From: Clostridiales bacterium
GTDB lineage: Bacteria; Bacillota; Clostridia; Oscillospirales; CAG-272
NCBI GenBank assembly: GCA_012800735.1
Contig: JAAZIU010000013.1
Coordinates: 248,001 to 312,000 of the forward strand
Length of the DNA: 64,000 nt
Direction of reading: 5' to 3'
Shown here in pieces: positions 1 through 64,000 of the stretch. The notes under the pieces are model-generated. The model had not been told where the DNA came from, did not search any database, and saw nothing but the letters and a program-made list of their open reading frames with translations. How positions within the stretch are numbered: the stretch's first letter is position 1; each line of letters opens with the position of its first letter. A program made the position numbers and the translations under genes.

Positions 1-1641
1 CATAAGGGCAAGACTGCGGCGGCGTTCGGTTCTTACGGCTGGACAGGCGAGGGAGTGCCTAACATTACCGAACGGCTGAAGCAGCTTCGCTTAAAAGTGC
101 TTGACGGCTTCCGCGTCCGCTTCAAGCCGACCGAAAACGACCTGCTTGACGCTTACGAATACGGTTACGACTTCGGCTGCGCTCTTTACAACAAGGAAAA
201 CGACCGCAAAGCCAAAGGGGAACGCAAACTTGTAAAATGCCTTATCTGCGGGGATATATTTGACGCTTCAATTACCGTTTGTCCCGTATGCGGCGCCGAT
301 AAATCAAATTTCATCGAAGCTGACGACAATATTTCCGGGTTTGTGTCCGATAAAGAACAGATGATCACGATAATCGGCGGAGGCGAGGCTGCATTGGCCG
401 CCGCGAAGGCGGCGCGCGCCCGTTCGAAAAAAGCCCGGATAATTATGATCAGCCGCGAGAAATACCTGCCGTATTACCGTCCTATGCTGACAAAAACCCT
501 TTTGGCGAGCTTTACCGCCGATCAGCTCGGAATCGAGCCGGAAAAATGGTATAAAGACAACGATATCGTTCCGCTGCTGGAAAAAACGGTTAAGAGAATC
601 GATACCGAGAATAAAACCATCGAGCTTGACGACGGAGCCAAATTCAGCTACGACAAGCTTATCTATGCTCTCGGCGCCGAGAACTTTATCCCGCCGATTG
701 CCGGACTTTACAAAGACGGCGCTATTCTCGATAATGTTATTTCAATACGCAGCATTGACGATGCGGCTAAGGTTCGAGAAGCTATTGAAAACGGCGCCAA
801 AAAGGCGGTTGTTATCGGCGGAGGAGTGCTCGGACTTGAGGCTGCGTGGCAGTTGAAATTAGCAAAACTTGACGTTACCGTTCTTGAAACGATGCCCCGG
901 CTGATGCCGCGTCAGCTTGACGAGAGCGCTTCCGAAATCCTGAAAAAGGTAATTGAATCAAAAGAGGTTAGAATAGAGACCGGCGTAAATGTTGCCGCCG
1001 CCATCTCTGATATATTAGCCGACGCAAAGGAATACGGAGCGAAGCTGATAAACACTATATTTAACACAAATTTATTTGATACCGATAAACCTTCCGAAGG
1101 AAATAAGATTCTCGGCGTATTGCTTGAAGACGGCAGAGTCTTCCCCTGCGATCTGCTTATTATTTCGACCGGAGTTCGCGCTGCGGCTGCGATAGCAAAA
1201 GAAGCGGGAATCGACTGCGGACGCGGAGTAACTGTCGACGAGTTCATGAGAACCTCTGCGTCCGACATATTCGCTGCCGGCGATTGCGCGGAATTCAACG
1301 GAGTTAATTATGCGCTTTGGAGCCAGGCTGCTTCCCAGGGTGAAGTCGCCGGAGCAAACGCGGTCGGAGATGAACTTAAATATGAAGCTTCCGGCGGTCC
1401 GGTCAGCTTCAGCGGCTTTGATACTTCACTATTCTCAATAGGCGATAACGGTTTCGATGAGAAAAGAAGTTACCGCACCCTTGAAAGCCGAGACGGCGCA
1501 AGAGGCATTTACGAAAAGTATTACTTTACCGGCGGTCATCTCGTCGGCGCTGTTATAATCGGCGCTGACAAGGTAGTCCCCGTCACAAAAGCGGTTCAGG
1601 CAGGCGCGTCGATCGCCGAAACTGCCGCAATTATCGGCTGA
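1..1641 (+). CDS. C-terminal part of a flavodiiron protein / rubredoxin-like / NAD(P)H:rubredoxin oxidoreductase fusion (5' truncated by window edge)
   Basis: Frame is open from base 1 (HKGKTAAAFGSYGWTGEGVPNITERLKQL = FprA flavodoxin domain end), then CLICGDIF..CPVCG short-spaced rubredoxin-like motif, then FAD/NAD oxidoreductase motifs (IIGGGEAALAAAKAAR, VIGGGVLGLEAA, DIFAAGDCAE). Confidence 0.88.
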   Translation, partial: HKGKTAAAFGSYGWTGEGVPNITERLKQLRLKVLDGFRVRFKPTENDLLDAYEYGYDFGCALYNKENDRKAKGERKLVKCLICGDIFDASITVCPVCGADKSNFIEADDNISGFVSDKEQMITIIGGGEAALAAAKAARARSKKARIIMISREKYLPYYRPMLTKTLLASFTADQLGIEPEKWYKDNDIVPLLEKTVKRIDTENKTIELDDGAKFSYDKLIYALGAENFIPPIAGLYKDGAILDNVISIRSIDDAAKVREAIENGAKKAVVIGGGVLGLEAAWQLKLAKLDVTVLETMPRLMPRQLDESASEILKKVIESKEVRIETGVNVAAAISDILADAKEYGAKLINTIFNTNLFDTDKPSEGNKILGVLLEDGRVFPCDLLIISTGVRAAAAIAKEAGIDCGRGVTVDEFMRTSASDIFAAGDCAEFNGVNYALWSQAASQGEVAGANAVGDELKYEASGGPVSFSGFDTSLFSIGDNGFDEKRSYRTLESRDGARGIYEKYYFTGGHLVGAVIIGADKVVPVTKAVQAGASIAETAAIIG

Positions 1642-1663
1642 AATATATATCCGCAATAAAGAA

Positions 1664-1703
1664 ATAACTCCGCCCTTTGAAAATAAGGGCGGAGTTATCG
1701 TTT
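1664..1703. terminator. Bidirectional intrinsic terminator between convergent genes
   Basis: ATAACTCCGCCCT-TTGAAAATA-AGGGCGGAGTTAT perfect 13-bp stem followed by CGTTTTT. Confidence 0.85.
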
Positions 1704-2171
1704 TTATGATATCAGGGCGGCGAAGCCATAGGTAAGTCCCGTAACTATGAAACCGGCTAATATAACTCCTATTAATATACAGAAGAAAGCATGGCGGAGT
1801 TTCATATTTAAAAATGAAGCTATCATAGCTCCCGTCCATGCCCCGGTTCCGGGCAGCGGAATCGCGATAAAAATAATCAGGCCCAGCGCTTCAATATTTC
1901 CGACGAGACTGCTCTTTTTTATCGCATGATTTTCTATTCTTTCGGCGATTCCTTTTAATCTCTTTGTAGACTTCATCCATTTGAGAACACGCTTCATGAA
2001 AATAAGTATGAAGGGTATAGGAAGCATATTCCCCAGGATGCTCAATACAAAAGAGAGATGCCAATGGAGACCGAGCGCTGCTCCGACGGGGATTGCTCCT
2101 CTTAGTTCGACAACCGGAAGCATCGATATAAAAAAGACCCAAAGAATGTTTTTAAATAAACTCACAGTCAA
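1704..2171 (-). CDS. Small multi-drug export family membrane protein (COG2426-like)
   Basis: VELRGAIPVGAALGL..., hydrophobic, LPGTGAWTGAMIAS motif. Confidence 0.8.
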   Translation of the reverse strand: MTVSLFKNILWVFFISMLPVVELRGAIPVGAALGLHWHLSFVLSILGNMLPIPFILIFMKRVLKWMKSTKRLKGIAERIENHAIKKSSLVGNIEALGLIIFIAIPLPGTGAWTGAMIASFLNMKLRHAFFCILIGVILAGFIVTGLTYGFAALIS

Positions 2172-2237
2172 GGACGATTACCATTATTTACGCCTCGCCG
2201 ACAAAAAGAGTCGGACGCGGGAATTTGTTTTATCGCT

Positions 2238-2897
2238 TTAATCTTCAGTATGACGGGTTTTTTCGCGGTCTGTTTTTCCTTTTAGCAACGGAGAAATTCT
2301 TTTATAGATAATAAAGGTCACCACCGCATCGGCGACTCCTTTTGCAAAAGTAAACGGGACGTTGAAGCAGATAAGACTCTGGAATATGCTCTTCATACCC
2401 GGAAGTATAGCCTGATATGCGGCAAGTATTGTTTTCTCCGGAATAAAGTTGTAATAGAACGGATATACAATAAAGTAGTTCAAAGGCAATGCGGCGGCTG
2501 CCATCAGCAGAGCTCCGGCAAATGCAGCGATGACAGCCCCCTTCTTTGTTTTCTTAAACTTGTATATGATACCGGCAGAACCTACAAATACGGAACCCAA
2601 AAGAAAATTTGAAAGTTCGCCCACAAAGGAAGTGGTTGAAACCGAAGCGTGAAGCAGATTTTTTAGAAACTGGATCATAACGCCGCAGACAGGTCCTAAA
2701 GAAAAGGCGCCTATCAAAGCCGGCAGATCGGAAAAGTCAAACTTTATAAAGGAAGGGATAAGCATCGGAAGCGGAATTTCAATCAGCTGAAGCGCAAAGG
2801 CAGCGGCGGAAAGAATTCCGGTAACCGCGATGTAACGGACATAAATTTTGTTTTTGTCAGAAGCCGGATTTTCGCCGGCGGAATATTTTTCTTTCAT
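2238..2897 (-). CDS. ribU: ECF transporter S component, riboflavin-type (RibU-like)
   Basis: Multi-TM S-component signature (IKFDFSDLPALIGAFSLGPVCGV); preceded by an FMN riboswitch; start chosen at MKEKYSAGE with GAGAGG upstream (the ORF-track start at 2957 overlaps the riboswitch terminator). Confidence 0.82.
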   Translation of the reverse strand: MKEKYSAGENPASDKNKIYVRYIAVTGILSAAAFALQLIEIPLPMLIPSFIKFDFSDLPALIGAFSLGPVCGVMIQFLKNLLHASVSTTSFVGELSNFLLGSVFVGSAGIIYKFKKTKKGAVIAAFAGALLMAAAALPLNYFIVYPFYYNFIPEKTILAAYQAILPGMKSIFQSLICFNVPFTFAKGVADAVVTFIIYKRISPLLKGKTDREKTRHTED

Positions 2898-2955
2898 TTG
2901 TAACCTCTCAAAATCATAAAAACAAGACTGATTTGAGAGATCAACGCTTTTTTGC

Positions 2956-2989
2956 AAAAAAACGTCCCTTCTATTTTGACTGAAGGGAC
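2956..2989 (-). terminator. Intrinsic terminator of the FMN riboswitch expression platform
   Basis: Minus strand GTCCCTTC-AGTCAAAATA-GAAGGGAC followed by GTTTTTTTG. Confidence 0.8.
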
Positions 2990-3021
2990 AGCGTTATTGC
3001 ATAGCGGTTAGGCTATATATC

Positions 3022-3215
3022 GTCGATCTTTTTCATCCGGACTTTGATTTCATCCCGGTAAACCGGAATCAAATCTCCCAATCGGGAACCGTCGGTCAGG
3101 GAATCTCACCCTGTCGGCTGGAATTAAGCTGTCAACTCAACTGTGTTAAAGTTGATAGCTAAATTCAGTTAACGGACTATACCGCCGGTGTGGAATCACA
3201 CCACCCTCAAAGTCG
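3022..3215 (-). promoter_or_regulatory. FMN riboswitch (RFN element)
   Basis: Minus strand contains GTGGTGTGATTCCACACCGGCGGTATAGTCCG, CAGGGTGAGATTCCCTGACCGACGGT and AAAGTCCGGATGAAAAAGATCG, the hallmark RFN segments in order. Confidence 0.93.
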
Positions 3216-3272
3216 GCCGGCGGAGCTATAAAGCCCCGCCAGGCATACGATTATTCAGTTTTAAATATCGAA

Positions 3273-4478
3273 TTATTCGATAATCTCGGTAACGAGGCCG
3301 GAGCCGATGGTGCGGCCGCCTTCGCGGATGGCGAAGCGGAGCTGAGGCTGCATGGCGATCGGGGAGATCAGCTGAACGGTAATGTCAACGTCGTCGCCGG
3401 GTCTTGCCATTTCGGTGCCCTCAGGAAGAGAGATGGTTCCGGTAACGTCGGTGGTTCTGAAATAGAACTGCGGACGATAACCGTCGAAGAAAGGCTTGGA
3501 ACGGCCACCTTCCTTTTCGGTAAGAACGTAAACGTGACCGACGAACTTGGTATACGGCTTGATTGTGCCGGGTTTGCAGATGACCTGACCGCGCTCGATA
3601 TCGGTCTTGGCAACGCCGCGGAGAAGGATTCCGACGTTATCGCCTGCCTCGGCGTAGTCGAGGATCTTGCGGAACATCTCAACGCCGGTTACAACGGAAG
3701 ATCTGGATTCGGGACGAATTCCGACGATTTCGATCGGGTCGCCGACTTTTACGGTACCGCGCTCAACTCTGCCGGTAGCGACGGTGCCGCGGCCGGAGAT
3801 GGAGAATACGTCCTCAACGGGCATAAGGAAAGGCATGTCGGTCTTACGTGCGGGAGTCGGGATGAATTCGTCGACTTCAGCCATAAGTTCGCGGATAGCA
3901 GAATAAACATCGGCGTTCGGATCCGTCTCGGTGGCGAGCAGAGCTTCACGGGCGGAGCCGCGGACTATAGGAGCGTTGTCGCCGTCGTAATCATAAGCGG
4001 AGAGCAGATCGCGGACTTCCATCTCAACGAGGTCGATGAGCTCTTCGTCGTCAACAAGGTCAACCTTGTTAAGGAAAACGACGATAGCCGGAACGTTTAC
4101 CTGACGGGCGAGCAGAACGTGCTCGCGGGTCTGCTGCAGCGGACCGTCGGAAGCAGCGACGACGAGGATAGCGCCGTCCATCTGAGCTGCGCCGGTAATC
4201 ATGTTTTTGATGTAGTCGGCGTGGCCGGGGCAGTCAACGTGAGCATAGTGACGATTTTCAGTCTCATACTCGACGTGGGTGGTGTTGATTGTGATTCCAC
4301 GGGCCTTCTCTTCGGGAGCCTTATCGATCTGGTCATAACGAAGAGCCTTAACTTGATCGTCACCCATAGAGAGTACTTTGGTGATAGCAGCGGTCAGGGT
4401 GGTTTTACCATGGTCGACGTGACCGATGGTACCGATGTTAACGTGAGGCCTGGTGCGTTCGAAATGTTGCTTTGCCAT
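3273..4478 (-). CDS. tuf: Elongation factor Tu
   Basis: [33 protein letters not shown]..., full length 401 aa. Confidence 0.98.
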
Positions 4479-4561
4479 GGTTAAATTCCTCCGGTAATTT
4501 ATTTCTTTTTGTTAGGTAATTAAATTACTGTATATAAGATATTTTATATCGGGGCAGATGC

Positions 4562-6631
4562 TTATCTGCGTTCGCCCATGATATTTTCCATAACGGATTT
4601 GGGAACCTCCTGGAAAGTGGAGGGTTCCATTGAGTATACGCCGCGTCCCTGTGTGCAGGAACGGAGCTCGGTTGCATATCCGAACATCTCGGAGAGCGGA
4701 ACGTGACAGGTTATCTGTTGTCCGCCGGATATGGCCTCCATCGTATCGATGCGGCCGCGGCGAGAGTTAAGATCGCCGATGACCTCGCCCATATAGTCGT
4801 CGGGAGTAATCACGACAACCTTCATTATCGGCTCGATAAGAACCGGATCGGCTTTCTGCATTGCTTCCTTGAATGCCATTGAACCGGCTATCTTGAAAGC
4901 GTTTTCAGACGAGTCGACTTCATGGTAAGAACCGCCGGTTAAGGTCACCTTTACGTCAACTACGTTGTAGCCAGCGATGACACCTGACAGCATTGCGCCG
5001 CGGACACCCTCGTCAACAGACGGGATAAATTCCTTAGGTATATCGCCGCCGACAACCTTGTCGACAAACTCATAGCCTTTGTCGGGATTCGGCTCGATTG
5101 TAATAATCGCATGACCGTATTGACCTTTGCCGCCGGACTGACGCACATATTTCGAGTTGGATTCGGCGGAACGACGAATCGTTTCTCTGTAAGAAACCTG
5201 AGGTCTTCCGACGTTGGCTTCAACCTTAAATTCGCGGAGAAGTCTCTCGACGATAATCTGAAGATGAAGCTCGCCCATGCCGGCTATTATGGTCTGTCCG
5301 GTCTCCTGATCGGTATAAGCCTTAAAAGTGGGATCCTCTTCGGCTAACTTGCCGAGAGCTACATCCATCTTTTCCTGACCTGCTTTGGTCTTCGGCTCTA
5401 TCGCGACGCGGATGACCGGTTCCGGAAATACCATCGACTCAAGAACTATTGGTGATTTTTCATCGCAGAAAGTATCGCCGGTCGTGGTATTTTTGGTTGA
5501 GACAAGAGCTGCGATATCGCCGGCATATACCGTTTCGATATCGGTGCGCTCGTTTGAATGCATAAGAAGTATTCTTCCGGCGCGCTCGTTCTTGTTCTTG
5601 GATGAATTAAAGATTGTATCACCGGCTGATATCGAACCGGAATAAACTCTGAAGAAACAGAGACGTCCGACATAAGGGTCGGTCATTATCTTAAACGCAA
5701 GAGCGGAAAAGGGTTGTTCGTCGCTTGACAGACGCGTTATCTCCTCACCTGTATCCGGATCGGTACCGATGACCGGCGGGATATCGAGGGGAGACGGCAT
5801 GTAGTCAATCATCGCGTCGAGCAGCTTCTGAACGCCTTTGTTGCGGTATGAAGTGCCGCAGACAACCGGTACTATCTTTGAGGCTATCGTTTCCTTGCGT
5901 ATGGCGGCTTTGAGCTCTTCTATCGTCGGCTCTTCGCCGGCGCAATATTTTTCGAAAAGCAACTCATCGTTTTCAGATACGATTTCGACCAAACTTGCGC
6001 GGTAACGTTTCGCTTCTTCAAGCATATCCTCCGGGATCGGCTCGACCTTCATATCCTTGCCTAAATCGTCGTAATAGATGACGGCGTTCATCTGAATGAG
6101 GTCGATAATTCCTCTGAAATCTTCCTCTTTCCCGATGGGAAGCTGAATCGGAACCGGATTTGTCTTAAGACGCTCGCGCATCATGTCGACAACGCGAAGG
6201 AAGTTCGCTCCCATAATGTCCATTTTGTTGACATATGCCATACGGGGAACCTTGAACTGGTCGGCCTGACGCCATACCGTTTCAGACTGGGGTTCAACGC
6301 CGCCTTTGGCGCAGAGCACGCAGACGGCTCCGTCAAGGACTCGCAGTGAGCGCTCGACTTCAACGGTGAAGTCAACGTGTCCGGGAGTGTCGATGATATT
6401 GATCCGGTGATCTTTCCAATAGCAGGTGGTAGCTGCGGAAGTTATGGTTATGCCGCGCTCCTGCTCTTCTTCCATCCAGTCCATGGTGGCTGCGCCGTCA
6501 TGAACTTCGCCCATTTTGTGAACCTGTCCGGTGTAGAACAGGATACGTTCGGTCGTAGTTGTTTTTCCGGCATCGATATGTGCCATTATACCGATGTTGC
6601 GGTAAGTTTCCAGCGGATATTCTCTTGGCAT
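4562..6631 (-). CDS. fusA: Elongation factor G
   Basis: [35 protein letters not shown]..., 689 aa. Confidence 0.98.
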
Positions 6632-6679
6632 CTTTCGCTTTCTTTCTGTTGTGCTGTTTTAATCAGAAATTGAGAAAAC

Positions 6680-7150
6680 TCAATATCTGTAATGCGCGAA
6701 GGCCTTGTTCGCCTCGGCCATTCTGTGCATTTCTTCTTTTCTCTTGACTGCACCGCCGGTGCTGTTCATAGCGTCAAGAATTTCTGCGGCAAGACGCCCG
6801 GACATTGTTCGTTCGGAGCGCTGACGCGCGAAATCGGTGAGCCAGCGGAGTCCGAGTGTCTGACGGCGATCCGGACGGACTTCCATCGGAACCTGGTAGT
6901 TGGCGCCGCCTACTCGGCGAGCCTTTACTTCCAGAGCCGGCATTACGTTTTCAAGGGCAGCCTGGAAAGCTTCGAGAGCGTTTTTACCGCTCTTTGCTTC
7001 AACTTCGTTGAAAGCTTCGTAAACGATCTTCTGAGCTATGCCCTTCTTGCCGTCGTACATAACTTTGTTTACCAGTCTTGTGACCAACTGAGAATTATAC
7101 ACGGGATCCGGCAGAACTTCTCTTTTCGAGATTTTACCTCTTCTCGGCAT
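6680..7150 (-). CDS. rpsG: 30S ribosomal protein S7
   Basis: [40 protein letters not shown]... Confidence 0.98.
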
Positions 7151-7340
7151 ATCGTATTCCCTCCTTCATTAATTATTGATGAGATCACAGGTACTCGAAA
7201 TTTTACTTCCGTCGATGTATGCAGAGCGTCCCGTTTTTATATGCAATGTAACAACGCACTAATTAAATCGGGAAACCACTTTGTTTTAACATCGAAAATG
7301 TGAATCTGCGGCGCTTTGCCGTATTCACTGATACCGCTGA

Positions 7341-7763
7341 TTATTTCTTCGCGGCTTTCGGACGCTTGACTCCGTATTTGGAGCGGCTCTGCATCCGTCC
7401 CTGAACGCCCTGAGCGTCGAGCATTCCGCGAATGATATGGTAGCGGACACCGGGGACGTCACGAACACGGCCGCCGCGAATCATTACGACGGAGTGCTCC
7501 TGAAGATTATGCCCGATTCCCGGGATATAAACTGTCGCTTCTATGCCGTTGGTAAGACGCACACGGGCGATTTTACGCATGGCGGAGTTAGGCTTTTTCG
7601 GTCCTCTGGTGCCGACCATGGTGCATACGCCGCGCTTTTGCGGTGATCTTGTGTCAGTCATACGGTTGGTAAGCGAGTTGAAGCCCTGCTGCAAAGCGAG
7701 CGACTTCGACTTATAGACCGGTTTCTGGCGTCCTTGTCTAACCAGCTGGTTAAAAGTTGGCAT
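7341..7763 (-). CDS. rpsL: 30S ribosomal protein S12
   Basis: [21 protein letters not shown]...; ATG at 7763..7761 preceded by AAGGAGG; the 7901 ORF-track start is too far upstream. Confidence 0.98.
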
Positions 7764-8037
7764 TAATTCAACCTCCTTCTTCAAATAATGCGTGTTACGG
7801 GATTTGCTGTTTATATTACAGGCTTGTTCGGCAGCGGAAGGCGAACTCCCGCTGCCGCGAGCCGATAACATACACTGTATTATAACACTTTTAGCGGGCA
7901 TTTGTCAAGCAATAGCCCAAAGATTTACATTAATTTCACAGAAGACAATCAATGATTACGCGGCTTTTCTCACACGCATAAAGCATCGGCGCCTTCGTTT
8001 CGGCGACATCTGTCTGTAAGGCAATAACTTAGAACTT

Positions 8038-11000
8038 TCATTCTTCGAACTCGTCCGACAGATTCATCATTGAGTCTACCTTTTCGACCTCGATATTTCT
8101 GTAGTATTCCATACCGGTTCCGGCCGGGATAAGCTTGCCTATTATGACGTTTTCTTTTAAGCCGAGCAAGTTGTCTACCTTGCCGTGGATAGCGGCTTCG
8201 GTAAGTACCTTTGTCGTCTCCTGGAATGACGCGGCGGAGAGGAAGGATTCGGTCATCAGCGCAGCTTTGGTAATACCAAGCAGGATACGCGAACCGACGG
8301 CTTCCTTGAGCGGTTCTCCGTCTTCGCGTACCTCTCCCGACTCATTGCGGAAAGCTATGGCGGCATTCGAATCGTTGTATTCGTTTATATTGACGGTTGA
8401 GCCGACAAGCATATCGGTGTCGCCTGATGATTCTATTCTGACTTTCCTTGTCATCTGGCGGGCAATGACTTCAATATGGCGGTCGTTGATGCCGATAGAC
8501 TGGCTTGCGTAAACCTTCTGAACTTCTTTGATTATATATTCATATACCGCCTCAAGACCGTTAATGCGAAGTATATCAGCCGGATAAAGCTGACCTTCGG
8601 TAAGCGCCTGACCCTTTTCGACATAATCGCCTTCTTTTACCAACAGTATCATGTCGTAAATTGTCGGGATATTGACCGTTTCGCCTGTTTCTTCGTTTGT
8701 GATGACTATCGTACGGGTCTTTTTTATCTCCTCTATGCTTACGACACCGGCTATATCCGCCATAAGGGCGTTGTGCTTCGGACGCCGCGCTTCGAAGACT
8801 TCTTCGACGCGGGGAAGACCCTGAGTGATATCCTTTCCGGCAACGCCGCCGGTATGGAAGTTACGCAATGTCAGCTGTGTGCCCGGCTCGCCGATGGACT
8901 GAGCGGCTATGATGCCGACCGCCTCGCCCATATTTATGGCTTTGCCGGTCGCAAGGTCAGAGCCGTAGCAATGGGCGCAGACGCCGTTGCGAGATTTGCA
9001 GTAAAGTATCGATCTTACCTTTGCGCGGGTAACGCCGGCTTTCTCAGCCTTTGCGGCAAGTTCGGGAGTACAGAGGGTGCCGTCCGGGATAATGACTTCG
9101 CCGGTATTGGGATCGATTACATCGCCTAAAACATAGCGTCCGGAAATCCTGTTGCGGAAACTTTCGATAATCGTTTTGTTATCGGCTTCATCGATGAGTT
9201 CCTCAATATCGAGTCCTTCAACGGTACCGCAATCCTCCTCGCGAACAATTACCTCCTGCGACACGTCCACGAGACGTCTTGTAAGATAACCTGAGTCCGC
9301 CGTCTTGAGCGCCGTATCGGAAAGCGCCTTACGAGCGCCGCGCGCTGCGGTGAAGTATTCGAGTATCTTCAGCCCTTCGCGGAAGTTGGATTTTATCGGT
9401 ATTTCGATGGTCTTACCGGTCGCGGTATACATAAGTCCGCGCATACCGGCGAGCTGACGCATCTGCGTCATGCTTCCTCGCGCGCCGGAGTCGGCCATCA
9501 TCTTGATGGGATTGTATTTATTGAAATGATTCTGGAGCGCGGTTGTTATCGCATCGGTGGTTTTTTCCCATTCCTTGATTACGTTGTTATAGCGCTCCCC
9601 CTCGTCGAGAAGACCGTTCTGATACTGCTCATATATCTTATCTACTTCTTTTTCGCTTTTTTCGATAAGGCTGTGTTTTTCCGGAGGAATGGTAATGTCT
9701 GCGATCGAGATTGAAATTGCAGCGAGGGTGCAGTATTTATAACCGGTCGCTTTGACTTTGTCGAGTACTTCGACTGTCGTTGATACTCCCTTGTGCTTGA
9801 TGCAGCGGTCGATTACTTCCGCCAACAGCTTCATGGTTGCCGGTTCGGTTATCTCAAGGTCGAGCCGGCGTTCCGGATCGGTGCGATCGACGAAACCTAA
9901 ATCCTGCGGGATATTGTAGTTGAAAATCAACTGTCCCATCGTTGCGTCGATAATACCGGAATATTCAACTCCGTCGATTACCATGGTCCGGCGCACCTTT
10001 ATCGGCGCATGCAGACCGATAAGACGCTGATCATAAGCCATACAGGCTTCGTCGTAATCGCGGAATACCTTTCCCTCTCCAACCTCGCCCGGGCGGCTTA
10101 TTGTAAGGTAATAGGAACCGAGTACCATGTCCTGAGACGGGATGGTAACTGCGCGGCCGTCAGCGGGTTTAAGCAGGTTATTTGCCGAAAGCATGAGGAA
10201 ACGAGCCTCTGCCTGCGCCTCGGCGGAGAGCGGTACATGGACCGGCATCTGGTCGCCGTCAAAGTCGGCGTTGAAAGCGGTACAGACGAGGGGATGCAAT
10301 TTTATGGCTTTACCTTCAACAAGTACCGGCTCAAAAGCCTGAATCGAAAGACGGTGGAGGGTAGGAGCGCGGTTTAAAAGCACCGGATGCTCCTTTATTA
10401 CGACTTCAAGAGCGTCCCAGACCGCCGGATCGACTCTTTCGACCTTCTTCTTTGCGTCTTTTATATTGGAAGCTTTCTGAGATTCCACCAGCCGCTTCAT
10501 AACAAAAGGTTTGAACAGCTCAAGCGCCATTTCCTTCGGCAGACCGCACTGATAGAACTTAAGATCCGGACCTACCACTATAACCGAACGACCGGAATAG
10601 TCGACTCGCTTTCCGAGCAGATTCTGGCGGAAGCGTCCCTGTTTTCCCCTGAGCATCTCGGAGAGAGATTTCAGCGGGCGGTTGTTCGGACCGGTAACCG
10701 GCTTGCCGCGGCGACCGTTGTCGATAAGCGCGTCAACGGCTTCCTGCAGCATACGTTTTTCGTTGCGTATGATTATATCGGGAGCGCGGAGATCAAGCAG
10801 GCGGTGAAGACGGTTGTTGCGATTGATGACACGACGGTAAAGGTCGTTTAAATCAGACGAGGCGAAGCGGCCGCCGTCAAGCTGTACCATCGGGCGGAGT
10901 TTCGGAGGAATAACCGGAATGACATCCAGAATCATCCATTCCGGCTTGTTTCCGGATCTGCGGAAGGCTTCGACAACCTCAAGTCTTTTTATTATACGAA

Positions 11001-11607
11001 GCTTTTTCTGACCGGTGGCTTCAAGAAGATCATTTTGAAGCTTCTTTGAAAGCGCCGGTATATCTATCTGCGAAAGCAGCTCTTTTATCGCTTCGGCGCC
11101 CATGCCGACGCGGAAGCTATCCTCGTATCTTTCGTAATACATCCGAAATTCCCGCTCATCGAACGCCTGATGCTTCTCAAGCGGGGTATCGCCGGGATCT
11201 ATAACGATATACTGCGCGAAATAAAGCACCCTCTCAAGCACTCTCGGAGAGATATCGAGCAGAAGCCCCATCCTTGAGGGTATGGCGCGAAAATACCAGA
11301 TGTGAGAAACCGGCGCGGCAAGATCGATATGACCCATGCGCTCACGGCGTACTTTCTTTGAGGTTACTTCAACGCCGCATTTTTCGCAGATTTTGCCTTT
11401 ATAGCGAACTCGCTTGTATTTTCCGCAGAGGCATTCCCAGTCTTTTGTCGGACCGAAGATACGCTCGCAGAAAAGTCCGTCGCGCTCCGGCTTAAGGGTA
11501 CGATAATTTATTGTTTCAGGTTTGCGGACTTCCCCGTATGACCAGGAACGGATCATCTCCGGAGAAGCCAAACCGATTTTAATAGAATCAAACATATTGT
11601 GTTCCAA
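8038..11607 (-). CDS. rpoC: DNA-directed RNA polymerase subunit beta'
   Basis: NADFDGDQM catalytic motif, zinc ribbon [20 protein letters not shown]; start may be the internal MFDSIKIG. Confidence 0.98.
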
Positions 11608-11624
11608 AGCTTATCCTTTCCCCG

Positions 11625-14600
11625 TCAGTTTTCGTCGCCGTAATCCGAGTTGTCCTCATATGAATCGTCGGTATCATCAGAGGAGTTGTCCTCATAGACT
11701 TCGAGCGGTTCATCGTCAGAGTCGGAACGGCTCTCATCTTCATAATCGTCGGACGCGATATTGTCATCGACAAAACGCTCGTCAACTTCGTCAAATCCAT
11801 CGGGAGCAGATACGGGCGCCGAAGCTTTTGCCCCCATCGCTTCGGCAAGCTCATTTTCGCGGTCGGCATAGTCCGCTTCAGCCGAGTCGTCCTGCGCGCC
11901 GTCGCGCGAAGACTCGATATAATTGGGGATATTTGCCATTTCTTCATCTGCGAGAGATGAAAGGGTGATTTCGTATCCTTCGCGGTCAAGCACCCTTACG
12001 TCAAGCGAGAGCGACTGAAGCTCTTTTACAAGCACCTTGAAAGATTCCGGCACTCCCGGAGTAGGAACGTTCTGACCCTTGACAATAGCTTCGAAGGTCT
12101 TGGTGCGTCCGTTCACGTCGTCGGACTTTACCGTGAGTATCTCCTGAAGAGTGTAAGCCGCGCCGTATGCCTCAAGCGCCCAGACTTCCATCTCTCCGAA
12201 ACGCTGACCGCCGAACTGCGCTTTGCCTCCCAGCGGCTGCTGAGTTACAAGCGAGTAAGGTCCGGTGGAACGGGCGTGAATCTTGTCGTCAACAAGATGG
12301 TGGAGCTTGAGATAATACATTATGCCGACTGTTACCGGGTTGTCGAACGGCTCGCCGGTGCGGCCGTCATACAGAATCTGCTTGCCGTTGGCGGGAATAC
12401 CCGCTTCAAGCATACACTTGGTGATGTCGTGCTCGTTTGCTCCGTCGAATACCGGTGACATTACCTTCCAGCCGAGTTTCTTTGCTGCGTATCCTAAGTG
12501 AACCTCAAGCACCTGACCGATATTCATTCGGGACGGAACGCCCATCGGGTTTAACACAATGTCAAGAGGGGTACCGTCAGCCAGGAACGGCATATCTTCC
12601 TGCGGAAGGATGCGGGAAACAACGCCTTTGTTTCCGTGGCGTCCCGCCATCTTGTCGCCGACGCTTATTTTACGCTTCTGCGCGACATATACTTTTACTT
12701 CTTTGTTGACGCCGGGAGAAAGCTCGTCGCCGTTCTCGCGGCTGAAAACTTTGATGTCGACAACTATGCCGGATTCGCCGTGCGGAAGACGAAGGGAGGT
12801 GTCGCGGACTTCTCTTGCCTTTTCCCCGAAGATTGCGCGTAGCAGACGTTCCTCGGCGGTGAGTTCGGTTTCCCCTTTTGGGGTAACTTTACCGACGAGA
12901 ATATCTCCGGCGCGGACTTCGGTGCCCATGCGGATGATTCCCTCGTGGGAAAGGTCCTTAAGCGCGTCTTCACCGACATTGGGGATTTCGCGGGTAATTT
13001 CCTCCGGTCCGAGTTTGGTGTCTCTGGCTTCGTGGGAATATTCTTCGATATGGATTGATGTATAGATATCGTCCCTGACAAGATTTTCGTTGAGCAGAAC
13101 GGCGTCCTCGAAGTTATAGCCTTCCCATGTCATGAAGCCGATAAGGACGTTCTTTCCGAGCGATATCTCACCCTGGGAAGTGGCAGGACCGTCGGCAATG
13201 ACTTGTCCCGCTTCGACATAATCACCTATAACTACTATGGGGCGCTGATTTATACAGGTTCCCTGATTTGAGCGTTTGAATTTTATTAGATGATATACGG
13301 TCTTTCTGCCTTCATCGTTGCGGATGGTGATATCGTTTGCCGTAACGGATACTACCGTTCCGGCTTCTTTTGCAATTACCACAACGCCCGAATCGAGGGC
13401 GGCTTTATATTCAACGCCGGTACCGACTATCGGTTGTTCGGTAACCATGAGCGGAACCGCCTGCTTTTGCATGTTGGAGCCCATCAGAGCGCGCGAGTTG
13501 TCGTCGTTTTCAAGGAAGGGGATCATCGCTGTCGCAACCGAAACAACCATCTCGGGCGAAACGTCCATATAGTCGACTTCCGTCTTTGCGACCTCAACTA
13601 TATCTCCCTTACGGCGGACGGTTACCCTGTCGTTTACAAAGGTATGTTCCGGAGTGAGCGGCTCGTTTGCCTGAACCAAAATGTAGCGTTCTTCTTCTTC
13701 GGCAGTCAGATAATGGACTTCTTTCGTTACAATGCCGGTTTCTTTGTCAACTCTGCGGTAGGGAGTCATTATAAAGCCGTATTCGTTGACTCGGGCGTAT
13801 GTGGCAAGATATGAGATAAGTCCTATGTTGGGGCCTTCCGGCGTCTCTATCGGACACATACGGCCGTAATGGGTGTAATGAACGTCGCGGACTTCAAACG
13901 AAGCGCGATCGCGGGAAAGACCTCCCGGACCGAGAGCCGAGATACGGCGCTTATGCGTCAGCTCGGCGAGGGGGTTATTCTGGTCCATAAACTGAGACAG
14001 AGGCGAAGAACCGAAAAACTCCCTTATTGAAGTAACAACCGGACGGATATTGATAAGCGACTCCGGAGTGATGGTTTCCGAATCAAGCACCATCATGCGT
14101 TCTCTGACATTCTTATCCATACGGGCAAAGCCTATCCGCATCTGATTCTGGAGCAGTTCTCCGACAGAGCGAAGACGGCGGTTGCCTAAGTGGTCTATGT
14201 CATCGATATTTCCGACGCCGCGGGAAAGGTTTACAAAATAGTTTATTGATGCGAAGATGTCGTCTTTTGTGATATGCTTCGGCATGAGCTCGCTTATGCG
14301 GAGGGCTACCGCCTTTTTGAACTCGCTCATATCGGAGCCGTATCTTTCATAAAGCTCCAGGAGCAACCCGATCTTTACCTTATCCGTTGGCTTGAGACCG
14401 ATATCGGAGAGATCGTCTCCGACGAGGCCGAGAGGATGAGCCATACCGTTGCCGAAAATTTTTACCTCGGAATCGTTATCGGCATAGATCCACGCCTCGT
14501 TGATACCGCAGTCTTCGACTTTTATTGCCATCTCCTCGCTCATGACGGTGTCAGAGTCATACAAAAGCTCGCCGGTATAAGAATTGACAAGCGGGCGGCT

Positions 14601-15497
14601 GATGGTATGACCGGTCAAACGAGCGGAAAGGGAAAGTTTTTTATTGAACTTGAACCGGCCGACGGCAGCAAGGTCATATCTCTTCGGATCGAAGAACATA
14701 TTATTTATAAGCTGCTGAGCTGATTCGACAATCGGCGGTTCTCCCGGACGAATCCGGCTGAAGATTTCCTTCAGCGCTTCGTTCTCGGGAGTTTCATTTT
14801 TCTCGGCGGCTCTCTTTACCATGTCGTCGTTTTCCATGGTAGCGATAAGACGGCTGTCCTCGCCGAAATATTTTATAATCTCTTCGTCGGCGCCGATACC
14901 GAGAGCGCGGATGAGAACGGTTATCGGTATTTTACGGTTTTTGTCAATACGCACCGAAAACTGTTCGTTGGTGTCGGTTTCATATTCAATCCACGCGCCG
15001 CAATAAGGGATAACCTGCGCCGAATATATATGCCGACCGGTCTTATCGATCTCGACCGAATAATAGGCGCCCGGGGAACGAACGATCTGCGAAACGATAA
15101 CGCGCTCGGCGCCGTTGATGATGAAGGTGCCTTTTTTTGTCATAAGCGGAAAATCGCCCATGAAAATATCGCGCTCGATCACTTCGCCCGACTGTTTATT
15201 ATAAAGACGGACTTTTACCCGCAGCGGCGCCGCGTAATTGACATCGCGCTCCTTGCTCTCCTCCTCCGGATACTTCGGATTTTCGGAGTCAAGGTAGTAA
15301 TCGACAAACTCAATGCTGTAATTGCCGCTGTAATCGGTGATCGGCGATACGTCGCGCAGGACCTCTCTCAATCCTTTTTCGAGGAACCATTGATAAGAGC
15401 CTTTCTGAATCTCGACCAGATCGGGCATATCAAAAATTTCGTCGTAACGGGCGAAATTCATCCGAACCGTTTTGCCGAACATGCATGGCTTGATCAT
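11625..15497 (-). CDS. rpoB: DNA-directed RNA polymerase subunit beta, with acidic C-terminal tail
   Basis: [32 protein letters not shown] and [13 protein letters not shown] motifs; 1290 aa. Confidence 0.98.
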
Positions 15498-15646
15498 TAA
15501 ATAATATCACTCCTCCGCGGTCAATTATCCGGCAAAGCCGAAACACGACCGCAACATTTGAATAAACAGACAGCGTTGATGTATTAAAGAGAATTTAGAA
15601 AAGAAACAGCTTGCGCCGTAAAAAACAGAAATACCCCATAACCGCG

Positions 15647-15666
15647 AAAAACGCCGGTGTCGGCGT
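15647..15666 (-). terminator. Terminator-like hairpin inside the rpoB leader (candidate attenuator)
   Basis: Minus strand ACGCCG-ACAC-CGGCGT followed immediately by TTTT. Confidence 0.45.
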
Positions 15667-15870
15667 CCGAAACGCTCCTTTCTTCCGCCCCCCGGCACGC
15701 TGGTTACGTCCGGCTAAGGAGAAGAAGGTGTGCGGTTTCAGACACGCGGCATAGGCGCGTCTAACAGTTATTTTTTTGAGGTTTTTTATCCGAATTCTGC
15801 TTTATAGCCTTATAAAACAAAGGGTTCACCGGGCGACCGAAAGTGTTCGGAACGCCGCAAATAGTAAATT

Positions 15871-15899
15871 ATTATACCATATTTTCAGCGTAATGTCAA
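15871..15899 (-). promoter_or_regulatory. Sigma-A type promoter for rpoB operon
   Basis: Minus strand TTGACA-17 nt-TATAAT (consensus hexamers). Confidence 0.82.
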
Positions 15900-15973
15900 C
15901 AGAAAAAATAGTCGCAAAACGCCTGTCAGGCGAATTTTACAAAAAATTTAAATGTGAAATTTTTGATATGCGC

Positions 15974-16002
15974 TTGAAAAAAAACATTGGATGTGGTATT
16001 AT
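15974..16002 (+). promoter_or_regulatory. Sigma-A type promoter for rpsT
   Basis: TTGAAA-17 nt-TATTAT, 44 bp upstream of rpsT start. Confidence 0.75.
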
Positions 16003-16045
16003 ATATAGGTGAGACGGAAATAATCAAGGCAGGAGGTGAAACGCA

Positions 16046-16306
16046 TTGCCTAATATAAAATCCTCTAAGAAGCGCGTTAAAATTGCCGCAAAAAAGACTC
16101 TTCAGAATAAAATGAAAAGATCGGCTCTCAAAACCGAGTTGAAGAAGTATGACGCCGCTCTTGAAGCAGGCGACAAGGCAGCTCTTGAAAGCGCATATAA
16201 GTCAGCTGTAAAGCATCTGGATCAGGCCGCTTCAAACGGGATAATCACCCCGCAGGCCGCTGCCCGCAAAAAGAGCAGCATCACCCTTAAGCTCAACAGA
16301 GCGTAA
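16046..16306 (+). CDS. rpsT: 30S ribosomal protein S20 (TTG start)
   Basis: MPNIKSSKKRVKIAAKKTLQNKMKRSALKTELKKY...; AGGAGGTGAA RBS followed by TTG. Confidence 0.95.
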   Translation: MPNIKSSKKRVKIAAKKTLQNKMKRSALKTELKKYDAALEAGDKAALESAYKSAVKHLDQAASNGIITPQAAARKKSSITLKLNRA

Positions 16307-16386
16307 GGACGGTCTTTTCGGATTTATAAGTCTGTTCGGACAAAATAATCCGCTCAGATCAAATATCTGGATACAATTCATATCAT

Positions 16387-16447
16387 AAAAGACGGATTTG
16401 CCGTCTTTTTTGATTTCGGGACGGAGAAAACCCTCCGTCCTTTTTTT
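16387..16447. terminator. Tandem intrinsic terminators between rpsT and the convergent radical SAM gene
   Basis: AAAAGACGG-ATTTG-CCGTCTTTTTT and GGACGGAG-AAAAC-CCTCCGTCCTTTTTTT. Confidence 0.8.
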
Positions 16448-16459
16448 ATATTTTCTTCG

Positions 16460-17098
16460 TTACAGCGGTTCGCGGATTCTCAGCTCTCCTCCGTGGCTCT
16501 CTGCTAGCCGACGGCAGAGTTCTAAGTCTTCGTCGGGGTCGGTTGCGCGAACTACCGAATAAATAACTTTCGGAACGTATTTCGAGACCGCGGCGCCGAA
16601 CTCCAAAAGGTTATGCCAAGCCGCTTCTCCGAATACAGAGCGGCAGACTTTGACATAAGCCTCGGAGGTTGAGGTGTTGAGCGAAATCGAAACAATATCA
16701 AAGCGGCCGTAAAACAGCTTTGCGGCTTCTTCAACCGTAATGCCGTTTATAAGCGAGGCGTTGCCGTTTGTATTTACTCTTATAGGAATATCGCTTATTG
16801 TCTTTACAAATTCCGCCGCTTTTATCATATCGTAAAGCCGATATGTCGGCTCGCCGTAGCCGCAGAAGACCAGCTCTGAGTATTTTGTAAGATCGCGGCT
16901 TTTTATTTCGGCTATAATTTCATCAAGGGACGGCTCGCGCTCAAGCCAAAGGCTGCCCTCTGCGCCGTAAAGACGGTCGCCTACGCTTGATGCGCCAACG
17001 CCGTCTTTTATTACTCGGACGCAGAAGGTACAGGCGTTTGAGCAGCGATTGGTCATATTAATATATAGACCGTCGCCGACTTCATATGTTACAGTCAT
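16460..17098 (-). CDS. TatD-associated radical SAM protein
   Basis: NMTNRCSNACTFCVR (CxxxCxxC-type cluster), next to tatD. Confidence 0.85.
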   Translation of the reverse strand: MTVTYEVGDGLYINMTNRCSNACTFCVRVIKDGVGASSVGDRLYGAEGSLWLEREPSLDEIIAEIKSRDLTKYSELVFCGYGEPTYRLYDMIKAAEFVKTISDIPIRVNTNGNASLINGITVEEAAKLFYGRFDIVSISLNTSTSEAYVKVCRSVFGEAAWHNLLEFGAAVSKYVPKVIYSVVRATDPDEDLELCRRLAESHGGELRIREPL

Positions 17099-17109
17099 AT
17101 TTTTTTGTT

Positions 17110-17895
17110 TTATATTTTGAATAGTTTTTTTGCGTTGCGGGTGGTGATCTCAACTATCCGCTCCGGTGATTGCCCGCGTATTTCGGCAAGCCGTTCAACG
17201 GTATATTTCATCCAGTCGGAGCGGTTGGTCTTCCCTCTGTGCGGCATCGGCGCCATATACGGGCAGTCGGTTTCGATAAGCAACAGATCGTCCGGCACTA
17301 CGGCTGCCGCCGCTGCCGTTTTCTTTGCGTTTTTAAAGGTAACGCTTCCGCCGAAGCTGATATGCCAACCCATGGAGGTGAGCTGACGAGCGGTCTCGGC
17401 GCTGCCAGAGAAGCAATGCATGAGTCCCCGTGAGTTTTTCCTTTGGCTGAGTATCTCAACCATGTCGCCGTGGGACTCGCGGTTGTGAATCTCGACCGGA
17501 AGGTCGTGTTTTTCGGCAAGATCCAGCATCAGTCCGAACCAGCGCTTCTGTATTTCGCGGTCAGGCTCATCCCAGTAGTAGTCAAGTCCTATCTCGCCGA
17601 CGGCGACGACTTTCGGGGAGAGCAGCTGTTCTTCGAGCCGCTCCAACACGGCGTCTTCATCTTCGGGCGGGATATCGCTCTCTCCGGGGTAGATACCGAC
17701 GGCAGCGTACATATTGTCATGCCGGGCGGCAAGGTTCAAAGCCTCCTCGTTTGTCTTGAGGTTTGTGCCGTTTTCGATAAGGATAATCCCGGATTTTGCG
17801 AGGCGTTTTATCAGCGAATCCCGCGAATCGGCGCCTTCTTCGTCGGAATAGCTGTCGAAGCGGCTGTCGTGATAGTGGCAGTGGACGTCGATCAT
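17110..17895 (-). CDS. tatD: TatD family metal-dependent hydrolase
   Basis: MIDVHCHYHDSRFD..., GEIGLDYYW, EIHNRESH, LIETDCPYMAP; start set at MIDVH. Confidence 0.92.
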   Translation of the reverse strand: MIDVHCHYHDSRFDSYSDEEGADSRDSLIKRLAKSGIILIENGTNLKTNEEALNLAARHDNMYAAVGIYPGESDIPPEDEDAVLERLEEQLLSPKVVAVGEIGLDYYWDEPDREIQKRWFGLMLDLAEKHDLPVEIHNRESHGDMVEILSQRKNSRGLMHCFSGSAETARQLTSMGWHISFGGSVTFKNAKKTAAAAAVVPDDLLLIETDCPYMAPMPHRGKTNRSDWMKYTVERLAEIRGQSPERIVEITTRNAKKLFKI

Positions 17896-17899
17896 CGAA

Positions 17900-19858
17900 T
17901 TATCTGACGCGCTGCCCCAGCGGGGTTTCCGAGTCAAGGAAGACGACTTTTACTTCGTCTTCGCCGGACGCAAGAATCATGCCGTTGCTTTCGACGCCGC
18001 AGATAACCGCCGGCTCAAGGTTCGCGACCATGACGATTTTTTTGCCTATAAGATCTTCCGGCTTATACCACGGAGCTATTCCGGAAACGACCGTCCGCTG
18101 CTCATAGCCCAGATCAAGGGTCAATTTAAGCAGTTTTTTTGCCTTTTTGACCGGCTCGCACGCGGCTACCTGCGCCGTACGCAGTTCTGTCTTCATAAAA
18201 TCGTCGTAGCTTATTTTTGCAAGTCCCGCCTGCGCCAGCCGCTCGGCTTCGGCGGCTTCTTTCGTTTTCATCTCGGCTTGCCGCTTCGCTTCAAGCTCAG
18301 CCATCAGCTTCTCGCCGTCGATGCGCATGAACAGAGTCTCCGATTCGCCGTTGATGACTCCGGGGGCAAGACCGCCGAAGCTGTCCAGCGTCGAATAATC
18401 CTGATTTTCAGAGGAAATACCGAGCTGAGCGAAAATCTTCTCCGCCGTCTGCGGCATCGCGGGAGTGATAAGGATAGCGGCAAATCGGATGACTTCAAGC
18501 AGATTATACATGACGGTTCCGAGACGGACGTTGTTTGCCGGGTCTTTCGCAAGTATCCAAGGGGTGTTGAGGTCGATGTATTTGTTTGCGACGGAAAGCA
18601 TATCAATAATGGCGTCGCAGGCGTCGGCAATTCTGTAATCGTCCATAAGAGCGCGATATTTTGTCACCGTTTCGACTGCCGTCTGCTTTAAAGTTTCGTC
18701 TGTCGGGTCGGATGTATCTTCCGGCTGCTGAACAACTGCACCGAAGTATTTTTTATTCATCGCGATGGTGCGGGAGACAAGGTTGCCTAAAATATTTGCG
18801 AGGTCGGTATTGTATCTTAAGATTACGCTTTCGTATGTAATGGAGCCGTCGGTGCCGTAGGGCATTTCGGACAGCGCGTACCACCGCACGCCGTCAACGC
18901 CGAACACCTCCGCCAGCTCGTCGGCGTAAATGATATTGCCGCGGGATTTTGACATCTTATCCTGACCGAAGAGGAACCAAGGGTGGCCGAATATCTTCTT
19001 CGGCAGCGGCAGATCAAGCGCCATAAGGACTATCGGCCAGTAAATCGTATGGAATCTGACTATATCTTTGCCGATGACATGGCAGTCGCAGGGCCAGTAT
19101 TTTTTGAACAGCTCCGGCTGCTCCTCGTTATACGGATCATAGCCGAGACCGGTGATGTAGTTGGAAAGCGCGTCAATCCAGACATAGATGACGTGCTTTG
19201 TATCAAACGGAACCGGTACGCCCCAGTCGAAGGAAGAGCGGGTCACGCAGAGATCGTGGAGACCGGGGAGGAGGAAGTTGTTCAGCATCTCCTTCTCGCG
19301 GCTCTCCGGCTGAATGAAGCCGGGATTATCCCTTATATGCTGTATAAGCCGCGGCGCGTATTTGCTCATTTTAAAGAAATAAGCTTCTTCGTTTGCGCGG
19401 GTCACCTCGCGGCCGCAGTCGGGGCATTTGCCGTCAATTAATTGAGAGTCGGTGTAAAAAGATTCGTCGGGAGTGCAGTACCAGCCTTCATAGACGCTTT
19501 TGTAGATGTCGCCCTGTTCATACAGCTTTTTGAAGATGCCCTGAACCGATTTTATATGATATTCATCTGTCGTCCTTATGAAGTAGTCATAGCTTGTGTT
19601 CATCTTGTCCCAGACTTCGCGGAGCTTGCCGGTAATGTTGTCGGCATACTCTTTCGGAGTTACGCCTGCATTGGCGGCGGCGTCTTCGATCTTCTTTCCG
19701 TGCTCGTCGGTGCCGGTCATGAAGAAAACGTCATAGCCGCAGAGCCGTTTGTAACGGGCGACGGCGTCTGCCATGATGACTTCATATGTGTTCCCGAAAT
19801 GCGGCTTTGACGAAGCGTAGGGTATCGCCGTAGTTATATAAAATTTAGGTTTTTCCAT
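17900..19858 (-). CDS. metG: Methionyl-tRNA synthetase
   Basis: MEKPKFYITTAIPYASSKPHFGN, KMSKSRGN, C-terminal tRNA-binding domain. Confidence 0.97.
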   Translation of the reverse strand: MEKPKFYITTAIPYASSKPHFGNTYEVIMADAVARYKRLCGYDVFFMTGTDEHGKKIEDAAANAGVTPKEYADNITGKLREVWDKMNTSYDYFIRTTDEYHIKSVQGIFKKLYEQGDIYKSVYEGWYCTPDESFYTDSQLIDGKCPDCGREVTRANEEAYFFKMSKYAPRLIQHIRDNPGFIQPESREKEMLNNFLLPGLHDLCVTRSSFDWGVPVPFDTKHVIYVWIDALSNYITGLGYDPYNEEQPELFKKYWPCDCHVIGKDIVRFHTIYWPIVLMALDLPLPKKIFGHPWFLFGQDKMSKSRGNIIYADELAEVFGVDGVRWYALSEMPYGTDGSITYESVILRYNTDLANILGNLVSRTIAMNKKYFGAVVQQPEDTSDPTDETLKQTAVETVTKYRALMDDYRIADACDAIIDMLSVANKYIDLNTPWILAKDPANNVRLGTVMYNLLEVIRFAAILITPAMPQTAEKIFAQLGISSENQDYSTLDSFGGLAPGVINGESETLFMRIDGEKLMAELEAKRQAEMKTKEAAEAERLAQAGLAKISYDDFMKTELRTAQVAACEPVKKAKKLLKLTLDLGYEQRTVVSGIAPWYKPEDLIGKKIVMVANLEPAVICGVESNGMILASGEDEVKVVFLDSETPLGQRVR

Positions 19859-19878
19859 TACAGTCTCCTGTTTTTAAG

Positions 19879-20754
19879 TTAAAGCCCGAGATCAAAAAGG
19901 ATGTTCTTGCCGGTAAGATTGTATTCATATCCTGCTCTTGCCGTCATAAACAACGGCAGGGACCACGCCGCGGAAATGCCGCAGCTGACGAATGTAAGCA
20001 ACGCCCATCCGGTAAAACTTATAGTAAGCCGGAAAGACGCGCGGGCGTTGCCTTGCATCAGTTTGTACGACATTCGTATCGCGGCAAAAGGATCGATTTT
20101 TCTTTCGAGCAGCAGTCGCGGAACAAGGGATATACGGGACAACAGCCGGCATAGCAGAACGGCGCAGCAGATTCCGCCGCCGTTGATCAAAATGACAAAG
20201 ATTACGTCAAACGGACGCGGACTTGCCCAGCCGACATGCCTTCCTAAATAATAAGCAGTCGGAATAAGCGCCGGCGGCAGGCAGTAGATAACCGCCGAGG
20301 AAAGCGACGAAACCAACGCCCGCAGATATCTTTTCGGTCGGTATACGCTGAAAATAATCAGCGGAGAAGGGTTCTCCATCGCTTCGATGTTATGTAACCG
20401 GCGGTATTCGTGTCTCATTCGCAGCCTGTCGGCAAGAAGATACGCGCCTGCCCAGCCCGGCAGAGCCAAAAGAGCAAAGGAAAGGGCGCAGACAGCCGTT
20501 TTGACTGCGGTAAAGAGAGGTCCCGGCAGAATAGGATCAAAGCCGAGAACCGACGCGGCAACTTCAAAGGCAAGGGCGGGCAGCTTTACAGCCGCAACCG
20601 ACAAGGCGCCAACTAAAATTACCGCTGTCAGAAGCGAAAACCACGCCGAGCCTAAAACCCGTCCCGAATTGAGAACCGCCGCAGCGTAGAGACGGCTGCG
20701 CTTTGTTTCGGATATTGGTTTAAAGATATAGCTGCTTTGAGTTACTTGAGTCAT
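19879..20754 (-). CDS. Multi-pass membrane protein, DUF975-like (function unknown)
   Basis: 291 aa, several hydrophobic segments, IRMSYKLMQGNARASFRL.. pattern. Confidence 0.6.
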   Translation of the reverse strand: MTQVTQSSYIFKPISETKRSRLYAAAVLNSGRVLGSAWFSLLTAVILVGALSVAAVKLPALAFEVAASVLGFDPILPGPLFTAVKTAVCALSFALLALPGWAGAYLLADRLRMRHEYRRLHNIEAMENPSPLIIFSVYRPKRYLRALVSSLSSAVIYCLPPALIPTAYYLGRHVGWASPRPFDVIFVILINGGGICCAVLLCRLLSRISLVPRLLLERKIDPFAAIRMSYKLMQGNARASFRLTISFTGWALLTFVSCGISAAWSLPLFMTARAGYEYNLTGKNILFDLGL

Positions 20755-21911
20755 TTAATTTTATATCCGGCAGCGTAAACCCCTTTAATAGTCCGCCGGT
20801 CTTCGCTTAAAATAACGATATCGGCGCGCTTTCCGGCGGTAAGGGAGCCGGTGTGTCCGTATATCCCGGTCATAACGGCGGGATTTTTTGTCGCGTATGG
20901 GATCGCTTCTTCAAGGCTGATGCCACAGAATTCCATGAAGCGGAAGACGCCGTCAAGAAGGTTAAGAGTTGAGCCGGATATCGTGCCGTCCTCTTCGCGC
21001 GCAAGTCCGTCTTTAACATAAACCGGAAGTCCGGCGATCGAGTATACGCCGTCGGAACAGCCGGTAGCCATCATCGAGTCGGTGATAAGGCAGAGGTGAT
21101 CTTTATCCTTCGCAAGATAAATGAGGCGAACTATGGCGGGATTTAAGTGGAATCCGTCCGGAATTACTTCGCAGTATGCGTCGTCGCAGGTAAGCGCCGC
21201 GCCGACGGTACCCGGTTCGCGGTGATGCAGACCGCGCATGGCATTGAAGGTGTGCGTAAAGCTGTTGACGCCCCAGGAAAGCGCTTCGAGCGCCTGCTCA
21301 TAGGTGGTGTTTGAGTGGCCTATCGAGACGGAATAGCCGTGTTTTACCGCAAGGCGAACAAACTCTTCTCCGCCGGGCAGCTCGGGCGCAACGGTGATTC
21401 TCTTGGCGATATCTCCGATGGCTTCGGTAAGTCCTTCAAGTTCTTCGTTATCCGGCATGGCGAGCAGCTCGGGAGCGTGCGCTCCGCGTTTTTCAAGGCT
21501 GAGATATCTGCCTTCGATATGAACACCGTCGATGTTCGCGCCGACGCCGCGGGTCTTCTTTGCCGCAGCAGCGGCGTTTTTTGTCGCTTCAAGCATTTCG
21601 GGATAAGGCGCGGAAGCGGGGGTAGCAAAGATGGTAGTCGTTCCGGCTTCGGCGTATGACTTTGCCATCGCAAGTCCCTGTTCCTCTGTCGCATGGGTGA
21701 AGTCGGCGTTTGCGCGGCCGTGCGTATGGACATCGACCATTCCCGGAATAATATATTTTCCCGAAGCATCGATTACTTCGACGCCGCAATCACAGCAGCA
21801 GATTTCGTCAATCGCCTCGATGACGCCGTCGCTTATCCGGATATTTCCTTTGAAAAACCGGCGAGCCGGGGTATTATAGACATAACCGTTTTTAATGATA
21901 AGTTCGGACAT
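20751..21911 (-). CDS. nagA: N-acetylglucosamine-6-phosphate deacetylase
   Basis: PGMVDVHTHGRANADF, HIEGRYLS, THTFNAMRGLHHREPG, LITDSMMATG. Confidence 0.93.
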   Translation of the reverse strand: MSELIIKNGYVYNTPARRFFKGNIRISDGVIEAIDEICCCDCGVEVIDASGKYIIPGMVDVHTHGRANADFTHATEEQGLAMAKSYAEAGTTTIFATPASAPYPEMLEATKNAAAAAKKTRGVGANIDGVHIEGRYLSLEKRGAHAPELLAMPDNEELEGLTEAIGDIAKRITVAPELPGGEEFVRLAVKHGYSVSIGHSNTTYEQALEALSWGVNSFTHTFNAMRGLHHREPGTVGAALTCDDAYCEVIPDGFHLNPAIVRLIYLAKDKDHLCLITDSMMATGCSDGVYSIAGLPVYVKDGLAREEDGTISGSTLNLLDGVFRFMEFCGISLEEAIPYATKNPAVMTGIYGHTGSLTAGKRADIVILSEDRRTIKGVYAAGYKIK

Positions 21912-21934
21912 ATGATTTCCCTCCTGAATGGTTT

Positions 21935-22696
21935 TTATTTAAGCAGGCGGCTTACGAGATCGGCAATGCAGCCGTCACGGCAGTCGCAAAGTTCGATATC
22001 GGATATTTTCTTAATAGATTCAATAGCATTTGAAGGACAGCAGGCAACGTCGGCCGCTTCCAGCATTTCAAGGTCGTTTTCATAGTCTCCGACGCAGTAA
22101 GCGATGCAGTCATGGCCTAAGTTTTCTTTTATCCATTCCTTAAGCCTCGGAATCATCGCCCCCTTGCCGGCGAGACTGTTCTGCCATTCAAACAGTCTCT
22201 CGCTCGATTTCATAAAACGGAACAACGAATTGTATTCCGATTCAAGAAAGCTCCGAATTTCAAGCAGAATTTCCGGATCGTCTATGACTACCACTTTATG
22301 CCAGGGGCGGTCGGTATCAATTTCCGTATCCGGAATTTCGCGAGTCCAGGTTATTCCGTCGTCGTTTGTGAAGCGGATATTGACGGTCGGCCAGCGGTTT
22401 TCGATCTGACGGACAATTCCGAGATTGGATTTGCCGTCAAGATAATTCGGATAAAGTTTTTCTTTGCCGTCCGGCCATGAGAGATACGCGCCGTTTGAAA
22501 ATATCCCCGGAACGTTCATCAGCTTCTCATAGCCGGGAACCATTTCGCCTAAAGTGTCGGTAAAACGTCCCGTCGCAAAGGTAAAATAGTTTCCTGCGTC
22601 GCAAAAGCGTTTGACCGCCTCGACATTTGCGTGAATCAGATTTTCGTCGTAATCGATAAAAGTGCCATCAACATCCGACACGATAAGTTTCTTCAT
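21935..22696 (-). CDS. HAD family (Cof-type) hydrolase
   Basis: VSDVDGTFIDYDENL, FATGRF, CVGDYENDLEML. Confidence 0.9.
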   Translation of the reverse strand: MKKLIVSDVDGTFIDYDENLIHANVEAVKRFCDAGNYFTFATGRFTDTLGEMVPGYEKLMNVPGIFSNGAYLSWPDGKEKLYPNYLDGKSNLGIVRQIENRWPTVNIRFTNDDGITWTREIPDTEIDTDRPWHKVVVIDDPEILLEIRSFLESEYNSLFRFMKSSERLFEWQNSLAGKGAMIPRLKEWIKENLGHDCIAYCVGDYENDLEMLEAADVACCPSNAIESIKKISDIELCDCRDGCIADLVSRLLK

Positions 22697-22706
22697 AAGT
22701 ATAATC

Positions 22707-23738
22707 TCACTGTTTTCGCAATATTTCTCTCATCTCTTCGAAATAATCAGGCAGGGGCGCTTTAAACTCCATATACTCGCCTGTCAAAGGATGGTTGAAT
22801 CCGAGTACCCGGGCGCAGAGGCATTGCCCCCGGCAAAGCTCGGAATATCTTCTTTCAAGCTGAGCCGATGCTCCTTTCATTCCGTAAAGCGGATTGCAAA
22901 GCAGATGGTGGTTTATATGGTTCATGTGGACTCTAATCTGATGGGTGCGGCCGGTTTCGAGGCGGCACTCTATATGACAATAACCCCGAAAATGCTCAAG
23001 CGCCTTCCAATGTGTTACTGCGGGGCGGGAAAAATACCTGTCGTCGGTTATCACCGCCATCTTTATCCGATCGGTGGGATGACGGCCGATAGGCGCGTCA
23101 ATAACTCCCTCTTCGTTTTTCATATCGCCGGAAATCAGAGCTTCATAAACTCTTTTAGCCGAACGATCTTTTATCTGACCGGCAAGACTCTGATGAGCCG
23201 CGTCGGTTTTCGCCGCTACAAGCAAGCCGGAGGTGTCGGCGTCTATCCTGTGAACGATACCCGGACGGATTACCCCTCCGATACCGGAAAGTCCGGAGCC
23301 TTCTCTTGAACAATGCCAGAGCAGCGCCGATACAAGGGTGCCGGAAAAATGCCCGGGACCGGGGTGAACAACCATGCCTTTCGGCTTGTTTACCACGATC
23401 AGGCTGTCGTCTTCATATATGATGTCGAGCGGGATATCTTCCGGTTCGATGTCGGCGGATTCAAGCGGAGGAAGGGTGAAGGTTATAGTCTCGCCCTCGG
23501 AAACGCGGTAATTCTTTTTAAGCGCTTTGCCGTCCCTGACGGCGCCGCCCGCTTCAATAGCTCTTTGAGCCGCGCTGCGCGTTATGCAGGCGCGCTTTGA
23601 GACGGATGCGTCAAGCCTTGCGCCGGCGTCTTCGGCTTCAAATACGATTTCAAAACTGCCGCCCGTTCCGGGGAGATATTTTGTCGTATCAGATATATCG
23701 TCGTCATCTGTAAAAATATCCGGATCTTCATACATGGC
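22707..23738 (-). CDS. RluA family pseudouridine synthase
   Basis: S4 domain then GIVHRIDADTSGLLVAAKT; start set at MYEDPDIFTD, overlapping the lspA end by 11 bp. Confidence 0.93.
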   Translation of the reverse strand, partial: AMYEDPDIFTDDDDISDTTKYLPGTGGSFEIVFEAEDAGARLDASVSKRACITRSAAQRAIEAGGAVRDGKALKKNYRVSEGETITFTLPPLESADIEPEDIPLDIIYEDDSLIVVNKPKGMVVHPGPGHFSGTLVSALLWHCSREGSGLSGIGGVIRPGIVHRIDADTSGLLVAAKTDAAHQSLAGQIKDRSAKRVYEALISGDMKNEEGVIDAPIGRHPTDRIKMAVITDDRYFSRPAVTHWKALEHFRGYCHIECRLETGRTHQIRVHMNHINHHLLCNPLYGMKGASAQLERRYSELCRGQCLCARVLGFNHPLTGEYMEFKAPLPDYFEEMREILRKQ

Positions 23739-24315
23739 TGTTTTCCGGTTCTTTTGGCTTGGGTTCGGTCTTCGCCGCCTGCCGGTTTTTTTCCTCGCGT
23801 ATCTCGGCGGCAATGAGACAAACCGCAAGTATCGCCGTCCCGACGGTAACGAAGGAATCGGCGACATTGAATATAGCGAATTTCATGAATTTTGTTTCGA
23901 TAAAATCCACCACATAACCTTGCATATAGCGGTCTATCAGGTTGCCGACGCCCCCGCCGATTATCATACCTGCGGCGGCGTTAATCCATCCCGAACGACG
24001 ATCTTTGCGCTTGATAATTAAATATATAACGATGCCGGTTATCGCTACGGTGGACACCGCGGTATGAATCCAACGGTGATCGGAAAGTATTCCGAACGCA
24101 GCGCCGGTGTTTTCTATATATCGGAAATCATAAAGACCGGGAATGACATTTATTCCGTCCGGAAGAGGCTTTATATATTTAACCACCAGCCATTTTGAAA
24201 GCTGGTCGGCAATTACGACGAAAACGGAGGTAAGCAGCCAGACAAGAAGTCCCGCAACATCTGTTTTGCCGGACTTTTCTGATTTTACATCCGTGTTTTT
24301 TTGTGGCATAATCAA
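23728..24315 (-). CDS. lspA: Signal peptidase II (lipoprotein)
   Basis: ADQLSKW, NTGAAFGIL, GGGVGNLIDR, FNVADSFVTVG. Confidence 0.95.
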   Translation of the reverse strand: MIMPQKNTDVKSEKSGKTDVAGLLVWLLTSVFVVIADQLSKWLVVKYIKPLPDGINVIPGLYDFRYIENTGAAFGILSDHRWIHTAVSTVAITGIVIYLIIKRKDRRSGWINAAAGMIIGGGVGNLIDRYMQGYVVDFIETKFMKFAIFNVADSFVTVGTAILAVCLIAAEIREEKNRQAAKTEPKPKEPENSHV

Positions 24316-24384
24316 TAAATATTTATATAAGGTTCTGGCCGAACCGAATTATTCAGTCCGGCCATAAATCAACAGGCGTATAAA

Positions 24385-27207
24385 TCAGGCGTTGGCTTCG
24401 ATATCACGAACGATTGCGGCGCAGCGGGAGCAGAGATATCCTGCCGTCTCTTCGCCGTTTTCGTCTTCGGAAACGGTGTTTTCGCCGTCAAAGGTGTGCA
24501 TCCAACAGCGGTCGCACTTTTTTCCCTTCGAGAAAGATACTTCAACCTTAATCTCTTCTCCGTCAGCTCCTTTTTTAAGGAAGGCTTCGGAAACAATGAA
24601 AATCAGCGGCAAGCGGTTTTCAAACTGCTTGAGTATCTCATACTGTTCTCCGGACGCGGTTATATCTATTCTGGCTTCGAGCGACTTGCCTATCATCGAC
24701 TTGGCTCTCGCTTCTTCAAGCGACTTCATAACATTGTCGCGAAGGTAAAAGAGGCGGTTATAATTTTCTTCAATTATCTCAAAACCGAGGCTTTCATATT
24801 CGGGAATATCATTAAGAAGCACAGAGCGGCGGTCGTCTTCGGATTTATGCGGCATCATCTGCCAGATTTCCTCGGAGGTGTAGGCAAGCAGCGGTGAGAT
24901 CAGCTTAGTCAGGGTGTCAAGTATGATAAACATCGCTGTCTGGGCAGCGCGGCGTTCTTTGGAATCGCTTCGCTCTACATAGAGCCTGTCTTTGGTTATA
25001 TCGACATAAAGCTTCGAGAGATCAATCGTAACGAAGTTTGTGACATAATGATAGACATAATGGAATTCATAGCGCTCATATGCGGCGCGGCAATCTTTTA
25101 AAAGACGGGAAAGCCTTGACAGCGCCCATTTGTCGATGTCATGAAGCTCTGAGAGGGGCAGCATATCTTTGTCCGGATCGAAATCTCCCAAATTGGCGAG
25201 AAGAATACGGACGGTGTTGCGGATCTTGCGGTAGGCGTCGGACAGCTGAACGAGTATCTCCTTTGAAATACGGGCGTCCTGGGTATAATCGACGGATGCG
25301 ACCCAGAGGCGGAGGATATCCGCGCCCCAGTCCTTGATTACTTCCTCCGGAGCTATCGCGTTGCCGAGCGACTTGTGCATCGCTTTTCCTTCGCCGTCGA
25401 CCGTCCAGCCGTGAGTTATAATCTGCCTGTACGGAGCGCGGCCGCGAGTAGCTATCGAAGTCAGCATCGACGACTGGAACCAGCCGCGATATTGGTCGCC
25501 GCCCTCAAGATAGATATCGGCGGGAGAAGCAAGATCGGGGCGTTGTTCAAGCACAGCGGCATGAGAAGAACCGGAGTCGAACCAGACGTCCATTATATCC
25601 GTTTCTTTTTCGAATTCCCCGCATCCGCAGTCGGGGCATTTAAGCCCGTCCGGAATAAGCTCCGCGGCGCTGCGCTTAAACCAGGCGTTTGAGCCCTCAG
25701 CGCGGAAGATATCGCTTACTTTATCTATTGTTTCGTCGTTTATTATCGGCTTTTCACAGTTTTTGCAGTAGAATATCGGGATCGGAACACCCCAGTTGCG
25801 CTGGCGGCTGATGCACCAGTCGGAACGTTCTTCTATCATCGCGATCATCCGCTCCTTCCCCCATTCGGGATGCCATCTGATGTCGTGGCAGGCGGCGACG
25901 GCGGCTTCTTTCAGCTTTTCGACGGAGGCGAACCACTGCTCGGTGGAGCGATAGATAATGGGATTTTTACAGCGCCAGCAGTGCGGATACTGGTGGGTCA
26001 TCGTCTCGGCGAAAATAAGGTCGCCGGATTCCCTGAGGTCCTTTATTATCGCTTCGTTCGACTTATCATAACGGAGACCGGCATATTTTCCGGCTTCGGA
26101 AGTCTGATATCCCTTTTCGTCGACCGGAACCACAACTCCAATCTCGGCTCTGCCGGAGTCGTCGTATTTCTTGCAGATTTCAAAGTCGTCCGCGCCGAAG
26201 CCGGGAGCGGTATGTACGCAGCCGGTACCGGCGTCGAGGGTGACATGGTCGCCGTTTATGATTACTGAATCGCGGTCAAGGAAGGGATGATACGCCGTAA
26301 GAAGCTCAAGCTCCGAGCCTTTGAAAACAGCGACGGTCTCGTAGCTTCCGATACCGGTTATCTCGGCGAAGTCTTTTGCCAGATCTTTCGCGACGATATA
26401 TATAGTGCCGTCCTCAAGCTTCAGAAGCGAGTAATCAAGCTCAGCGTTGAGGCAGATGGCGAGGTTGCCCGGAAGTGTCCAGGGAGTAGTTGTCCAGATG
26501 ACGAAATACATCTTTTCAAGATCGCCGAATTGAGCCAAAAGTCCTTTGTCGTCATGAATCCTGAAGCGGACATAAACGGAGTTGCAAGGATCATCCGCAT
26601 ACTCGACCTCTGCCTCGGCAAGAGCGGTCTCGTCGGTCGGACACCAATATACATTTTTGAAACCGCGATAAATGATACCCTCGCGGCACATGGCGCCGAA
26701 CACCTTTATCTGAATCGCTTCAAACTCGGGGGTCATCGTTATATAAGGATTTTCCCAGTCGCCGATTACGCCGAGACGGCGGAAAGAAATCCGCTGCTTG
26801 TCGATAAAATTTGACGCGAAGTCGCGGCATTTGTCGCGAAACTCCGGAACACTTATTTTGTCGCGATCGATCTTACTGTTCTTCAGGATAGCCGATTCGA
26901 TGGGAAGACCGTGGCAGTCCCAGCCCGGAACATAGGGGGATCTGAAACCGGTCATGTTTTTGTAGCGGACGATGATGTCCTTGATTATCTTATTCATGGC
27001 GGTACCGATATGGATATCGCCGTTGGCATACGGCGGACCGTCATGAAGTATGAACGTCGGCTTGTCGGCATTCTTTTCCATCAGCGTATGATACAGATTT
27101 TCATCGTTCCACTTTTTGAGTGTTGCCGGTTCGCGCTGCGGAAGGTTCGCCCTCATCGGGAATGAAGTCTTCGGCAGATTAAGCGTCCGGGTATAGTCCT
27201 TTGCCAT
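24385..27207 (-). CDS. ileS: Isoleucyl-tRNA synthetase
   Basis: HDGPPYANGDIHIGTAMNKIIKD, KMHKSLGN-type signature, C-terminal CxxC zinc motif. Confidence 0.97.
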   Translation of the reverse strand: MAKDYTRTLNLPKTSFPMRANLPQREPATLKKWNDENLYHTLMEKNADKPTFILHDGPPYANGDIHIGTAMNKIIKDIIVRYKNMTGFRSPYVPGWDCHGLPIESAILKNSKIDRDKISVPEFRDKCRDFASNFIDKQRISFRRLGVIGDWENPYITMTPEFEAIQIKVFGAMCREGIIYRGFKNVYWCPTDETALAEAEVEYADDPCNSVYVRFRIHDDKGLLAQFGDLEKMYFVIWTTTPWTLPGNLAICLNAELDYSLLKLEDGTIYIVAKDLAKDFAEITGIGSYETVAVFKGSELELLTAYHPFLDRDSVIINGDHVTLDAGTGCVHTAPGFGADDFEICKKYDDSGRAEIGVVVPVDEKGYQTSEAGKYAGLRYDKSNEAIIKDLRESGDLIFAETMTHQYPHCWRCKNPIIYRSTEQWFASVEKLKEAAVAACHDIRWHPEWGKERMIAMIEERSDWCISRQRNWGVPIPIFYCKNCEKPIINDETIDKVSDIFRAEGSNAWFKRSAAELIPDGLKCPDCGCGEFEKETDIMDVWFDSGSSHAAVLEQRPDLASPADIYLEGGDQYRGWFQSSMLTSIATRGRAPYRQIITHGWTVDGEGKAMHKSLGNAIAPEEVIKDWGADILRLWVASVDYTQDARISKEILVQLSDAYRKIRNTVRILLANLGDFDPDKDMLPLSELHDIDKWALSRLSRLLKDCRAAYERYEFHYVYHYVTNFVTIDLSKLYVDITKDRLYVERSDSKERRAAQTAMFIILDTLTKLISPLLAYTSEEIWQMMPHKSEDDRRSVLLNDIPEYESLGFEIIEENYNRLFYLRDNVMKSLEEARAKSMIGKSLEARIDITASGEQYEILKQFENRLPLIFIVSEAFLKKGADGEEIKVEVSFSKGKKCDRCWMHTFDGENTVSEDENGEETAGYLCSRCAAIVRDIEANA

Positions 27208-27330
27208 AAAAAATATCTTCCTCTCAAAAACGTTTTGCCCGGCTCAATTTCACGTTCCGGGCAGACGCATATTTATCTTTTAAATATAAGGTTAAAGCTA
27301 ATGAAGCGACCGGTATCATCGGAACCCAAA

Positions 27331-28257
27331 TCAATTTTCCGGAACATTGACATTGCCGCCGTCTTTATCCCGGTCGGTATTATCATCAGACTCAGAGTTG
27401 ATTCCGCTAAAACGACGGTTAAGCTCGAGGATAACTCCGTTGGTGTGAGCCTCCTCGACATCATCGCTTCCGGACCCCTTTAAGTCGTCCGAATCAATAA
27501 GTTCATCCTCCGGCGAGGCATCGGAATAAAGCTCTGCCGGATCTTCGGCTAAACCTTCTTCGGCAGATTCATCGATAAAATAAACCGGCTCAGAGGACTC
27601 GTAAGTCTCGGTATATTGTATCTCTTCGGTGATTTCGACAGCGCCGCTCCCGCCGCTTTCGCGATTTTCCTCAAGAAGACGCTCTTTTTCCGCCTCTCTT
27701 TGCGCCGCGGCCGTAGCAAGCTCTTCTTTAACATTCTGAAGTACCTTGCGGACATAGTTTTCGTCGGAAGCCGCAGCTTCTTCTTCGGAAAGGTCAAGCT
27801 CGCCCAAATCGTAATCCGGGCTTATCTTTTCGAGGTAAGCAATGTGTTCGGAGTATTCGCGGTAGATTCTCGCTTTATAAGCGGATATCACTTTTTTCAG
27901 CGAGGTGAGTTTCTGCCGCTCAAGACCGACTTCTACGCGGAATTCGGCAAGAATTTTCTCGCAGCCGGTTTTTGAGGCGCGGAGAAGCTCGTCGGCGCGG
28001 TCGTTTGCGTCGTTTATTATTTTACTCGACGCGCGCTGTGCGTTAATCAGCGCCGAGCGTATCGATTCTTCGTCCTTTTTGTATGCCTCGACCTGAGCCT
28101 CCGCTTCGGCAAGCTTGCGTGAAAGCTCGTCGTTCTCGCGGTAAAGCTTGGTGTATTCGGCTATCACGAAATCTATATGCTCGTCGACCTCGGTCTGGCT
28201 GTAGCCGCGCACGACCTTGGAAAACTGTTTACTTTTCAGTTCATGAGGTTCGATCAA
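27331..28257 (-). CDS. divIVA: DivIVA domain-containing cell division protein
   Basis: MIEPHELKSKQFSKVVRGYSQTEVDEHIDFV, coiled coil; acidic C-terminus. Confidence 0.92.
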   Translation of the reverse strand: MIEPHELKSKQFSKVVRGYSQTEVDEHIDFVIAEYTKLYRENDELSRKLAEAEAQVEAYKKDEESIRSALINAQRASSKIINDANDRADELLRASKTGCEKILAEFRVEVGLERQKLTSLKKVISAYKARIYREYSEHIAYLEKISPDYDLGELDLSEEEAAASDENYVRKVLQNVKEELATAAAQREAEKERLLEENRESGGSGAVEITEEIQYTETYESSEPVYFIDESAEEGLAEDPAELYSDASPEDELIDSDDLKGSGSDDVEEAHTNGVILELNRRFSGINSESDDNTDRDKDGGNVNVPEN

Positions 28258-28302
28258 GGTGTTTTGCCTCCATTTGTTATTATTTTAATTTGTTTCTTTG
28301 AT

Positions 28303-29103
28303 TTATACGTATTTGTCCGCCGAAACTCTTGCTCTGTCTTTCTTGGTGCCGGTAAAGCTTTTTATGCGGCATTTTCCCCAGCCGCGCAGAGAGAGTATGT
28401 CGCCGGGTTTGGTGTCAATGTCCGGCTTTGTTGCGGATATATAATTTACCTCTGCATCGCCCCGGATGACAGCCGCCTTGATTTTTTCACGGCTCAGCCT
28501 TGTCAGCGCAGCCAATACCGAATCAAGCCGAGAAGAGGCGCCGACTCCTTCGATAGCCTCATAAACTCGCCAGCCGTCGAAATCGGCGGGGACGGAGAAA
28601 GGTTTTATGTAAATCTTCTCTCGACCGACGGTTTTTAACGATGATTGCGGGGAAAGCAGAAAATTTGCAATTTCCGGCGACAGGAAAATCGCCGCGCCCT
28701 CGTCAGATACGCATATATCACCCACCCGGCTGCGGTCGATACCCGCGCCGATAAGCGCGCCGAGATAGTCGCGATGGTTTATCCCTCGTCCCGCCTCTCC
28801 GGGATGTTCGGTCATATATGCGTCCCGCTCCAAAAACAGCGGGATAATGTTTTTTTCGTATTCCGTTTTGAAATAATCGTCAAGAGCCGCGTCCGAAAAA
28901 CCTTCCGCCCAATCGGGAAGCACAAAGAGCATATTTCGCTCCGATGTTTCATATCCGCCGAACAAACGGAACTTGAGTCCCGATTCAGCTGCAATCCCGG
29001 ATGCAACAACGCCTTGCTGCGGGGTCATAAAATCCGAGGAAGCCGGTTCTCCTCCGACCGCTTTGCGCAGAAGGTCGGCAATGCGCGATTCAAAATATTC
29101 CAT
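28303..29103 (-). CDS. YlmH-family S4-domain RNA-binding protein
   Basis: SSRLDSVLAALTRLSREKIKAAVIRGDAEVNY S4 region; position between yggT and divIVA. Confidence 0.9.
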   Translation of the reverse strand: MEYFESRIADLLRKAVGGEPASSDFMTPQQGVVASGIAAESGLKFRLFGGYETSERNMLFVLPDWAEGFSDAALDDYFKTEYEKNIIPLFLERDAYMTEHPGEAGRGINHRDYLGALIGAGIDRSRVGDICVSDEGAAIFLSPEIANFLLSPQSSLKTVGREKIYIKPFSVPADFDGWRVYEAIEGVGASSRLDSVLAALTRLSREKIKAAVIRGDAEVNYISATKPDIDTKPGDILSLRGWGKCRIKSFTGTKKDRARVSADKYV

Positions 29104-29109
29104 CGAAGA

Positions 29110-29391
29110 TCAGACGTTTGCAAAAGACATAAGCAGCTGAACCAGCCCGAGGAGCATAAAGGAAAGCATAAATGAGATGTCCATCGGCAGATTCCTGAGC
29201 GCCTCGATTTTATCTACCAGCATACGAACGGGGATGACGAACGGTTCGGTTACGGCATAGAGAAAAGCCGTCAGCTTTGAATCCTCGTCGGTTGTGAGCC
29301 AGGAAGAAAGCGCCCGGGCAAACATCATGATAAGGATAACCCTGACAAGATAATATACGGTTTTTTTGATTATGTATATTATGCCATCCAT
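29110..29391 (-). CDS. YggT family protein
   Basis: Two TM segments, ALSSWLTTDEDSKL..EPFVIPVRMLVD. Confidence 0.88.
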   Translation of the reverse strand: MDGIIYIIKKTVYYLVRVILIMMFARALSSWLTTDEDSKLTAFLYAVTEPFVIPVRMLVDKIEALRNLPMDISFMLSFMLLGLVQLLMSFANV

Positions 29392-29458
29392 GTATAGGTT
29401 ATCTCCGGTTGTTTTTTGTTCTGTCAGGCAAACCGCGGCGTATCCAAAACGGCGTTCA

Positions 29459-29484
29459 CTTCCGGCGGTTAGTGCCGCCGGAAG
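29459..29484. other. Strong hairpin between yggT and sepF
   Basis: CTTCCGGCGG-TTAGTG-CCGCCGGAAG perfect 10-bp inverted repeat. Confidence 0.7.
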
Positions 29485-29555
29485 CTAAATAAGGTTCAGA
29501 TATTTGAAGCCGAATAATCGGACAGCGCCGGGGGGAGCGCCGTGGTAAAACAGGG

Positions 29556-30074
29556 TCACATTGTGCTCTGGTTATAAGGATCCGGGTTCACCTGTGGCTG
29601 AGACGCGGTAGTGTCGTTTGTGACATTGACGTTATTCGGGGTTATAACAAAAGTATTGTTGGAAACCTTGCGAAGATTACCGCCTATCGAATAAGCGATT
29701 CCGGAAAGGAAGTCGATCATTCTGCGGGCGTTTTCCTTGTTGGTTCCTTCAAGGTTAAGAACTACGGTACGGTTTGAAAGAAGGTGATCGGCTATCTGCT
29801 GAACCTCTTCGTAACGCACCGGACGAACTACCTTTATCTCGGTATTCGGAGAAAGAGTAACACCGCCGTCATGCGGCTCCTGGTATTGTTGATTGTATCC
29901 CTGATTATACACGTTTTGTCCCTGCCCCCACCCCTGGTTCTGGCTGTTGACCATATTCAGATTGTCATCATACTGATTATCGTCGTAGCCATCGTCGATG
30001 TTCTGATCGTCGATATAATCGTCGTCGTCCCCTTGCGGATTTAAAAGCCTTGAAAATGCTTCTTTGATTGCCAT
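29556..30074 (-). CDS. sepF: Cell division protein SepF
   Basis: C-terminal RPVRYEEVQQIADHLLSNRTVVLNLEGTNKENARRMIDFLSG. Confidence 0.93.
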   Translation of the reverse strand: MAIKEAFSRLLNPQGDDDDYIDDQNIDDGYDDNQYDDNLNMVNSQNQGWGQGQNVYNQGYNQQYQEPHDGGVTLSPNTEIKVVRPVRYEEVQQIADHLLSNRTVVLNLEGTNKENARRMIDFLSGIAYSIGGNLRKVSNNTFVITPNNVNVTNDTTASQPQVNPDPYNQSTM

Positions 30075-30133
30075 ATTAGTTCCCTCCGGTTTTATCCAAT
30101 ATATATCAGCAATTTTTTACTGCTGTATTGTTG

Positions 30134-30868
30134 TTATTCAGCGGCTTTTGCGTTTCTGCGAGACGGCCGTTTGCCGAATATCACAGAGCCTAAACGCACT
30201 TCGGTGCTGCCGCAAATCACCGCTTGCCGGTAACTTGAACTCATGCCCATGCTTAACACCGGCTTTTCTATATCACCGAGCCACCTTGATACCGTTTCTT
30301 TAAAGATATCATAAGTTCTTTCGAAATAATCGTTATAATCATCCGGGCAGGCAAGTAAGGGCGCCATAGTCATTACCCCCCGGGGAATAAGGTGAGGCAG
30401 TTTTACAAGCTCCTCCCAGAACTCTTCCCATTCATGGGGTAAAAGCCCGTGTTTGCTGTCCTCAGCGCCGATGTTAATCTCGGCAAGAACCGGCATTTTG
30501 ATTTCCCGCCTTTCCGCCTGCCGCTCGATCTCTCGAGCCAGCCTCAATGAGGAAACCGATTCTATCATATCAACTTTGTCGATTATATATTTGACTTTGT
30601 TTGTTTGCAAATTGCCGATAAAGTGAAGCTTGACTTTTTCGCGGTGAAGCCGGTCGTATTTTGCCAGCAGCTCCTGCACTCTGTTCTCGCCAATATATCC
30701 GAGTCCGCAGTTGTCTATCAAATAATTGATTATTTCGACATCAACGGCTTTTGTCGCCGCAAGGATAACGACTTCTCTGCCGGACGCGAGAGCCTCTGTT
30801 TCCGCTTTGATCGCTTTTAAGGCGCTGCACGCTTTGGCGCATCTTTCTTCAATTGACGATTTTTCCAT
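30134..30868 (-). CDS. YggS family PLP homeostasis protein
   Basis: LAATKAVDVEIINYLIDNCGLGYIGENRVQELLAKY, LHFIGNLQTNKVKYI, SMGMSSSYRQAV. Confidence 0.93.
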   Translation of the reverse strand: MEKSSIEERCAKACSALKAIKAETEALASGREVVILAATKAVDVEIINYLIDNCGLGYIGENRVQELLAKYDRLHREKVKLHFIGNLQTNKVKYIIDKVDMIESVSSLRLAREIERQAERREIKMPVLAEINIGAEDSKHGLLPHEWEEFWEELVKLPHLIPRGVMTMAPLLACPDDYNDYFERTYDIFKETVSRWLGDIEKPVLSMGMSSSYRQAVICGSTEVRLGSVIFGKRPSRRNAKAAE

Positions 30869-32249
30869 CGCTTAGGTTTTTGCCTTTCACTATAACCCGA
30901 TCATACAGCCCCAATTTATAACGATAGTCGGCGTCCTGCGCCGGATTTTGCTCCGCGCAGATGACATAGCCGTTGATTTGAGCCAGCGCCTTTATCTCTC
31001 TGAAATGCACCCTGTCTCCGTCAAGAATATAAACTCCCTGAGCCATTCTGCCTCCGGGTTCGCCGGAACCAGATTCGCCGGCGGAGGAGGGAGTAACAAG
31101 CCGTCTGCCTTCTTCATCCTGCGATATGTTTACTATTCGTACCGCCGAAACCGGAACTTTATAGCCGGTGTAGGACGTTTCGACTATCTCTACCGTTTGC
31201 CGTCGGAGAAAATTGAAGTCTTTCGGCAAGTCGCCGCCGCGGAAAACAAGCACTACTTCATCGCTGTCGGTTTCGGTTATAATCCGATACAGCGTCATTT
31301 TTACCCGCGTATCGTTGGAATAAGGGAAGACCACGGTGTATTTATAGCCGTCGCGAAAACTCATAAGAAGATCGCGGTCGGCTTTGCAAGCTATATACCA
31401 GACGTATTTAGTCATTATCTTGCCTATCGTCCAGCCTTGTTCCTGAACATAAGCGCCGCTCTCCGGCTCCGATTTCACCATTTCATTGAATTCGCCAACG
31501 GTGAGCGTCGGTATCCGATCGGCTGAGAAGATGTTCTCATAACCGTCGAGTTCGGTGTAAAAATAGCCGGCGTATGGCGAAAAAACCGTTTCATCGGCGC
31601 CGGCAGAACCGGCGAAAAGTCCGTCTTCCCCGGCTTGCATCGCCGGTGTCGCGATGATTTCTTTCTGTCGTCTGAGACTTTCTATTTCGGTATTGTAGTC
31701 GGCGCGCTTGCGAAGTATTATCTCACGACGGTTCAAATTGATGAGAAGGTCGTTGCGCCGGCGCACCGCGTAGCCGATATCGCCGGAATTAATGTGAGCA
31801 TAGATATCGGTATAAAGCGAGTCTATAGAATCGTCAAGCGCAGAGGTGTTCGACATGAGTTGGTTGCCGCTTACATTGCTGTTCTCAAGAACGCTTATCT
31901 GCTTTTCAAGAGCGATTGTTTTCATCCTCTGAGTTTCGCTGCCTCCGACATAAATATCGGCAAGCTTATCGCCTACCGCGATAACATCGCCGTCGGAAAC
32001 GGCGTAGTTAATGCCTCCGCGAGCGATAGATACGACAGGTTCTTCGCTGCGCATGATATAGGCGTCGAAGCTGACCAATCGGTTCTCGGTGGTAACTGTC
32101 GCCGCAATTGTTTCTATTCCGGTGTCAAAAGTACCGACGGCGGCAAGGATGATATATACGATCAGCGCAATCGAAAGCAGCGCTGTTATTATATAAATTC
32201 CGGCGTCGCGAAGATACGCCGAATCGAATCTGACTTTTTTTGAAGGCAT
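30849..32249 (-). CDS. HlyD-family-like membrane protein
   Basis: Single N-terminal TM then periplasmic adaptor-like domain; upstream of yggS-sepF, overlapping the yggS start by 20 bp. Confidence 0.65.
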   Translation of the reverse strand: MPSKKVRFDSAYLRDAGIYIITALLSIALIVYIILAAVGTFDTGIETIAATVTTENRLVSFDAYIMRSEEPVVSIARGGINYAVSDGDVIAVGDKLADIYVGGSETQRMKTIALEKQISVLENSNVSGNQLMSNTSALDDSIDSLYTDIYAHINSGDIGYAVRRRNDLLINLNRREIILRKRADYNTEIESLRRQKEIIATPAMQAGEDGLFAGSAGADETVFSPYAGYFYTELDGYENIFSADRIPTLTVGEFNEMVKSEPESGAYVQEQGWTIGKIMTKYVWYIACKADRDLLMSFRDGYKYTVVFPYSNDTRVKMTLYRIITETDSDEVVLVFRGGDLPKDFNFLRRQTVEIVETSYTGYKVPVSAVRIVNISQDEEGRRLVTPSSAGESGSGEPGGRMAQGVYILDGDRVHFREIKALAQINGYVICAEQNPAQDADYRYKLGLYDRVIVKGKNLSDGKIVN

Positions 32250-32341
32250 TTTTGCTTCAGTCTTAATCTTCTTTAGTTGTTTGGGGATGGTGTAAAGCCG
32301 GTTCGGAAGCCGAACAGCCGCCCGAACCCTATATATAATAT

Positions 32342-32370
32342 ATTATACCACAAAGATGGCGCTCTGTCAG
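32342..32370 (-). promoter_or_regulatory. Sigma-A type promoter upstream of the HlyD-like gene
   Basis: Minus strand CTGACA-17 nt-TATAAT. Confidence 0.7.
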
Positions 32371-32445
32371 CACTTTCTTCTGCATTAACAAAAAATTTAA
32401 AATTCAAACAACGACCGGAAACATCCGGTTTTAAAAAATCGCGGT

Positions 32446-33366
32446 TTAGTCGCCCAAAAATTCTTCGACTGTTCCTGCCGCCTGTTCGACAAGATCAGGA
32501 GCGCCGGCGTCGAGCCAGATGACGTCGGGATCGCGGCGAAACCAGGTAAGCTGCCGCTTTGCATAGCGTCTTGTCGCTTGTCTGACCGCATCCTTTGCGT
32601 TTTCCGGCGGCTCTCCGCTTTCAAGGCAGTAAAAAAGTTCTTTATAACCGATCGCCTGGCGCGCCGTGGCGGAAAGTTCTCGTTTGTAAAGCTTCTTCGC
32701 CTCGTCCGCAAGTCCCTCTTCAAACATCCGGTCAACTCTCGCGTCGATTTTGTCGTAGAGAGTTTTTCTGTCGGGGTAATCAAGACCCAATTTTATCGCA
32801 TTGTATTTTGGCGGCAGTTTTTTTGAACGCGCATCCCATTCGGATTTAGTTATTCCGGTCTGGAAATAAAGCTCGAGGGCGCGGATTACCCTACGGCGAT
32901 TTTTTAAATCAATAGTGTCTGCGGACGCGGGATCGTAATTGCGCAGCTGTGATACAAGCTCTTCATCGGAAAAGCTCTCAAGCGTTCTCCGCAACCGCGG
33001 ATCTGCCTTTTGCTCCGGATATCTGTCCGGTGATATCACCGAATCGAGATAGAGACCGGTTCCTCCGCAGAAAATCGGAATCCTGCCCCTTGAAATCACC
33101 GAATCGGCCGCTTCCGACGCGCCGGCTGCGTAATCCGAGCAGGAAAACTGCATTTCCGGCTCGATTATATCTATCATGTGGTGCGCGATGCGTTTTCTCG
33201 ACCTCGGCGGAAGCTTTGCGGTGCCGATATTCATGTCTTTATATATCTGCATAGAATCGCAGGAGATGATCTCGCCGTCGAAACGCCTGGCCAACTCAAT
33301 GGCGAGCTCCGACTTGCCCGTCGCCGTCGGTCCTACGACCGCAGCCACCTTAGGAATCCCGTTCAT
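32446..33366 (-). CDS. miaA: tRNA dimethylallyltransferase
   Basis: VVGPTATGKSELAIELARRFDGEIISCDSMQIYKDMNIGTAK. Confidence 0.97.
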   Translation of the reverse strand: MNGIPKVAAVVGPTATGKSELAIELARRFDGEIISCDSMQIYKDMNIGTAKLPPRSRKRIAHHMIDIIEPEMQFSCSDYAAGASEAADSVISRGRIPIFCGGTGLYLDSVISPDRYPEQKADPRLRRTLESFSDEELVSQLRNYDPASADTIDLKNRRRVIRALELYFQTGITKSEWDARSKKLPPKYNAIKLGLDYPDRKTLYDKIDARVDRMFEEGLADEAKKLYKRELSATARQAIGYKELFYCLESGEPPENAKDAVRQATRRYAKRQLTWFRRDPDVIWLDAGAPDLVEQAAGTVEEFLGD

Positions 33367-33471
33367 AAAGCCACCACCTCCGAAATTTCTATGTTCTTTA
33401 CATTATAACATATTTTTTGTTAACATTTCAAGCGAATTATGATGTGTTTTCGTATGTTATATCGAGTTATA

Positions 33472-33500
33472 TTGTTTTTTCTCAAAAAAAGTGGTATAAT
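33472..33500 (+). promoter_or_regulatory. Sigma-A type promoter upstream of the DUF4091-like gene
   Basis: TTGTTT-17 nt-TATAAT. Confidence 0.65.
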
Positions 33501-33538
33501 ATATCCGTCAATAAATATTTTTTAAGGGAGCTACGATA

Positions 33539-35263
33539 ATGCAGGTTAAATTTTGTCATGCCGACGCTGATTTTAAGCTAATAGCCGGAGCCGCGGTTCT
33601 GCCCGATGAGCGGTTTGTAAAAGGAGCCGGAAAACCGCTTCGACTCTTTGCTCTCAAAAACGATACCGCCGCTTTCGGTCTTATCATTCAAACCGATTGC
33701 GATTATGCGCTCAATGTCGGAAATGAGCCGTACTTCGCGCAGCTCGACCAAAAACCGCAGTTAAGGATTGATGTTTGCTGTGAGCTGCCCCATTCGTTAA
33801 ATATCGTGGATTTCGCGTTAACGGAGAAGGGACTTCGGTACGGAGACGCCCTCCTTCCCCGTCCGACTTTGGAAATCGCGGCGAGAGAGTCGCGTCAGAT
33901 ATATATCGAATTTGCTCCGCCGAAAGAATGCAAAGCGGGAGACTATAAATTTAAAGTAAAAATCTTAGCCCGTAAAATGTTCGGCGACGAGAAAATCGCG
34001 GGAGAGCTTGAAGGCGAGATAGAGGTTGCCGATTACGCTCTCCATGACCCGAAAGACAACAAATTCCACCTTGACCTTTGGCAGCATCCTTCTAATCTTG
34101 CCCGCAAGGCGGAAACTCCGCTCTGGAGCGACGGACATTTCGCAGTTGTCGAGAGATACCTGAAATCGCTCGGTGAGCTCGGGCAGAAGGCGGTGACGAT
34201 AATCGCGTCTGACACGCCGTGGGCGGGGCAGAGCTGCGGACTTGCCCGAAACTCCAAAGCAAATATGTTTGAGTATTCGATTATCCCCGTTAAAAAGACT
34301 GCCGACGGCGAGCTTGTCTGCGACTACAGCCATATGCAGAGATACATCGACATCGCCGCAAAATATCAAATCGATCGCGAGATCAGCATTTACGGGCTGT
34401 GCGGCATCTGGAGCAATCCAGACACCGGATTCGGAAAGCCGGCTGACGATTACCCGGACTCGGTCAGAATAAGGTATCTTGACGAAGCGGACGGCTGTTA
34501 CAAATATCTGAAAAAAGCTTCCGACATCGAGAAATATATCGCTTCTCTGCACGACTATTTCATTAAAACCGGACAGATGGACAGAGTTCGCATCGCGGCG
34601 GACGAGCCCGCCGACATTGAACTATACCGAAACATCCTCGAAAGGATAAAGAAGGTTGCTCCGAAATTCAAATTCAAAGCCGCGATCAACCGCAGCGAAT
34701 TTATCGGAGAGTTCGGCGAAGAGGTATATGATTTCGCGCCTTCGCTCGGATCGATGACAGCTGAAATCAGGGCGCTGAAAGAATATCAGCGGACCATGCC
34801 CGGAAAGCGGTTTTTATACTATATCTGCTGCGGTCCGGATTTTCCCAACACCTTTATCACATCTCCGCTTCATGAAAGCTATTATTTAGGAGTGCTTGCG
34901 TCCGCCTGCGGCTTTGACGGCCTGCTCCGCTGGGCGTACAACATCTGGCCGGATGACCCGCGCCGCGACTGCCGTTATGAATTCTGGCGCACCGGAGACA
35001 CTCATTTCGTTTATCCCGCGTACGACGGAAGCCCGATACTCACCCTGCGCTGGAAGGCTCTGAAGCGGGGAATCACTCTTTACGAACTTCTTGAAAAGCT
35101 GAAAGAGAAAAATCCCGCCGACGCCGAAAAGGCGATGGCAATGGTGATGCGCATTACCGATATTGAACAGATCGGACGCGAGTCAACTCCGCAGGCTATT
35201 ATGTCTGACGATATCAACGATTATATCGAAATGGAGAAATTCATCGTCAGCCGTCTCAAATAA
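33539..35263 (+). CDS. DUF4091 domain-containing protein (glycoside-hydrolase-like)
   Basis: C-terminal GLLRWAYNIWPDDPRRDCRYEFWRTGDTHFVYPA....SPILTLRWKALKRGI; no signal peptide. Confidence 0.8.
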   Translation: MQVKFCHADADFKLIAGAAVLPDERFVKGAGKPLRLFALKNDTAAFGLIIQTDCDYALNVGNEPYFAQLDQKPQLRIDVCCELPHSLNIVDFALTEKGLRYGDALLPRPTLEIAARESRQIYIEFAPPKECKAGDYKFKVKILARKMFGDEKIAGELEGEIEVADYALHDPKDNKFHLDLWQHPSNLARKAETPLWSDGHFAVVERYLKSLGELGQKAVTIIASDTPWAGQSCGLARNSKANMFEYSIIPVKKTADGELVCDYSHMQRYIDIAAKYQIDREISIYGLCGIWSNPDTGFGKPADDYPDSVRIRYLDEADGCYKYLKKASDIEKYIASLHDYFIKTGQMDRVRIAADEPADIELYRNILERIKKVAPKFKFKAAINRSEFIGEFGEEVYDFAPSLGSMTAEIRALKEYQRTMPGKRFLYYICCGPDFPNTFITSPLHESYYLGVLASACGFDGLLRWAYNIWPDDPRRDCRYEFWRTGDTHFVYPAYDGSPILTLRWKALKRGITLYELLEKLKEKNPADAEKAMAMVMRITDIEQIGRESTPQAIMSDDINDYIEMEKFIVSRLK

Positions 35264-35278
35264 AACCGAACGCAACAC

Positions 35279-35322
35279 CGCGCCCCGATAATTTTCAAAT
35301 CGGGACGCGGAATTTTATTTAT
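35279..35322. terminator. Intrinsic terminator between convergent genes
   Basis: CCGCGCCCCGAT-AATTTTCAA-ATCGGGACGCGG followed by AATTTTATTT. Confidence 0.75.
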
Positions 35323-35335
35323 CTCTTTTATTTTT

Positions 35336-35713
35336 TTATTTTTTTACCCGTTCAATCGTTTTTCTGCAAAATTCGGGCAACGGCAACCCCTGACCTTCCA
35401 GCCTCAGAGCCACCGCGGAAAGCGGAGAGATAAAGTCTCTGCCGTTTGTGAGTACCGCGCCCATCGGCGAATCGCTCCAGCCGAAACCGAGGGAGGCGAG
35501 CTCACAGGTAATGAGCGTCTGTCCGACATATATGCCGAAAACAAAGGTAAGCTCATCCTTTTTCTTCTTGCTGAGTTCGTCTGATGAAAAGCTAAGCAGA
35601 ATACGATCTGCTTCTTCGAGGTCGCTCATACGGAGCTTGAGATCGGCGCCAAAAGCCGCGCCGTATCTTGCAGCCTGAGCCGTAACCCGGGCAAGATCCA
35701 CGGTAGGGGACAT
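35336..35713 (-). CDS. Hypothetical protein, 125 aa
   Basis: MSPTVDLARVTAQAARYGAAFGADLKLRMSD...; starts 4 bp after the M23 peptidase stop. Confidence 0.6.
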   Translation of the reverse strand: MSPTVDLARVTAQAARYGAAFGADLKLRMSDLEEADRILLSFSSDELSKKKKDELTFVFGIYVGQTLITCELASLGFGWSDSPMGAVLTNGRDFISPLSAVALRLEGQGLPLPEFCRKTIERVKK

Positions 35714-35717
35714 ATCA

Positions 35718-37025
35718 TCATCTCTCCATATAATCAAGCGGATCGATAGGCGTGTAAAGGAAACGCATTTCAAAATGCAGGTGGGGAGCGGTCGAAACCC
35801 CGGTGTTGCCGGAATATGCGATATGCTGCCCCTGATAAACCCAGTCGCCGACATTGACGCATGTCTCGCTCAAGTGGGCGTATACCGTTTGGATATAATT
35901 GGCATGGTCGATGATCATCATTGTCCCGTAGCTGGGCGTTGTGTTGATATAGCTTACCCGTCCGCCGTCGGAGGCGAAAACCGGAGTGCCCTCGTCTACC
36001 ACCATATCGACGCCGTAATGGAAGCTGTCGCCGTCATACTGAGCGCGCTGCTCTCCGTAATACGACGAATAATGATAAGCGCAGCGCAGCGGACACTTAT
36101 ATCGACCGGTCGGCACCGCTCTCGGAGGAGTCTGTGTGCCTACCGTATACACATCCGGCTTCATTTCCGCAAGAATCTTCGATGAAACGAAGTTGCGGCT
36201 GATTTCCTTGCGCCCGTCGTATTCAACTTCATATGTTTGGCTGCGGATACCGAGTGAGCCGTCGGCGCTTTTGAAAGAATACCCCTGATACCAGTCGCTG
36301 CTGTAGATATAGCTGGTACCTATCGGAATCATGGTATTTGTGGTTTCGAGTTTTTTTACGTTGTATCTGAACATCGCCCTCGAACCACTTGCGACGCTTT
36401 CATTCGGCGGGGTATTGATAATACGATCGCAAATCGCTTCAAAGTCGTCAATTTCCGAGCCTGCTGATATGATCTGCTTCGACGACACCTTGCTTTTTAC
36501 GCAAATCTGAGATACCGTCGGATCCAACTCCCGCAGCCGGTTAAGCTCAAACTGCTGAGACGCCGAATATGCGTCGTCGAAAAGCTTGCGGCTTTCGCAG
36601 GTACCGACATATTGACCGTCGATATAAAAGCTGTATGCCTTTTTGCACCTGTAAGCGATACCGGTGATATCGGCAAGCGCTTCGCGGCATTCTTTTTCGG
36701 TTAAATAATCTATATCTCCGTCGGTAAGCTCGATTGAGCAGTCGTAGACAATATCAAACGGTCTGACTTTTCCGTATATGAGCGAGTAGTTGTCTTCAAG
36801 CTCGTTTATGGCGTTTTCAACCGCCGTAAAATCATGCAGATATCCGAGCCGGGAGCCGTTTACAGAAACCGCCGCCGCAGGCACAAGGCTTTCCTTGTAA
36901 CGCATGTCAGCGCCGTAAAACAGGCAGACAACCAGGAACAAAAGGAAGCCTAAAGAGCCGAGTATAAGCGAGAGCTTATCCGACTGTTTTTGCGGTTTTT
37001 CAAAATCTTTTCCGCTTCGGTTCAC
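35718..37025 (-). CDS. M23 family metallopeptidase (murein hydrolase) with N-terminal TM anchor
   Basis: FHYGVDMVVDEGTPVFASDGGRVSY...HANYIQTVYAHLSE...GNTGVSTAPHLHFEMRF. Confidence 0.92.
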   Translation of the reverse strand: MNRSGKDFEKPQKQSDKLSLILGSLGFLLFLVVCLFYGADMRYKESLVPAAAVSVNGSRLGYLHDFTAVENAINELEDNYSLIYGKVRPFDIVYDCSIELTDGDIDYLTEKECREALADITGIAYRCKKAYSFYIDGQYVGTCESRKLFDDAYSASQQFELNRLRELDPTVSQICVKSKVSSKQIISAGSEIDDFEAICDRIINTPPNESVASGSRAMFRYNVKKLETTNTMIPIGTSYIYSSDWYQGYSFKSADGSLGIRSQTYEVEYDGRKEISRNFVSSKILAEMKPDVYTVGTQTPPRAVPTGRYKCPLRCAYHYSSYYGEQRAQYDGDSFHYGVDMVVDEGTPVFASDGGRVSYINTTPSYGTMMIIDHANYIQTVYAHLSETCVNVGDWVYQGQHIAYSGNTGVSTAPHLHFEMRFLYTPIDPLDYMER

Positions 37026-37072
37026 CGAAATCCCCCTGTGTTTTCGTAATAGACTTGATTCTCAATAGAGGT

Positions 37073-37101
37073 ATTTTACCATATAATCGGCTGTAAATCA
37101 A
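37073..37101 (-). promoter_or_regulatory. Sigma-A type promoter upstream of the M23 peptidase gene
   Basis: Minus strand TTGATT-17 nt-TAAAAT. Confidence 0.65.
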
Positions 37102-37158
37102 TAGGTTGCGAAAATTTGCAACATTTTATTAATAGTTCCCGCAAAGATATCTCTGTTT

Positions 37159-37620
37159 TTACTCTTCTTTGTCGTTCCCGGAAACCGGTTCAGAGCTGCC
37201 GGACGGTTTTGAATTTACGAACACCAGCAGTTTTCCCGTAATATAATTCAGGATAACCACAAAAATCGCGACCGGTATTTTAACAAGATACTTTGATATG
37301 CCGATTTTTTCGTAACCGAACCAGATAAGCAAACTTTCAACAACGAGTGTAAACACCCTTGACGAGATAAATTTGAAAATCTGAAAAGCTACCTTCCCCG
37401 GCTGCTTGACTTTATCGCGGAATACGATTATCTTATTCCCGAAATACGCCCAGGTTACCGCAAATATCCAGCTGATAATGTTTGATATGACGACATCCAA
37501 ACCGAAAAAGACAAGCAATTCATAAACGGTAAAGCCTATCACGGTAGTTATACCGCCGATGAAAAGATAGACAAGCTGTTCGCGGTATTTTTCCGCTAGT
37601 TTTTTCACTTTCTCAATCAT
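37159..37620 (-). CDS. GtrA family membrane protein
   Basis: FIGGITTVIGFTVYELLVFFG..., four TM segments. Confidence 0.85.
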   Translation of the reverse strand: MIEKVKKLAEKYREQLVYLFIGGITTVIGFTVYELLVFFGLDVVISNIISWIFAVTWAYFGNKIIVFRDKVKQPGKVAFQIFKFISSRVFTLVVESLLIWFGYEKIGISKYLVKIPVAIFVVILNYITGKLLVFVNSKPSGSSEPVSGNDKEE

Positions 37621-38233
37621 AATATTTTTCCTGTCCGATGCTTGACATTAGCCTTATCGATTCTTCGCGGGTATAGAGCAGATTCAGAGCGCCAAGCATC
37701 GCATTGGCGGACATTCCGCCCGGAAGACCGGCTTTTTGGCAAAGCAGATCCCGCAAGCTTTGGGCGGAGTCTCCGCCGCTAAAGCCGTATTCATATAAAT
37801 CCGCCTTTATAAGTCCGCCCCGGCGTATAACGCCTTTTCCGGCTGCATATGGGGCGAATATGTTGCGTAGAGTTTCCCTCTCTATCCCTTCGACGCCTAA
37901 AAATCCCGCTTTTGAAGGCTGAGCTTTGCGTTTTTCCTTGCCTTTTATCTGGGGGGTATAGAGATTAATCACCTTATCCGGTGGCAGAATGGATTTTATG
38001 TAGTTTCTTATCACAAGTCCCGCCCCGTCGCTGTCGGTAAGAACTATGACGCCGTTTTTCTCGGCAAGCCTTGTTATAAGCAGCCGTTTTGCCTCGTCCG
38101 AAAAAATGGCGAAGCCGCCGACCGGTATAATCTCGGCGTCAATTACCGACATAAGTTTTTCTCGGTCGAATTTTCCTTCTACTATAACCGGTCGGTCAAC
38201 CAGAAGCTTCGCAGATTCGCGGGAACCGTTCAT
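37613..38233 (-). CDS. Toprim domain protein, ribonuclease M5-like (DUF4093)
   Basis: PVIVEGKFDREKLMSVIDAEIIPVGGFAIF...VLTDSDGAGLVIRNYIK; ATG overlaps the MATE stop (ATGA). Confidence 0.85.
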   Translation of the reverse strand: MNGSRESAKLLVDRPVIVEGKFDREKLMSVIDAEIIPVGGFAIFSDEAKRLLITRLAEKNGVIVLTDSDGAGLVIRNYIKSILPPDKVINLYTPQIKGKEKRKAQPSKAGFLGVEGIERETLRNIFAPYAAGKGVIRRGGLIKADLYEYGFSGGDSAQSLRDLLCQKAGLPGGMSANAMLGALNLLYTREESIRLMSSIGQEKYYD

Positions 38234-39660
38234 TTTATTACCCTTTTGGTCTTCCATCTGCCGGAGAGGAATCTTAAAACGAAAAACGAGCCGCGGAAAA
38301 TCCAGTCGATATACATCGCATACCAGACGCCGTTCAAACCGAAATCGAAAAATACGCAGAGCAGATAGGAAAAACCGATTCGGAAGATCCACATCGAAAA
38401 TATAGATATAATCATCGTCATACGGGCGTCTCCCGTCGCTCGGAGAGCGTTCGGCAGGCTGAAGGACAGCGGCCAGAATACTGCAGCAAGCGTGGCGTAA
38501 AGACGGATTATCTCTACCGACATCTCATACGCTTCGGCGGAAATGTTGAAAAACCTTAAAAGAACCGGGCCGACTAAAAATAAGAACAGGTTGGTGATTC
38601 CGCCGAAAAGATAGATATAGCCCATTATTTTAAAGGTATATCCCGTCGCCTGGCGGTAATCTCCCGCGCCGACGCATTGACCTACGACGGTTACAAGGGC
38701 GAGTCCGAGCGCGGCTCCGGGAATGATAGCGAAGCCGCAGAGGGTATTGGATACCGCATTTGCCGCTATTGCGGCTGTTCCGAAACTCGTTATCAGATTC
38801 GCCACCAGCAGTTTTCCTACCTGAAACATTCCGCCTTCCGCTCCGTTCGGAAGACCTACCGCGAGTATTGACTTTATCATGCCCGGGTTCGGCTCGGGGG
38901 AAAGCAGCCGCTCTATGCGGAATTCACCTTCACCGACACGCCGCTGCGAACAGATAAGTATAAGTATTATTGATGCGCCTATAATCCTTGAAATGAGAGT
39001 CGCCCACGCGGCGCCTGCCGCCCCCATCGAGAAACCGTATATGAAGATTGCATTCCCGCCGATATTGATAAGGTTCATCAAAAAGTAAATCACAAGCGTT
39101 ATTTTCGAATTTCCCATCGACCGGAAGAGCGCGGCGCAGGAGTTATATATGCCTATGGTAGGATAAGACAGCGCGGTGATATAGAAATAAATTTCGGCTG
39201 AGCTCATTACGTCCTTTTCGACTGCGCCGTAAATAAAATCGAGGATGCGGTTGTTGAAAATGAGACAGACGGCGGTTATGAAAACAGTTATCAGCGTGCA
39301 GAGCCAGAGTAGTTGTTTTGCCGCGAGCGAGGCGGATTTTTTGTCGTCACGCCCCATATATTGCGCCGATACGACAGCTCCTCCGGTTGTGAGCGCCGAA
39401 AAGACCGAGATAATTAGTATATTTATCTGATCGACCAGCGACACTCCGGATATAGCGGCTTCACCGGCGACGGAAACCATGACGGTATCCGCCATTCCGA
39501 TTGTAACGGCGAGTGTCTGCTCAAGGATGAGCGGAAGTATCAGCCCGCGCAGCCGCTCTTTCGGAAAAAGGCCGTTTTCGCCTATTTTTATATCTGATAG
39601 ACGAACCCTCAGATCTTTTTTTGAAGTTTCCTTTACTTTATCCATTGATGCCGGCATCAC
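38230..39660 (-). CDS. MATE family efflux transporter
   Basis: 12-TM MATE pattern; start overlaps dapB stop. Confidence 0.92.
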   Translation of the reverse strand: MMPASMDKVKETSKKDLRVRLSDIKIGENGLFPKERLRGLILPLILEQTLAVTIGMADTVMVSVAGEAAISGVSLVDQINILIISVFSALTTGGAVVSAQYMGRDDKKSASLAAKQLLWLCTLITVFITAVCLIFNNRILDFIYGAVEKDVMSSAEIYFYITALSYPTIGIYNSCAALFRSMGNSKITLVIYFLMNLINIGGNAIFIYGFSMGAAGAAWATLISRIIGASIILILICSQRRVGEGEFRIERLLSPEPNPGMIKSILAVGLPNGAEGGMFQVGKLLVANLITSFGTAAIAANAVSNTLCGFAIIPGAALGLALVTVVGQCVGAGDYRQATGYTFKIMGYIYLFGGITNLFLFLVGPVLLRFFNISAEAYEMSVEIIRLYATLAAVFWPLSFSLPNALRATGDARMTMIISIFSMWIFRIGFSYLLCVFFDFGLNGVWYAMYIDWIFRGSFFVLRFLSGRWKTKRVIK

Positions 39661-40436
39661 AAGACAGAGGATATAACGTCGGACATCGAATAAAGCCCTT
39701 TTTGTTTACCCTTCATAAACGAAGCGGCTAAAAGCGCTCCCACGGCAAAAACTTCTCGGCTGTCCGCCTGATGGATAAGCTTTATAAGTTCGTGGGAACC
39801 GGCAAAGATAACTTCATGCTCCCCTACAATAGTGCCGCCTCTTACAGAGCTTATACCGATTTCATTCTGCGGGCGCTTTGCGCGGCGGTCGTGACGGTCG
39901 TATATATACTCCATCTCTTCCCCTCTACCGGTCCTCGCGGCGTCGGCGAGCATCAACGCCGTGCCGGAGGGGGCGTCAAGCTTCATTCGGTGATGAGATT
40001 CGACGATTTCGATATCAAAACTTTCTCCGAGCGCTTCCGCCGCGCGTTTCACAAGCTCGCACAGAACGTTTATTCCGAGCGACATATTTCCGGAACGAAA
40101 AACGGCGATCTTTTCGGATGCCGCGTTTATATACGCAATCTCTTTTTCGGTCATGCCGGTGGAGCAGATTATCAGCGGAAGGTTATATTTGACGGCAAAA
40201 TCGCAGAGCGTCCGGCAGATCTCGTGGTTTGAGAAATCAACTATAACCTCGTCTCCCGCGGGAGTGATATCATTTATGCAGGAAACGACCGGAAAGCCGC
40301 AGGAAGCGGTTTTTTCGGGTGAGCAGCTTATATCGATACCATAAACAATTTTATATTCCCCGCCTTTTTCTTCGACGGCGGAGGCGACTGCCCGACCCAT
40401 CCGGCCGAGCGCGCCGCAGAGAATTATTTTAACCAT
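39657..40436 (-). CDS. dapB: 4-hydroxy-tetrahydrodipicolinate reductase
   Basis: MVKIILCGALGRMGRAVA, ESHHRMKLDAPSGTAL, HEVIFAG. Confidence 0.96.
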   Translation of the reverse strand: MVKIILCGALGRMGRAVASAVEEKGGEYKIVYGIDISCSPEKTASCGFPVVSCINDITPAGDEVIVDFSNHEICRTLCDFAVKYNLPLIICSTGMTEKEIAYINAASEKIAVFRSGNMSLGINVLCELVKRAAEALGESFDIEIVESHHRMKLDAPSGTALMLADAARTGRGEEMEYIYDRHDRRAKRPQNEIGISSVRGGTIVGEHEVIFAGSHELIKLIHQADSREVFAVGALLAASFMKGKQKGLYSMSDVISSVL

Positions 40437-40490
40437 TATATTTCACAGAGGGGGAGAATACTCTCCCCCCGACTCCTTATATTATTATCT

Positions 40491-41381
40491 TCAGTTTACA
40501 AGTCCGTGCCGCCGCATTACTTTTAGCAGTTTTTCCTTATGCTCCGGCTCGATTTCGGTCAGGGGCAGACGGATTTCATTGCTGCACCAGCCCATCTCCG
40601 CCATGGCGGCTTTTACCGGTATCGGGTTGACTTCACAAAAGATTGCATTTATTATGTCCAGCAATTTTAGCTGCATTATAGAAGCTTCCTTTACCCTTCC
40701 GGTATGCCACAGTTCGACCATATCGTGCGTCTCGCGCGGCATGATGTTTGAAAGTACCGAGATAACTCCGATTCCGCCGAGGCTGAGAATCGGAACGATC
40801 TGGTCGTCGTTTCCGGAATAGATATCGAGCGAATCGCCGCATTCGGCGGCAATCTCGGCTATCTGCGATATATTGCCGGAGGCTTCTTTTACCGCGACTA
40901 TGCGATCGTGTTTTGCGAGCTCTTTATAGACCGGCAGGGTGATGTTGCATCCGGTCCTGGACGGGACGTTGTAGAGTATGATAGGTTTGTCCGTCGCCGC
41001 TTCTATCGCGCTGAAGTTCTTTATAAGCCCCGCGGGTGTCGCTTTGTTGTAGTAAGGCGATACGACAAGCAGAGCGTCTGCGCCGACTTCGCAGGCGTAT
41101 TTGGAGAGCGAAATTGCGTAATCGGTATCGTTTGAGCCGGTTCCTGCTATTGCCGGAACCCGCCCTGCGATGTGCTCAACCGAGAATCTGATTATCTCTC
41201 TGTGTTCTTCGTCGGTAAGAGTAGATCCTTCTCCGGTCGTTCCCGCAATTACTATTGCGTCGGTTTTATTCTCTATCTGCCAGTCGATTATCCGCCCCAG
41301 CGACTCATAGTCGAGAGCGTTGTCCTTAAAGGGGGTTACGACGGCAACCGCCGCTCCTGTGAAGATCCTTGTTTTCTGCAT
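40491..41381 (-). CDS. dapA: 4-hydroxy-tetrahydrodipicolinate synthase
   Basis: GAAVAVVTPFKDNALDYESLG, GTTGEGSTLTDEEH, ILYNVPSRTGCNI, VKEASGNI. Confidence 0.96.
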   Translation of the reverse strand: MQKTRIFTGAAVAVVTPFKDNALDYESLGRIIDWQIENKTDAIVIAGTTGEGSTLTDEEHREIIRFSVEHIAGRVPAIAGTGSNDTDYAISLSKYACEVGADALLVVSPYYNKATPAGLIKNFSAIEAATDKPIILYNVPSRTGCNITLPVYKELAKHDRIVAVKEASGNISQIAEIAAECGDSLDIYSGNDDQIVPILSLGGIGVISVLSNIMPRETHDMVELWHTGRVKEASIMQLKLLDIINAIFCEVNPIPVKAAMAEMGWCSNEIRLPLTEIEPEHKEKLLKVMRRHGLVN

Positions 41382-41417
41382 CTGATTTTTCCTCCGTTTT
41401 CAATGCAACATTTCTGT

Positions 41418-41447
41418 AAAAAAACAAAAAACCGGTTGAAAACCAGC
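41418..41447 (-). terminator. Putative riboswitch-controlled terminator upstream of dapA
   Basis: Minus strand CTGGTT-TTC-AACCGG followed by TTTTTTGTTTTTTT; its AACCGG arm could alternatively pair with CCGGTT (41497..41492). Confidence 0.6.
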
Positions 41448-41535
41448 TATGCATGTATTATAATATATCAATCGGGCAAATACCCGCGTAAAACCGGCTT
41501 AAAAGCAGGCCGCTTGATTCCGACTGCATCATACA

Positions 41536-41718
41536 TGATAGCTCTCCACCCGACGCCGTCCGGGCTTTCGGGTGACAGTCCGCGCGCTTTCGCTTCGCGG
41601 CCCGACGAAAATGCCGTATGCTCATTTCGTCTCGGCGGCTTCCCCTCTTCTGCGCGCGCTCTCCGCATACCCGGAGTCTTTGTGTCGCGCAAAATACCTG
41701 TCTGCCGCGCCTCTATCC
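41536..41718 (-). promoter_or_regulatory. Lysine riboswitch (L-box)
   Basis: Minus strand ATAGAGGCGCG...AGAAGAGGGGAAGCCGCCGAGACGAAA...TTTTCGTCGGGCCG...GGACTGTCACCCG...CGGGTGGAGAGCTATC, in L-box order, upstream of dapA. Confidence 0.92.
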
Positions 41719-41748
41719 AGCCGCGCCTTTTACGGTACGACTAATATG

Positions 41749-41777
41749 ATTTTAACACATCCTGAGATTTATGTCAA
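41749..41777 (-). promoter_or_regulatory. Sigma-A type promoter for the lysine riboswitch-dapA transcript
   Basis: Minus strand TTGACA-17 nt-TAAAAT. Confidence 0.8.
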
Positions 41778-41781
41778 TCTC

Positions 41782-41810
41782 TTAACACCGGTTATCTATT
41801 AATTTTATAT
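41782..41810 (+). promoter_or_regulatory. Putative promoter for queA
   Basis: TTAACA-17 nt-TTATAT ending 10 bp before the queA ATG. Confidence 0.5.
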
Positions 41811-41820
41811 TAATTTTTCT

Positions 41821-42921
41821 ATGAAACAGCTTTTTTCAGCCGCCGAAGCGGCAAATGATTCGTCCGAAGGGGTAATCCGAAACCGACTGCCGGACACCAC
41901 TCTTGTCGCATCAGATTTCAATTACGACCTGCCTCAGGAGTTTATCGCCCAATCTCCCGTTTCTCCCCGCGACAGCGCCCGCATGATGCTTGTTGACAGA
42001 AAAACCGGAGAACTCGAGCACCGGATATTCCGCGATATCACCGAATACATCTTTCCCGGCGATGTTCTTGTGATAAACGACACAAAGGTAATTCCGGCAA
42101 GACTTTTCGGGGTAAAGGATTCGACCGGCATTGTAGTCGAGACGTTGATGCTGCGTCAGATTTCTCCCGACAGCTGGGAGACCATCATGAAACCGGGACG
42201 CCGCGGCAAAAAAGGCGTTTCCTTTACTTACGGCGACGGCAGGCTGCACGGAGAAGTCATCGACGTAAAAGACGACGGCGGGCGAATAGTGCGCTTCGAT
42301 AAAACCGGCGCCGAGCTTTACAATATACTCGACGAAATCGGTACTATGCCGCTGCCGCCGTATATAACCGAAAAGCTTGAAGACAAGACTCAATACAACA
42401 CCGTTTACGCTAAAATAAACGGCTCCGCCGCCGCGCCTACCGCCGGACTTCACTTTACTCCCGAACTTTTGGGTAAAGTAAAAGAAATCGGCGCCGATAT
42501 CGTTCCGGTGCTGCTTCACGTCGGGCTGGGAACCTTTCGTCCGGTCAAATGCGAGAGGCTTGACGAGCATATGATGCACTCGGAATACATCAGCGTAAGC
42601 GCCGACGCCGCCGAGCGGATAAACCGCCGCCGGGGACGCCTTATCTGCGTCGGAACTACATCCTGCCGGACGATAGAATCGGCGGCGGATGAAAAAGGGG
42701 AAATACATCCCATTGACGGCGACACCGGAATTTTCATCTATCCCGGCTATCGCTTCAAGGCGACGGAGGGACTGATTACCAACTTCCATTTACCGCAATC
42801 GACGCTGCTTATGCTTGTTTCGGCGTTCAGCTCACGGGAGATAATGATGAACGCATATGAGACGGCGAAGAGAGAACAATATCGATTTTTCAGTTTCGGA
42901 GATGCGATGTTTATGCGATAG
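41821..42921 (+). CDS. queA: S-adenosylmethionine:tRNA ribosyltransferase-isomerase
   Basis: SDFNYDLPQEFIAQSPVSPRDSARMML, TAGLHFTPELL, HVGLGTFRPV. Confidence 0.96.
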   Translation: MKQLFSAAEAANDSSEGVIRNRLPDTTLVASDFNYDLPQEFIAQSPVSPRDSARMMLVDRKTGELEHRIFRDITEYIFPGDVLVINDTKVIPARLFGVKDSTGIVVETLMLRQISPDSWETIMKPGRRGKKGVSFTYGDGRLHGEVIDVKDDGGRIVRFDKTGAELYNILDEIGTMPLPPYITEKLEDKTQYNTVYAKINGSAAAPTAGLHFTPELLGKVKEIGADIVPVLLHVGLGTFRPVKCERLDEHMMHSEYISVSADAAERINRRRGRLICVGTTSCRTIESAADEKGEIHPIDGDTGIFIYPGYRFKATEGLITNFHLPQSTLLMLVSAFSSREIMMNAYETAKREQYRFFSFGDAMFMR

Positions 42922-42925
42922 CATC

Positions 42926-42960
42926 AAAAAACGGGCGCTTTTTATAAGCTGCCCGTTTTT
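42926..42960. terminator. Bidirectional terminator between queA and the GH78-like gene
   Basis: AAAAACGGGC-GCTTTTTATAAGCT-GCCCGTTTTT. Confidence 0.85.
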
Positions 42961-42984
42961 CTGTTATTTGTTATTTGAATTATT

Positions 42985-45009
42985 TCAGCTGAAAGCCTGT
43001 TCAATTCCCCAGTCGCAGAGGAATAGGATGGGATAGGTATAGCAAAGGTGAAAGAGGCTGGTGTTCCATTTTACGTCCCGTCCCCACGCTTCATAGGTCA
43101 CGTCGGCGCCTTCGTTCATCATCCTGAGCCAGCGGCCTTCGTTTTTGAGAAGCTTATTGATATCTTCTTCCCTGCCCAACCGCTTAAGACCTATCAGCGC
43201 GGCGAAGGTGCCGAAGAACGCCATGTCGGTCGCGGGGCGACTCATTATCATCGAGATGATGTTTTCCTCGGTTTCCGCGTCCGGGCAGAGACCGAAACAG
43301 AGAGCGAAAGCGTTTGACGGAAGCGCGGAATGGCGCTCTCCCGCAGCGTCTGTTTTCATCGGTATATCGGTGAAGCGGCGGTTTTCCTTATCAAAGAAAT
43401 TCTCTCTATAAGCGGCGACAAGCGGTTCGGCGTCCCGAAACGGCGGTCTGCCGGTGATGCCGGCAAGGCGGTTCATCGCCTTTACGGCGCCGACATAATA
43501 GGCGTTTATTACGCTGTGCGTTCCTTCGGCAATCCTGCCTTCCGAAAGATTGAAGGCGTAGCCGTCGCGGCAGTTGTCCGGCCAGTCGACGACGCACCAT
43601 TTGTCGAGGTCGTAGAGAAGCAGGTCTTCCCGCTCGTAATTATCCCTATAATAATCAAGCACCGACGCCATCTTGTCGTAATATCCGGAGGCGAAATCGG
43701 CTGAGCCGGAAAGCGTCGTGTGAGCCAGCAGCAGGTGCGGCAGCATCAGCACATATTCGGCGATCTCCTGCATAAACGAGCAGGGGAAGCAGGTCATCAG
43801 ACCACCGTTGATAAAAGCCGTGTCAAAGGCGTTGTCGATAAGCTTTTCCATAATTGCAAGGTCGCCGGTCAACACCGCGTAAGTGCAGGAAGTTAAGCAG
43901 CCGTCGCCGAGATACTGTCCCTTTTCCCGCTCCATACAGTCCTGAATAACTTCCTGAACGCCGTATTCAAGCGAATGGGAGCAGAGATTCCATATTCGCT
44001 GCAGAACCGGGTCGTCGGACTTGCATTTTCTGTATTCTTCAAAAGGATAGTGACGGACTGTAAACGAGATATCTTTAATCTCGGCTCCGTCCAACAGCGT
44101 GATTTCGGCATATCTGAAGGATTTATAGTCGAACTGATCCAGCGTATCAATACCGCCGGAAAGCAGCCAATCTTCCTCGTATTTACAGTTGGCTCTCAGT
44201 TGATATCTTATGCTGCCGTCGGCGTTCAGCTCCTGCGCGCAGCGGATGACGATTCTGTCCCCAGGATTTCCTGCGGCTTCAAGGTTCAGATAGCCGACAT
44301 AACATCCGCCGAAATCGACTTTTGTCGTATTGCCAGAGCGCTTTGTTGTCTTCGGCTTTATTGTCTCAAAAACAAGCTGACGGGAGGGTTGAGGGACAAG
44401 CACATGATCGCTGTAAATACATTCGGCGGCGTTACTCCAATCCGAACAGTCGTAATCAATGCGCTCAAATCTGACTTTGTCGGAGCGGCTGTCGTATCTT
44501 TCCATAAACTGAGTCGCATAGCCGGTCACGGAAAGAGCGGAAAAACCGTCATGGACGACGCATTTTACATTTTCGTCGGAACAGCAGATTATTTCCCCGC
44601 AGCTTTCGATGTCAAAGATAAGACCAAGCCTGCCGTCGCCGGATATCCAGACGCGGTTTATCAGCCCCTGATAGAGGGTATGGATCGCGATTACATTTCT
44701 TCCGGGCTTTATATAATCGGTGATATCAAGCTCGTTGTAATAATACTTGAAGTTGAAAGCCGGTGCCGGTCCCTGGGAGACAAAACTGCCGTTTATATAC
44801 AGCTTGTAATAGTCGTCCGCCGTTATATAAATGACGGTTTTTTTCGGTTTTTCCACCCGAAATTCGGCTCGGTATAGCACGTGGAGATTCTCCGGAACGC
44901 CGGTTTTCGGAATTTCGTATTTCTGAAGCTGGCGGTGAAAGACATTTACCGGCTTTATATCTGAATATTCCGGAAGAGTGATAAAACTACCTTTAAAATT
45001 ACGCGACAT
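42985..45009 (-). CDS. Alpha-L-rhamnosidase-like (GH78-type) protein
   Basis: N-terminal beta-sandwich (ADDYYKLYINGSFVSQGPAP), VIQDCMEREKGQYLGDG, GRDVKWNTSLFH; no signal peptide. Confidence 0.8.
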   Translation of the reverse strand: MSRNFKGSFITLPEYSDIKPVNVFHRQLQKYEIPKTGVPENLHVLYRAEFRVEKPKKTVIYITADDYYKLYINGSFVSQGPAPAFNFKYYYNELDITDYIKPGRNVIAIHTLYQGLINRVWISGDGRLGLIFDIESCGEIICCSDENVKCVVHDGFSALSVTGYATQFMERYDSRSDKVRFERIDYDCSDWSNAAECIYSDHVLVPQPSRQLVFETIKPKTTKRSGNTTKVDFGGCYVGYLNLEAAGNPGDRIVIRCAQELNADGSIRYQLRANCKYEEDWLLSGGIDTLDQFDYKSFRYAEITLLDGAEIKDISFTVRHYPFEEYRKCKSDDPVLQRIWNLCSHSLEYGVQEVIQDCMEREKGQYLGDGCLTSCTYAVLTGDLAIMEKLIDNAFDTAFINGGLMTCFPCSFMQEIAEYVLMLPHLLLAHTTLSGSADFASGYYDKMASVLDYYRDNYEREDLLLYDLDKWCVVDWPDNCRDGYAFNLSEGRIAEGTHSVINAYYVGAVKAMNRLAGITGRPPFRDAEPLVAAYRENFFDKENRRFTDIPMKTDAAGERHSALPSNAFALCFGLCPDAETEENIISMIMSRPATDMAFFGTFAALIGLKRLGREEDINKLLKNEGRWLRMMNEGADVTYEAWGRDVKWNTSLFHLCYTYPILFLCDWGIEQAFS

Positions 45010-45117
45010 ATAAACCCCCTATCCCTTCGTTTTAAATATCGGGAAGACGCTGTCAGCTTGCAGACGAAGCTTTAACGCATTAATCAAAAGTATCAAGAAA
45101 TGCTGCGAGTATTCCTT

Positions 45118-46488
45118 CTATCGCGCGTATTTACGCGTTTTTTCGGATTTTCTGAAGTAAATTACCGTTAAAATTGCGCAGGAAAGCCATCCCAGCGGAT
45201 AACCCATGATCACCGGGACGATTTCATTTGCTATATAGTTAGTCATTACATAAAGATAAATCTGACGAAAAATAACGAAGGAAAACAGCATTATGAACAT
45301 CGGCGCTTTTGTCTCGCCGGCGCCCCGCATTACGCCTATCAATACATCGTATACGCAGATAATAAAATAACAGGGGGACATTACCCTTATGATAAGCGCG
45401 CCGAGCGCAACGACTTCCGCCTTTGCGTTAAAGAAGGCGACCAGTTGAGGCGCGAACAGCATAACCGGGAGCATTGAAATACCGAGTAAAACAAAGGAAA
45501 GCCGATGCGCAATCTTGATTCCGTTTTTAACTCGTTCGTCATCGCCTACACCGATATTCTGACCGGCAAATGTTGTCGCCGCTACGCTCACCGCCCGCAT
45601 CGGCAGTATCATTACCGAATCAATCTTGCCGTATGCCGTCCAACCGGACATGCAGTCGGCTCCGAAATAATTAATATAAGACTGAACGAAAATATTCGAA
45701 AAAGAAGTAATCGCCATTTGAAGTCCCGCGGGTATGCCGATGCTTACGATTCTTTCGAATTTCTCACGGTCGAATCTGAGAAGGCTCAGCCTTAATTTGA
45801 CACAGGTATCCGTTTTTATAAGCGTCGCTATCACAAGCAGCGCGGATATTGCCTGCGCAATTACGGTTGCCCAGGCTACACCGGATACTCCCATATCAAA
45901 AACCAGGACAAAGATTAGGTCTCCCGCAATATTAAGCGCAGCGGAGATTGTCAGGAAGACAAACGGGCTGCGAGAATCGCCTATCGCCTGCAATATCGCC
46001 GCTCCGATATTATATAGCATAAGACCGGATATTCCGGCGAAGTAAACCCTCAGATAAGCGAGCGATTCCGGCATAACCTCCGGCGGGGTTCTCATCATAT
46101 TCAGAAACACCGGGGTAAACAGAAATCCGGCGACGGTTACCAAAACCGCGAAAACCACGGTCATAATAAACGCGGTATGCACCGTTTTGCTTACATCCTC
46201 CTCATCACCGGCGCCGAAATACTGAGATACCATGACGCCGGCGCCGCTTGAAAGACCGAGAAAGAAACCGATAAGCGAATTTATGATAGGTCCGACAGAG
46301 CCGACGGCGGAAAAAGCTTCGTTTGAAACATAGTTTCCGACGACCCAGGTGTCCACCATATTATACAGCTGCTGAAAGATATTGCCGAGCAGGATAGGGA
46401 TCGCAAACCTAACAAGCAGGGGCAGTATCTGCCCCTGTGTCATATTCATGCTTTTTTGGTTGAATAAAGTTCTTTTTTTGACCGACAC
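45118..46488 (-). CDS. MATE family efflux transporter
   Basis: LLVRFAIPILLGNIFQQLYNMVDTWVVGNYVS..., 12 TM pattern. Confidence 0.93.
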   Translation of the reverse strand: MSVKKRTLFNQKSMNMTQGQILPLLVRFAIPILLGNIFQQLYNMVDTWVVGNYVSNEAFSAVGSVGPIINSLIGFFLGLSSGAGVMVSQYFGAGDEEDVSKTVHTAFIMTVVFAVLVTVAGFLFTPVFLNMMRTPPEVMPESLAYLRVYFAGISGLMLYNIGAAILQAIGDSRSPFVFLTISAALNIAGDLIFVLVFDMGVSGVAWATVIAQAISALLVIATLIKTDTCVKLRLSLLRFDREKFERIVSIGIPAGLQMAITSFSNIFVQSYINYFGADCMSGWTAYGKIDSVMILPMRAVSVAATTFAGQNIGVGDDERVKNGIKIAHRLSFVLLGISMLPVMLFAPQLVAFFNAKAEVVALGALIIRVMSPCYFIICVYDVLIGVMRGAGETKAPMFIMLFSFVIFRQIYLYVMTNYIANEIVPVIMGYPLGWLSCAILTVIYFRKSEKTRKYAR

Positions 46489-46518
46489 TTTGCGTCTCCT
46501 GTCCCGCGATTTCGATGG

Positions 46519-46540
46519 TTTGTCACTTTAAAGAGACAAA
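46519..46540. promoter_or_regulatory. Near-perfect palindrome upstream of the MATE gene (operator-like)
   Basis: TTTGTCACTTTAAAGAGACAAA, one mismatched position pair in 22 bp, next to TTGACA on the minus strand. Confidence 0.5.
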
Positions 46541-46578
46541 ATGTCAAGGCTGAAAGAGTATTGACGCTTTAGATAATA

Positions 46579-48051
46579 TTAACCGGCAAGCGCTTCGACG
46601 GTTTTCGCCATCTCAGACTCTATTTTTGACATCTTCTTTTCAATGGAAGAAGCGATATTCGGATTGCCTTTTGACAGATAATCCGAAACCGTGTCGGCTA
46701 CTCCCCCCCATCCGAAGACGGAAGTCAGCTCGAAGGCTCCGGTATCGAATATCAGCTGCAGCATTTTCGCGCTCTCTTCGTCGCGAATATATTTAAAGTC
46801 AAGGGTTACATCCGAGTAAGCCTGTCTGAGCCCTTCATAAGAACGCGCGCAGAGGTTTTCAAGGATTATGCCGGTACGGTCAAGATCGGTGTTTGTAACC
46901 GGAACCGCCATGCAAGCCGAAAAGCTGGCGATGAGCGATGAATATTCCTGCTGCGCTTCGTCGTATTTCGGGAACGGGACGACACCGAATTCGGCGTCCA
47001 TATCGCGCAGTTTCTTCAGAGAACCGATCGGCTCGACATAAAACAGAGTGTGACCGGAGAAAAATACACCGTGGAAGCCGTTGTTATATTTATTTGTGTT
47101 AGCCGTCCTTCCCTCAAGGCAGACAAGATCTTTATCCGCGAATATTTTCTCCGCCGCGGCGCCGTATCGGCTGTAGAAAGCCTCGCTTGTTACATTAACG
47201 GTAGGCAGGTCATTGTCGTCTTTTCCTGACAATCTTACGCCGGTACCGATCATAAACGGCAGCCCGCCGCCGCCGTGCAGCGAGACTCCCATCATGTCGT
47301 CAGCCGTAATCTTGCCGTCGCCGTCAATATCTGCCGTAACTGCTACCATCAAATCATGCATCGCATCGAGAGTCCATTTGCCGGAATCAACAAGCTCATA
47401 CGGGTCGGCAAGGGAGTTTGCGTCGATCACGCTTTTGTTGAATCCGGTCATCCAGAAGGATTCTTTGAACATAAGATGCAAGTCTCCGACGAGGATATGC
47501 TTATTGCCGCCTATCGAAAGGCTGTCGTTGGCTTTTGAATACCACCACGGCTTTCCGATTGCTATATTGGTAAGCTGTTCTATCGGAACAAGCTGACCTT
47601 CAACCGCAAACGGAGTCTGGAACTTAGACTCGTTCCAGAATGCGTCATAAACCGGGTCGCCTGCGCTGATCAGTTTTTGCATTGTGGCGGTAACTTCGTA
47701 ATACTCCTGCATCTGCTCGATGATCTCGATATTCAGATCCTGTTCGACGAGAGCGTTGCGGTTGTAAATGGCGTCATTGATCGGCTCGCCGTTCAGCTCT
47801 TCGCTGAACATGGATGTCATGGCGAAATTCGAGATGTTATTGAGAATTTTGAATTCATAGCCGCCGAAATCGCTTTTTGGCAGGTCGGCATAAATATCCG
47901 CCTCTGTTTCAACATCAACCGCGGCGTCATCCGCAGCTAAATCGGCGTCGGGATCTGCTTCGGACGGCGGTTTTGACGCCCCGCCGCAGGATACAAGCAG
48001 AACAACCAGAAGCAAGGATAAGATTTTGGCTAATAAAAGTCGGTTTTTCAT
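46579..48051 (-). CDS. Extracellular solute-binding lipoprotein (ABC transporter)
   Basis: MKNRLLLAKILSLLLVVLLVSCGG lipobox; paralogous in layout to 57731..59212. Confidence 0.85.
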   Translation of the reverse strand: MKNRLLLAKILSLLLVVLLVSCGGASKPPSEADPDADLAADDAAVDVETEADIYADLPKSDFGGYEFKILNNISNFAMTSMFSEELNGEPINDAIYNRNALVEQDLNIEIIEQMQEYYEVTATMQKLISAGDPVYDAFWNESKFQTPFAVEGQLVPIEQLTNIAIGKPWWYSKANDSLSIGGNKHILVGDLHLMFKESFWMTGFNKSVIDANSLADPYELVDSGKWTLDAMHDLMVAVTADIDGDGKITADDMMGVSLHGGGGLPFMIGTGVRLSGKDDNDLPTVNVTSEAFYSRYGAAAEKIFADKDLVCLEGRTANTNKYNNGFHGVFFSGHTLFYVEPIGSLKKLRDMDAEFGVVPFPKYDEAQQEYSSLIASFSACMAVPVTNTDLDRTGIILENLCARSYEGLRQAYSDVTLDFKYIRDEESAKMLQLIFDTGAFELTSVFGWGGVADTVSDYLSKGNPNIASSIEKKMSKIESEMAKTVEALAG

Positions 48052-48070
48052 TTTTATGCCCCCATTTTAC

Positions 48071-48103
48071 AGCTTATTTTAAGCTTATTGTAAGCTTATT
48101 GTA
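48071..48103. repeat. Three tandem 11-bp direct repeats in the 5' UTR of the solute-binding protein gene
   Basis: AGCTTATTTTA-AGCTTATTGTA-AGCTTATTGTA. Confidence 0.85.
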
Positions 48104-48108
48104 ATTGA

Positions 48109-48137
48109 ATTATATCATTATCGTGCTAATCTGTCAA
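48109..48137 (-). promoter_or_regulatory. Consensus sigma-A promoter for the solute-binding protein gene
   Basis: Minus strand TTGACA-17 nt-TATAAT. Confidence 0.85.
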
Positions 48138-48262
48138 CATATATCGTGATTTAATTCAAGAAAAGTTCAGACTCGCCCGGTATAACCGTGCGGGTCTGAT
48201 ATCAGCAAAATCGCCGAATTTAAAATCCATGCCGCGTCTATGCCATATTTCTGTTTGTTGTT

Positions 48263-48883
48263 TTACTCGGTTTCTTGTTCTTGCTTATTGATTTCGGATT
48301 TTGCTTTTTCTTCATTTATCGTTCGGCGAACATGGCTCATGGTAACCGGAGTCATATTCAGGAACGAAGCGACGTATTTATGACTGATTCTCGACAAAAG
48401 ATTAGGATAACTCTCGAGGAACCATTCATATCTCTGTTTTGCGCTGTAAGCATAAAGGATATGAGTATGCTCCCACTGGATAGCAAACCAATCGTTTATA
48501 AGGTTTCGCGCCAGCTCAAGCATTGCCGGATACATCTGAACCAGATCCATAATTTCGCTGATTTCGAAGCGATAAAGGTGGCTTTCGGTAAGGGTTTCGT
48601 TGTAAACCCTTACGCCTGCCATCCGCGGAGAGAGCATTGAGGGATTGGAGTAAAAAGGCTGACCGCGGCGATATACGAAGTTCGTCGTGATCTCCGTTCC
48701 GTCCTCCTCACAGGTGTAGGCGCGAATAATTCCGTCCTCGAGTACATAAAGACTGACCGAACCGCTGATGTCAAAGGTGGTATGCTTGCGAACGGAGACC
48801 GGATCCGCCAAAGAGGTGATTTTCATTCTCAGATATTCATCGGTGATGCCGTATGAATCGAGAATCTGCGAAAGTTTTGCCAT
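48263..48883 (-). CDS. Crp/Fnr family transcriptional regulator
   Basis: Cyclic-nucleotide-binding-like beta roll then HTH (KYVASFLNMTPVTMSHVRRTI). Confidence 0.85.
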   Translation of the reverse strand: MAKLSQILDSYGITDEYLRMKITSLADPVSVRKHTTFDISGSVSLYVLEDGIIRAYTCEEDGTEITTNFVYRRGQPFYSNPSMLSPRMAGVRVYNETLTESHLYRFEISEIMDLVQMYPAMLELARNLINDWFAIQWEHTHILYAYSAKQRYEWFLESYPNLLSRISHKYVASFLNMTPVTMSHVRRTINEEKAKSEINKQEQETE

Positions 48884-49198
48884 TCTTTTATACCTTCCTT
48901 GCCTGTCGGTATTTTATATTATCTTTTTTAACGATACTATAATTATACTCATATCAGGATTTTTTTCATTAAAGCAATTTAACAATATGGGGTATGATTC
49001 GATGAATGGTTTGTTAATTTTTATTACATGATATATTAAATATCGTTAACATTTAACCTCGGATTTCAAAAGCATTAATAATGTGTGTTATCTCACCAAA
49101 CATGTAACATCTCGATATATATTTTTGTACACTTTCACTTTAACTGAATTTTACTCATTAATCATATACAAAACATAAATTTACAGTCCAAATAATGT

Positions 49199-49227
49199 TT
49201 GACCTTTTGGCGGATTTGTAGTATAAT
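49199..49227 (+). promoter_or_regulatory. Sigma-A type promoter for the UvrD-like helicase gene
   Basis: TTGACC-17 nt-TATAAT. Confidence 0.8.
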
Positions 49228-49252
49228 GATATAGTAAAATGATGCAGCGAAG

Positions 49253-52200
49253 GTGACTATGATGAACAACCTTTTCGACGGACTAAACTCAGATCAATTA
49301 AGGGCGGTCACTTCAACCGAGGGCTATCTTCGGGTCATCGCCGGAGCCGGTTCCGGCAAAACAAAAACGCTTACCCATCGATACGGATATCTTGTCAAAG
49401 CCGCCGGTATTCATCCCTCAAACGTCCTCTGCGTCACCTTCACCGCCAAAGCCGCCGGAGAAATGAAACGGCGGGTGCGGGAGCTTGTCGGCGAAGGTTA
49501 TGACAACTCGCTTATCACGACTTATCACGGCTTCTGCGTACGGGTGCTGAGAGGAGATATCAGCCATCTCATGTGGTCGGAAAGCTTTGCGATAATCGAC
49601 GAATCGACAAAACGGAAGCTGCTTTCCGAGATTTACGCCGAAGAAGATATACGAATGGATCAGACGACCTACGAACGGGTTGTCGCGGCGATGCATCGGC
49701 TGAAATCAACTGAAGACTATGTCCGTCCCATGGTTGACGGACGTCCCGAAGATGTCGCATTTAACGATAAAATTTCGACCGACGGACTGGATATCCATAT
49801 TATCCGCAGGTTTCTAAAAAAACAAAAGCAGATCTACGGTCTTGATTTCGACGACCTGATTTCATTTACCTTTTCGATTTTCAACTCTTTCCCCGAAGTC
49901 GCGCAGAAGTGGGCGGAACAGCTTTATTACATAGAAGTAGACGAATTTCAGGACAGCTCCAAGCGCGAGCTGAGACTTATAAAAACGCTCTGTTCGGCTC
50001 ACAAAAATCTTTTCGTCGTCGGCGACCCCGACCAGAATATCTACGAATGGCGGGGGGCGGATATGTCAATCCTTGTCGACTTCGAGCAAAATTTCCCCGG
50101 CGCGGAAACTATAACGCTCAACCGCAACTACCGCTCTGACGGAAATATCCTGTCGGCGGCAAACGCGCTAATCGCATACAACAAAAACCGGGTGAAGAAG
50201 GATCTTTACACCGAAAGCCAGCCCGGAGAGCCGGTAAGATGGCTGCATCTGCGTACCGAGGAGGAAGAGGGCAAGGCTATTTCGACCGAGATAAAAAAGC
50301 TTATCTCCCAAGGGTTCAGCTACAGAAATATTGCCATATTGTATCGCGCCGGTTTTCTATCTCGCTTTGTTGAATCTGCTCTCGGCTCGGCTCATATCCC
50401 GTATGAGCTTTACGGTTCGGTCAGATTCTACGACCGGATGGAGATAAAGGATGCGCTGGCTTATATGAGGCTTGTCGTCTTCGATGACGATGAAGCTTTT
50501 GAGCGGGTAATTAATCTTCCCCGACGGAATTTCGGTAAGAGCCGTCTCGCCGCGCTTAAAGCGATGGCGGAGGAATCGGGGCAATCGCTGTTCGCGGCGC
50601 TGAAAGCCTCGATTGATAACAAGCTGTTTTCCTCCACCGGCGCCCCCGGATTTATTGAGCTTATCGACTCGCTTCGGAAGGAAAAAGATAATTTGTCGGT
50701 ATCCGCTTTGCTCGGCGAAGCGCTCGGCCGCTCCGGATATGAAGATTACATCCGCGCGGCGGGTAGCATGGAAAGACTTGACAACTTAGCCGAATTAAAG
50801 CGCTCGCTCTGGAACAGAGAACAGGCCTGGGGGGAAAAAATGACCCCCTCTCAGTGGCTGGATCTCATCGACATCGAAGCTGCGGAGGAGAAAGATTCCG
50901 ACTCCGACAAAGTTAAGCTGATGACGATACACGCAGCAAAGGGGCTTGAGTTCCCGGCGGTATTTGTCGTCGGGATGACCGAAGGCATTTTTCCGTTGTC
51001 AAGAACTCTTGAGGAACGCAAAAACGAGGGGCTTGAGGAGGAAAGAAGGCTCTGCTTCGTCGCGCTGACAAGAGCGCGGAAACGGCTGTTTCTCACCGAC
51101 TCGGAGGGCGGCGAGGAAGACCGGCGGAAACGACCGTCAAGGTTTCTCTACGACATAGGCGAAGACAATTTAGTGAGAACCGGCGAAATCTCAAAGGAAT
51201 TGCAGAACAAAACGACTGCGGCTGCCGATGTTGAGACAACTGCTTCCTCATCCGGACTTTTGCCGGGCAGCCGCGTGAATCACCCTATCTTCGGCGAAGG
51301 AACCGTCGAGCGGAAGGATGAAGTGAAAAATGTATACTATATCCGCTTTGACAACAAAGGCGAACTGCGTCCGGTAAGCGCCGATTATGATTTCGCCGCC
51401 TGGAGCGGGATCGGCGAAGCGGCGGATAAAGCTATCGAGAAAGCCGAAAGCCGAAAAGCCGTCCACAAAGCGCAGCCGCTTGCAGAAACCGAGACGAAGC
51501 CGCCCGATATTCCGTCAGCCGATACCGTTTCAGCAGAACCGCCAAAAACAGAAAAGTTGTCGGAGATTCCCTCTCCCTCCGTCTCCTCCGATAACGAAAA
51601 TGATATGTTTAAATCCGAAGCAGAAAATATTGATATTGCCGATAAGGCAAACAAAAAAGAAAACCACGATCAGATAAAGTTTTCAATCGAGAATATCGGG
51701 AAGGAAGCGGCGGAAAGAGAAGAAGAAATAACAGAAGAAGCAGAAAATATTACCGAACCGCCGAAAACCGAAGAAAAAACCGAATCTGAAAGCGATATCC
51801 CGCAAAGATACCGGAATGCCGAGTGGATGGAGCCGACAGAAGGCGAGACCAACTTATGGAAGCGGAATGATGTTCCGCATACCGGCTGGTATTGCACCGG
51901 TGTAATCGATCTCGGCGCGCCGGTCGGGACCTGCCGGATGTGCGGCTATCAGATAATAAGATATGTCCACGTTATGCGGCATAACGAATATCCGCGCGCG
52001 ATCGGCGCCGGCTGTGTCTGCGCCGGCAATATGGAGGGCAGCGTCGAAGGCGCCAAAAAGCGGGAAAATGACTATAAAAACCGTCTCGGACGCAAAAAGA
52101 ACTTCCTGAACACGAAATTCAAGAGAAGCCGAAGCGGAAACAGTTATTTCAAATACAAGGGCGAGATTATAACCGTCATCGAAGATAAGTTTAAGCGGGG

Positions 52201-52312
52201 TTTTTATAAAACCGTTTATAAGGGCGGTTTTTCTCTGCCGTTTGCCAGCGTCGGCGAGGCGCTCTCCGCTCTCTTCGAACAAATTGATCCCTGGGACTAC
52301 CGCGATATTTGA
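49253..52312 (+). CDS. UvrD/PcrA-like superfamily 1 helicase with acidic linker and Cys-rich C-terminal domain
   Basis: VIAGAGSGKTKTLTHRYGYL, EVDEFQDSS, VGDPDQNIYEWRGAD, MTIHAAKGLEFPAVFVVGM; C-terminal CRMCG...GCVCAG. Confidence 0.92.
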   Translation: MTMMNNLFDGLNSDQLRAVTSTEGYLRVIAGAGSGKTKTLTHRYGYLVKAAGIHPSNVLCVTFTAKAAGEMKRRVRELVGEGYDNSLITTYHGFCVRVLRGDISHLMWSESFAIIDESTKRKLLSEIYAEEDIRMDQTTYERVVAAMHRLKSTEDYVRPMVDGRPEDVAFNDKISTDGLDIHIIRRFLKKQKQIYGLDFDDLISFTFSIFNSFPEVAQKWAEQLYYIEVDEFQDSSKRELRLIKTLCSAHKNLFVVGDPDQNIYEWRGADMSILVDFEQNFPGAETITLNRNYRSDGNILSAANALIAYNKNRVKKDLYTESQPGEPVRWLHLRTEEEEGKAISTEIKKLISQGFSYRNIAILYRAGFLSRFVESALGSAHIPYELYGSVRFYDRMEIKDALAYMRLVVFDDDEAFERVINLPRRNFGKSRLAALKAMAEESGQSLFAALKASIDNKLFSSTGAPGFIELIDSLRKEKDNLSVSALLGEALGRSGYEDYIRAAGSMERLDNLAELKRSLWNREQAWGEKMTPSQWLDLIDIEAAEEKDSDSDKVKLMTIHAAKGLEFPAVFVVGMTEGIFPLSRTLEERKNEGLEEERRLCFVALTRARKRLFLTDSEGGEEDRRKRPSRFLYDIGEDNLVRTGEISKELQNKTTAAADVETTASSSGLLPGSRVNHPIFGEGTVERKDEVKNVYYIRFDNKGELRPVSADYDFAAWSGIGEAADKAIEKAESRKAVHKAQPLAETETKPPDIPSADTVSAEPPKTEKLSEIPSPSVSSDNENDMFKSEAENIDIADKANKKENHDQIKFSIENIGKEAAEREEEITEEAENITEPPKTEEKTESESDIPQRYRNAEWMEPTEGETNLWKRNDVPHTGWYCTGVIDLGAPVGTCRMCGYQIIRYVHVMRHNEYPRAIGAGCVCAGNMEGSVEGAKKRENDYKNRLGRKKNFLNTKFKRSRSGNSYFKYKGEIITVIEDKFKRGFYKTVYKGGFSLPFASVGEALSALFEQIDPWDYRDI

Positions 52313-52339
52313 AGTTTTTACATATTTCATCCTGTTGCG

Positions 52340-52368
52340 TTGACTTAACGCCGTCTTTATGCTACAAT
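52340..52368 (+). promoter_or_regulatory. Sigma-A type promoter for the MutS-like pair
   Basis: TTGACT-17 nt-TACAAT. Confidence 0.72.
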
Positions 52369-52421
52369 ATTTTCAGACAACCATAACAATTACAGTTTAT
52401 CTCCGAAAGGATATAATATAA

Positions 52422-53888
52422 ATGCCTTCAGTTGCTTTGCCAAGCCTTTTATTCTGCAAATCGAACGCCGATTGTCCCAAAATCGAGCCCGAGGTTTTTG
52501 CAGACGTCCGTCTTACCTCGCTTTTGCCGCCGAATACCCTTGACGCCGTCGGTTATATTTTGAGCGAGGAAGATATCATCGCCCGCCGGGAAATCTTTGC
52601 CTGTCTCCAGGACACGGGATTCAGAACCCGCTTAAGCGCGCTGAGAGATTCCGCCGAAGAAGCGGGCAGATTCGACGATCTTTACAACGCCGCCCGTTCC
52701 GACAGTGAGCGGGATATCATCTTCGTTTCGCTGATGAAAGCAGTCCTGGAGTTTTATCGGCTCGCCTCGGTTTTGGGAGGCGAGGGGGCGCTGCTCTCCC
52801 GCTTCAACGATTATTTCTCGGCTCAGGTGAATATGAGCTGGTTCCGCGAAACTTCCGATTCGATCGAAAAGACATATCCGCTTGTAACATCGGTTCTGCA
52901 CAACCGCATCTGCCTGATGACAAAAGGAGAAAACATCCGGGTGCGCGACAAAGGAAAGCGATCTTATCTTTCGATTATTTCCGAATGCGCGGAAAACTTG
53001 GGTCTCGAAAAGCCCCCCCGGCAACCTACGCCGCCGACGCCGCTGTCGATTAACATAATCGAAGGGATTGTAAAAGCCGCGCCGGACGAATTTGCCGCCT
53101 TCTCGGAATTTCGTAAAAACCGAATGCCTTTTTACGACAGAACGCTGCTTTCTTATATTTCTCAGCTTGGATTTTATCTTGGATTTGTTTCGGTGTTCGA
53201 CCGGGTAACGGCGGCGGGAATTCCGCTGATCTTCCCCGTCATCTCCGACGAAAAGCGGTTTGAGATTAAAGACGCTTACGATATTACCCTGCTTGCAAAA
53301 GACAGCCTGAAAATCGTACCCAACGACGTCAGCTTTACCGAAAAAGAGCCTTTCTTTTACCTTACCGGCGCAAACGGCGGCGGCAAGACAACCTATCTTC
53401 GCGCAGTCGGAGTGGCGACGCTGATGTTCTCGATAGGCTGCCCCGTCGCCTGCGAAAAAGCGGAACTCAGCATACCCGGCGGCATCTTTACTCATTTCCC
53501 GCGGGACGAGCGTTTTGACTCAAGCGGGCGCTTTTACGATGAACAGAACCGCGTCGACCGAATACTTGAAAAAGCGGACGAACGATCTGTTGTGCTTCTA
53601 AACGAAACCTATTCCGCGACTTCGGAAGACAGAGCCGTTACCCTTACCGCCGCGCTCGGAGCAAGGCTGTTCAAAACCGGCGTCTTCGGGCTTTATATAA
53701 CCCATCAGCACGGCATAAGCCAGACAAAGGTTCCGTATCTAAACGTTGTAGTCGATGTTGCGGCGAACAACCGCCGCACTTATAAGGTTGAGCGCCGCCG
53801 CGCCGACAAAAGCAGCTATGCCCGGGATATCCTTGAAAAATATCGCCTTACCCGGGAGCATTTGGGCGAGCGCTTCGGCGAAATATAA
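52422..53888 (+). CDS. MutS-like ATPase A (MutS core/ATPase domains only)
   Basis: Walker A LTGANGGGKTTYLRAVG, LLNETYSATSED in place of MutS LLDE.GRGTS, THQH. Confidence 0.82.
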   Translation: MPSVALPSLLFCKSNADCPKIEPEVFADVRLTSLLPPNTLDAVGYILSEEDIIARREIFACLQDTGFRTRLSALRDSAEEAGRFDDLYNAARSDSERDIIFVSLMKAVLEFYRLASVLGGEGALLSRFNDYFSAQVNMSWFRETSDSIEKTYPLVTSVLHNRICLMTKGENIRVRDKGKRSYLSIISECAENLGLEKPPRQPTPPTPLSINIIEGIVKAAPDEFAAFSEFRKNRMPFYDRTLLSYISQLGFYLGFVSVFDRVTAAGIPLIFPVISDEKRFEIKDAYDITLLAKDSLKIVPNDVSFTEKEPFFYLTGANGGGKTTYLRAVGVATLMFSIGCPVACEKAELSIPGGIFTHFPRDERFDSSGRFYDEQNRVDRILEKADERSVVLLNETYSATSEDRAVTLTAALGARLFKTGVFGLYITHQHGISQTKVPYLNVVVDVAANNRRTYKVERRRADKSSYARDILEKYRLTREHLGERFGEI

Positions 53889-53923
53889 AATGGAACAGAA
53901 GATCATATTTCGGGAGTCATGAC

Positions 53924-55471
53924 TTGAAATTCAGTATACTTTACAGAGAACCGGAAAAAAGCGGGCGCGGTGAGGTGTTCGATTTAGCATACGAACTTTC
54001 GCTCGACCGCGCAGTACGCAAGCTGATACCGGATACGCGAAGAGCCGATTATTTTTTGGGAGTTCTTACCCGGCCGCTTACCGATGTGGCTTCGATAGTT
54101 TATCGTCAGCAGATTCTTCGGGATTTTATTGATTTTCCGGATCTCTATGATGAGCTTCGGACGTTGTTTTCCCGCTACGACCGCGTGCGCGCCGACTGGC
54201 AGGGAATGCGCTCCGGCGCTCATCCTCAATCGGGGGCGATCAACCGCCGGGCGCTGCTTGATTATACCTTTGCCTCGCTTAAGGTTACGGCGATGTTTCC
54301 GAAAACCCTCCTTTCTTTTTACACCTCTTTCGCCGACGCGATAGACAAATATGAGGTTCAAAGCGAGGGGTTGAAAAGGATCGCCGAATACTGCCGCGAA
54401 ATGCTTGAAAACGACAGCTTAAACGAGATAGAACGGATATCCGCTCTTTTCAGATACAAAACTCCCAAGGATTTTGAATTTTCCTCTCTTGCCGAGCTTG
54501 ATCAGGCTATCCGCCTCGTCTCCTGCGACCTTTGCGGTATTGAAGAAATCGATGATAAACCGATAAATCCGCTGGTTAAGTTGTTTACACGCAAAAAAAC
54601 CGGCGAAACTCCGGTATTTGACATCGAAAGCGACGAAGCGACGGTTGACGACGCGCTTTACATTTCAAACGAATCGCTCCGCCGTATCGATGCGGCGCTG
54701 ACGGCGGTTACCGGCGGGATTTACGACGTCTTCTTCGGTCTTTCGACCGAGATAGTGTTTTATGACGCCGCGCTTGAAATAATCCGCAGCCTTGACGAAC
54801 TTAATATCGATTTTGTATTTCCCTCCGTCTTTCCGCCCGAGGATGACGGATTTCGGCTGCTTTCACTGCGCGACTTTTCTCTTATAATCGAAGGTAAAAC
54901 CGGCGACGACATAATCCCCCGAGACGCAGCGCTTATGAAATCGTCTGACGGTTTTCTGATACACGGCAAGAGCAACACCGGAAAGACTTCGCTTTTGCGC
55001 GGTATTGCGATAGCCCATATTTTCGCGCAGGCAGGTCTGCCGGTCACGGCAAAAACCGCCGAGCTTTCGATACGCCGGGGGCTTTACGCGCACTTCAGTT
55101 CCGCCGAAGAAGACTTCCGCGCGGGAGACACCGCCGGACGGTTTGAGGGCGAGGTACAGCAGATGGCGAGGATAATTGACGGAGTTGAAGATCATCCGTA
55201 TTCGCTGATTCTTTTAAACGAGACATTTCAGACCACCTCGTATTCGGAAGGCGCGGAGGGAATGTGGGATATACTTGACACTCTTCATTTAGTCCGAGCT
55301 AAATATATATTCGTCACCCGAATGAACAAGATGTTCGATTTTATCGACCGCGACAGAGTCGGTACAGTCGAAATGACGACCGAATTCCCGCGATTCCAAA
55401 ATCCTGCGGAGCTCTCCGGCGCAGCGGCGCAGGAGCATCCTGCATATATTGAAGGAAAAACCGAACAATAA
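53924..55471 (+). CDS. MutS-like ATPase B (divergent)
   Basis: Walker A IHGKSNTGKTSLLRGIA, AELSIRRGLYAHF like the partner's AELSIPGGIFTHF, LLNETFQTTS, TRMN. Confidence 0.8.
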   Translation: MKFSILYREPEKSGRGEVFDLAYELSLDRAVRKLIPDTRRADYFLGVLTRPLTDVASIVYRQQILRDFIDFPDLYDELRTLFSRYDRVRADWQGMRSGAHPQSGAINRRALLDYTFASLKVTAMFPKTLLSFYTSFADAIDKYEVQSEGLKRIAEYCREMLENDSLNEIERISALFRYKTPKDFEFSSLAELDQAIRLVSCDLCGIEEIDDKPINPLVKLFTRKKTGETPVFDIESDEATVDDALYISNESLRRIDAALTAVTGGIYDVFFGLSTEIVFYDAALEIIRSLDELNIDFVFPSVFPPEDDGFRLLSLRDFSLIIEGKTGDDIIPRDAALMKSSDGFLIHGKSNTGKTSLLRGIAIAHIFAQAGLPVTAKTAELSIRRGLYAHFSSAEEDFRAGDTAGRFEGEVQQMARIIDGVEDHPYSLILLNETFQTTSYSEGAEGMWDILDTLHLVRAKYIFVTRMNKMFDFIDRDRVGTVEMTTEFPRFQNPAELSGAAAQEHPAYIEGKTEQ

Positions 55472-55491
55472 ATTAAATCGGAGGTATCAAA

Positions 55492-57492
55492 ATGCGTGCT
55501 TTTAACAGCATCTGCACCTATTATGTCGCTCCTTCGGGACACAATTACACCGGTCAGTCGCCGGTGGTACGACCGAACGGTGACGGACCTTTCGGCTCAA
55601 TTCATGCGGCGATAGAAGCAATTTCTGAGCTTCGGCGGTCCGGAATCGATCAGCCGATAACCGTCAGGCTGCTTCCAGGCGAATATCAGCTTGACAATAC
55701 TCTTGAGATAGGACCGACGATTACCAACGTAACATTTGAAAGCTATGACAAATGCAATCCCGCCCTTATCACTTCAGCTTTAAAGCTCGAAGGCTGGCAG
55801 GACGACAGCTTCAACGGCATTTCCTGCGTTTCCGCCGAGCTGCCCGAACTCAAAGACGGAAAGTTTTGCGTAAGGGACTTTTTTGTCAACGGTCTGCGCG
55901 CTGCAAAACCGCGCTTCCCCGCTGAAGGAACGCTTAAAATGGCGGACATCGAAAACCACGACAGGTCTCTTTTTGCTCCGTCCAAATGGTTTGAAGCAGA
56001 GAAATCTGCGCTTGACGGTCTCAGCCGCGAAAGCATCCTTGCGGCTGATGTCAGGTTCAACCACTTCTGGATAGACGAGAAAACTCCGGTAGAAGCTTAC
56101 GATCCCGAAAACTGCCGAATCACTCTGCGCTATCCTTCGATATTTAATCTTTCCACCAACTTTGGATTTTATCTCGAAAATGTTGCCGAAGCGTTCGGCA
56201 AAAAGGGGGAATTCTATCCCGACTCCGAAAGCGGCAAGCTTTACTATATTTTACGTGACGGCGAGGACAAAGACACTCTCGACGCCCGCGTTCCGCTCTT
56301 CGGAACCTTGCTCAGATTAAAGGGAAGTCCCGACAATCATGTCAGAAACATCCGTTTCCGCTGCCTGAAATTTGCCTACACTACATCCGACTACAATCCC
56401 TCCGGCATTCACGGCGATGAAAGCAATCGCTTCGCGTCGGATGCGCAGGCAGCCTCCAACTGTCCGGGAACGGTTGAGTTTGAATACGCTCAAAATTGCG
56501 CGATAGCTAAAAGCTGCATTGTTAACTACGGTCTTTACGGCGTATTTATCGGAAAAGGCTGCTCGGAAATCCGCGTTGCCCGGTGCTATTTCTTCGACGG
56601 CGGAGCCGGAGGCGTTCGTATCAACGGCGCTGCTTCGGATGGGGATGAAGCTGACTTCACTCACGACAACACCGTTGCCGACTGCGTAATAAAGCACTGC
56701 GGACGCGTCCATATGGCCGGCTGCGGCGTTATAATCATGAACGGATTCAACAACCGCATCGTTCACAACGAAATTTCCGACCTTTTCTACACCGGAATTT
56801 CCTGCGGGTGGGTCTGGGGCTACACTCCGTCGGTCTCCCGCGACAACCTGATACTCAAAAACCATATCTTCAATTTAGGTCAGGGTGAGCTTTCAGACAT
56901 GGGCGGAGTTTATCTGTTGGGCGCAGCTCCCGGTACCATTGTTTCCGGCAACATAATTCATGACATAAAAAGCCGCGATTACGGCGGCTGGGCGCTGTAT
57001 ACCGATGAAGGCTCGGCTTATGTCACTCTCGAAAACAACATCTGCTACAACTGCTCCGACAACTGCTATCATCAGCATTACGGACGGATGAATGTTGTCC
57101 GCAACAATATTTTCGCATACGCAGGTCAGGATCTCTGCCGTATCTCCCGCTTTGAGCGGCATCTTTCGATAATCTTTGAGCAAAATATCATGCTGACAAA
57201 CGGCTGTCCGATTTACGGTCTTTCCGAACGGCACTTTGACTGCGCCACATTCGGAAGCGGGAACAATCTTATCTGGTCTGAGAAGGGAGAGCCGGTATTG
57301 TTTACCAGGAACGGCAGAAAACTTTCTCTTGACGATTTCAAGGCTCAGGGGCTTGAAGAAGGTTCGCTTATCGCCGATCCGAAATTCCGCGATCCTGCGA
57401 ATTACGACTTCACTCTCGCTGCCGATTCCCCCGCCTATTCAATGGGTTTCTGTGAGATAGAAACAAATGACGTAGGTCCGAGAAAAGCGTAA
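55492..57492 (+). CDS. Right-handed parallel beta-helix repeat protein
   Basis: N-terminal YYVAPSGHNYTGQ..GPFGSIHAAIEAI, repeated NxxxxNxI rungs; no signal peptide. Confidence 0.82.
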   Translation: MRAFNSICTYYVAPSGHNYTGQSPVVRPNGDGPFGSIHAAIEAISELRRSGIDQPITVRLLPGEYQLDNTLEIGPTITNVTFESYDKCNPALITSALKLEGWQDDSFNGISCVSAELPELKDGKFCVRDFFVNGLRAAKPRFPAEGTLKMADIENHDRSLFAPSKWFEAEKSALDGLSRESILAADVRFNHFWIDEKTPVEAYDPENCRITLRYPSIFNLSTNFGFYLENVAEAFGKKGEFYPDSESGKLYYILRDGEDKDTLDARVPLFGTLLRLKGSPDNHVRNIRFRCLKFAYTTSDYNPSGIHGDESNRFASDAQAASNCPGTVEFEYAQNCAIAKSCIVNYGLYGVFIGKGCSEIRVARCYFFDGGAGGVRINGAASDGDEADFTHDNTVADCVIKHCGRVHMAGCGVIIMNGFNNRIVHNEISDLFYTGISCGWVWGYTPSVSRDNLILKNHIFNLGQGELSDMGGVYLLGAAPGTIVSGNIIHDIKSRDYGGWALYTDEGSAYVTLENNICYNCSDNCYHQHYGRMNVVRNNIFAYAGQDLCRISRFERHLSIIFEQNIMLTNGCPIYGLSERHFDCATFGSGNNLIWSEKGEPVLFTRNGRKLSLDDFKAQGLEEGSLIADPKFRDPANYDFTLAADSPAYSMGFCEIETNDVGPRKA

Positions 57493-57507
57493 AAGCATTT
57501 CATCTGT

Positions 57508-57540
57508 TCCGGGCGCCTCAAAACGCCCGGATTTTTTATT
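57508..57540 (+). terminator. Intrinsic terminator after the beta-helix gene
   Basis: TCCGGGCG-CCTCAAAA-CGCCCGGA followed by TTTTTTATT. Confidence 0.85.
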
Positions 57541-57578
57541 TTATCCGAAGAGAGGATAACCGCCGCACATCTTTGTAA

Positions 57579-57603
57579 ACATTTAGTTTGTTAATCTAAA
57601 TGT
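57579..57603. promoter_or_regulatory. Inverted repeat upstream of the solute-binding protein promoter
   Basis: ACATTTAG-TTTGTTAAT-CTAAATGT. Confidence 0.45.
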
Positions 57604-57615
57604 ATAATTTTACAC

Positions 57616-57644
57616 TTGATTAAAGTGAACATTTGTGGTATATT
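57616..57644 (+). promoter_or_regulatory. Sigma-A type promoter for solute-binding protein gene
   Basis: TTGATT-17 nt-TATATT. Confidence 0.7.
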
Positions 57645-57730
57645 ATATTATCAAGTATTAGACTGCGTATTTACGATAATTAATACCGGTCGCAGCGAAT
57701 GGTTGAAAATAATTAACAGGAGGAATATCA

Positions 57731-59212
57731 ATGAAAAATACTTTCAGCTTGACAATTCGCAGCATTTTAAGTCTTATCCTTGCCGCAGCATTATTAGTAG
57801 GCGCTTTGGCGTCCTGCGGCGGTGACAGCAAACCGGCTCCTGCCGGTACAGCAGCAGACGGCGCAAATCTTGCCGCTGAACCTGAAGCAGAAAAACTATA
57901 TCTCGACGATTTGCCGGAAAGAGAGGATCTGGGCGGATATACGGTTCGGCTTTTAACCTCTGACAAGAGAAGCTTTGAAGCCCTTGAAGACGCAATCGAC
58001 GTAACCGATGTTGAGGTATACAAGCGTCAGCTGCTTGTTGAAGAGCGTTTCAATGTAAAAATCAATACGATAATCGACGATAACTGGGGCACTAACGCGA
58101 CGACGCTCAAAAACTCCGTGCTTGCCGGTTCCGATGATTACGACGTTTACGCCTGCTACGGCTACTGGTCGATAGGTCTTGCCACCGAAGGCATCGTAAT
58201 GAACCTCAAGACTGCTCCGAACCTTGATCTTGACAAACCCTATTGGGGCGATAAGTTCAACGACGCAATGGCTTATAAAGACTATATGTATTGGATAACC
58301 GGCGATATCGCCCTTTCCTATACCGACGGAATTTACGCTACTTACGTAAACCTTAAGAAATTCGCCTCGAAATACCCCGGTGACAATATCTATCAGATAG
58401 TCAGGGACGGCAAATGGACGCTTGACAACCTCTACACTTATTCCGAATCAGCTTATGAAGACCTCAACGGCGATGGTCAACCGAACGAAGGCGACTTCTT
58501 CGGCTACTCCTATTCAAAGGAAGACATGATCGACGGAATGTCGATGGCGGCTGGAGTTAAATATACCACCCGCGACGCCGACGGCGTACCGCAGCTTTAT
58601 ATAACCAAGGACAACACCGCCGTTACTTTCTCGGAAAAACTTGCCCAGCTCTGTGGTTCACAGTCCGTTTTCCTCGCCAACAGCGACGACGGCGCTGCGA
58701 TGGCAAAACTTTTCTCAGACGGGCTTGTGCTTTTCATCGTCGGTCGTATCAATTACGCCGCTACCAGGATGCGCGATATGGAGGACGATTTCGCCATTAT
58801 TCCCGCGCCGAAGCTCAACGAGGAACAGAGCACCTACCTTACCACCCTGCATGACGGAACTACCCTTATAGGCATACCGAAGACAATATCAGAGCAGGGA
58901 CTCAATGTGTCGACTTACGTGCTTGAAGCGATGGCAGCGGAAAGCAGCCGCTCGCTTACGCCGGTCTATCTTGACGTCGCGCTGAAGAACAAATACACCC
59001 GCGACGCCGACTCCGCCGAAATGATTGACCTTATCCGCGAAAACATCGTCTCCGACTTCGGATTCCTTTACACCGAAACCGGAATGAACAACTTCTTCCG
59101 CGGATATGTTTTAAAGGGCGAAGGCATCGCTTCCATAATCGCGAAGATGGAAAAGAAGTGGAACAAGACGCTCGATAAGATCATCACCAACCTTGAAGAA
59201 AACGCTGGCTGA
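57731..59212 (+). CDS. Extracellular solute-binding lipoprotein (ABC transporter)
   Basis: MKNTFSLTIRSILSLILAAALLVGALASCGG lipobox; shares DLxGYxxxxL and late-region features with 46579..48051. Confidence 0.85.
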   Translation: MKNTFSLTIRSILSLILAAALLVGALASCGGDSKPAPAGTAADGANLAAEPEAEKLYLDDLPEREDLGGYTVRLLTSDKRSFEALEDAIDVTDVEVYKRQLLVEERFNVKINTIIDDNWGTNATTLKNSVLAGSDDYDVYACYGYWSIGLATEGIVMNLKTAPNLDLDKPYWGDKFNDAMAYKDYMYWITGDIALSYTDGIYATYVNLKKFASKYPGDNIYQIVRDGKWTLDNLYTYSESAYEDLNGDGQPNEGDFFGYSYSKEDMIDGMSMAAGVKYTTRDADGVPQLYITKDNTAVTFSEKLAQLCGSQSVFLANSDDGAAMAKLFSDGLVLFIVGRINYAATRMRDMEDDFAIIPAPKLNEEQSTYLTTLHDGTTLIGIPKTISEQGLNVSTYVLEAMAAESSRSLTPVYLDVALKNKYTRDADSAEMIDLIRENIVSDFGFLYTETGMNNFFRGYVLKGEGIASIIAKMEKKWNKTLDKIITNLEENAG

Positions 59213-59235
59213 TCTATTTAAACGCTGAAATTTAT

Positions 59236-59285
59236 GCCTCCCCGTAAAAGGAATACCCTTGATTCGGGGAGGCGGCTTTATTTAT
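59236..59285 (+). terminator. Intrinsic terminator after the solute-binding protein gene
   Basis: GCCTCCCCG...CGGGGAGGC followed by GGCTTTATTTAT. Confidence 0.6.
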
Positions 59286-59295
59286 ACCATAATTT

Positions 59296-60486
59296 ATGGA
59301 AATGAAAACAAAAATCCCGAAATATGTGCTTCGCGCCTTTGAATTGCTGCGCTCACACGACATTTCTGCTTATCTTGTAGGCGGCTGTGTGCGCGATATT
59401 ATGCTTGGGCATAAGGTTCACGACTGGGATATAGCCGCCGGCGCGCCGCCGGATGAAATTGCCGCCGCTTTTGAAGGATTCAGATTGATTCTTGACGGAC
59501 TAAAGCACGGCACGGTCGGCGTTATGATTGACGGTCAAAAGCTGGAAGTAACCGCGTTCCGCGGGGAGGGCGGATATTCGGACGGGCGTCATCCCGATTC
59601 GGTTTTCTTTGTTCCGGATATCGAAGATGATCTTAAAAGGCGCGATTTTACCGTAAACGCAATGGCGCTGCCGGTTGAGCCCGACGGATATGTAAGACCG
59701 GAACAAATATTCGATCCGCTCGGCGGTATGGCTGATCTTCGGGCAAAACAAATCCGAACCGCGGGAAATCCCGTGACGCGGTTTTCGGAGGACGGCTTGC
59801 GAGTGATGAGGGCGCTTAGATTTTCCTGCCGCCTTGGTTTTGAGATTGAAGCGGAAACGGCGGAGGCTGTCCTTTCCTGCCGGCATATGCTCAACCGCAT
59901 CAGTCGCGAAAGGGTTGCCGAGGAGTTTTATAAGATACTCGTCTGCCCCGCTCCCCGGAAGATATTGACCGAATATATCGAAGTCTTTACTTCAGCCATT
60001 GGGTTAAAACCGGCAAATACAGATAAGATAGATTTATCCGACGCTGATTTTATCACCCGCTGCGTTATTCTGTTTGGAGATTCGACAGAAGATGTCCTTT
60101 GCGGGCTGAAACGGTCGAAATCCGAAATCAGCTCCGGCAAAGCTATCTCAACTGCCCTTACGGCGCCTCATGACAACACACACCGCTGTCTTATCGATTT
60201 AGGATATGAAGATACCCGCAGGCTTCTTAACGCCTCCTATGCCCTCGGCAGGTTGTCTGAGCGCGACTGTCGGAAACTCATCTCGGAAGCCGACGAACTC
60301 ATAAAAGAAAAAGCGCCGCTTTCGGAAGCGGAGCTTGGCGTTTCAAGCGAGGAGCTTATGGCGCTCGGATATGTCGGCGCGCGGCTCGGAAGACTCAGGC
60401 GGGAGCTTTTATATGCGGTCGCCGACGGAAAGACCGGCAATACGCGAGCGGAACTTACCGAATACATAAACAAAACAGAGCCCTGA
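59296..60486 (+). CDS. CCA tRNA nucleotidyltransferase
   Basis: AYLVGGCVRDIMLGHKVHDWDIA, RDFTVNAMAL, RFSEDGLRVMRALRFSCRLGFEIE. Confidence 0.92.
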   Translation: MEMKTKIPKYVLRAFELLRSHDISAYLVGGCVRDIMLGHKVHDWDIAAGAPPDEIAAAFEGFRLILDGLKHGTVGVMIDGQKLEVTAFRGEGGYSDGRHPDSVFFVPDIEDDLKRRDFTVNAMALPVEPDGYVRPEQIFDPLGGMADLRAKQIRTAGNPVTRFSEDGLRVMRALRFSCRLGFEIEAETAEAVLSCRHMLNRISRERVAEEFYKILVCPAPRKILTEYIEVFTSAIGLKPANTDKIDLSDADFITRCVILFGDSTEDVLCGLKRSKSEISSGKAISTALTAPHDNTHRCLIDLGYEDTRRLLNASYALGRLSERDCRKLISEADELIKEKAPLSEAELGVSSEELMALGYVGARLGRLRRELLYAVADGKTGNTRAELTEYINKTEP

Positions 60487-60508
60487 ATTATCAGAGCTCT
60501 GTTTTTTA
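60476..60508. terminator. Terminator between convergent CCA transferase and ABC ATPase genes
   Basis: CAGAGC...GCTCTG followed by TTTTTT. Confidence 0.6.
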
Positions 60509-60516
60509 TATTCAGA

Positions 60517-61656
60517 TTAATGGATAAGGCACTTCTCGGTATCTTTGTCGAAGATATGGAGACGGTTGTTCTCGATTGCGATCTTGATGCGGTCGCCGGC
60601 GCGAGCGGTCGAGCGATTGGAAACGCGGGCAACAAGGTTGATGTTGCAGCAGTTTACATACTGAAGAATTTCAGCGCCCATAAGCTCGGTTACGTCGATG
60701 TCGGCTTCAATGACAGAATCCGGGAAAGCGGTCATCGAAGCGGCGTCGTCATGCAGACATTCGGGACGGATGCCGATAACAACGTCCTTGCCGATATAAT
60801 CCTTGATAGCGGGATCGGAAGCTTTTTCGGGAGCAATCTTGAAATAAGCGTATACCGGGTTGTTGAGGTCTTCCGGATCGCCGAACTTCGCATATACGCC
60901 GTCGGCGCGCTGCTCAAGAAACGCGTTGATGAAGTTCATCTGAGGAGTGCCGATGAAGCCAGCGACGAAGAGGTTGGTCGGATAGTCGTAGAGGTTCTGA
61001 GGAGTATCGACCTGCTGGATAAGGCCGTCTTTCATAACGACGATTCTGGTCGCCATGGTCATAGCCTCGACCTGGTCATGGGTAACATAAAGGAAGGTGG
61101 TCTGGAGACGCTTATGAATCTTGGTAAGCTCGGTCCTCATCTGCGCGCGAAGCTTAGCGTCAAGGTTGGAGAGCGGCTCGTCAAGAAGGAATACCTTCGG
61201 CTCGCGGACGATAGCACGGCCGAGAGCAACACGCTGCTTCTGTCCGCCGGAGAGAGCCTTCGGGCGGCGATCAAGCAGGTGGACGATGTCGAGAATACGG
61301 GCAGCTTCCTCAACGCGGCGCTTGATCTCTTCCTTCGGAGTCTTGCGGAGCTTAAGTCCGAACGCCATGTTGTCGAAAACGGTCATGTGCGGATAAAGAG
61401 CGTAGTTCTGGAAGACCATCGCGATATCGCGGTCCTTCGGGGCAATATCGTTCACCAGCTTATCGCCGATGAAGAGTTCGCCTTCGGTGATCTCTTCGAG
61501 ACCGGCGACCATTCGCAGAGTGGTGGTTTTGCCGCATCCGGACGGGCCAACGAGAATCAGGAATTCCTTATCACGGACTTCGAGAGTGAAGTCGGATACG
61601 GCGGTCACGTTGCCGGGATATTTCTTATAAAGATGCTTGAACGATAGACTTGCCAT
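60517..61656 (-). CDS. Sugar ABC transporter ATP-binding protein (UgpC/MsmK type)
   Basis: MASLSFKHLYKKYPGN, GPSGCGKTTTLRMVAGLEE, LSGGQKQRVALGRAIVREPKVFLLDEPLSNLDAKLR; start set at internal M after GAGGAGGATC. Confidence 0.95.
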   Translation of the reverse strand: MASLSFKHLYKKYPGNVTAVSDFTLEVRDKEFLILVGPSGCGKTTTLRMVAGLEEITEGELFIGDKLVNDIAPKDRDIAMVFQNYALYPHMTVFDNMAFGLKLRKTPKEEIKRRVEEAARILDIVHLLDRRPKALSGGQKQRVALGRAIVREPKVFLLDEPLSNLDAKLRAQMRTELTKIHKRLQTTFLYVTHDQVEAMTMATRIVVMKDGLIQQVDTPQNLYDYPTNLFVAGFIGTPQMNFINAFLEQRADGVYAKFGDPEDLNNPVYAYFKIAPEKASDPAIKDYIGKDVVIGIRPECLHDDAASMTAFPDSVIEADIDVTELMGAEILQYVNCCNINLVARVSNRSTARAGDRIKIAIENNRLHIFDKDTEKCLIH

Positions 61657-61767
61657 AAGATGATCCTCCTCGTGATCAGTTATTTTTGCGATTTTTGTTT
61701 GCCCCACGAGCAGATTTTAAAGTATGGGGCGGCTTACAAATGATATTCAACTTATTGGTTGTTATAT

Positions 61768-61796
61768 ATTATATCAGATTTTATCGGGAATTTAAA
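61768..61796 (-). promoter_or_regulatory. Putative promoter for the ABC ATPase gene
   Basis: Minus strand TTTAAA-17 nt-TATAAT. Confidence 0.55.
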
Positions 61797-61891
61797 GTGT
61801 TTTTTTCTCCAAAAATAATGGAAGTATTTTGTGCACCTTGCACACCATTTTATACAACAAGCGGTTATTCCGGCATTTTATGTCAGGTTTT

Positions 61892-61936
61892 TGTGATATT
61901 TTGGCGTTATTATCATAATTGACGGAAAATATCACA
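61892..61936. repeat. Perfect 11-bp inverted repeat with 23-nt spacer
   Basis: TGTGATATTTT ... AAAATATCACA. Confidence 0.8.
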
Positions 61937-62036
61937 GAAAATTCCGGTTATTGGACATATTTTAGCATAAAAATAAGAAAGTTTTGAAAATCAAAAGTAT
62001 ATTTTTCGGTTTGTAAATTGTAAATAAATTTAAATC

Positions 62037-62063
62037 CGCCCCTCCGGATGGCCGGAGGGGCGG
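62037..62063 (-). terminator. GC-rich hairpin downstream of the repeat protein
   Basis: GCCCCTCCGG-NNNN-CCGGAGGGGC; weak T-rich tail on the minus strand. Confidence 0.5.
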
Positions 62064-62127
62064 TCGGGTATTCGGTTGAATCCTCGCGGGACTTTTGAAG
62101 CCCCGCAGGGGTTATTTAAGCTATGGA

Positions 62128-62448
62128 TTACGGACCGATATAGTCAATGAAAACCAGGAGATAGACAGGATCCGCAACATCATTAACAGAGTCGGCAGAG
62201 AATTCTATCTCAATAGTATCAGAATCAGCGGTTACGTTAAATTCATCCTTCTCGTAATAATCAGTGCCGGGAGGAGTGTCACTTAAATTGCTAGTGAGAA
62301 GCCATTTGACATTTTGACCTGAAGTAACAGCGTAAACTATCTTAACGGTGATACTGCCCATGTCGGTATTGTAATAGCCACCTACATCAGACGGAACTGA
62401 TGTATATTCTGTGGGTAAAACATCGTCATTCATATAAACTCTAAGTTC
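62128..62448 (-). pseudogene. Fourth repeat unit of the downstream-truncated repeat protein, separated from the main ORF by one in-frame TAA
   Basis: ELRVYMNDDVLPTEYTSVPSDVGGYYNTDMGSITV aligns with the preceding repeat units and is in the same frame. Confidence 0.65.
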
Positions 62449-64000
62449 TTATTCATGCGGTGTAACGTATACCTTGAGAAAGACAGGGTCTGCTCCGTCA
62501 TCGACAAGGGAAGATTCGAATGTTATCGTAATAGTTTCCTCCGTGGTGTCGATATCAGCAACGGCGCTGGCCCAGTAGTATCCAACAGGGCCGGCGATAC
62601 CGCTAAAGGGAGTGAGAAACCAGAAGACGCTATCATTTGCAGCAATCCCCGGGTAATCTATCGTAACGGTGATTTCGCCCATGGCGGTGTCATGTTTGCC
62701 ATCTTCTATATCCGCCTGCGGAATTGTTTTAAAGGTCGTGTTTTCTTCCTCATTCACATAAACTTCAAGTTTATATTTATGCGTGACATAAACCTTGAGA
62801 TAGACGGGGTCTGCTCCGTCATTGACAGAGTAGGAATGGAATGTTATTGTAACAGTTTCCTCGGCGGTGTCGATTACAGCGGTACTATGGGCATAGTATG
62901 CATCCAAGTGTTCAGGGTTGTCACCTTGATTTTTTGTGAGGATCCAGTAGACTTCATCATTTTCAGCGATTCCCGGACAAGGTATCGTTATTTCGACATC
63001 GCCCATGAAGGTGTTGTATTTTCCGCCTTCCGCTTCCGGATCTGACGTATATTCAGTTACGATCTCCTCATTCAAATAAACTTTAAGTCCATATGAATGC
63101 TTGACGTAAACCGTGAGGAAGATGGTTTCATAACCTTCGCCGTCGTAGGCGTCGGCAGGGAATTTTATCTTGATGGTTTTCGCGTCGAGGTCGATCTCGG
63201 CGGTATCGCCGGCTGCGTAGAATACATCATTTGCCAGATAGTCGTCAGGGGTATCGTATTTATTGGGAGTGAGAATCCAGAAGATTTCATCGCCTTCGAC
63301 TATCGCATTATAAGGTATCGTAACGGTGATTTCGCCCAGGCTGGCATCCAAGTTGTATTCGCCATAAGGAACTGCCAGCGTCGGAGCTACATCAAAGTTT
63401 TCAACTTCAATTTGGTTGACATAAACCTCTATATTATACGGAGGATAATATTCGAGGTCAATCTCTACCAGGTCAAGCTTGTAGGAATGGTTCGTATTGT
63501 CGGGATTGGTCCAGACAAGGTAAAGCGGCTTGTTCGGGTGAGATGCGCACGGATAGTTCAATATAAGGGGATAGCCAAGTTCTGCCTTCACTGATATATG
63601 CAGGAAGTATTCGGTAAGGTCGCCGCCGGCGCCCGCGATTTCAGTTTCAATGTCGACATTATCGTAATTGAAATCGGCAATGGCATGATTATAGCAATAC
63701 AGCTTCATCGTGCTGCCGATATGAGAGAATCCCGAGTTCCAGGCATTGTTATTGAGACGCTGCCAATCGGAGAGAGCTGCGTACTGTTCGGGGGTAATTC
63801 TGTACTTGTAGCACAGCTTGGTACCGACCACTGAAGGATGATCGGACGGACCGTATTCAAGTACCTTGCCGAGGTTTTTGACAACACCGAGATCATCGCC
63901 GGAGGTATAGGTGGTGGTGATGAAGACTCTCTTCTGGCTGGAGTATTCGGTACCGACATAGACATACGCGGTAGCGTAGGAGTTCGGCTTGTTTACAATA
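62449..64000 (-). CDS. Secreted/surface-type protein with tandem ~105-115 aa repeats (5' end beyond window)
   Basis: Frame stays open to base 64000; three repeats of the type L.VY.NEE....Y.T.MG.I.VTI...I...D.V.W.LT...T..I.F....V.DGADPV.LKVYVTH. Confidence 0.78.
   Translation of the reverse strand, partial: IVNKPNSYATAYVYVGTEYSSQKRVFITTTYTSGDDLGVVKNLGKVLEYGPSDHPSVVGTKLCYKYRITPEQYAALSDWQRLNNNAWNSGFSHIGSTMKLYCYNHAIADFNYDNVDIETEIAGAGGDLTEYFLHISVKAELGYPLILNYPCASHPNKPLYLVWTNPDNTNHSYKLDLVEIDLEYYPPYNIEVYVNQIEVENFDVAPTLAVPYGEYNLDASLGEITVTIPYNAIVEGDEIFWILTPNKYDTPDDYLANDVFYAAGDTAEIDLDAKTIKIKFPADAYDGEGYETIFLTVYVKHSYGLKVYLNEEIVTEYTSDPEAEGGKYNTFMGDVEITIPCPGIAENDEVYWILTKNQGDNPEHLDAYYAHSTAVIDTAEETVTITFHSYSVNDGADPVYLKVYVTHKYKLEVYVNEEENTTFKTIPQADIEDGKHDTAMGEITVTIDYPGIAANDSVFWFLTPFSGIAGPVGYYWASAVADIDTTEETITITFESSLVDDGADPVFLKVYVTPHE

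Follow-up and report, generated by a model that had tools for sequence, protein, structure and literature searches.

Three described kinds of MutS-type ATPase can be set beside the gene pair reported here. The first is mismatch-repair MutS1 together with MSH2, MSH3 and MSH6, which have in common with the pair the lever and ATPase domains, Walker A and the catalytic Glu, and whose C-terminal motif has a counterpart in the first of our two proteins, A. The pair is unlike them in that the recognition and connector domains are absent, the clamp is reduced, the Walker B Asp is replaced by Asn and a Ser-Thr is replaced by Gly-Arg. The second is MutS2, which also has the ATPase core and no mismatch-recognition domain, whereas its Walker B motif is Asp-Glu (D-E), its clade is a separate one and its Smr domain has no match in the pair. 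The third is KamC (NF052383), the reactivase ATPase of lysine 5,6-aminomutase, a short MutS-fold protein of about 540 aa that is encoded beside a P-loop partner gene. However, the KamC partner is not MutS-like, and KamC itself keeps D-E (LIDELARGTN) and groups with MutS2. The Asp-to-Asn change of Walker B is found in E. coli MutS D693N (PDB code: 3k0s), which surfaced in our fold search; this is a mismatch-repair MutS with a point mutation made in the laboratory, and it serves as a mechanistic guide only. The MutS-fold ATPase is already known, and what appears to be new is an obligate two-gene family of short proteins with Asn-Glu (N-E, or NE type) in Walker B, a clade that no model in Pfam or NCBIfam names.

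The pair lies in a window of 64,000 nucleotides from a contig of a Clostridiales bacterium (JAAZIU010000013.1), and its features are on the forward (+) strand. Gene A (52422..53888, +) encodes a short MutS-like ATPase of 488 aa, the putative first subunit (MutS_V, 7.2e-19), with full-length homologues at 80 public loci. Gene B (53924..55471, +) encodes the putative second subunit, a short MutS-like ATPase of 515 aa (MutS_V, 3.8e-11). Its TTG start at 53924 is conserved and is backed by relatives, which mostly open with M-K-[FY]-S-[IL]-L-Y or similar. The two genes are 35 bp apart, and a first-pass annotation had proposed that they share a promoter. A promoter-like site with an extended -10 (TTGACT-17-TACAAT, with TG; 52340..52368, +) ends 54 nt upstream of A and is the probable promoter of an A-B unit, and the same scan gave no forward promoter-like site between A and B. 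This fits a single transcription unit, but only as a consensus match from a scan that found 5 sites in the region against 2.8 expected by chance. Elsewhere in the window, a UvrD-type helicase of 1019 aa (49253-52312, +) ends 110 bp upstream of A; its Pfam UvrD domains stop at residue 617, and the long C-terminal remainder has no Pfam match. The sole Rfam match in the window at the gathering threshold is a lysine riboswitch (RF00168; 41531-41723, -; 72 bits).

A and B consist of the MutS lever (III) and ATPase (V) domains only. MutS_V is the sole Pfam model above cut-off in both (A 68.9 and B 43.7 bits against 30.2), MutS_III is sub-threshold in B, and neither MutS_I, MutS_II nor a nuclease or Smr domain gave a Pfam match in A or B. 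Of the MutS_III and MutS_V search that had been proposed as a check, the second half gave a match above cut-off in both proteins, and the first stayed below threshold in B. Since the profile of B aligns with MSH2 from residue 333 to 792, the two proteins cover the lever and ATPase domains without those for mismatch recognition and connection, which agrees with the earlier remark that they have no room or obvious motif for an N-terminal mismatch-recognition domain. The AlphaFold2 models have a mean pLDDT of 87 for A and 83 for B. Their best Foldseek matches are MutS and MSH proteins (MSH2/MutS), and at the position of the MutS clamp they have only a short beta hairpin. By the MutS_V scores and the predicted fold, both belong to the MutS fold superfamily.

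The best database names for A and B are MutS, and there are sub-threshold matches to PRK05399 (A 72.5 and B 38.8 against 480 bits) and to the mutS1 model TIGR01070 (A 61.9 and B 38.5 against 641.7 bits). These could be taken to mean that the pair are ordinary mismatch-repair paralogues, that is, a split or degenerate MutS1. We consider this extremely unlikely, given the missing recognition and connector domains, and because the short proteins form a separate clade (100/100) and the genome also encodes a complete MutS1 and a complete MutS2. MutS2 itself fits no better (TIGR01069, A 59.4 and B 16.7 against 400 bits). The earlier view that the pair is neither MutS1 nor MutS2 is therefore upheld by the tree and by the content of the genome. 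KamC is also among the sub-threshold matches, and the pair could be a KamC-like reactivase of one particular cobalamin or radical enzyme. Nevertheless, A reaches 60.2 and B 27.9 bits against the NF052383 cut-off of 300, KamC keeps both D-E and S-[TS]-F, the gene before kamC is not MutS-like where we read the locus, and no aminomutase was recognised as a neighbour of the pair. Membership of A and B in KamC was rejected by score, motifs and tree, and we regard a KamC-like role for one such enzyme as very unlikely.

The motifs were surveyed in homologues taken from public genomes, 80 of A and 71 of B, with Walker B of B aligned in 69. Walker A of A (GANGGGKTT, 53367..53393, +) is invariant as G-A-N-x-G-G-K-T in 80/80, with G as the fourth residue in 79. 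In Walker A of B (GKSNTGKTS, 54965..54991, +), the first G and GKT are invariant (71/71), the family form being G-x-N-x-x-G-K-T, so that the P-loop Lys is invariant in both. Walker B reads VVLLNETYSAT in A (53589..53621, +; Asn394, codon 53601-53603) and LILLNETFQTT in B (55205..55237, +; Asn432, codon 55217-55219). The N, E and T of A are each present in 80/80 homologues, and the N and E of B in 69/69, and such invariance of the Asn is not chance. The first-pass annotation had noted the loss of the Walker B Asp in both proteins and named its absence from close relatives as a refutation; the aligned homologues of A and B carry N-E throughout, and none of them has the D-E of MutS1. The other catalytic residues are kept in the family. 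At the Ser-Thr position of the MutS loop STFxxE, where MutS1, MutS2 and KamC have S-[TS]-F, A carries G-R (53526..53531, +; R370 in 80/80, G369 in 77/80), and so does B (55136..55141, +; 69/69). A has THQH at the MutS THxH position and B has TRMN (55316..55327, +), which had been put forward as a defining feature of B. The second residue is H in 54, R in 11 and W in 4 of the 69, and TRMN is, on this alignment, a local variant of a position that is TH in most B. The two reading frames, their spacing and all six motifs that the annotation had listed, namely the Walker A and Walker B motifs, THQH and TRMN, are at the places it gave.

Two features distinguish the subunits outside the nucleotide sites. 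The C-terminus of A (SSYARDILEKYRLTREHLGERF, 53811..53876, +) resembles, as judged by eye, the helix-turn-helix and dimer region of MutS; S[YF]xxDILxKYxL is conserved in A and absent in B, and this tail is the clearest A/B asymmetry that the alignments offer. B has a basic-aromatic loop (NPLVKLFTRKK, 54566..54598, +) that links the short beta hairpin to the following long helix, in a low-confidence region of the predicted model. Similar loops recur in relatives as far as Klebsiella plasmids (NWFRRFFSRK). A reading of this loop as a beta-clamp-binding motif was dropped because the leading Gln is absent, and the net charge of the lever region was uninformative as an indicator of DNA binding.

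The two genes travel together. B is directly 3' of A in 71 of the 80 public loci, and in 34 of these the two genes overlap by 4 bp (modal spacing -4). It also adjoins A in all of the order-level genomes (21/21) whose A match exceeds 380 bits, by a comparison made by hand. Nine loci have no adjacent B. Two of them stop at a contig edge; the other seven genomes were searched, and all of them (7/7) hold a full B elsewhere, at 350 to 472 bits. The idea that some A homologues are true singles was therefore rejected. The distance matrices of A and B are correlated in a mirror-tree comparison (r = 0.91, while 999 permutations gave no value above 0.17); since the kinship of the host genomes alone also raises r, this is supporting, not decisive, for the pairing. 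The genome of the window also contains one further A and one further B, at a distance of about 28 kb from each other on a single contig. Overall, the A-B pair looks obligate from its distribution, and it is co-inherited across many genera in Clostridia. The co-occurrence survey that had been called for thus favors the obligate and asymmetric pair that was proposed, the asymmetry residing in the tail of A. One argument for a heterodimer has to be given up. The N-E change had been read as a sign of it, and the same change is found across Clostridia in short MutS proteins encoded by single genes, which occur in this class beside the tandem pairs. Because single-gene relatives are also NE, the Asn is not a consequence of pairing.

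In the tree of ATPase domains, all of the short proteins split from MutS1, MutS2 and KamC at 100/100. When the plasmid pairs described below are added, all A/B-type first genes come together in one clade (85/87) and all second genes in a second one (82/81); the inner order of the two clades matches, and the support of these two deep branches is moderate. On this tree, A and B lie on the two mirrored branches of one old duplication, together with other clostridial pairs and with the plasmid pairs of Enterobacterales, Burkholderiales and Rhodococcus. The window pair belongs to the short NE tandem-MutS family, being a tandem with one member in each branch and N-E in both Walker B motifs. Several relatives deserve separate mention. 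Most genomes of its own family have a single paralogue of about 540 aa that has D-E (LLDESLSST) in the members checked, yet a G-R loop. A single short MutS with N-E (LILFNETFSTT; L189:6311-7873) is located between rimM and trmD. Degenerate tandem pairs are found in one class-level family (L155, L156 and L157), the first gene having no recognisable Walker B and the second ALNELFETV. An unannotated 'Bacteriophage sp.' record (L220, MT837116.1) contains a tandem NE pair beside a radical-SAM gene and bacterial-looking genes, and it is probably not phage DNA. A clostridial-type A gene is filed under Candidatus Colimorpha enterica of the Bacteroidota (L114, JAGHTD010000243.1), which is possibly mis-binned.

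The neighbourhoods in Clostridia are lineage-specific, and we found no conserved general neighbour. In 14 loci of its own family, A is preceded by a one-transmembrane protein of about 190 aa, M, with a 4-bp overlap in half of them; examples upstream of A are L145:9399-9962, L141:4039-4602, L187:4718-5266, L186:4328-4981 and L194:4722-5453. More distant M homologues precede pairs in other families. M has no match in Pfam or the PDB, and a search of the window's own genome gave no homologue of it. In a different lineage, A lies downstream of genes for an HD phosphohydrolase (dgt-like), dnaG and rpoD, at 10 bp or less from rpoD in several genomes, and in a third it follows a CpsB/CapC phosphatase gene. 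Because the neighbourhoods vary by lineage, they indicate no single partner.

These surroundings bear on a possible alternative that we hold tentatively, in which the pair would clamp nucleic acids as MSH4-MSH5 or MutS2 do, by binding branched DNA or a ribonucleoprotein (a stalled ribosome, for instance), and would control recombination or rescue. Nucleic acids are the target of most known MutS-fold proteins, the lever helices are kept, and Holliday junctions stimulate the MutS2 ATPase (PMC4739419). The lineage with the pair often a few bases from rpoD and the single NE relative beside rimM would also suit such a role. What speaks against it is that the clamp has shrunk to a hairpin with no nuclease or Smr domain found, that no repair gene recurs as a neighbour, and that the plasmid relatives travel with fluoride-resistance genes and not with repair genes.

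A search of plasmid proteins with B gave tandem relatives in Klebsiella, Citrobacter, Enterobacter, Escherichia and others, as well as in Caballeronia, Burkholderia and Rhodococcus. Like A and B, these are tandem genes for proteins of about 510 aa in the same order, with NE in both, with G-K or a similar pair of residues where MutS has S-T, and with members in the same two branches. They differ in being only about 25% identical to A/B, and in that the first gene has TF for TH; in one such gene (L213:7307-8842) VTF stands at the MutS TH position and N-E is kept. The annotated neighbours are a cation:proton antiporter, universal stress proteins, crcB, eno and phosphoglycerate mutase, and further a pyrophosphatase, a P-type ATPase and a chloride-channel-family protein. 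The plasmid pairs sit in fluoride-resistance islands, mostly under fluoride riboswitches. In E. coli, Klebsiella and Enterobacter, the riboswitch (RF01734) precedes the operon. In Caballeronia it comes immediately ahead of the pair, and in Burkholderia it is about 90 bp upstream. Rhodococcus also has the pair in a fluoride island, though RF01734 was found there before crcB and not directly upstream of the pair. As a separate observation, NE pairs near genes for complex I-like or hydrogenase-type membrane subunits occur in one clostridial locus (L184:6760-10147) and in two fluoride islands of Burkholderiales (L216 and L219). Carriage on plasmids might suggest an anti-phage or mobile-element defence. 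This is scarcely credible to us, since PADLOC gave no good match (best E 0.003, to the P-loop only), the plasmid context is fluoride resistance, and some clostridial lineages place the co-inherited pair among housekeeping genes.

In 2010, the crcB motif was reported to precede 'DNA repair (mutS)' genes (PMC2864571), and an Enterobacter cloacae operon of ppaC, uspA, eno, gpmA and crcB under a fluoride switch confers fluoride resistance (PMC5533749), though the MutS pair is not included in that operon. The plasmid pairs are probably among the 'mutS' genes of 2010. The description of the system as undescribed thus needs qualification: no Pfam or NCBIfam model covers the clade, while plasmid members were probably noted then and read as DNA repair. 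In the open-access literature searched, we found no paper that joins the fluoride riboswitch and MutS, with mutS under crcB in PMC2864571 only; descriptions in subscription journals may have been missed. The fluoride-riboswitch 'mutS' genes, where seen here, are by their motifs short NE pairs and not mismatch-repair MutS, and the location of such pairs in fluoride islands casts doubt on the old DNA-repair reading. For the window pair, there is no RF01734 in the window, in its own genome or near the pairs of 24 other clostridial genomes. The fluoride link therefore bears on the family and not directly on the window pair, to which it may not extend.

We suggest that A and B form an obligate heterodimer, a slow ATP switch that has its role outside mismatch repair and that grips and releases a partner, and we give this reading as a whole a probability of about 0.5. 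By analogy with the MutS family, A and B would form a physical heterodimer with two composite ATP sites. Each site would have an intact Walker A and catalytic Glu, with Asn for the Mg-binding Asp, and would take Walker A from one subunit and the loop Arg from the other, where MutS gives Ser. Loss of the Asp would weaken Mg coordination, and together with the Arg in trans it leads us to expect slow hydrolysis and a nucleotide-gated switch, not a fast ATPase. That Walker B is sensitive is indicated by MutS2, in which a mutant of the Glu, the residue neighbouring the A/B Asn, has an approximately tenfold loss of ATPase activity (PMC4739419). The lever ends, including the basic-aromatic loop of B, could grip and then release the partner. 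At modest odds, we favor a protein or ribonucleoprotein partner over DNA, and conjecture that such a complex is remodelled or reactivated; KamC, a short MutS ATPase to which NCBI gives the name of an enzyme reactivase, is a precedent. On mobile elements, the pair would help cells to survive fluoride.

A and B point to a MutS-fold family that is widespread and has no name so far, in which the two genes of the heteropair have been inherited together since a single old duplication, with the Mg-binding Walker B Asp replaced throughout. In public records, the family is named 'DNA mismatch repair protein MutS' or hypothetical, and this can mislead repair surveys. The family also offers a testable angle on the puzzle of 2010, that is, the reason for a 'mutS' under the fluoride riboswitch. 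As a bolder proposal, and one that is improbable as it stands, the family could be a MutS-fold machine of two subunits, dedicated to freeing or reactivating Mg-dependent enzymes or ribonucleoproteins caught in dead-end complexes, for example of fluoride with Mg. The 'mutS' of the fluoride regulon would then not be for DNA repair, and the clostridial pairs would apply the same chemistry to other stresses. If true, the reactivation of dead-end complexes would be a function not recorded before for MutS proteins that act in pairs.
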